A DNA stretch of 33,341 nt from positions 1 to 33,341 of the forward strand of contig CAISYL010000266.1 in the NCBI GenBank assembly GCA_903889655.1, in the 5' to 3' direction. Positions 1-33,341 of this stretch are shown piece by piece. Within the stretch, counting starts at the first letter, position 1; each line of letters begins with the position of its first letter. Below the pieces are notes generated by a model. That model did not search any database, was not told the origin of the DNA, and worked only from the letters and a program-made list of their open reading frames with translations. A program made the translations under genes and the position numbers. Source of the DNA: an uncultured Alphaproteobacteria bacterium. Lineage in GTDB: Bacteria; Pseudomonadota; Alphaproteobacteria; Parvibaculales; Parvibaculaceae.

Positions 1-139
1 ATAAATCGCGCCCGAAGGGAAGGCACGCTGCAAAAGCCATGTATTAACAGGGGGATAGGTTTCAGACCGTCCGGCCACCCCCTTTACAACCTGTAGCTGT
101 GTAGACTTTGCGCCTCGCGCGAAAGCCGCTCCGCTCCGG

Positions 140-478
140 TCAGTCGCCTTCGCCGGGTTCCGGGCTGAAGAACTTCTCGAACTTGTCCGGAACGCCCTGC
201 ATGTCGTCGGCATCAGCGGGCGCTTCGCGCTTCACCGTGATGTTCGGCCATTTCGAGGCGTATTCGGCGTTCACTTCGAGCCACTGCTCAAGGCCCGGCT
301 CGGTATCCGGCTTGATCGCCTCGGCGGGGCATTCCGGCTCGCAAACGCCACAGTCGATGCATTCGTCGGGATGGATGACGAGCATGTTGTCGCCTTCATA
401 GAAGCAGTCGACGGGACAGACCTCGACGCAATCCATGTATTTGCAGCGGATACAGGCTTCGGTCACAACATAAGTCAT
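140..478 (-). CDS. fdxA: 7Fe ferredoxin FdxA
   Basis: Small cytoplasmic electron carrier of the seven-iron ferredoxin family (112 aa), expected to hold one [3Fe-4S] and one [4Fe-4S] cluster. Counting from the chosen start, Cys9, Cys17 and Cys50 fit the 3Fe site, and Cys21, Cys40, Cys43 and Cys46 fit the 4Fe site, as in Azotobacter ferredoxin I. The C-terminal tail typical of alphaproteobacterial FdxA is present. I start at the ATG at 478 (MTYVV...), which has GGAG a few bases upstream and the usual family N-terminus; an ATG four codons earlier is less likely. It is the last visible gene of a minus-strand operon after the helicase, S4 and TerB-like genes. A CarD-type regulator often follows in relatives but would lie outside the window. 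The electron partners are unknown. Confidence 0.95.
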
Positions 479-547
479 CGCATTCTCCACGACGCCGCAC
501 CCGATGGTTCGCGACGTATGAGCTTCAGTTGCTCCGGCGTCCGTTCA

Positions 548-1009
548 TCATGGCCGGGGCTTGATCCCGAGCCGGGCCATGACGCGCTGACGCGCCTGCC
601 CGGATTCGCGATCGGGAACGTATATCAGCCCGGCGACGCGCCGCAACAGGTTGGCTTCAAAGTCGTCGAGGATGCCGTCGGCATAGACGACCTCCCACAT
701 TTTCTCAATCAGCGCGATGCGTTTTTCTTCGTCATAGTCGCGCTTGATGGCCTGCGTCCAGCGGAAGAGATCCATGGTTTCCGCCTCTTCGCCTTCCGCA
801 ACGGCGATCAGACGATCGATATCCCAGGGCGAGAGCTTGAATGTTTCGGCGATGATGCGGCGAATGGTCCCGCGCTCCTCATCGCCGAATTCGGCGTCGG
901 TCGTCGCCGCGCGGACGAGAAGGGCGGCAACCGCCACCTCGATATCGTCGAAGCGCTGGCGGTCGTCGGTCTCCGGGCCGCTCAGAAAGGCCTTGATGCG
1001 GTCAAGCAT
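548..1009 (-). CDS. TerB-like (tellurite-resistance/DUF533-type) helical protein
   Basis: A 153-residue acidic all-alpha protein that resembles the TerB family. Seen in the sequence: an N-terminal helix, then two helical repeats with the family's feel (VAALLVRAATTDAEFGDEE near residues 22-40, and VVYADGILDDFEANLL near residues 107-122), where Asp/Glu pairs follow an Ala-rich helix. TerB-like domains are associated with metal binding and stress, but the biochemical role of stand-alone versions is not known. No signal peptide or membrane segment is seen. The ATG at 1009 has GAGGA at the correct spacing, which makes the upstream ATG at 1036 unlikely. It lies 32 bp after the S4 gene and 69 bp before fdxA, so it is probably co-transcribed with both. 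Confidence 0.8.
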   Translation of the reverse strand: MLDRIKAFLSGPETDDRQRFDDIEVAVAALLVRAATTDAEFGDEERGTIRRIIAETFKLSPWDIDRLIAVAEGEEAETMDLFRWTQAIKRDYDEEKRIALIEKMWEVVYADGILDDFEANLLRRVAGLIYVPDRESGQARQRVMARLGIKPRP

Positions 1010-1041
1010 GTGAAATCCTCGTCGCCCGTCGGGCACGCCTT

Positions 1042-1440
1042 CTAGTCCGTGGGATCGGCTCTCAGGGCTTCCGTCTGCCGTCGATCCTTCTTGGTCGGCC
1101 GCCCGCTGCCGGCATCGCGCGCGGGCCCGACGGTCTTGTCTTCGGCGGTACGCGGCTGGGGAGGCGCCATGTCTTCGTAGAGTAACCGCGCCTCTGGCGC
1201 GGGCCCGCGTCGCGTGCCGGGGGCCAATACCTTGATGACCCTGACATGGTCTCCAAGCGGGAATGTAAGCACATCGCCCGGCCGCACAAGCCGGCTCGCC
1301 TTGGCGATCCGCTCGCTGTTGACCCTTAGCTTGCCGGAAGTGACGAGCGTAGCGGCCAGCGTGCGGCTCTTCAGCAGGCGCGCATACCAGAGCCAGCGGT
1401 CGATGCGCTGGCTCCCCGGCTTGTCGTCAGCGTCCGCCAT
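1042..1440 (-). CDS. S4-domain RNA-binding protein (Hsp15/HslR-like)
   Basis: A 132-residue basic protein with an S4 RNA-binding domain over residues 11-70 (RIDRWLWYARLLKSRTLA... followed by SGKLRVNSERI and RPGDVL). This is the Hsp15/HslR arrangement. E. coli Hsp15 binds 50S subunits carrying stalled nascent chains, which suggests a ribosome-rescue role here by homology only. The C-terminal 50 residues are Arg/Lys/Pro-rich and look disordered. The start codon lies 3 bp after the stop of the SUV3-like helicase, so the two are almost certainly translated from one transcript. A helicase-S4 pair is a recurring arrangement in alphaproteobacteria and suggests linked RNA or ribosome functions. Confidence 0.9.
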   Translation of the reverse strand: MADADDKPGSQRIDRWLWYARLLKSRTLAATLVTSGKLRVNSERIAKASRLVRPGDVLTFPLGDHVRVIKVLAPGTRRGPAPEARLLYEDMAPPQPRTAEDKTVGPARDAGSGRPTKKDRRQTEALRADPTD

Positions 1441-1443
1441 GCC

Positions 1444-4400
1444 TCAGTTGCTGCGCACACGCTCTTTGAGCACGGCGAGCGCGGCGAAGGGCGAATCCGG
1501 ATCGACCTCGCGTTCGCGGCGCGGCGGTTTGGCGCTGTATTCGCGCCGTTCCGGGCCCTTGCCGCCACCCGGCTTGCCGCCGTGGCGGTCGTCGCGATCC
1601 TTGCCGCCATGACGGGGCTTGCCATGCGGGCGTTCACCCCCCTGGCGCTCATTGCGCTTGCCTCGATTGTCGGGCCGGGCATCGGCGCGCTTCTCGCCGT
1701 CTTTTTCCTGATCCGGCTGCTGAGCGGTCTTCTCGCGGTTGGGCCGATAGCGGTCGCGACGCGATTGCGCATCGGCTGCCGTCGCGCCAGCCTCGACGCC
1801 TTCGGCCTTGCGCTCGCGGCGCGGATGCGCCTCCGGCTTGTGACGACGGATCGGGCGCCAGATTTCGAGTTCGACAAGTTCGTCTTCGGCGGCAGGTGCA
1901 GCTTCCGCGCTCGTCGCTTCGGAACCTTCCACGGGTTCGGCCGCGGAGGTTGCAGCGGCCGCATCGACATCGCCATGCTGCTCGGCTGTCGCCGTCTCTG
2001 CGTCTTCCGGGCTCGCCGCCACGTCGGCGGGCGTCACTTCCGGCGCGACGGTGTTTGCTTCAGCCGCAAGTTCCAGGACCGGCATCTCGGCGGGGGCCTG
2101 CTCGGTTGCAGGCTGTTCGGCGGCCACGGCTTCCGCTTCCGCAGTCTCGATCTTGTTTTCCGAGCCGGAATTCTTGACCACCACGATCAGCGGGGTCGTC
2201 GGTGCGATCGGCTTCTCGGCGGCGGGCTTCGGCGGCTTCACCTTTTCGAGGCGGGGACGATAGCCGAGGCCCTTCAGGAGGTTCGAGAATTCCTCACCCG
2301 AGCAGCCGACCAGCGACATCATGGCCGGCGTCACGACGAAACCGCCATTATAGCTGCGATCGGCGATCACGGGCCGGATGAGGTCGGCGATACGTTCCAG
2401 CATGTCGAGGCGCACAGCGCGGCCACCGCAGAGACGGAAGCCGAGCGCATCGTAGAAGCCCATTGGCGCATTGGGTTCGCCAGGTACGGAGGTGAGGCCC
2501 GGCGTCGGCGGTTGCGGCAGATCGATGAAGTGATTTTCCGCATCCTTCGGGACGTCCTTGCGCGCGAGCGCCCAGAGCGTCAGCAGAAGGCGGGCGGGCG
2601 CAGGCTTCAGCAGAGCCGGCATGAAGATCGAATAGCTGCCGAAACGCACGCCATATTTGCGGAGCTGCCCGCGCGCCGCCTGATCGAGCGCACGTACATC
2701 CTCGGCCACCTTCTCGCGGCGGAGCGAGCCGAAATTCTCGACGAGGCGGAAGGCGATGCCGCGGGCGAGGCCCGTCACGTCTTCAGCATCGCGCAGCGTC
2801 ACCAGCGGCGCGAGCACGCTTGCGATATGGGCCTTGAGCCAGGCGTCGAGCCGCTGCGTTACACTTTCGCGCGAGGCACCGTTAAGTTCCTCACCGGCCA
2901 TCAGGTCGATGCGGGGACTCAAGGGATTATCGCTGGCCTTCAGCTCCGCGACGGGGCTGCCGTCCCAGATCAACCGTCCGTGTTCTGACAAATGAATGTC
3001 GAGATCGGGTGCCGCCGCGAGCCTCGCCGCGCGCGCCGCGATCTCGAGCGCGATCACCGGCTCGGAGGCTGCCCGCAGCACGCTGCCATGCACGCCTTCG
3101 GCCTTCAGATCGGGCACGAACACAAAACCTTGAAGGCGGCCGACATACTCGCCTTCCACCAGAACTTCACCGTCGCTGTTTACCGCCGCCATAAGATCCT
3201 CGTTCTGGCGTAGACGCTTCATCAGGACGCTGGTGCGGCGGTCTATGAACCGCTGCGTCAGGCGCTCATGCAAAGCGTCGGAGAGCTTATCCTCTATCTC
3301 ACGCGTGCGCTCCTGCCAATGAGCAGGATTCTGGAGCCAATCGGCACGGTTTGAAACGTAGGTCCATGTCCGGACGTGGGCAATGCGGTTTGCGAGCGTG
3401 TCGATGTCGCCATCGGTGCGGTCGACACGGGCAAGCTGACCGGCCAGCCAATCCTCCTCGATCTTACCGGAATCCCCCATCAGAAAGAGATAAATCCGTG
3501 TCAAAAGGCTCGCATGTTCGCTTGCCAGCGTCTTTCTGAAGTCCGGAACCTGTGCGACATCCCACAACCGGCGGATTGCGGCGGGTGCTCTGGCGATACG
3601 CGCAACCTCCTCGTCGCGCATCATGCGTTGAAGTGCCTCGCCGTCGTCGCCGCTCTGCGCTCGGGTCAATCCGGGCCGGTCGGGCGAGCGTTCGAGGCTT
3701 TTGACAAGGGCCGCGACACTTCCGAATTCCAGATGCGGGTTGCGCCATTGCAACACATGCTCGGCGTCGAAAAGGTGATTTTCGATGCGCTCGATCGTGT
3801 CCTGGGCAAGCGGCGAGGCTTCGCCGGTCACGCCGAAGGTGCCGTTGTTCATGTGACGCCCGGCGCGTCCGGCGATCTGGGCAAGTTCGGACACGCGCAG
3901 CGGACGATGCTGGTGGCCGTCGAATTTCGAGGTCGACGCAAAGGCAACGTGATCGACATCCATGTTGAGACCCATGCCGATCGCATCGGTCGCAACGAGG
4001 AAATCGACGTCGCCCGACTGGTAGAGCGCAACCTGTGCATTACGTGTGCGCGGGGAGAGCGCGCCCATGACCACGGCGGCACCGCCGCGCTGGCGGCGAA
4101 TGAGTTCCGCGATCGCATAGACCTGATCGGCGGAAAAGGCGACCACAGCGGTGCGGCGCGGCAGGCGCGTCAGTTTCTTCGAACCCGTCCATGACAGTTC
4201 CGAGAAGCGCGGGCGGTTGATGAAGATCGTGTCCGGCAGAAGTTTCTGGATGAGGCCATGCACGGTTTCCGAGCCGAGCATCATGGTCTCGGAGAGCCCC
4301 CGGGCGCGCAGCAGCCGGTCGGTGAAGGTGTGGCCGCGTTCGCGGTCGGCGGCGAGCTGGATTTCGTCGACGGCGAGGAACTGGACCTCGCGTTCGAGCG

Positions 4401-4710
4401 GCATTGCCTCGACGGTGCAGATGAAGTAGCGCGCCGACGCGGGGAGGATCTTCTCCTCGCCAGTAATGAGTGCGACGGCGGCCGCGCCCTTCGCCTTGAC
4501 GACCCGGTCATAGACCTCGCGGGCAAGGAGACGCAGCGGCAGGCCGATCATGCCTGTCTCATGCGCCATCATCCGCTCGATGGCGAGATGGGTCTTGCCG
4601 GTATTGGTGGGCCCGAGCACCGCCGTTATGCGACGGGGATGGGCGCCGCCGGCCGGTCCGAGATGAGGGGGGACGATACTCATTTCCGCTACTTGCTCCA
4701 TCGGCACCAT
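1444..4710 (-). CDS. SUV3-like superfamily 2 RNA/DNA helicase with long disordered C-terminal tail
   Basis: Large helicase (1088 aa from the chosen start) related to mitochondrial SUV3, which unwinds RNA for degradation. Seen in the sequence: Walker A GPTNTGKTH (about residues 33-40), motif II DEIQ (about 115-118) and motif VI QIAGRAGRH (about 278-286), followed by a helical C-terminal core. From about residue 850 to the end it is low-complexity: first Ala/Glu-rich, then Arg/Lys/Gly/Pro-rich, ending in a short conserved-looking segment (DPDSPFAALAVLKERVRS). The start is uncertain. A TTG at 4734 and ATGs at 4710, 4701 and 4683 are all in frame; I take 4710 because AGGG lies just upstream. First gene of the operon with S4, TerB-like and fdxA. 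The RNA-degradation role is inferred from family. Confidence 0.92.
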   Translation of the reverse strand: MVPMEQVAEMSIVPPHLGPAGGAHPRRITAVLGPTNTGKTHLAIERMMAHETGMIGLPLRLLAREVYDRVVKAKGAAAVALITGEEKILPASARYFICTVEAMPLEREVQFLAVDEIQLAADRERGHTFTDRLLRARGLSETMMLGSETVHGLIQKLLPDTIFINRPRFSELSWTGSKKLTRLPRRTAVVAFSADQVYAIAELIRRQRGGAAVVMGALSPRTRNAQVALYQSGDVDFLVATDAIGMGLNMDVDHVAFASTSKFDGHQHRPLRVSELAQIAGRAGRHMNNGTFGVTGEASPLAQDTIERIENHLFDAEHVLQWRNPHLEFGSVAALVKSLERSPDRPGLTRAQSGDDGEALQRMMRDEEVARIARAPAAIRRLWDVAQVPDFRKTLASEHASLLTRIYLFLMGDSGKIEEDWLAGQLARVDRTDGDIDTLANRIAHVRTWTYVSNRADWLQNPAHWQERTREIEDKLSDALHERLTQRFIDRRTSVLMKRLRQNEDLMAAVNSDGEVLVEGEYVGRLQGFVFVPDLKAEGVHGSVLRAASEPVIALEIAARAARLAAAPDLDIHLSEHGRLIWDGSPVAELKASDNPLSPRIDLMAGEELNGASRESVTQRLDAWLKAHIASVLAPLVTLRDAEDVTGLARGIAFRLVENFGSLRREKVAEDVRALDQAARGQLRKYGVRFGSYSIFMPALLKPAPARLLLTLWALARKDVPKDAENHFIDLPQPPTPGLTSVPGEPNAPMGFYDALGFRLCGGRAVRLDMLERIADLIRPVIADRSYNGGFVVTPAMMSLVGCSGEEFSNLLKGLGYRPRLEKVKPPKPAAEKPIAPTTPLIVVVKNSGSENKIETAEAEAVAAEQPATEQAPAEMPVLELAAEANTVAPEVTPADVAASPEDAETATAEQHGDVDAAAATSAAEPVEGSEATSAEAAPAAEDELVELEIWRPIRRHKPEAHPRRERKAEGVEAGATAADAQSRRDRYRPNREKTAQQPDQEKDGEKRADARPDNRGKRNERQGGERPHGKPRHGGKDRDDRHGGKPGGGKGPERREYSAKPPRREREVDPDSPFAALAVLKERVRSN

Positions 4711-4916
4711 CGGCCCTGGCGGGCCATCGCGCAAGCCCGTGACGGGTCGCCGCGGGCGTTAACCTTCATCCCGTTAAGCTTGGGACCATTGCGCGAACGA
4801 AGCAGGTCCGAATCGCTCACCGCTTCGTTTTCAGGCTTCGTTCACGGCTAAATGTGGTGGTTCAGCAAGGGCTTAAGCGGATTTTTCGTTAACGCAGGGG
4901 CAAGTGTCAGAGGCCT

Positions 4917-4943
4917 TTCACAGGCTGGACTGCGGTCTATAGT
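4917..4943 (+). promoter_or_regulatory. Tentative promoter of the acyl-CoA dehydrogenase gene
   Basis: TTCACA and TATAGT separated by 15 bp, ending about 50 bp before the ATG at 4994. The -10 element is good, but the -35 and the spacing are poor. It lies in the divergent gap between the helicase and the dehydrogenase. Confidence 0.22.
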
Positions 4944-4993
4944 GGTCGCATTCCAATTTCGAATAACAAGCAAAATGCAGGGAGGACGACCTC

Positions 4994-6289
4994 ATGGACT
5001 TCAATATCCCGAAGGACATTACCGACTATCTGAAAGTACTCGACGCCTTCATCGACAAGGAGATCAAGCCGCTCCAGGCGCAGGACGACAATGAGCGCTT
5101 CTTCGACCATCGGCGCGAACATGCGCGCACCGATTGGGACAATCAGGGCCTGCCGCGCCACGAATGGGAGGCGCTCCTCGGCGAGATGCGCCGCCGCGCC
5201 GACAAGGCCGGACATTTGCGCTATGCGCTGCCGAAGGAATATGGCGGACAGAACGGCACCAATCTGGGCATGGCCGTCATTCGCGAATATCTGGCGGCCA
5301 AGGGCCTCGGACTTCACAACGATCTGCAGAACGAAAGTTCGATCGTCGGCAACTTTCCGACCGTGCTGATGTTCCGCGATTTCGGGACGGAAGAGCAGAA
5401 GAAGGTCTTCATTCCGGGATCTCTCGACGGCTCGATCCGTGTCGCCTTCGGCCTGACCGAACCCGATCACGGCTCGGATGCGACATGGATGGAAACCCAT
5501 GGGCGGCGCGAAAAGCGCGACGGCGTCGACGGCTGGGTCATCAATGGCCGCAAGATGTGGAACACGGGGCTCCATGTCGCGACGCACGATTTCGTCTTCG
5601 CGCGCACCAGCGGCAAGGATGGCGATGCGCTCGGCATCACCTGCTTCATCGTGCCGATGGACACGCCCGGCGTGAAGGTCGAGGAATATCTCTGGACATT
5701 CAACATGCCGACGGACCATCCGCGCGTTTCCTTCACCAATGTCTGGGTGCCGGAAAACGCCCATCTCGGCGATCCGGAGCGCGGCCTCGAACTCGCGCAG
5801 CATTTCGTGCATGAAAACCGCATCCGTCAGGCGGCGTCGTCGGTCGGCGCGGCGCAATACTGCATCGACGAGAGCGTGAAATACGCCAAGGAGCGCAAGC
5901 CCTTCGGCAAGCCGCTATCGAGCAATCAGGCGATCCAGTTCCCGCTCGTCGAGGCCCATACCGAGGCCGAGATGATCCGGACGCTGATCCACAAGACCGC
6001 CTGGCAGATGGACCAGATGGCCAAGCCCGATGTCGCCAAATATCTCTCCGACAAGGTCTCGATGTGCAATTATCGCGCAAACAGACTCGTCTGCGAGGCG
6101 GCCGACCTTGCGATGCAGGTGCATGGCGGCATGGGCTATTCGCGCCATAAGCCCTTCGAGCACATCTATCGCCATCACCGCCGCTACCGCATCACGGAAG
6201 GGTCGGAGCAGATCCAGATCCGCAAGGTGGGCGGGCATCTCTTCGGCATGATCGGTCGCAAGGACGCGCAGAAGAAAGCGGCGGAATAG
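4994..6289 (+). CDS. Acyl-CoA dehydrogenase (ACAD10/11-like)
   Basis: FAD-dependent acyl-CoA dehydrogenase of 431 aa, normal for the long, branched or ACAD10/11-like subgroup. It would catalyse alpha,beta-dehydrogenation of an acyl-CoA and pass electrons to ETF. Seen in the sequence: N-terminal helical domain; the beta-domain segment GLTEPDHGSD (residues 153-162) that packs on the flavin; ERKPFGKPLSSNQAIQF near 300-315; and the C-terminal RITEGSEQIQIRKVGG, where Glu402 aligns with the position of the catalytic base in medium-chain enzymes. The start has a strong AGGGAGGA upstream. Monocistronic: the helicase is divergent and the next gene is convergent behind a hairpin. The substrate chain length cannot be told from sequence. 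Confidence 0.93.
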   Translation: MDFNIPKDITDYLKVLDAFIDKEIKPLQAQDDNERFFDHRREHARTDWDNQGLPRHEWEALLGEMRRRADKAGHLRYALPKEYGGQNGTNLGMAVIREYLAAKGLGLHNDLQNESSIVGNFPTVLMFRDFGTEEQKKVFIPGSLDGSIRVAFGLTEPDHGSDATWMETHGRREKRDGVDGWVINGRKMWNTGLHVATHDFVFARTSGKDGDALGITCFIVPMDTPGVKVEEYLWTFNMPTDHPRVSFTNVWVPENAHLGDPERGLELAQHFVHENRIRQAASSVGAAQYCIDESVKYAKERKPFGKPLSSNQAIQFPLVEAHTEAEMIRTLIHKTAWQMDQMAKPDVAKYLSDKVSMCNYRANRLVCEAADLAMQVHGGMGYSRHKPFEHIYRHHRRYRITEGSEQIQIRKVGGHLFGMIGRKDAQKKAAE

Positions 6290-6297
6290 CATTCGGA

Positions 6298-6328
6298 CGG
6301 GCGGCGGCGAGAAATCCGCTGCCGCCCG
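6298..6328 (+). terminator. Hairpin terminator between convergent genes
   Basis: A 12-bp GC-rich inverted repeat (6298-6309 pairing with 6317-6328, one G-U pair) with a 7-base loop, followed by only a short CTTT run. It begins 9 bp after the dehydrogenase stop and ends 14 bp before the convergent kinase stop, where a terminator is expected. The weak T-run lowers confidence. Confidence 0.65.
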
Positions 6329-6342
6329 CTTTGCCGCGACGA

Positions 6343-8649
6343 TCAGGCGCCGACTTTTTGCAATGTCTTCTGAAGCCGGTAGGCCGGCAGGATCAGCGTC
6401 GCCACGGTGCCTTCGCCGAGCACGCTGTCGAGGTGGAACGTGCCGCCGTGAAGCTCCGCGAGCGACTTCGTGATCGGAAGACCGAGTCCCGTGCCGCCGT
6501 GCTGACGCGCGGTGGAATCGTCGACCTGCCTGAACGGCTCCATGACCTCATCGAGCTTTTCCGCCGGAATGCCGATGCCCGTGTCGCTGACGGTCAGCTC
6601 TACATTGCCGTTTCCATTCACGCGGACCGCTACCTCGATGCGGCCGCGATCGGGCGTGAATTTTGAGGCGTTGGATAGAAGGTTCAACATGATCTGGCGC
6701 ATGGCGCGCATGTCGGCGCACAGCGGCGGCAGATCTTCGGGGACGACGAGCGATACGTTCTGTTTTTTCTCGTTCGTTCTCGGCCGGACGATTTCGATCG
6801 ACCATTCGAGGACTTCGGCCAGATCGAGATCCTGTTCCTCGAGCGGGTAGCGGCCTGCCTCGATTTTCGAAATGTCGAGAATGTCGTCGATGACGCTCAG
6901 CAGATGGGTGCCGCTGTCGTGGATGTCCTTTGCATATTCGCTATAGCGGGGCGAGCCGAGGGCGCCGAAGAGACCATCGCGCATGATCTCCGAAAAACCG
7001 ATGATGGCATTGAGTGGCGTCCTCAATTCGTGGCTCATGTTGGCCAGGAATTTCGACTTGGCGCGGCTTGCCATTTCGGCCGTTTCCATCGCCTCGCGCA
7101 AATCCTGTTCGGCGCGCTTGCGCTCGATCGCGATGCCGGCCAGATGCGCGATGCCGAGGAGATGTGCGCGTTCCCATGTACTGGGTTGGCGAGGCTGCGG
7201 CAGATAAAGGGCGACCGCGCCGACGCCGCATCCCGTGCGCGAGACGATCCCCTGAAACCAAAGCGAGCGGACACCGTGTTCCTTTGCGAAACCGACAATC
7301 ATCGGATGATTGTGCGGGGCAAGCATGTCCTCGTTGATATAGCGCTGGCCGTTTTCCTCCATCACGCCGCCGAACGGGTCGTTCTTGCGCAATTCCCAAT
7401 AGCGCTCGGCCGAGGCCGCGAACGAGTCCGGAAAGCTCGGCGCAGCGCAGAGGCCAAGCTTTTTCTCGTCGTCGATCAGATAGACCGCGGCGCGCGCGCC
7501 GGGATTGGCCTCCTCGGCGGCGCGGGCGAGAAGCATCATGGCTTCTTCCATCTGCGCACCGGCGGCGAGCGCCTTCAGCACCCGGAACTGACCGAGCAGT
7601 TCCGCCTCGCCGCGCTTGCGGCTGGTGATGTCGCGAAGATTGATGACGAAGCCGCCGATATTCGGATCGGCACGCAGATCGCTGATCGAGGCTTCGAACC
7701 AGTGCACGCGGCCGGTCGGCGCCTCGATGTGAAATTCAAGCAGTTCCTCGGGCTGCAGCCTGTCTCCATCATTGCGAAGTTGCGGCTCAATTCTCGCCGC
7801 TTCCTGCGGCGGCAGGAACGACAGGACAGAGCGCCCGATCATGTCCTCCATCCGCAGGCCGATCAGGCGCACGGAGGGCGAGGCATAGGTGACGATATTG
7901 TTCTCGTTCGTCACGAGGATGGCATCGAAGACGTTTTCGACGACGGCACGAAACCATTCTTCGCGACGGAAGAGCTCTGCATTGGCCAGTTCGGCGCGAA
8001 GACGCGCCGCTTCGGAATCGCAATTGGCCGCAGCCAGAGCGGTGATGAGATCGTCGTTGCGAAAACGCAGGGCGAGGGCGTCCTCGGCCGTCTCGCGGGA
8101 CTGGTGTGCGATGCGGGCGAGGTAAAGATAGGTCACGGCGAAGGAGAGACCCATTGCCGTGAAGATCGGCGGACCGGTGAACACGGGGCCGATAACGGCC
8201 ATGGCCGCGGTCGGAAGCGTTGCCGCGTAATAGAGGGGGCGACGCGAGGAAGCCGTCATCGACGTCGTGACGACATGTACGACCATCATCAGCAGGAGCG
8301 ACAGGTTCTGTATGTCGCTGGCGGGATTCCAGAAAAGCGGGACGACGCCGATCCAGACCATATTCATGGCGAAATAACGCCACGCGCAGCGGCGCGTCCA
8401 GTTCGCCTGGGCCGCGGCTTCGGGTTCGGACGCGAAGAAGCGATGCTGGAAGATCGCGTAGTCGATCTGTGTCGCGAGAAAGACCGCGAGCCACGCAAAA
8501 ACGACGATCGCTGGATAAGTGCTCTTGACGAAAAAAGCGATAGCGAAGGCGACGGCAGGGTACAGCAGCGGCAGCATGCGGTAGCTCCGCATGATCCCGC
8601 GCAAGAGATCGAGTTCGATCTCGTTCTGCCGTGAAGCCGTGACCTCCAT
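6343..8649 (-). CDS. Membrane-bound PAS/GAF sensor histidine kinase
   Basis: Orphan sensor kinase of 768 aa. Domains in order: about five to six hydrophobic segments over residues 15-185; a short coiled-coil; a PAS domain (about 220-350, with [14 protein letters not shown] and a PAC-like [15 protein letters not shown]); a GAF domain (about 365-510); HisKA with [14 protein letters not shown] (phospho-acceptor His540); and HATPase_c with N-box LLSNASKF (Asn660), DTGIGIP (689-695), EPFRQ and GGTGLGLP (718-725). No receiver domain is fused and no response regulator gene is nearby, so the partner and signal are unknown. The ATG at 8649 has GGGGAGG five bases upstream, better than the ATG at 8691. 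It lies downstream of the Sel1-like lipoprotein gene on the same strand, 138 bp away. Confidence 0.92.
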
Positions 8650-8787
8650 CGAGCCTCCCCGCCGCCATCGTGCCGGCCTCGAGGCGGGCACATGCAGGCG
8701 AACGGCCTTCCTCCTCAGAAGGGCCGAACGACGACTTTGGCGAAGGAGGGTAAAGGTTTCCCTAAGGTCAGGCCGGAGCGAAAGGGC

Positions 8788-9498
8788 CTAGTAACCGCCG
8801 CCCGGATTCGTGGGGGTGGGGTTCAGCGTCTTGTCGACCTGATCCATGTCGGGGCCTTTTTTCTTGGTCCGGACCCGGCAGCTTCTCGCCGTTTCGCTGG
8901 CCAGAGCCTCCTTGGGTTCCCAATAGCTCGGGACCCAGGCGCTGACGCGCTGATCGGCGGCCGAGCGTTCCTGGGAGCTCATGGCGCCCCTCAGCTTATC
9001 GCCGAGATCGCTTTCGGGACGAACGCCGAGCGAGAGCAGCGACGGGTTGCGCATATAGAGGCTGTTCCAGGTTGCGGCTTCCACATTGTCCTGTTTTGCG
9101 AGCTTGCCGTCGAAATAGATGCGGGCCAGCAGCTTCTGGGCGTCGGGCCAGCCAGCGTTGGCGGCACGTGTCAGCCAGGTCAGGCCTTCGGCGGTCTTGC
9201 CACCGCGAAGGAGGCATTGGCCGAGCGATGTCTGGGCGCCTTCGTAGCCGTGACCACGATAGGAAAAGCAGGTGAGAACGCTGATATTGTCCACGGAGCA
9301 ATCGCCGCCGTCGGCCTGCGAGATCGTATTCGAATAGAGGGTGCCGGCCGGATCGAGGTCGCCCGCATTGGGGATCAGTTTCCCCTGCGAGTCCCGCTGA
9401 TGCGATTCTCCGCCACCGCCGCAGGCCGCGAGAGCCAGGGCGCCAAAACAGATCGACGCCAGAGCGAAGGACTTGAACGGGCGGTGGCTGGACTTCAT
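8788..9498 (-). CDS. Sel1-repeat-like lipoprotein
   Basis: A 236-residue exported lipoprotein. A signal peptide with hydrophobic core (FALASICFGALALAAC) ends in lipobox LAAC, giving lipidated Cys26 followed by a Gly-rich linker. The mature part holds one or two Sel1/TPR-like repeats (ARAANAGWPDAQKLLARIYF-like helix pair near residues 135-155) and scattered cysteines. Sel1 proteins act as binding scaffolds, often in the periplasm; the partner here is unknown. The start has AAAGGGAA at good spacing. It is followed on the same strand by the sensor kinase, so a signalling link is possible but unproven. The C-terminus is a short Pro/Gly-rich tail. Confidence 0.82.
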   Translation of the reverse strand: MKSSHRPFKSFALASICFGALALAACGGGGESHQRDSQGKLIPNAGDLDPAGTLYSNTISQADGGDCSVDNISVLTCFSYRGHGYEGAQTSLGQCLLRGGKTAEGLTWLTRAANAGWPDAQKLLARIYFDGKLAKQDNVEAATWNSLYMRNPSLLSLGVRPESDLGDKLRGAMSSQERSAADQRVSAWVPSYWEPKEALASETARSCRVRTKKKGPDMDQVDKTLNPTPTNPGGGY

Positions 9499-9823
9499 GA
9501 GATTCCCTTTGGTATCGGCTGATAGCGGTGCATCCGGCGCCTTCCAATGTCAGTTCCAACGGGTTCCGCCATTGCTCTCCGTCGGCGGCCTTCGGCGCGG
9601 CGGCGCCATGGTGCCCGCGAAACGGGGCGGATCGCAAGCGGAGTTCGCTGGCGAAGCCGACTGGGGCGATGACGGCTGACGTAACGATGACGGGCATTTT
9701 CGGCATGGCCGGTCCGCATGGTTTGACCCCCGCCACGGCTTCTCCGATACTCCGGCCGCCTTTAGGGGGCGGAGCCCTCATGTTAAGGTAGCGACAGCGG
9801 CAATTCTGAAGAGAGTGAAGACG
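9499..9823. other. 325-bp divergent intergenic region before scpA
   Basis: No convincing gene is seen. It holds the start region of the lipoprotein (minus strand) and a good sigma70-type promoter for scpA at 9723-9751. A short imperfect CCGCC/GGCGG inverted repeat (about 9757-9771) lies just after the -10 and could be a regulator site or a 5' UTR hairpin. Confidence 0.5.
9723..9751 (+). promoter_or_regulatory. Predicted sigma70 promoter of scpA
   Basis: TTGACC, 17-bp spacer, GATACT. Spacing is ideal and the start of scpA is about 70 bp downstream. Confidence 0.55.
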
Positions 9824-11980
<2,157 letters not shown>

Positions 11981-12312
11981 TTTTGCGGAAGGGCTTGAGG
12001 TATGCCTGTCGTTTGGGCGTGCCCGGGTTTTGAGCAGACGAAGCGGCAAAAGACCACTGGCACGCATTCGCGGCTTGCATGGTTAACAATAGATAAATAT
12101 ATGGCGGGCAACGCTGCGGCATGAACGCGGCAGGCAACGGGCTCCCACGCGCTCAACGATCTCCGAGCGCATGTCGATGGGCTCCTGCCGCATAAAAGGC
12201 GTCGCTCCGGAATTTCTCGGGAACCGGAGCAGGCGCGATTGTCGCACAGACAAAAGAACAAGCGAGATCTGTCGATGGTGCCTTGGGGGGCGCGCCTGAA
12301 CACGTGTGTTCG
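11981..12312. other. 332-bp intergenic region after scpA with a possible structured leader
   Basis: No recognisable gene. It contains an AT-rich patch (about 12081-12103) unusual for this GC-rich window, a possible promoter, two tiny overlapping ORFs (ATG at 12101 and 12121, 7 and 24 codons, probably chance), and an inverted repeat GCTCCGG/CCGGAGC (12204-12210 and 12224-12230, 13-base loop). No T-run follows, so it is not a clear terminator for scpA. It could be a leader or small RNA before the ORF at 12313. Confidence 0.4.
12075..12103 (+). promoter_or_regulatory. Tentative promoter in the scpA downstream gap
   Basis: TTGCAT, 17-bp spacer, TATATG inside the most AT-rich stretch of the gap. 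It would give a leader of about 200 bases before the small ORF at 12313, or a free-standing small RNA. Confidence 0.35.
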
Positions 12313-12522
12313 ATGAACACGCGCGGAGTGTCGATTTTGACGAATGGAAGTGCGAGACCGAAGGCCAGCCCCGGCCCCGATTACTACAAGCTGCTGGCTC
12401 GACGCCTTGAAACCCTCCTCGACGACATGGAGCGGGCGGGCACGCCGCCGGACGACGATCTCATGCGCAGGCTGCGGGTGTTGCTCGAGGAAGCGCGGGC
12501 TCAGCTGCGCGGACGAGGCTGA
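12313..12522 (+). CDS. Small hypothetical protein, 69 aa
   Basis: Unrecognised small protein. After a Ser/Pro/Gly N-terminal stretch it has two predicted amphipathic helices: DYYKLLARRLETLLDDMER, and a second one from LMRRLRVLLEEARAQL, separated by a turn. The spacing of Leu and charged residues looks like a selected protein rather than random reading, which is why I keep it. No clear ribosome binding site precedes the ATG; TTG at 12283 and GTG at 12328 are other in-frame starts. Its last 22 bp overlap tail to tail with the DUF3108 gene. It could be a small coiled-coil or helix-hairpin regulator, but no function can be named. Confidence 0.5.
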   Translation: MNTRGVSILTNGSARPKASPGPDYYKLLARRLETLLDDMERAGTPPDDDLMRRLRVLLEEARAQLRGRG

Positions 12523-13340
12523 GGAAGCCGGTAGCGCAGTTCATCGGAGATTTCCGGGATCACGGTCCGCTCACTGACATTCGCAAGTTCCACGACGGCA
12601 CCGCCGAGTGGCGTACGCAGCAGCAAACGCACCGGCATATAGACACGACCTTCGTCGAAGGGGGCGAGCCAGACCGTCATGCTGTCGTTCCGGCGCAGCA
12701 TCTCGGTGAACTTCCGCTTTTCGATCGGCGCGACGGCCACGTAGCGGATGTTGCAGGCGACGACCTCCAGCGTTCGGCCGAGGCCGTGCGGCGTCATCAT
12801 CATGGTCTTCGCGTAGCTGAGCTTCAGATCGTAGCGGCGTTTTCCATCGAAGACGGGAATGACGCGGTCGCAGGGATGCGCGCTGGCGGCGACGGGCACG
12901 AGAACGGCGCTGATCGGATCCTGTGTCGAGAGCTGCTGATAGGGCATGACCTCCAGCTCGCCGGGCCTGATGGGCGGCGTCGCCGTGATGCGTGGCATGC
13001 CCTGGGCGTCGTAGTCGAGGCGCATCGTCTTCGCCGGATGGTCCCATTCCGATGAGACCGAGCGGTAAAGACGCGGATGAACGGCGGTGCCGGCGAGATC
13101 GCCTTCGCTGGAGAGATCGAAGGTCGCCTCGTAAAAGGCCCGGGGAAGGCCGGCCGTCGTCAGCAGAGCCTTGAGGTTGTAGCTGTCGCCATCGAGGCGG
13201 GCGTGGAACGTGCCGCTCGCGAAGAGGAAACCGCCCAGATAGATCGTGTATTCGGCTGCAATGTCGGTCGCGGCCCTTGCGGGGGCGACGATCGAGACCG
13301 AAAGGGCGGCGGCGAGGGTCCAGAGGCGGAGCGTCTTCAT
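12501..13340 (-). CDS. Exported DUF3108-family protein
   Basis: A 279-residue periplasmic protein. The N-terminus (MKTLRLWTLAAALSVSIVAPARAATD) is a classical signal peptide with predicted cleavage after ARA. The mature part reads like DUF3108: AAEYTIYLGGFLFASGTF near the start, then beta-rich segments with PAKTMRLDYD, DPISAVLVP, and YDLKLSY. Family members are often found in lipid or envelope contexts, and a beta-barrel-like fold is assumed, but the function is not established. The ATG at 13340 is chosen because it starts the signal peptide and has GGAA upstream; the upstream extension to 13583 is not credible. It is divergent from meaB and convergent with the small ORF. Confidence 0.85.
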   Translation of the reverse strand: MKTLRLWTLAAALSVSIVAPARAATDIAAEYTIYLGGFLFASGTFHARLDGDSYNLKALLTTAGLPRAFYEATFDLSSEGDLAGTAVHPRLYRSVSSEWDHPAKTMRLDYDAQGMPRITATPPIRPGELEVMPYQQLSTQDPISAVLVPVAASAHPCDRVIPVFDGKRRYDLKLSYAKTMMMTPHGLGRTLEVVACNIRYVAVAPIEKRKFTEMLRRNDSMTVWLAPFDEGRVYMPVRLLLRTPLGGAVVELANVSERTVIPEISDELRYRLPQPRPRS

Positions 13341-13500
13341 GCGAGGTTTCCGAGCCATGGCGGCAGGCCGGGCTACTTTCGTCGCAATATAGAGATTTTT
13401 AGGCGGGATTGAGGCTCGGGCGTCTTCCCAAAGGGATACCGGGCCGGGTATGCAGCTTATGGAATTCCGCGCAGACTGCGGACCGGGGAAGAAGCTGCCG

Positions 13501-14499
13501 ATGACCAGGAGAGACGCCGATCCGGCCCTGCTCGCCGACCGCATCCGCAAGGGCGAGCGGACGGCGCTGGCGCGCGGCATCACGCTGGTCGAATCCTCCC
13601 GCGCCGATCACCAGGCGCAGGCGCAGGCGCTGCTCGCCGAGCTTCTGCCGGACACAGGCAGGGCGATCCGTCTTGGCCTGTCGGGCGCGCCAGGCGTCGG
13701 CAAGTCGACCTTCACCGAAGCCTTCGGCATGTTGCTGACGGAACGCGGCCACAAGGTCGCCGTGCTCGCGATCGATCCCTCCTCGGCGCGCAGCGGCGGC
13801 TCGATCCTCGGCGACAAGACGCGGATGGAACTGCTCGCCCGCAATCCGAACGCTTTCATTCGCCCATCGCCCGCGGGGCGTACGCTGGGCGGCGTGGCAC
13901 GGCGAACGCGCGAGGCGATGCTGCTGGTCGAGGCGGCGGGCTTCGACGTCGTGCTGGTCGAGACGGTCGGCGTCGGGCAATCGGAAACCTCGGTCGCCGA
14001 CATGGTCGACATGTTTCTGCTGTTGCTGTCGCCGGGCGGCGGCGACGAATTGCAGGGCATCAAGCGCGGCATCATGGAGCTTGCCGATCTCGTCGTGGTC
14101 AACAAGGCCGACGGGGACCTCATTCCGGCGGCGCGGCGCGCGGCGATGGAATACAAGGCCGCGCTTCATCTGATGCGGCCGAAGAATCCTTTCTGGACAC
14201 CGGATGTGAAGCTCGCCTCGGCATTGAAGGCCGAAGGACTTGCGGAGATATGGGCTGCCATCGAGGCCCACCGGGCGGCCCTCGAAGCGGGCGGCGAGAT
14301 CGAGCGGGTTCGCTCGGTTCAGGCCCGGGCCTGGATGTGGACCGAAATCCGGGAAGGGCTCTTTTCCGCCCTCATGGCGAACAAGGAAGCGGCCCATCTG
14401 ATCCCGGCGCTCGAAGCGGAGGTGGAATCGGGCCTCGCTACCCCGACATCCGCGGCGCGACGGCTGCTCAGGCTGGTTCTGGGGGCCGAAAAGCCTTAA
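13501..14499 (+). CDS. meaB: Methylmalonyl-CoA mutase chaperone GTPase MeaB (ArgK family)
   Basis: P-loop GTPase of the G3E family (332 aa) that gates cofactor loading and protects methylmalonyl-CoA mutase from inactivation. Seen: Walker [10 protein letters not shown] (62-70), the [19 protein letters not shown] segment typical of MeaB (about 91-109), switch-like ETVGVGQSE (154-162) and base-specificity NKAD (201-204), then a helical C-terminal dimerisation region. The start is uncertain: ATG at 13450 is also in frame. I prefer 13501, with GGGGAAG upstream and a length closer to the family. It is on the same strand as scpA, with a small ORF and a DUF3108 gene between, so the two may be regulated separately. 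Confidence 0.95.
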
Positions 14500-14555
14500 A
14501 GGCCGGAAAAGCCGCGCTTTTTGGCGGTTCCCACGGCTTTCGGCCCGCCCGCCCC

Positions 14556-14584
14556 TTGACGCATAAGGGCAGGCCTTTTATACG
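14556..14584 (+). promoter_or_regulatory. Predicted strong sigma70 promoter of rpmB
   Basis: TTGACG, 17-bp spacer, TATACG. This is among the best housekeeping promoter matches in the window and fits a ribosomal protein gene. It implies a leader of about 115 bases before the rpmB start. Confidence 0.68.
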
Positions 14585-14707
14585 TGCGCCCCTGCGGTTC
14601 CCGCGTTTGGCGGCACCGCCCGAAATTCGTTAAACCTGAGGGATCGGGTCGACGCCAGCGGACTCTCTGCCGGCCGCCTTTTCCTCGAACCGTAAGGATA
14701 TGGTCCC

Positions 14708-15007
14708 ATGTCGCGTCGTTGCGAACTCACCGGCAAGGCCGTGATGTCGGGAAACAATGTGAGCCACGCGAACCGCAAGACGCGTCGCCGCTTCCTTCCC
14801 AATCTCTGCAACGTCTCGCTCATCAGCGATGCCCTCGGTCGTCAGTACAGCCTGCGCATCTCGGCGCATGCGCTGCGCTCGGTCGAGCACAATGGCGGCC
14901 TCGATGCGTTCCTCGTGAAGGCGCGTCCGACCGACCTCTCGACCCGTGCGCTGAAGCTGAAGCGCGACATCGAGAAGGCGAAGGCCGCGGTTCAGGTTTC
15001 CGCCTGA
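14708..15007 (+). CDS. rpmB: 50S ribosomal protein L28
   Basis: Ribosomal large-subunit protein L28, 99 aa, the longer form usual in alphaproteobacteria. Seen: [20 protein letters not shown] at the N-terminus and [15 protein letters not shown], both diagnostic. It has only two of the cysteines that make up the zinc-binding set of C+ L28 forms, so it is likely zinc-independent. TAAGGA lies nine bases before the ATG. It is flanked by its own promoter and a strong terminator, so it is a single-gene unit with a long leader. rpmG is not adjacent. Confidence 0.98.
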
Positions 15008-15032
15008 TCCTTTCTCGATCCGATTTAGAGTT

Positions 15033-15064
15033 AACGGGCAGCTTCGGCTGCCCGTTTTGCTTTT
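15033..15064 (+). terminator. Intrinsic terminator of rpmB
   Basis: Perfect 8-bp stem CGGGCAGC/GCTGCCCG with a TTCG tetraloop (15035-15054), extended by AA/TT, followed by TTTTGCTTTT. It begins about 25 bp after the rpmB stop. Confidence 0.93.
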
Positions 15065-15114
15065 CAGACGGCCCTTGTCGCCGCTAGACTTCCGCTCCGT
15101 CCGGGGGGAAGGCG

Positions 15115-15798
15115 ATGATGCTTGATAGTGGAGTCGAACGACGCGCGCCGCCAAAAAAGGCGGGCATCGTTTCGCGAACGATCACCGTGGTCGGGCAGCT
15201 CGTTCTGCCGTCACTCGCGCTTGCCGGTGCTCTCGCGCTCGCCTGGGCATGTGTGGACGATGCCGCGACCGATTTCAGATTTCTCGGCGACCTGGATCCC
15301 TCGCTCGCCGTCGACGATGGCTGGCTTACCTGGGGTGCGCTGCTGCTTCCTGGCGTCTTCTTTGTGCTCAATCTGACCAGCCGCCGTTACGGGCCGGCGA
15401 TCGCGCTCGGTGCGACCGTGATCGTCTGGGCGGGGATTGCCGGCGGGGTCGGGTTCGCGATGCGGGACGGCCTCCTGTCGCCATCGGAACTCCCGCCCAC
15501 CCCCATCGTCGTCGGGTTCGTCGGTTCGATGTTTCTGAGCCAGATCGTCAACATCTACCTGTTCGACTGGTTCAGGGGCGTTCCCTGGTGGAAGGCGCCG
15601 TTCATCGCTGCCTTGTGCGGCGGGCTCGTTTTCACGGCGGCCCTGCACACAGCCGCCGGAGGCCTCTGGAACGCGGCGGCGCTCCCGAGACTTGCCGTCT
15701 TCGGCAGCATCCAGCTTATTTGGGCTTTGATTCAGCTGGTGCCGACACAGCTTTTGCGCCGAGCGATCCGTCCAGGGTCTGGCTATGGGGGGGCATGA
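15115..15798 (+). CDS. Polytopic membrane protein, possibly divergent VUT/YhhQ (DUF165) family
   Basis: A 227-residue inner-membrane protein with about six hydrophobic segments (roughly residues 22-46, 70-86, 92-117, 130-150, 158-182, 190-212). Two stretches recall the VUT/YhhQ queuosine-precursor transporter family: FVLNLTSRRYGPAIA (in that family, a T-N-R-x-x-G motif) and FLSQIVNIYLFDWFRGVPWWKAPFIAAL (in that family, Q-x-x-D-x-x-x-F-D near W-x-R). Some signature acids are replaced, for example Asn for Asp in QIVNIYLFD. The assignment is therefore tentative and the substrate may differ. GGGGGGA precedes the start. It follows rpmB, and its last 83 bp overlap antisense with the end of the phytase-like gene. 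Confidence 0.72.
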   Translation: MMLDSGVERRAPPKKAGIVSRTITVVGQLVLPSLALAGALALAWACVDDAATDFRFLGDLDPSLAVDDGWLTWGALLLPGVFFVLNLTSRRYGPAIALGATVIVWAGIAGGVGFAMRDGLLSPSELPPTPIVVGFVGSMFLSQIVNIYLFDWFRGVPWWKAPFIAALCGGLVFTAALHTAAGGLWNAAALPRLAVFGSIQLIWALIQLVPTQLLRRAIRPGSGYGGA

Positions 15799-16858
15799 GC
15801 GTTTCGGGCTTCAGTCGGAACATCACCAGAAGCGTCCGTTGCAGCGGATTGAAGTTGTCATCCGAAATCGCATAGATCCAGATATTGCCCTTCTCGTCCT
15901 GTCGGACGGCGAGGCCTTCCATGTTGTCGATCGAACGACGCTGGCCGACGTCGAGCAGTACGTCGCCATCGACCACCGCGCCGGGGCGGATTGAATCCTC
16001 GCGGATCAGGCGCAACTGCATACCTGCGCCAGCGAGCAGCGAGAACCGCCGTTCCAGAAGCAGGAAGTCGCCATTGGGCAGACGTGCGATGTCGGTCGGA
16101 TGATAAGGATCATGCAGGCGGAAGGAGAGCCGCTTCAGTTTGCGTCCTTCGGCGATGAAGGCCCGCACATTGCCGCGCGGGTCGCGCGTGTTCTCGGTGA
16201 CGACGAGAAGCCGGGTATCCTTGACGTCGGGCCGCGCCTTCAGAAGCGTCAACGCTTCCATGCCGCTATTGGTGTTGAGCCTGCCGATGTGGCGTTCGGT
16301 CAGTACCGGTTCCGGCCTCGCGTCGAAACCGTCCTTGCCGAGGTTGTAGCGCCAGATGCGATGCTGGCGTTCGAAGCTCACATAGGCCGTCGACTTCAGC
16401 GGATCCGGACCGTCGACCGTCAGGCCTTCCGCGTCGGCGAGAATCTTGCCCTCAAGCGGCTTGCCGTCGGTTCCGAGCAACGGCGCGATCTTCGCGTCGC
16501 CCATGCCGGCGAGCCTGCCCTTCTCGTCATAGAGAAGCTGACCGGTGAGCCAGTAACCTTCGTCCGAAACGGCGAGGAGCGCGCTGCCGTCCGCATTGAT
16601 CGCGAGGCCGGACCAGCCGCCGAAACGCTTATGCGTCGATTTGAGTTCGATCTCGCCCGCCCATTCGAGCTGGCCGGCGACCGTGTCGCTGCGGCTCTCG
16701 GGATTCCAGTGAATGGGGTGCGCTGAAAGGTCGATTTTTTCGGCTTCGGCCCATGCGGCGCGGGGCGGCGCCAGAGACAGAAGCGTGGCCGTCATGAACA
16801 GAACGGCGAATGACCGCCGCAAGGCGCCATCCGGCAAAAAACGCTTAGGCCACTGCAT
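15716..16858 (-). CDS. Exported esterase-like activity of phytase family protein
   Basis: A 380-residue secreted protein of the 'esterase-like activity of phytase' family (PF13449 type). The N-terminal signal peptide (RSFAVLFMTATLLSLAPPRAAWA) has a predicted cleavage near residue 37. The mature part shows the repeated blades of a beta-propeller: FGGWSGLAINADGSALLAVSDEG, LADAEGLTVDG, NSGMEALTLL, HPTDIARLPNGDFLLLERR and NMEGLAVRQDEKGNIWIYAISDDNF. The pattern EGL/EAL followed by D-x-G turns is typical. Catalytic activity is known for few members, so phosphoesterase function is an inference. It lies downstream of cobT on the same strand with 184 bp between. Its 3' end overlaps the membrane protein gene by 83 bp. 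Confidence 0.87.
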   Translation of the reverse strand: MQWPKRFLPDGALRRSFAVLFMTATLLSLAPPRAAWAEAEKIDLSAHPIHWNPESRSDTVAGQLEWAGEIELKSTHKRFGGWSGLAINADGSALLAVSDEGYWLTGQLLYDEKGRLAGMGDAKIAPLLGTDGKPLEGKILADAEGLTVDGPDPLKSTAYVSFERQHRIWRYNLGKDGFDARPEPVLTERHIGRLNTNSGMEALTLLKARPDVKDTRLLVVTENTRDPRGNVRAFIAEGRKLKRLSFRLHDPYHPTDIARLPNGDFLLLERRFSLLAGAGMQLRLIREDSIRPGAVVDGDVLLDVGQRRSIDNMEGLAVRQDEKGNIWIYAISDDNFNPLQRTLLVMFRLKPETLMPPHSQTLDGSLGAKAVSAPAESKPK

Positions 16859-17042
16859 CCCTGGACTTCCTTCGCACCCGCTTCGTTCCGGCTGCTGTAG
16901 GCCGACCGGACGCGCCGCGCATCATATCGGGGTCGGAGCGTTCTACAAGCGCCGGGCCGCCGCAGGCAGGGAGCGAGGCGGAGAGGTGACGGCGATCCCG
17001 GCTCAATGAGCAACGGCGGAAACGCCGAAATTATCCTTTGCG

Positions 17043-18962
17043 TTAACGAGCGCCACGGGTGCCGCCCTGCACCGATATCCCGGCGCGGCGACCCGGCGTT
17101 TGCGGAGCGGCACGGCCACCGCGCTTGGGCGCGAATTCGTCGTCGAAAAGTTCGGCGAGCTTTTCGGTCATGACGCCGCCCAGCTGTTCGGCGTCGACGA
17201 TCGTGACCGCGCGGCGGTAATAGCGCGTGACGTCGTGGCCGATGCCGATGGCAATCAGTTCGACTGGCGAGCGTGTCTCGATCTGCTCGATGACGCTGCG
17301 GAGATGGCGTTCGAGATAGTTGCCGGCGTTCACCGACAGGGTCGAATCGTCGACTGGCGCGCCATCCGATATCACCATCAGGATACGGCGTTGCTCGGGC
17401 CGGGCGAGAAGCCGGTTATAGGCCCAGATCAGGGCTTCGCCGTCGATGTTCTCCTTGAGGAGCCCCTCGCGCATCATCAGGCCGAGATTGCGACGGGCGC
17501 GACGCCAGGGGCTATCTGCGGCCTTGTAGATGATGTGGCGCAGATCGTTGAGGCGGCCGGGCATGGCGGGCTTGCCGTCGGCGAGCCAGCGCTCGCGCGC
17601 CTGCCCGCCTTTCCAGGCGCGGGTCGTGAAGCCGAGAATTTCGACCTTCACGCCGCAGCGCTCCAGCGTACGCGCCAGAATGTCGGCGCACATGGCCGCG
17701 ACCGTGATCGGCCGCCCGCGCATCGAGCCCGAATTGTCGAGCAGCAACGTGACGACCGTGTCGCGGAAATTCATGTCGTGCTCGACCTTGAAGGAGAGCG
17801 CGTGCAGCGGATCGATGACGACGCGGGTGAGGCGCGAGGCGTCGAGGATGCCTTCCTCGAGATCGAATTCCCAGGTGCGATTCTGCTTGGCGAGCAGCCG
17901 CCGCTGAAGGCGGTTCGCGAGGCGCGAAACGACGCCCTGCATCTGCTGGAGCTGCTGGTCGAGATATTGACGGAGCCGCGCGAGTTCCTCGGTGTCGCAA
18001 AGGTCCTCGGCGGCGATCACCTCGTCATATTGCGAGGTGAAGACCTTGTAGCTCGGCTCGCGGTTGCGATCGTCGTTCTGGCCGTTGGGCCGCCAGGGCT
18101 GATTGCCTTCGCTCGTCTCGTCGGTCTCGCCGTCCATCGGGACGTCGTCGGATTCGACCTCGACGGTCTGCTCTTCGCCTTCCTCGCCTTCGCCCTCGCT
18201 GTATTCGACCTTATCGGCGGAGGCGCCCTCCGGCTGCTGCGCTTCGCCGGACTGGCTCTCTTCCGAGGATTGATCGGAATCGCCTTCCTCGTCGTCATTG
18301 TCTTCGGACTGCTGATCCTGCGATTGGCCGAGCTCGTCGCCCATGTCGAGATCGGTGAGGATGTCGCGCGTCGCGCGGGCAAAGGCCGTCTGGTCTTCCA
18401 TCACATTGTGGAGACGTTGCAGATCCTTGCCGGCCTTCTCCTCGATCCAGGGACGCCAGAGATCGACCAGCGTCTGGGCGGATGGCGGCGGCGTTTCGCC
18501 GGTCAGCTGCTCGCGCACCATCATCGCGACCGCCTCGGCGAGCGGTGCTTCCTCGCGCGTCTTGATACGGTTATAGCCGCGGGCCTGGCAGCGCTGCTCC
18601 AGCGCCGCCGTGAGGTTCTGCCCCATGCCGATCATCTGGTTTGCGCCGATGGCTTCGCAACGCGCCTGCTCGACCGCGTCGAAGACCGCAAGCGCATTGC
18701 CGCCTTCCGGCTGCAGCCGGGCATTCACCTTCTCGTCGTGATGGGCAAGACGAAGCGCATAGGCGTCCGAAACGCCGCGTACCTGCGCGACTTCTTCCGG
18801 CGGGAGCGAACGGCTCGGCAAGGGCAGGCGGGCGCGAAGGCCGCGCAGACCTGGCGGCTCGGTGCCGAAGGTCACGCTGAGCTCGGCATTCTCCGCAATC
18901 GTGCGCATGGTGGTCGTCAGCGCGCGCTTGAACGGTTCGACGGGACCTTCCTTGCTCTTCAT
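17043..18962 (-). CDS. cobT: Cobaltochelatase subunit CobT
   Basis: CobT subunit (639 aa) of the aerobic cobaltochelatase CobNST, which inserts cobalt into hydrogenobyrinic acid a,c-diamide. Seen: conserved N-terminal domain (residues 1-205); an acidic Asp/Glu/Ser/Gln-rich linker (about 207-290); then a von Willebrand A domain with MIDAS motif DNSGSM (409-414) and a C-terminal GTR-rich tail. The ATG at 18962 is chosen because the family N-terminus begins there; longer readings run into the cobS gene. No strong Shine-Dalgarno is seen directly upstream (GAGGAG is about 20 bases away), so translational coupling to cobS, whose stop is 32 bp upstream, is likely. The catalytic subunit gene cobN is not in the window. 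Confidence 0.96.
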
Positions 18963-18994
18963 CGTATGGGCGCTCGTGCGCTCCTCGTTCTTGC

Positions 18995-19990
18995 TCAGGC
19001 GACCATGATGTTGGCGGCCGAGTCCGGCAGATCCTCGCCGAAGCAGCGCTGATAGAACTCGGCAACCGTCGCGCGTTCCAGCTCGTCGCACTTGTTGAGG
19101 AAGGTGACGCGGAAGGCGAAGCCGATATCGCCACCGAAAATCTGCGCATTCTCGGCCCAGGTGAGGACCGTGCGCGGGCTCATGACCGTGGAGATGTCGC
19201 CATTGATGAAGGCCGAACGCGTGAGATCGGCGACGCGGACCATGGCCGAGAGCTTCTTCTTGCCCTCTTCCGTCTGGTAGGGCTTCGACTTCGCCAGCAC
19301 GATGTTCACTTCGGCGTCATGCGGCAGATAGTTCAACGTCGTCACGATGTTCCAGCGGTCCATCTGACCCTGGTTGATCTGCTGGGTGCCGTGATAGAGG
19401 CCCGAGGTGTCGCCGAGGCCGACCGTATTGGCGGTCGAGAAGAGGCGGAAAGCCGGATGCGGGCGGATGACGCGGTTCTGGTCCAGAAGCGTCAGCTTGC
19501 CGGAGACTTCGAGCACACGCTGGATCACGAACATCACGTCCGGGCGGCCGGCATCATATTCGTCGAAAACGAGTGCGACGGGATGCTGCAGCGCCCAAGG
19601 CAGGATGCCCTCGCGGAATTCGGTGACCTGTTTGCCGTCGCGCAACACGATCGCATCCTTGCCGATGAGGTCGATGCGGCTGATATGGCTGTCGAGGTTG
19701 ATGCGGATGCAGGGCCAGTTGAGGCGGGCGGCGACCTGTTCGATATGGGTCGATTTGCCCGTGCCGTGATAGCCCTGGACCATCACGCGACGGTTGAAGG
19801 CGAAGCCTGCGAGGATGGCCATCGTCGTATCGCGGTCGAAGAGATAGTCCGGGTCGAGATCCGGCACATACTCGTTCGGCTGCGAAAAGGCGGGAACCTG
19901 CATGTCGACGCCGATCTTGAACACATCGCGGACGGAAACGGTCTTATCCGGAACGTTCTCAGACATGCTGCCAGTCACTTCTAAGCTCAT
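18995..19990 (-). CDS. cobS: Cobaltochelatase subunit CobS (AAA+ ATPase)
   Basis: AAA+ ATPase subunit (331 aa) that forms a hexameric complex with CobT and powers cobalt insertion by CobN. Seen: Walker [10 protein letters not shown] (73-81), Walker B LVFDEYDA (141-147), sensor-like [12 protein letters not shown], and the N-terminal [19 protein letters not shown] that is standard for CobS. Length is typical. Start at 19990, with GGAAGCAGG upstream; an in-frame ATG at 19966 is an alternative. It is followed by cobT 32 bp on. A J-domain protein gene lies 147 bp upstream on the same strand. A 14-bp palindrome in that gap could be a regulator site. Confidence 0.97.
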
Positions 19991-20078
19991 CTTACCTGCT
20001 TCCCAAATCCTGCTCTGCTGTCCGCGCGGCGGTTGTCGAAACCGAAGAATGCCGAACGCAAGTTCCGTTCATCGTGCA

Positions 20079-20092
20079 GCCTTGCGCAAGGC
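20079..20092. repeat. 14-bp perfect palindrome upstream of cobS
   Basis: GCCTTGCGCAAGGC, a perfect palindrome in the gap between the J-domain gene and cobS, about 90 bp before the cobS start. It has no T-run, so it looks more like a protein-binding site than a terminator. A chance origin is possible in GC-rich DNA. Confidence 0.35.
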
Positions 20093-20137
20093 CAAGGGCG
20101 CTTCAGTTTGCCCCCGAGCCTTACAAACCGCCGCAGA

Positions 20138-20809
20138 TCAGCAGAAGCCGCTCTTCCGGAGGTAATCATAGGCCTGGATTACCTTGCGCAGACGCTCTTC
20201 GGCCGATCGATCGCCGCCATTCGCGTCCGGATGGTGCTTTTTAACAAGTTCCTTATACCGGGACTTGATCTCGTTCAAGGTTGCCGCCTCGTCAAGCCCG
20301 AGAGTTTGCAAGGCCTGTCGCTCCAATGTGCGGGGCTTGCGGCGGCTGGGTTTCGGTTCCTCCGGCTTTGCCCCAGGGGCATCGCCGAAAAATCCGAAAG
20401 CATCGTGAAACGCCGCGTCCCGGCGCATATTCCGTGCTGCGCCGCGGACATAGCCGGGGGCGGCGTTGACGCCGAGGCCCCATGTCGGCCGGTGCCCCGT
20501 CAGGGCGTCTCGCTGGAAGGCGGCGATGTCTTCGTCGCTCATGCCCTGGAAATAATCGTAGTTCTGGTTGAACTCGCGAATATGCGCCGCGCAGAACCAG
20601 CGATACTGGCTGCCGGACGGCTCGTCGCTCTTGCCAGATGTATGGCGCGGCGCGCGGTGCAATCCGACGGCGCGGCAGCCGGCCCATTCGCACGCCCGCA
20701 TGGCCGCCTTGCCCTTGGCAGCTTCGCGCGCGGCAGCATCGCCCTCGACGCCACGCTGTTTGCGGGGGGCGATGCGGATGCTATCGAAATATTTCGAGTT
20801 CAGGTTCAC
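20138..20809 (-). CDS. J-domain (DnaJ-family) co-chaperone
   Basis: Cytoplasmic protein of 223 aa with the J domain at the C-terminus rather than the N-terminus. The last 65 residues hold LGLDEAATLNEIKSRYKELVKKHHPDANGGDRSAEE with the HPD triad (193-195), which stimulates DnaK ATPase. The N-terminal part (residues 1-150) carries a Cys/His-containing segment (CEWAGCRAVGLHRAP... WFCAAHIREFN) that looks like a small zinc-binding module. This architecture is common in alphaproteobacteria next to bolA and cobS. I start at GTG 20809 (NLNSKYFDSIRI), matching the family N-terminus; a TTG at 20839 would add 10 residues. It is divergent from bolA. The client proteins are unknown. Confidence 0.92.
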   Translation of the reverse strand: MNLNSKYFDSIRIAPRKQRGVEGDAAAREAAKGKAAMRACEWAGCRAVGLHRAPRHTSGKSDEPSGSQYRWFCAAHIREFNQNYDYFQGMSDEDIAAFQRDALTGHRPTWGLGVNAAPGYVRGAARNMRRDAAFHDAFGFFGDAPGAKPEEPKPSRRKPRTLERQALQTLGLDEAATLNEIKSRYKELVKKHHPDANGGDRSAEERLRKVIQAYDYLRKSGFC

Positions 20810-20886
20810 GGTCAAATTATGGGTTGGCGCGGCGTGCAAAACAAGGAAGCATGGCGCCTCCTTTCAGGAGATTAACGAGGTGTGGC

Positions 20887-21171
20887 GTGTCTGTCGCTGA
20901 AACGATCCGCGAGAAGCTCGAATCGGCGCTGAAGCCGGAACTGCTCGAGGTCGAGGATGACTCGCATCGCCACAAAGGTCATGCCGGGCATCGCCCGGGT
21001 GGCGAGACGCACTTCAATGTAACCATTGTCGCGGCCGCTTTCAAAGGCCGGACACGCATCGAGCGTCACAGGCTCGTCACGGCAGCGCTTGCCGATGTGA
21101 TGGGCAATCCGGTCCATGCACTCGGTCTGAAGACGCTGACGCCCGAAGAGGCGGAAGCGGTCGACCGCTAA
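20887..21171 (+). CDS. bolA: BolA-family protein
   Basis: A 94-residue BolA-like protein. These act with monothiol glutaredoxins in iron-sulfur cluster handling and, in some species, as stress-linked transcription regulators. Seen: IREKLESALKPELLEVEDDSHRH near the N-terminus, then GGETHFNVTIVAAAFKGRTRIERHRLVTAAL, the helix-turn-helix-like BolA core with conserved RVxRHR-type positions, and HALGLKTLTPEE at the C-terminus. His residues 25-27 and His62 are candidate cluster ligands. The GTG start at 20887 has GAGG six bases upstream; the longer reading frame upstream is not coding. It is divergent from the J-domain gene and convergent with the CNNM gene, 6 bp away. Confidence 0.95.
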   Translation: MSVAETIREKLESALKPELLEVEDDSHRHKGHAGHRPGGETHFNVTIVAAAFKGRTRIERHRLVTAALADVMGNPVHALGLKTLTPEEAEAVDR

Positions 21172-21177
21172 CGTATA

Positions 21178-22467
21178 TCAATCGGCGGCGTTCGCCTTGG
21201 CGCGGACGGGAGTGATGCGCAGGACGGCGAGCTGGTTGCGCTGCCGGCGCAGAATTTCGAATTTGAAGCCGTAGAAGGTGAAGGCCTGGCCCACTTCGGG
21301 AATGGCCCGGGCTTCGTGGATGACGAGGCCGGCGATGGTCGTCGCCTCCTCGTCCGGCAGATGCCAGTCGAGCTTGCGGTTGAGATCGCGGATCGGCACC
21401 GTTCCACTCACGATCACGGAGCCGTCCGGCTGAATGCGGATGCGCGAGCGCTCGACATCGTGCTCGTCGGAAATGTCGCCGACGATTTCCTCGAGAATGT
21501 CTTCGAGCGTGATGAGGCCCATCAGGCCGCCATATTCGTCGACGACGAGCGCGAAATGCGCCTGGGCGCGCAGGAAGGCATTGAGCTGGTTCATCAGCGG
21601 CGTGGTGTCGGGCACGAACCAGGGCTTGCTCGCGATATCCAGAATGCGGATTTCGTCGGGTTTCCAGTTCACACTGGCAAGGGCTCGCAGAAGATCCTTT
21701 GCATGCAGCACGCCGACGATGTTCTCGGGCTCGTCGAGCCAGAGCGGCAGGCGGGTATGCGGACTGCCGAGAACCTGCGCGATGATTTCGGCGTTTGGCT
21801 CCGATGCGTCGATCATGGTCATGTTCTTGCGATGGACCATGACGTCGCCGACTTCGAGATCGCTGAGGTCGAGAATACCGCCCAGCATATCGCGGTCGCG
21901 TTTGACGAAACCGCCCTCCTGGTGGTGGAGATTGATCGCGCCGCGCAACTCATCGTGCGAGGAAAGGACATTGGCCGTTTCGCTGACGTCGATGCCGAAG
22001 ATGCTCAACGTGCCGCGCACGATGAAACGCACGGCGACCGTGACAGGCGAAAAGACCCAGATCACGATCTGAACGAGCGGCGCGACGGCGAGCGCGAAAC
22101 GGTCAGTGTTGGTAATCGCGTAGGTCTTCGGCATGACCTCGGCGAAGATGACAACGAGGGCTGTCATGACCACCGTCGCGTAGAGCACGCCGGCGTCGCC
22201 GAAGAGGCTGAGGAAGACGCTGGTCGCCAGCGCGGAGGCCAGAATGTTGACGAGGTTGTTGCCGAGAAGGAGCGCGCCGATCAGCCGTTCGAGATCGTCG
22301 GTCAGCTTCAGCACGAGTTTCGCGCGTTTGTTCTTTTCCTCGGCAAGCCGGTTCATGCGCGCGCGCGATGCCGCGGTGAGTGCGGTTTCAGAACCGGAAA
22401 AGAAGCCGGACATGGCGAGCAGCGCCACGATCGCCGCCATGGTGAGGCCGAGGCCGAGAGAGATCAT
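21178..22467 (-). CDS. CNNM/CorC family membrane protein (DUF21-CBS-CorC)
   Basis: Integral membrane protein of 429 aa, often annotated as hemolysin or TlyC/CorC, and likely involved in magnesium or divalent cation efflux. Domains in order: DUF21 transmembrane domain (1-190) with FSGSETALTAASRARM and LLLGNNLVNILASA; a CBS pair (about 200-325), which may bind adenosine nucleotides; and the C-terminal CorC/HlyC domain (345-429) with ATTIAGLVIHEARAIPEVG. It shares one base with the aroB stop (TGATG), so translation is coupled. The aroK-aroB-CNNM order is widespread in alphaproteobacteria, although the link to aromatic amino acid synthesis is not understood. The old name hemolysin is misleading. 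Confidence 0.94.
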   Translation of the reverse strand: MISLGLGLTMAAIVALLAMSGFFSGSETALTAASRARMNRLAEEKNKRAKLVLKLTDDLERLIGALLLGNNLVNILASALATSVFLSLFGDAGVLYATVVMTALVVIFAEVMPKTYAITNTDRFALAVAPLVQIVIWVFSPVTVAVRFIVRGTLSIFGIDVSETANVLSSHDELRGAINLHHQEGGFVKRDRDMLGGILDLSDLEVGDVMVHRKNMTMIDASEPNAEIIAQVLGSPHTRLPLWLDEPENIVGVLHAKDLLRALASVNWKPDEIRILDIASKPWFVPDTTPLMNQLNAFLRAQAHFALVVDEYGGLMGLITLEDILEEIVGDISDEHDVERSRIRIQPDGSVIVSGTVPIRDLNRKLDWHLPDEEATTIAGLVIHEARAIPEVGQAFTFYGFKFEILRRQRNQLAVLRITPVRAKANAAD

Positions 22468-23582
22468 CAGGCTGCCTCTCTCTCCTTCAACAGGGCGCGC
22501 AGTGCGGCGGGATCGACATCGCGCGTGATGAAGGCCTCGCCGATACCGCGCGAGAGGATGAAGGTGAGCTTGCCGTCGACCACCTTCTTGTCCTGTCCCA
22601 TCAGCGCGATGAGTTCGTCGGCGTCGGGCAGGCCCGGCACGTCGGCGAGGCGGCAGGGCAGGCCCGCGCGTTCGAGATGGCGGCGAAGACGCGCCGCATC
22701 CTGACCGGGGCAGAGGCCGAGCCTGACGGAAAGATCGAAGGCGAGCGCCATGCCGACGGCGACACCTTCGCCATGGACGAGACGGTCGGAAAAGCCGGTC
22801 GCGGCTTCGAGCGCATGGCCGAATGTGTGGCCGAGATTAAGCAGCGCCCGCACATTGCTCTCGCGTTCGTCGGCGGCGACGATCGCCGCTTTCGCTTCGC
22901 AGCTTTTGACGATTGCGTAAGTGCGCGCCGCCACGTCGCCCGATTTGATGCCGTCGAGATTGGTTTCGAGCCAATCGAAGAAGGGGCGATCGTTGATGAG
23001 GCCGTATTTGACGACTTCGGCATAGCCCGCGAGCAGCTCGCGCATCGGCAGGGTTTCGAGCGCGCCGGTGTCCGCGAGCACGAGGCGCGGCTGATAGAAG
23101 GCGCCGACAAGGTTTTTTCCCTGCGGCGTGTTGATGCCGGTCTTGCCGCCGACCGAGCTGTCGACCTGCGAAAGCAGCGTCGTCGGGATTTGCGCGAAAT
23201 CGACGCCCCGGCGTGCGATCGCCGCGGCAAAGCCGGTGAGGTCGCCGATGACGCCGCCGCCGAGCGCAAGCACCAGATCGCCGCGCTCGACGCCGGTCTC
23301 GAGCAGCCATTCGGTAAGGCGCTGGAGTTCGGCGAAGCATTTGGTGCTCTCGCCGGCGGGCATCCTGATGGCGTCGTGCCGGATGCCGGCTTGGTCGAGG
23401 CTGCGCTCGAGTGCTGGCAGGTGGATGCGCGCCACATTCTCGTCGGTGACGATGGCGACGCGGGCCCGGCGCAGCAGCGGCTTCAGATAAGTGCCGGCGC
23501 GCGCGATCAGCTCCGGGCCGACCTTGATGTCGTAGGACCGTTCGCCGAGCGATACATGCACAGTCTTGACGTCCGCGGTCAT
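22467..23582 (-). CDS. aroB: 3-dehydroquinate synthase
   Basis: Second step of the shikimate pathway: converts DAHP to 3-dehydroquinate using NAD and a divalent metal. It has 371 aa, as expected. Seen: [14 protein letters not shown] (108-121, NAD binding), [11 protein letters not shown] (141-151), PRMLVLADT-like [22 protein letters not shown] with metal ligand Glu189, [12 protein letters not shown] with His252, and [11 protein letters not shown] with His270. All catalytic regions are intact. It overlaps the aroK stop by 4 bp (ATGA) and the CNNM start by one base, giving a tightly coupled three-gene operon on the minus strand. Confidence 0.98.
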
Positions 23583-24217
23583 CCGGCAGCCTCTTTAGCG
23601 GTATCTCTATATGCGTCCTTGTAGGCTTCGATGGCGGCGATCACGAGGTCCACAACGCCGTCATGGGGGCCTTCGATGCTTTCGACGGTGACGTTCGCTT
23701 CCGCATAGACGGGGTAGCGTTCGGCCATCAGCCGCTCCATCACGCGACGCGGGTCATCCTGCTTCAGCAGCGGTCGGTTCGAGCGACGTCCGACGCGCTT
23801 CATCAAAACGTCGAGATCGGCCTTCAACCAGACAGATATGCCGCGCGCGGCGATGTTGGCGCGGGTGGTTTCATCCATGAAGGCGCCGCCGCCGGTCGCC
23901 AGCACCTGCGGGCTTTCCTCGAGAAGGCGGGCGATGACACGGCGTTCGCCGTCGCGGAAGGTTGCTTCGCCGCGGCGTTCGAAAATCTCGGGAATGGTTT
24001 CGCCGGCCGCGCGCTCGATTTCGGCGTCGGCATCGACGAAGGAAAGTCCGAGACGCTGGGCGAGGCGGCGGCCGACGGTGGTCTTGCCGGCCCCCATCAG
24101 GCCGACCAGCACGATCGAGCGGCGGGCAAGCGGCACCGGCGTCAGCCGGCTCTGCGGCGCGGCGTCCGGCTTGAAGTCGCCCGTGGGTGGCATGTCTCGT
24201 CTGTTTTCGGTCGTCAT
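23579..24217 (-). CDS. aroK: Shikimate kinase
   Basis: Phosphorylates shikimate to shikimate 3-phosphate with ATP. At 212 aa it is longer than E. coli AroK because of an N-terminal extension of about 30 residues rich in Pro, Ser and Arg, as seen in other alphaproteobacteria. Seen: Walker [10 protein letters not shown] (39-47), shikimate-binding DADAEIE (62-68), FRDGERRV, the GGGAF loop (109-113) and lid RSNRPLL (145-151). The ATG at 24217 has AAGAG nearby; an ATG at residue 9 is a possible shorter start. First gene of the aroK-aroB-CNNM operon, divergent from the 47-residue membrane peptide gene with 263 bp between. Confidence 0.97.
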
Positions 24218-24480
24218 CGGCTCTTGGTCTATCGTATCCGTTCCGGAGGCGGTCAGCTGGCCGGCCTTAACGGGTCGTAAGGCAGCCGCGACGCATTGTC
24301 ACAGCCGCCGTTCCGGTGCAGGCAGGGGCTTGCTCCCGGCCCTGCCGCCGTGTCCGGTCCGCAGGCCACATATAGCACCCGCGCCGGATTTGCGCCCAAA
24401 TTTTGCCGCAAGCCGGGCATAAAGGGGAAACTCAAGGTCCGCTCGGCGCTATGCTGGGGCAAAGCCAGAAGGACATATTG

Positions 24481-24624
24481 ATGAACAGCGCCATCCGCCT
24501 CCTCGTTCTCATTGCCGTGTTTGCGGTGGTGATCGTGGGGGGACTTATCTATCTCGGCCAATCCGTCGAGCCGTCGGTTCAGCCTGTCGAAAAGGTTTTG
24601 CCGGATGGCCAGTTCCCGCGTTGA
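24481..24624 (+). CDS. 47-residue single-span membrane protein
   Basis: Very small protein that would be easily missed. MNSAIRLLVLIAVFAVVIVGGLIYLGQ is a near-perfect transmembrane helix, followed by a short Pro/Val-rich tail (SVEPSVQPVEKVLPDGQFPR), probably periplasmic. GAAGGA lies eight bases before the ATG, which is strong support. Its stop codon lies inside the likely ribosome binding site (TTGAGGG) of the next gene, so the two are probably translationally coupled. It is the first gene of an operon with a large exported protein and xerD. The function is unknown; it could be an anchor or partner for the following protein. Confidence 0.82.
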   Translation: MNSAIRLLVLIAVFAVVIVGGLIYLGQSVEPSVQPVEKVLPDGQFPR

Positions 24625-24634
24625 GGGCGCCGAC

Positions 24635-26551
24635 GTGAAGCGCCGCGTCGGCGGTCCGCGTGCCAGGGCCGGTACGGCCGGGCTTGTTGCGCTTTTGCTG
24701 ATGTCGCCCGCTTTGGCGGACACGCTCGGTACCATTTCCGTCTCGCCGCCGCCCCAGGATGAGGGCGCGGCCGCACAGCCTTCGGCCGCTCCGCAGGGCA
24801 ATACGCCTCAAGCCGCTGCCCCGCAGGGCGCGGCTCCGCAGAGCATCGTGCCGCAGGGTTTCGGTGCGACCAGCGCCGCCCCGGCGGGGGCGGCCTTCCC
24901 GGGCGGCGCCGATCCGTCGGGCCAGGGTGCACCGCTGACGGTGAAGAACATTCCCGGCGCCGGCGGTTCGGGCATCACCGTTTCGACGCTGAGCGGTGTC
25001 GACGCGTCCGCCGCCGGGCTTCTCGGTCAGGGCGACGGCGGCTTCGGCCCCGACATGTGGCGCGGCGCGACGCGCAGCGACGTCGAACGCTATCTGGCGC
25101 AGTTGCCCGTCGTGACCGGTTCGCCGGTCATGAACGATCTTTCGCGTCGCCTGTTGCTCACCGCCGCGCAGCCCCCGGAGGGCCAGCAGAGCGGCACGTC
25201 GCTTCTTGGCGTCAGGCTCGAGCGGTTGACGATGGCGGGCCACGCCGACCTCGCCACGGATCTCGCGAAAGCGGCGCAGGCCGACAAGGGGCCGGCCGTC
25301 GCCATGGCGCGTGCCCGGGCCGCGCTTGCAGGCGGCAATCACGAGGAAGCCTGCGATGCGCTTGCCGACATTCCGACCGGCAGCGATCCCGCGCATGACG
25401 ACATGGCGGCATTCAGCATCAAGCTTTCGGCCTTCTGCCAGGTTCTCTCGGGCAAAAAGAGCGAGGCCAATCTGACGCTCGATCTCGCGCGCGAGGAAGG
25501 GCTCGACGATCCGATGTTCTATTCGCTCGTCGCGGAGGCGACCGACGGGCTCAAGCTCAAGGCCGAAGATCCGAAGCAACTCGATATTCTCGACGTGGCG
25601 CTTTATCGCCTCGCCCATCGCGAATTGCCGAAGAATGCCGGCCAGATCGCAACCGTCGCCGTGGTGCAGACGCTGGCGCGCGACACGACATTGCCGCCGG
25701 AGACGCGCATCGTCGCCGGCGAGCGCGCCGCGATGCTCGATCTCATCAAGGCGGACGAACTTGCCAAGCTCTATGCGCTGCCGAGCTTCGCACAGGCCGA
25801 TTTCGACGGGCTGAAGACGGGGACTTTTCCGGATTCGGCAGCGATGCGCCGTGCCTTGCTCTTTCAGGCCATCAATGCCGAGGTCCTGCCGACCGATCGC
25901 GTCAATCTCATCAAGCTGATGCTGTCGACGGGCGAAAGTGCCGGGCTCTATCTTTCGACGGTCGAGGTGCTGCTGCCTACGCTTGTACAGTTGACGCCGT
26001 CGCCGACGCTGCGCAATCTTGCACCTGCAGCGGTGCGGGCCTTCCTGCTGGTGGATGACAGGCCGCATGCGCAGCAGTGGTATGCTTTGCTTGCGCCTCA
26101 GGGTCAGGGTATCGGGCGCGATGCGCGCGAACTCGGGGCGTTGATGCGGATCAGCGATCCGCAAGGCCCCGGCGGCAATGGCGACCAGATCGCGGCCGAC
26201 ATTCTTGCCGATCTGCGTTCCGGCGTTTCGTCCACGCGGATTTTCGCAACGCAGGAAGCCCTTTTGTTGCAGGCTTTGGGGTATCCGCTGTCGCAGGATG
26301 TGCTCAATGCCATAACGGCGGTAGCGCCGACGGATTTGATGAATCAGTTGCAGAATGCCGGCCAGAAGGGCGTGGTCGGCGAAGTTGTGTTGCTTTCTCT
26401 AGTGAGTATCGGGCCTGGGGGGCCGGATGGCGCAGATCCTCATGTGACTGCGCAAGCCGTTTCAAGTCTCAGAGCGGTTCATCTCGATGCCGAGGCCCGG
26501 CGCCTCGCCACCGAAGCTCTAATGGGACGCAGTCATGCCGAACCCGGGTGA
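24635..26551 (+). CDS. Large exported alphaproteobacterial protein of unknown function
   Basis: A 638-residue protein with an N-terminal signal peptide (RAGTAGLVALLLMSPALADT). After it comes a low-complexity region (about residues 40-100) of repeated A-P-Q-G units (AAPQGNTPQAAAPQGAAPQ, IVPQGF), then a helix-rich body from residue 130 to the end, rich in Ala and Leu with many helix-turn-helix pairs (ADLATDLAKAAQADKGPAVAMARARAALAGGNHEEACDAL) that resemble TPR/SEL1-like scaffolds. I start at GTG 24635, with GAGGG seven bases upstream. An ATG at 24605 is also in frame and would overlap the 47-residue gene by 20 bp. It lies 6 bp before xerD. Related exported proteins beside xerD occur in alphaproteobacteria, but I know of no assigned role. 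Confidence 0.82.
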   Translation: MKRRVGGPRARAGTAGLVALLLMSPALADTLGTISVSPPPQDEGAAAQPSAAPQGNTPQAAAPQGAAPQSIVPQGFGATSAAPAGAAFPGGADPSGQGAPLTVKNIPGAGGSGITVSTLSGVDASAAGLLGQGDGGFGPDMWRGATRSDVERYLAQLPVVTGSPVMNDLSRRLLLTAAQPPEGQQSGTSLLGVRLERLTMAGHADLATDLAKAAQADKGPAVAMARARAALAGGNHEEACDALADIPTGSDPAHDDMAAFSIKLSAFCQVLSGKKSEANLTLDLAREEGLDDPMFYSLVAEATDGLKLKAEDPKQLDILDVALYRLAHRELPKNAGQIATVAVVQTLARDTTLPPETRIVAGERAAMLDLIKADELAKLYALPSFAQADFDGLKTGTFPDSAAMRRALLFQAINAEVLPTDRVNLIKLMLSTGESAGLYLSTVEVLLPTLVQLTPSPTLRNLAPAAVRAFLLVDDRPHAQQWYALLAPQGQGIGRDARELGALMRISDPQGPGGNGDQIAADILADLRSGVSSTRIFATQEALLLQALGYPLSQDVLNAITAVAPTDLMNQLQNAGQKGVVGEVVLLSLVSIGPGGPDGADPHVTAQAVSSLRAVHLDAEARRLATEALMGRSHAEPG

Positions 26552-26557
26552 GTTCCC

Positions 26558-27532
26558 ATGTCCAACGACCCTATCTCGACGGAAACGAATGGACGGCATC
26601 ACGTCGATGCCTTTCTTGAAATGCTCAGTGCCGAGCGGGGCGCAGCGCGTAATACGCTCGACGCCTATGCGAGGGATCTGAAGGATTTCGCGGCCTTTCT
26701 CTCGTCGCGAAGTCGGGACGTCGCGGCCGCGCGGACGATGGATGTACGCGATTATCTCGAAGGCCTGTCGACACAGGGACTCTCCGCCTCGACGGCGGCG
26801 CGCCGCCTCTCCGCCATCCGCCAATTTCACGGCTTTCTCTACGCCGACGGCATAAGACCCGACGATCCCTGCGGCGCGATCGAGGGGCCCCGTCGCGCGC
26901 GACCCTTGCCGAAGACGCTTACCGTCGAGGAAGTCGACGCGCTCTTGCGTGCCGCCCGTCTCGTCGAGGATGGGCGATCGCAGGAGGAAGCGGTGCGTGC
27001 GTATAAACGCGCGCGTCTCGTCTGCCTGATGGAAGTCCTCTATGCGACGGGTCTGCGTGTTTCCGAACTCGTCGGCCTGCCGCTGGCGGCGGCGAAGGGC
27101 GACGGACGGTTCCTTACCATTTCGGGCAAGGGCGGCCGCGAGCGGCTGGTGCCACTTTCCGAAACCGCGCGGCTCGCCATCGACGAATATCTGCCGTTGC
27201 GCGTGATGCGGCTCGGCGATTCCGTTTCGCCCTGGCTCTTTCCGTCGCGCGGACGTCAGGGTCATCTGACGCGTCACCGTTTCGCGCAGCTGCTGAAGGA
27301 TCTGTCGATCTCGGCGAAACTCGATCCGAACCGCGTGTCGCCGCACACGCTGCGTCATGCCTTCGCGAGTCATCTGCTCGCCAATGGCGCGGACCTTCGG
27401 GCCGTGCAGCAGATGCTCGGCCACGCCGATATTTCGACCACACAGATTTATACGCATGTGCTCGACGGCCGGCTGAAGCAGCTCGTCGAGGATCATCATC
27501 CCCTGGCGAAGAAGGACAGCGCGTCGTCCTGA
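26558..27532 (+). CDS. xerD: Tyrosine recombinase XerD
   Basis: Site-specific tyrosine recombinase (324 aa) that with XerC resolves chromosome dimers at dif during division. Seen: N-terminal SAM-like core-binding domain (10-110) with ERGAARNTLDAYARDL, and the catalytic domain with all active residues: Arg167 (TGLRVSEL), Lys191 (SGKGGRER), His263 and Arg266 (HTLRHAFASHLL), His289 (MLGHADIS) and nucleophile Tyr298. A short charged insert (about 137-151) precedes the first catalytic helix. It is the last gene of the operon with the 47-residue and the large exported proteins. It ends 1 bp before the convergent sigma-factor stop. The dif site itself is not seen here. Being a complete housekeeping recombinase, it is not evidence of an integrated element. 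Confidence 0.96.
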   Translation: MSNDPISTETNGRHHVDAFLEMLSAERGAARNTLDAYARDLKDFAAFLSSRSRDVAAARTMDVRDYLEGLSTQGLSASTAARRLSAIRQFHGFLYADGIRPDDPCGAIEGPRRARPLPKTLTVEEVDALLRAARLVEDGRSQEEAVRAYKRARLVCLMEVLYATGLRVSELVGLPLAAAKGDGRFLTISGKGGRERLVPLSETARLAIDEYLPLRVMRLGDSVSPWLFPSRGRQGHLTRHRFAQLLKDLSISAKLDPNRVSPHTLRHAFASHLLANGADLRAVQQMLGHADISTTQIYTHVLDGRLKQLVEDHHPLAKKDSASS

Positions 27533-27533
27533 T

Positions 27534-28466
27534 TCAGTCGATGATCGGAATGCCCAGAAGCTCCGCTGCATGGTGCAGCTTGTCGGGGTTTCGCATCACG
27601 TAGATTCCGGAGATGCGGCCGTCGTCGAGATCGAAGCTCACGACGGAGTGGAGCCGGCCGAACGCCGTGAGCGCGAAGCCGGGCCTTCCATTGATCGTGA
27701 TGGCTTCGATGCCATGAGGCGCCCCGATTTTCTTCAGGATGCCAAGGAAGAAACGCGTGATGCGATCGGCGCCGTAAATCGGATTGAGTGCCGCCGCTGC
27801 CTTGCCGCCGCCGTCGGAATAGAGGATGGCATCGTCGCGCAGCGAGGCGAGGAGGGCATTCGGGTCTTCCGTCGCAAGCGCAGTCGCAAACGCCGCCGCG
27901 AGCCTTGCATGATCGGCGCGGCTTGCTTCGAAGCGCGGACGCTCCTCCGTCACGCGGCGGCGGGCGCGGCTGACGATCTGGCGACAGGCGGCTTCCGATT
28001 TCCCAAGAATTGCCGAGAGATCGTCATAGCCATAGTCGAAGGCTTCGTGCAGCAGAAAAGCCGTGCGCTCTTCGGGCGCCAGCCGTTCCAGCATGTGCAG
28101 CAACGCGATCGAGATATCGTCGGCAAGCGAAAGTCTTTCCTCCGCCGTAGGGGCAGGCTCCGCTCCCGCCGCCTCGACGATCGGTTCCGGCAGCCAGGGC
28201 CCGACATATGTTTCGCGCCGTGCGCGCAGGCGGCGCAGATGGTCGATACCGAGGCGGCTTGCCGTGGTGACGAGCCAGGCCTCGGGCGACCTGATGTCCT
28301 GCGCGTCGACGCCGCTCCAGCGGAGCCATGTTTCCTGCACGACGTCTTCGGCATCGCTCACCGTACCGAGGAGCCGGTAGGCGACGGCGAAGACGCGCGC
28401 GCGATGGCGCGTGAAGATTGTTTCCGCCGTTTCCTGTCCGGTGCCTGGCTGCGCGGTTCCCATCAT
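27534..28466 (-). CDS. sigJ: ECF41-type RNA polymerase sigma factor (SigJ-like) with fused SnoaL-like domain
   Basis: Extracytoplasmic-function sigma factor of 310 aa, far longer than ordinary ECFs. Domains in order: sigma2 (about 15-80, EDVVQETWLRW), sigma4 (about 115-172, YDDLSAILGKSEAACRQIVSRARRR), and a C-terminal SnoaL/NTF2-like domain (180-310). It has all three ECF41 hallmarks known to me: WLPEP in the linker (91-95), DGGGK (218-222) and NPDKL near the end (293-297). In this group the C-terminal domain replaces an anti-sigma factor, and none is encoded nearby. I start at ATG 28466 with GAGGA upstream; an ATG at 28490 lies within a palindrome. It lies 30 bp after the CMD-family gene and is predicted to be co-transcribed with it. 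Confidence 0.94.
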   Translation of the reverse strand: MMGTAQPGTGQETAETIFTRHRARVFAVAYRLLGTVSDAEDVVQETWLRWSGVDAQDIRSPEAWLVTTASRLGIDHLRRLRARRETYVGPWLPEPIVEAAGAEPAPTAEERLSLADDISIALLHMLERLAPEERTAFLLHEAFDYGYDDLSAILGKSEAACRQIVSRARRRVTEERPRFEASRADHARLAAAFATALATEDPNALLASLRDDAILYSDGGGKAAAALNPIYGADRITRFFLGILKKIGAPHGIEAITINGRPGFALTAFGRLHSVVSFDLDDGRISGIYVMRNPDKLHHAAELLGIPIID

Positions 28467-28479
28467 GACATCCTCATCC

Positions 28480-28498
28480 GATCGGATCATATCCGATC
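28480..28498. repeat. 19-bp inverted repeat between the CMD-family gene and sigJ
   Basis: GATCGGAT-CAT-ATCCGATC: 8-bp perfect arms around a 3-base centre. It spans the CMD stop codon and ends 14 bp before the sigJ start and its ribosome binding site. It could be a short RNA hairpin limiting sigJ translation, or an operator. Confidence 0.6.
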
Positions 28499-29051
28499 AG
28501 GCAGCCTGAGGCTTCTGGAGTTCGGCGCGCAGGGTTTCGTGACCGATGGTGACGCGACTGCAGGCCTGTCCATAGCCCATGACGCGCTTCACGGTCGGAA
28601 AGACGCGGGTGCTGGCGATCGCCAGCGCCAGTTCCGCGATGGCGGCCTTGCCCCACCAGCTTTCGATCAATGGCCGAAGCTCCTCGCTACGGACGTCGCG
28701 GGCGGCGATCGCTTCGGCGAATTCAAAGGTCGTTCGTATGCGTTCGTCCATCGCGGCGAGATCGCGCGTAATGGCGGCGCGCAGCAGGTTCGCCGGAACG
28801 CCGGCGGCGCTCGCCAGATTGACAACGGTCTGGAGGCAGGGACCGCAATCCTCTGCATGAACGGCGGCGATAGACGCGACCGCCCGCGCTTCGACCGGCA
28901 GGCGCTTGCGGTAGCGGCTCATCGGGATGAAAAGCGCAAACCGCCAGAAGCCGCCGGGTGCCGCGACATAGAGATCGCGGAGAAAATCGGTCGGCTCGCC
29001 GGTGATCTCTTCCTGCCGGCGAAGGCTCCGTTCGACAAAGGCTTTGAGCAT
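28497..29051 (-). CDS. Carboxymuconolactone decarboxylase/AhpD-family protein with CGPC motif
   Basis: A 184-residue helical protein of the CMD/AhpD superfamily. The redox motif is CGPC (Cys69 and Cys72, in HAEDCGPCLQTVVNLA). The typical AhpD layout is C-x-x-C followed by a His four residues later; here that position is Val76, and the inner His is also absent, so it is not a standard alkylhydroperoxidase. A CGPC disulfide like that of thioredoxin suggests a thiol-redox role. Genes of this superfamily are the usual partners of ECF41 sigma factors and their expected regulon. AAAGGA lies seven bases before the ATG. It lies between the membrane protein gene (25 bp upstream) and sigJ. The substrate is unknown. 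Confidence 0.87.
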   Translation of the reverse strand: MLKAFVERSLRRQEEITGEPTDFLRDLYVAAPGGFWRFALFIPMSRYRKRLPVEARAVASIAAVHAEDCGPCLQTVVNLASAAGVPANLLRAAITRDLAAMDERIRTTFEFAEAIAARDVRSEELRPLIESWWGKAAIAELALAIASTRVFPTVKRVMGYGQACSRVTIGHETLRAELQKPQAA

Positions 29052-29076
29052 GATCTTGTCCTTTCTCTTGCTATGT

Positions 29077-29502
29077 TCAGGCGCAGTCGTTCCGCACCCA
29101 CCAGGTGAGAAGCGCCACGACCAATACGGGCAGGAAGACGCCGGGGGCGTCGATCAGCAGATGATCGGGCTCCAAGCGCCCTGCGGCGACGTCCCAGAGA
29201 TGAAGCAGCGCATGAAGGCCCAGATAGAGCGTGACGACCGCGAGAAGCGGCAGCGCATGTCCGAGCCAGCGTGCCGCGGCGGCCGTCGCCAGGGCGAGCG
29301 TCAGATAGGCGACGCCGATATCGCGGACGAAATGCGGATTGAAGGGACCGGTATCCGGAACGCCGGCGACGGCTCCGTACCAGCCGAGCGGATCGGCCAG
29401 CATATAGAGCGCATTGGCCAGAAAGGCTGCGGCCACGATGGCGAGGATCGCCCGCTTCCGGCCGATTTGCCTTATGCCGATGGTTGTATGGGTCAGGGAC
29501 AT
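29077..29502 (-). CDS. Four-helix membrane protein, first gene of the ECF41 operon
   Basis: A 141-residue inner-membrane protein of unknown family with four predicted hydrophobic helices (about residues 18-38, 58-78, 82-104, 118-134). Polar, probably functional motifs lie at or in the membrane: FNPHFVRDIGVAYL before helix 2 and LGLHALLHLWD in helix 3, giving several His and Asp residues that could bind a metal or heme. It ends WWVRNDCA. The start has an excellent GAGGAGG upstream, so an upstream ATG in the same frame at 29787 is not used. It is the first gene after the predicted ECF41 promoter and is followed by the CMD-family gene 25 bp on. Its role is not known to me. Confidence 0.83.
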   Translation of the reverse strand: MSLTHTTIGIRQIGRKRAILAIVAAAFLANALYMLADPLGWYGAVAGVPDTGPFNPHFVRDIGVAYLTLALATAAAARWLGHALPLLAVVTLYLGLHALLHLWDVAAGRLEPDHLLIDAPGVFLPVLVVALLTWWVRNDCA

Positions 29503-29576
29503 CCGGTTCCTCCTCGCCCGATCCGGGCGGCTTTTCCGACGACCCGGCGTCAATCGGCGCCGGGATTCCCTGACAA

Positions 29577-29603
29577 GACGAATGTCGGCCCTCATCTGTG
29601 ACA
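29577..29603 (-). promoter_or_regulatory. Predicted ECF41 sigma factor promoter
   Basis: On the minus strand: TGTCACA (29597-29603), 16-bp spacer, CGTC (29577-29580). This is the -35/-10 pair reported for ECF41 sigma factors, at the right spacing, about 75 bp before the membrane protein start and in the correct direction. The only other TGTCACA I noticed (24297) lacks the -10. Confidence 0.75.
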
Positions 29604-29662
29604 AGGGCCATCCGCCGTTTACCAAGGGGATCGGAGGGAGTGCCGAAGAGGGACTGGAGCGG

Positions 29663-29691
29663 TTGACAAGGGGCCCAGCCCAAGCCAGTGT
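29663..29691 (+). promoter_or_regulatory. Tentative promoter of accA
   Basis: A perfect TTGACA followed after 17 bp by CAGTGT, which is a weak -10. It lies about 85 bp before the accA start, in the gap opposite the ECF41 promoter. Confidence 0.38.
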
Positions 29692-29777
29692 GCCGCGCAA
29701 ATCCTGACAAAAGGATCCCTGCCCAGGGTGGCCTCCCGGGCGTTTCCAAGGCGGACAGACGGGACTTCCGGGGCGCG

Positions 29778-30737
29778 ATGCACACATATCTCGACTTCGA
29801 GAAGCCGATTGCAGAACTTGAGGGCAAGGTCCAGGAGCTCAGGCTGCTGGCCCAGGACGACCCGACGGTGAGCATCTCCGACGAAGTGTCCAAGCTCGAG
29901 CAGAAGGCTGCACAGCTTCTCCAGGAAACCTATTCGGCCCTCACGCCCTGGCAGAAGCTGCAGGTGGCGCGTCATCCGCGCCGGCCGCACTTCGTCGACT
30001 ATATCGAGCGGTTGATCGAGGATTTCACGCCGCTGGCCGGCGACCGCCTTTTTGGCGAGGATGCGGCCATCATGGGCGGGCTCGGACGTTTTCGCGGCCG
30101 CTCCGTCGTCGTGATCGGCCACGAGAAGGGTTCCGACACGCAAGGCCGGATGAAGCATAATTTCGGCCTCGCCCGGCCCGAAGGCTATCGCAAGGCGATC
30201 CGGCTGATGAAGCTCGCCGAGCGTTTCGGGATTCCCGTCGTCACGCTCGTCGATACGCAAGGCGCCTATCCGGGTTCGGACAGCGAGGAGCGCGGCGTCG
30301 CCGAGGCGATCGCCCGCTCGACGGACTGTTGCCTGTCGCTCATGGTGCCGCTCATTTCGGTCATCATCGGCGAAGGGGGATCGGGCGGCGCGGTTGCGCT
30401 CGCCTCCGCCAACCGCATCCTGATGCTTGAGCATTCCGTTTACAGCGTGATCTCGCCAGAAGGTGCGGCCTCGATCCTGTGGCGCGATTCGGCAAAGGCC
30501 AAGGATGCCGCGACGGCGATGAAGATTACCGCGCAGAACCTGCATCAGCTCGGCGTGATCGATCGTGTACTGCCGGAACCCATCGGCGGTGCGCATCGCG
30601 AACGCGCGCAGATGATCAAGGAAACGGGCGATGCGATCGAGGAAGAGCTGCGCGGCCTCGAAAAGCTCGATGGCGAGACCCTGAAGCGTTTGCGCCGCGA
30701 GAAATTCCTGGCCATGGGGCGCGTTGGCGTTCTCTGA
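29778..30737 (+). CDS. accA: Acetyl-CoA carboxylase carboxyltransferase subunit alpha
   Basis: Alpha subunit of the carboxyltransferase of acetyl-CoA carboxylase (319 aa), which with AccD transfers the carboxyl group from biotin to acetyl-CoA to make malonyl-CoA, the first step of fatty acid synthesis. Seen: [18 protein letters not shown] at the N-terminus, [41 protein letters not shown] and the oxyanion region [15 protein letters not shown]. The ATG at 29778 is chosen because the family N-terminus starts there, not at the upstream ATG at 29688. Shine-Dalgarno pairing is weak (GGGG). In many relatives accA directly follows xerD; here the ECF41 module lies between. Confidence 0.97.
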
Positions 30738-30825
30738 ACTTTTTGCGTGTATCTGTTTCTGTCGATGTTGCTTTTGATTCTGCTCATCGAAATGCGCCCG
30801 AAGTTCGGCGCAGGGAAACGCAGCC

Positions 30826-31359
30826 ATGCCGTCCGCGCAGCAAAAACTCACGAGTGACGGCGCCAGACGCTTTTTCGACTACTGGGACGCCATTCGCGGC
30901 GACGATCTGGTTCCGGATCGTAAATCATTCGATCCCATTGCCATTCGCGAGTTGATGCCGGCAGTCACGATCCTCGAAATCTGGTCGCCGGAGCGCATCG
31001 TTCCGCGGCTGGCCGGTACGGGCGTCTGTGATGGCATGGGGCTCGATCCAACGGGACGGAACTGGCTCGACCTGCAACGCCCGGAGCTTCGAGAGGGATA
31101 TGCCCGGCGCGTCACGACACAGGCAAATCATCCCTGCGGTCGACGCAGCATATTGCGAACACGTAATGTCCGGGGCGCCGTTACACGCGCCGAAGTCATC
31201 GCATTACCGATGACCCACGCCCTGTCGGGACACAAGATGCTCGTCTCGTTTTTCGCGACGCTCGCTATCCTCGGATACGAGGATGGCGGCTATCAGGTGC
31301 TCGACTTCGAAGAGACGCACTGGATCGACATCGGCGCGGGGGTTCCCGATTGGACCTAA
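30826..31359 (+). CDS. PAS_5 (DUF1457) domain protein, copy 1
   Basis: Single-domain protein of 177 aa of the PAS_5/DUF1457 family, common in alphaproteobacteria and usually without an attached output domain. Seen: RFFDYWDAIRGDDLVPDRKSFDP, AIRELMPAVTILEIW, PRLAGTGVCDGMGLDPTGRNW and LPMTHALSGHKMLVSFF, all in the family order. PAS folds bind small ligands or cofactors, but the ligand for this family is not known. AGGGAA precedes the ATG. It lies 88 bp after accA; I see no terminator between, so read-through is possible. It is the tandem paralogue of the gene at 31549, roughly half identical by eye with no gaps from residue 15 on. Confidence 0.88.
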   Translation: MPSAQQKLTSDGARRFFDYWDAIRGDDLVPDRKSFDPIAIRELMPAVTILEIWSPERIVPRLAGTGVCDGMGLDPTGRNWLDLQRPELREGYARRVTTQANHPCGRRSILRTRNVRGAVTRAEVIALPMTHALSGHKMLVSFFATLAILGYEDGGYQVLDFEETHWIDIGAGVPDWT

Positions 31360-31500
31360 CGGCACCACCCGATTGCATGTGTGGATACGGAGCATCAGCT
31401 TAAAATCCCGAAATGAGACGCGACCCCCGGGTGCGGTCATCGCGCGCGGAACATATTTTTGCCCCAGCGATGCGATAGGTTCAGGCTGACCGTATCGGGT

Positions 31501-31527
31501 GTTGCACGACTGCAAGGTTCGTTGCAC
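31501..31527. repeat. Paired GTTGCAC repeat before the second PAS_5 gene
   Basis: GTTGCAC occurs at 31501-31507 and again at 31521-31527, exactly 20 bp apart (about two DNA turns). The first copy also forms an inverted repeat, TTGCA-CGAC-TGCAA (31502-31515). It lies 22 bp before the ATG at 31549. This spacing suits a dimeric regulator, but no known binding motif is recognised. Confidence 0.45.
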
Positions 31528-31548
31528 CTCTGACACCACGGAGGTCGG

Positions 31549-32085
31549 ATGCAACCATTGATGCGACCAAGCCTTCAGACTGACGGCGCCGCGCGCTTCT
31601 TCGACTACTGGAACAGTCTGCCCAAGACTGATCTGGTGCCGGATCGTCATGCCTTCAGCCCGACAGCGATTCCGGATTTGATGCGGGCCGTGACGATCCT
31701 CGAAATATGGTCGCGCGCGCGTATCGAAATGCGGCTTGCGGGCACCGGCGTCTGCGATGTCATGGGGTTCGATCCCACGGGATGGAACATGCTCGCGCTT
31801 CAGCCGGCGGCGGTTCGGGTGCATTACCTGAAGCTGGTCGAGGAACAGGTGAAGCGTCCCTGCGGACGGCGCAGCGTGCTCAATGCACGACAGGCGGACG
31901 GCACCATCCTGCGCGCCGAAACGATCAGCCTGCCGATGCGGCACGCGCTGTCGGGGCACGACATGCTTCTTTCCTATTTCAATGCCATCGAAACGATTGG
32001 CTTCGGCGAGAACCGCTACCAGATTCTCGGCTACGAAGACACGGAGTGGATCGACGTCGGAGCGGGTACGCCCGACTGGAGTTAA
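31549..32085 (+). CDS. PAS_5 (DUF1457) domain protein, copy 2
   Basis: A 178-residue PAS_5 family protein and tandem duplicate of the gene at 30826. Shared blocks with no gaps: RFFDYW, LVPDR, AVTILEIW, RLAGTGVCD, DPTG, PCGRRS, ALSGH and WID-GAG-PDW. Differences cluster in the segment between residues 90 and 130 and in charged surface positions, as expected for divergence in ligand or partner. GGAGG lies four bases before the ATG. A 189-bp gap with a paired GTTGCAC repeat separates it from copy 1, so it may have its own control. The 3' end overlaps the convergent epoxide hydrolase gene by 4 bp. Confidence 0.88.
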   Translation: MQPLMRPSLQTDGAARFFDYWNSLPKTDLVPDRHAFSPTAIPDLMRAVTILEIWSRARIEMRLAGTGVCDVMGFDPTGWNMLALQPAAVRVHYLKLVEEQVKRPCGRRSVLNARQADGTILRAETISLPMRHALSGHDMLLSYFNAIETIGFGENRYQILGYEDTEWIDVGAGTPDWS

Positions 32086-33293
32086 CCGGAGCGAAGCCCC
32101 ATCTCGCGGAAGGCGTCACGGACATCGTCGGCAAACAGTTCTGGTTCTTCCATGGCCGCGAAATGGCCACCCTTTTCCATGATCCGCCACCGGACGATAT
32201 TGTAGCCGCGTTCGGCCCAGGAGCGAGGCGTGACGGGAAGAACGTCGATCGGATATTCCGAATAAGCGGTCGGCACGGTTACTTTCTCACCGGGCCTCAG
32301 CGCGCCGGACCCTTCGGCGGGGCCCGCCTTGTAGAGCGTGTTCGCCGAATTGATCGTGCCGGTGAACCAGTAGATCGAAAACTGGGTCAGGATCGTATCG
32401 AAGGGGAAGCGCGCGATCACGCCTTCCATCGTGTCGGATTTGTCGGTGTCGCCGAGACGGTAATATTTGTCGGCGAGCCACCCCGCGAGACCCGCGGGGC
32501 TGTCCGTCAGCGCGAAGGCAAGCGCCATCGGCTTCGTCGACTGGATCGAGCGATAGCCTTCCTCTTGCCGCCACCAGGCCTGCATTTCCTTGATCCAGCG
32601 TCCCTCTTCCTCGCTGACCGGCGGTTGCGAGGAATGTTTGAGGCTGGGTCGCAGCGGCAACATGGTGAGATGAATGCCGAGGAGGCTGTCCGCATGCTGA
32701 AGCGCGAGGCGGGAGGTGACGAAACTTCCCCAGTCGCCCGCCTGCGCCGCATATTTGTCGTAGCCGAGAATTTCGGTCATCAGGCGATGCCAGAGATCGG
32801 CGATGGCGGCCGGGCCGACCGGAATGCGCGGCTTCGACGAGAAGCCGTAGCCGATCAGCGACGGCACGACGACATCGAAGGCCGGGCCTTCGCGGCCATA
32901 TTTCTCCGGATGCGCCAGCGGATCGATCACGTCGAGAAATTCGCGGAAGGTCGAAGGCCAGCCATGCGTCAGGATCAGCGGCACGGCATTCGGCCCGGAG
33001 CCGCGCTCGTAGATAAACTGGATCTCGTGATCCTCGCCATCATCGTCGGTCAGCGTCGCGCGATATTGCGGGAAGCGGTTGAGCGCCGCCTCCTGTGCGC
33101 GCCAGTCGAAATCGTCGCGCCAATATTCGACGAGCCGTTCCATATAGGGGAGGCTCGTGCCATAGGCCCATTGTGCGTTGCCCATGGGTTCGTTCGGAAA
33201 GCGTGTGCGCTGGAGGCGGCGCTTCAGATCGGCGATTTCCTCGTCCGGCACACGGATCTCGAAGGGATCGGCGGGAACGATGCGATGGGTCAT
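32082..33293 (-). CDS. Epoxide hydrolase (microsomal-type, EHN domain)
   Basis: Alpha/beta-hydrolase-fold epoxide hydrolase of 403 aa that would open an epoxide to a diol. Seen: N-terminal EHN domain (1-100, FEIRVPDEEIADLKRRLQRTRFP); oxyanion HGWP (110-113); nucleophile Asp187 in QAGDWGSF; lid region with tyrosines; YPIDVLPVTPRSWAE with candidate acid Asp350; and C-terminal His377 in KGGHFAAMEEP. All three catalytic positions are therefore present. The substrate cannot be told; relatives act on bulky or aliphatic epoxides and juvenile-hormone-like compounds. Its start overlaps the stop of an upstream gene by 4 bp (ATGA), so it is in an operon that continues beyond the window. Confidence 0.93.
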   Translation of the reverse strand: MTHRIVPADPFEIRVPDEEIADLKRRLQRTRFPNEPMGNAQWAYGTSLPYMERLVEYWRDDFDWRAQEAALNRFPQYRATLTDDDGEDHEIQFIYERGSGPNAVPLILTHGWPSTFREFLDVIDPLAHPEKYGREGPAFDVVVPSLIGYGFSSKPRIPVGPAAIADLWHRLMTEILGYDKYAAQAGDWGSFVTSRLALQHADSLLGIHLTMLPLRPSLKHSSQPPVSEEEGRWIKEMQAWWRQEEGYRSIQSTKPMALAFALTDSPAGLAGWLADKYYRLGDTDKSDTMEGVIARFPFDTILTQFSIYWFTGTINSANTLYKAGPAEGSGALRPGEKVTVPTAYSEYPIDVLPVTPRSWAERGYNIVRWRIMEKGGHFAAMEEPELFADDVRDAFREMGLRSG

Positions 33294-33341
33294 CGGCCTT
33301 TCACCTGACCGACAAAGGCGCGCAGATCGTCGGCGAAAACC
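33290..33341 (-). CDS. C-terminal fragment of an upstream gene (cut by window edge)
   Basis: Only the last 16 codons are visible (VFADDLRAFVGQVKGR, then TGA). The stop overlaps the epoxide hydrolase ATG in ATGA form, and codon use matches its neighbours, which is why I treat it as real. It is too short to name. The ending would suit many small enzymes or hydrolases, but I make no assignment. Confidence 0.6.
   Translation of the reverse strand, partial: VFADDLRAFVGQVKGR

Follow-up and report, generated by a model that had tools for sequence, protein, structure and literature searches.

A putatively autoregulated ECF41 sigma factor operon headed by a membrane protein gene, and a probable second target in trans

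The operon and its ECF41 sigma factor

The window that we analyzed (the whole 33,341-nucleotide stretch of DNA, from an uncultured member of the Parvibaculaceae) carries, in order on its minus strand, an ECF41-type promoter, a gene for a 4-TM membrane protein (gene 1), a gene for a protein of the AhpD/CMD fold (gene 2) and a gene for an ECF41 sigma factor of the SigJ type (gene 3; Table 1). The operon is flanked by a divergent accA and a convergent xerD-type recombinase gene. No known anti-sigma gene lies near it, the neighbors being the AhpD-like, 4-TM, accA and xerD-type genes, which agrees with the sequence-only reading. That reading also placed the three genes 25 to 30 bp apart in one direction. 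All three lie on the minus strand and the first gap is 25 bp, but the second depends on where the sigma gene begins, being 30 bp for the ATG at 28466 and 6 bp for 28490. The start at 28466 is preceded by the better ribosome site and agrees with most relatives, and the alignment of sigma relatives begins only at residue 9 or later in 22 of 25 (the broken gene of locus L021 left out). A simple scan of the minus strand over 27400-29900 found no terminator-like site. Two similar-looking tandem genes lie beside accA on the plus strand (30826-31359 and 31549-32085), each with a PAS_5 domain (58 and 59 bits), and a 648-aa reading frame with no Pfam match at 0.01 lies upstream of the xerD-type gene (24605-26551, plus strand).

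Table 1. Coordinates of the operon features in the window and of the stand-alone CMD gene
Feature	Position	Strand	Remarks
ECF41 -35 box TGTCACA	29597..29603	(-)	exact match; kept in relatives
ECF41 -10 box CGTC	29577..29580	(-)	exact match, spacer 16
-10 box to gene 1 ATG	29503..29576	(-)	74 nt; start site expected ~7 nt below box, then 5' UTR
Ribosome site GGAGG	29509..29513	(-)	from sequence; strong, before ATG at 29502
Gene 1	29077..29502	(-)	141 aa, 4-TM membrane protein; no Pfam match above cut-off
Gene 2	28497..29051	(-)	184 aa, AhpD/CMD-fold protein with CxxC
C69-G-P-C72 codons	28836..28847	(-)	CxxC invariant in 19/19 rows
Gene 3	27534..28490	(-)	318 aa, ECF41 sigma factor, SigJ type; alternative start 28466
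WLPEP, sigma2-sigma4 linker	28182..28196	(-)	from sequence; full motif YVGPWLPEP
C-terminal extension, SnoaL_2-like	27576..27902	(-)	weak SnoaL_2 match E 0.012, under cut-off; colinear with SigJ extension
DGGGK	27801..27815	(-)	invariant in 16 aligned rows, window's row included
NPDKL	27576..27590	(-)	NPDK invariant in 16 rows, L nearly so
Stand-alone CMD gene	G000:C208:1926-2408	minus	PF02627, 79 bits; another contig of own genome

Judged from its sequence, gene 3 is an ECF41 sigma factor, given that it scores above the cut-offs of two profiles (344 bits against 271 for NF007214, SigJ; 343 bits against 323 for TIGR02957) and that its residues 26-305 are colinear with Mycobacterium tuberculosis SigJ (5xe7; E 1.6e-53) through sigma2, the WLPEP linker, sigma4 and the extension. 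Pfam recognizes only the r2 and r4_2 regions (sigma2 and sigma4), which are followed by a C-terminal extension of ~100 aa. The features found here are those of the group: WLPEP in the linker, NPDKL, no adjacent anti-sigma gene, a linked CMD-fold gene and TGTCACA-N16-CGTC before the operon. The claim that WLPEP, DGGGK and NPDKL define ECF41 held in part. All three are present, and WLPEP (in the portions available of PMC3426412) and NPDKL with YVGPWLPEP (likewise of PMC7730460) are described as ECF41 motifs, but DGGGK has 0 occurrences in the text of PMC3426412, and SigJ, in a comparison of the proteins alone, reads DSNGK in its place and NPDKF for NPDKL. The ECF56 pair SigG1-RsfG, as described in part of PMC7730460, resembles our system in having a sigma factor with a SnoaL_2 extension and differs from it in lacking NPDKL and in having a separate antagonist.

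The protein encoded by gene 2 has a CMD score of 19.9 bits, below the Pfam cut-off of 23. Its structural model, made from an alignment of 19 rows (pLDDT 89), is predicted to have the AhpD fold, with Z scores of 15.9 to Bmp8 and 14.4 to AhpD, while rows other than AhpD, CMD and sestrin proteins scored below 5.5.

Promoter conservation and probable autoregulation

The minus strand upstream of gene 1 reads TGTCACAGATGAGGGCCGACATTCGTC at 29603-29577, an exact match to TGTCACA-N16-CGTC and identical to the published ECF41 motif in boxes and spacing, as the sequence-only reading had stated. This is the single match to TGTCACA-N16/17-CGTC in the whole window, against 0.04 expected per shuffled window. 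The whole-genome scan proposed in that reading returned 4 exact N16 sites and one N17 site, but its value is limited by the reversed motif, which also gave matches (1 for N16, 3 for N16/17). A motif this short, with 4 exact sites against 1 for the reversed control, leaves some room for the view that it is a fossil or a chance match and that a housekeeping promoter drives the operon. On these sequence data, the motif by itself does not decide promoter identity; conservation does. The two further exact N16 sites of the genome look like chance. The exact site in contig C142, which stands before a member of a paralogous family, was rejected as a target, being missing in 29 of the 30 homologs read; for the exact site in C103 and the N17 site in C110, the adjacent reading frames were inspected. 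The C142 protein is 98% identical to one of Parvibaculum sedimenti (G014), compared to 72% over the shared part for the gene-1 proteins, and transfer or contamination is possible in this draft with 3.67% estimated contamination. Among relatives, many other single matches lie inside reading frames, and a site common to G033 and G034 precedes a flavin monooxygenase-like gene in G034, a gene that was not found beside the G033 site.

Conservation was read in two sets that overlap in genomes, so that their counts are not additive. A scan of named genomes gave 117 gene-1 relatives, of which we read the best 80 (mostly Parvibaculum, Phenylobacterium, Caulobacter and Myxococcota/deltaproteobacteria; also Nevskia, Solimonas, Aquabacterium, Halioglobus and others). 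An ECF41 gene lies downstream of gene 1 in 54 of these 80, as a fragment only in P. sedimenti (locus L162), and a CMD gene lies between the two in 46 of the 54. The site stands directly upstream of gene 1 in 53 of the 54 (51 exact, 2 with one mismatch); the remaining locus, by elimination L201, has an exact site before a CMD gene that heads its operon one gene further up. One locus of the 80 (L178) has the sigma gene ahead of gene 1, and 25 have no sigma gene in the locus. Two of these 25 are on cut-off contigs and carry an exact site, while the other 23, mostly from other lineages (Myxococcota, "deltaproteobacteria") and in three cases with little sequence after the gene, have no site with fewer than three mismatches. 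The contrast of 53/54 with 0/23 gives a Fisher p of ~1e-18, a value that ignores shared ancestry and excludes L178 and the two cut loci.

The family set comprised 40 genomes, 32 of which encode gene 1 at E<=1e-3; 30 loci were read. Sigma gene and site occur together in 27 (24 exact, 3 with one mismatch); one further locus, truncated at the end of its contig, carries an exact site, and the two without a sigma gene have no site (4 mismatches). The sigma gene of L021 is broken, and the CMD gene is missing in L017, L018 and L021. By way of background, a site with one mismatch was found in 8 of 3861 random 260-bp stretches (spacer 16 only, exact-site places excluded). Conserved sites in relatives were counted with spacer 16, and spacers of 15 and 17 were also allowed only in the count for the stand-alone CMD gene described below.

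GTCACA and CGTC do not vary among the 53 sites, but the spacer drifts, except for a C at position 18 in 46 of them. An ECF41 promoter heading the operon is thus supported, because both boxes are conserved across species over a drifting spacer. The same conservation, which extends across families and classes, speaks against a fossil or chance match, and a simple consensus scan of 27400-29900 found no sigma-70-like promoter that might serve as a housekeeping one; we regard this explanation as very improbable. In the 5' UTR, the leader hairpin CCCGGCG...CGCCGGG was not taken as regulatory, because the folding energy of the leader equals that of shuffles (z -0.02) and because the distance from motif to likely start varies among relatives (~28 to 74 nt, depending on the start chosen).

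Deletion alleles bear on the earlier proposal that the sigma factor transcribes its own operon. Neither gene 1 nor gene 2 was found in G012 and G016, and G017 retains only a CMD remnant; each of these three genomes has an exact site before the sigma gene. Selection appears to have kept the promoter for the sigma gene even in the loss of genes 1 and 2. Autoregulation is well supported at the level of sequence, because three relatives that lost these genes keep both promoter and sigma gene; the conserved boxes point the same way. We propose that the sigma factor, an ECF41 protein to whose C-terminal end a regulatory domain is fused, would transcribe its own three genes, probably as one transcript, from the promoter at 29603-29577, in a positive feedback loop that would co-produce a membrane protein and a CxxC redox protein. 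The C-terminal domain would set the activity of the sigma factor, as shown in print for other ECF41 proteins. The reverse loss was also seen: the sigma gene is broken in P. sedimenti, and in G021 (71% complete) none was found beside the promoter or elsewhere in the genome. In L162 and L021 the opening portion of gene 1 has been fused by a deletion to the part of the sigma gene that encodes its C-terminal half, and the promoter is intact; the P. sedimenti genome has no stand-alone CMD gene at E<=1e-20.

A second conserved site before a stand-alone CMD gene

Across the genus, exact sites fall into two conserved classes, the operon and a stand-alone classical CMD (AhpD-type) gene, which in the genome of the window lies on another contig (Table 1). 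This gene is encoded in 24 of the 40 family genomes (E<=1e-20). The site stands upstream of it in 24/24, with spacer 16 (16 exact, 8 with one mismatch), and 22 of the 24 have no sigma gene in the fetched locus; in G013, which is a single contig, sigma and CMD genes are 1.7 Mb apart. An intact sigma gene is present in 24/24 genomes with the stand-alone gene compared to 9/16 without it (p 0.0006, confounded by completeness). Of those 16, nine have an intact sigma gene, one has a broken gene, and six have none that we could find. A missing AhpD2 or sigma gene may in some genomes reflect incompleteness, and the G027 locus is cut by a contig end.

We considered the possibility that the sigma factor controls its own operon only and that a different sigma factor with similar promoter preference acts at the distant CMD gene. 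Genome-wide work in Bacillus licheniformis, Rhodobacter sphaeroides and Sinorhizobium meliloti found a single target each (PMC3426412; PMC6180224 for S. meliloti), and the general conclusion in the available portions of PMC3426412 is that an ECF41 factor has one gene or operon as its target. The ECF41 search of the genome, which found one such gene at E<=1e-30 and no second, also leaves other sigma groups in play. Against this, all 24 homologs keep the two boxes of the distant site and their 16-bp spacing, eight of them with one mismatch, and TGTCACA is called specific for ECF41 in the same portions of PMC3426412. Moreover, in other alphaproteobacteria the same CMD type adjoins an ECF41 gene and is preceded by the same promoter. 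We read 48 copies of this CMD type of the 99 found in the wider class; 21 adjoin a sigma gene, and 19 of these 21 have the site (18/20 in one set, plus L450). We therefore rate the involvement of another sigma factor as unlikely. Among copies away from a sigma gene the site was found in 10/27, which weakens the idea that, across the class, CMD genes at a distance are as a rule under ECF41 control. In genomes with no such CMD gene seen at the sigma gene and one read elsewhere, the site (at most one mismatch) was present in 9/10, a subset assembled post hoc (G347, G204, G043, G240, G129, G408, G131, G331 and G223; exception G161); the sigma gene of G131 is split at contig ends, so that its locus is partly seen.

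The sigma regulon very probably has this second, distant target, to judge from the conserved site, and likely consists of two loci, contrary to the "single target gene or operon" described in print. Both promoters, which share boxes and spacing, would be used by RNA polymerase carrying this sigma factor, and the stand-alone gene would be transcribed in trans. Taking operon and distant gene together, we hold it very likely that the ECF41 sigma factor transcribes its own three-gene operon and, with high probability, the stand-alone AhpD-type gene. Our reading of the history is that the classical partner gene may have been uncoupled from the sigma gene with its promoter retained, and that a divergent CMD gene and the membrane protein gene replaced it in the operon.

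The closest known loci, RSP_0606-ecf41 of R. sphaeroides and SMb20029-rpoE9 of S. meliloti, are alike in having a CMD gene upstream of the sigma gene, an ECF41 promoter, a long C-terminal extension and no anti-sigma gene. They differ in that a single transcript is all that the sigma factor controls and in that the accessible portions of PMC3426412 and PMC6180224 mention no gene for a membrane protein, whereas here a 4-TM gene heads the operon and a second CMD gene has the promoter. A CMD, oxidoreductase or epimerase gene is linked to most ECF41 members in print. Wider ECF41 roles are not unheard of, given that RpoE10 of Azospirillum is cited in PMC12826043 for effects beyond a neighboring CMD gene, on lateral flagella; the role reported for it is flagellar. 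The available parts of PMC8999054, PMC8103513 and PMC9205884 held nothing further on ECF41 targets.

The membrane protein and its possible role

The model of the gene 1 product is a confident helical membrane protein (pLDDT 94.6), but searches of Pfam, NCBIfam and the PDB, the last by sequence and by fold, did not assign it firmly to any family. No DUF4345 match and no DoxX match is listed for the protein of the window; weak DUF4345 matches occur in 4 of 20 aligned gene-1 rows (E<=1), the best at 2.2e-5 and under the cut-off. The best Foldseek E-value was 1.1, and the best Z scores, 11.5 for a tetraspanin and 9.6 for NACHO/TMEM35A, are within the chance range for helical bundles. Such bundles dominate the fold search, and the lack of a DoxX-named entry among those listed excludes nothing. 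Residues N55, H57, D61, H97, H101 and D104 are conserved and, by helix order, would meet at one membrane face, which the positive-inside rule suggests is the outer one.

By gene content, gene 1 recurs in the ECF41 operons of three classes, the alpha-, beta- and gammaproteobacteria. Of the 385 genomes sampled from the class of the window, 64 yielded ECF41 genes, and of the 60 loci read (four family genomes and G131 are not among them) 11 have gene 1. On a tree of 113 sigma proteins the gene-1 label requires 11 changes, at least 8 by well-supported branches, compared to 36.9 when shuffled. The divergent CMD type is present in 57/64 tree rows with gene 1 and 12/49 without, in a sample that is enriched for gene 1, with many loci fetched by gene 1 and the divergent-CMD profile built from gene-1 loci. 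Copies of gene 1 apart from the sigma gene vary in their upstream site: exact in G161, one mismatch each in G264 and G347, two in G159 and G262, three in the second G129 copy and five in a G204 copy beside a CMD gene. The G161 copy (L428, G161:C16) is on a different contig from the only ECF41 gene found in that genome. A second membrane-protein paralog, 33-41% identical, occurs in 10 relatives (L415-L424); it was rejected as a sigma target, with 4-5 mismatches to the site in 10/10.

These patterns bear on whether gene 1, alone or with the CMD protein, could be the input of the switch, sensing a periplasmic redox signal and holding or releasing the sigma factor in a feedback circuit with its own sensor. 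Three observations would fit such a role: in 53 of 54 loci with a sigma gene it directly follows the promoter, its invariant His/Asp/Asn residues lie at one face by helix order, and the tree shows at least 8 gains or losses of its link with the sigma gene. However, 49 of the 60 class loci lack gene 1 (in one of these the sequence ends at the sigma gene), gene-1 homologs occur with no ECF41 gene nearby, sigma genes persist where gene 1 is lost, and co-expression of the CMD protein left ECF41 activity unchanged in print. A sensor role is, in our estimate, rather unlikely. Under the preferred reading of the gene products as output, they would act at the membrane against redox stress, of the thiol/peroxide or another kind. 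A broader version, which we offer tentatively and consider doubtful, concerns a large proteobacterial ECF41 branch. There the 4-TM protein, which has the invariant His/Asp face, may join its AhpD-type partner in a membrane redox unit that serves the sigma factor as output and as sensor alike and that the sigma factor coordinates with a second, dispersed AhpD gene; the 4-TM protein would then be the missing ECF41 signal input.

In the open literature on ECF41/SigJ, CMD and DUF4345, covered as titles, abstracts and passages, we found no description of gene 1 or of a distant CMD target. The new findings are modest but clear: the operon is headed by a recurrent gene for a membrane protein, and a second conserved promoter would be used in trans. 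ECF41 is a widespread sigma group that has no anti-sigma factor. The conserved membrane protein that accompanies it and the probable dispersed second target found by footprinting supply named genes for study and call into question the view of one ECF41 factor and one transcript.
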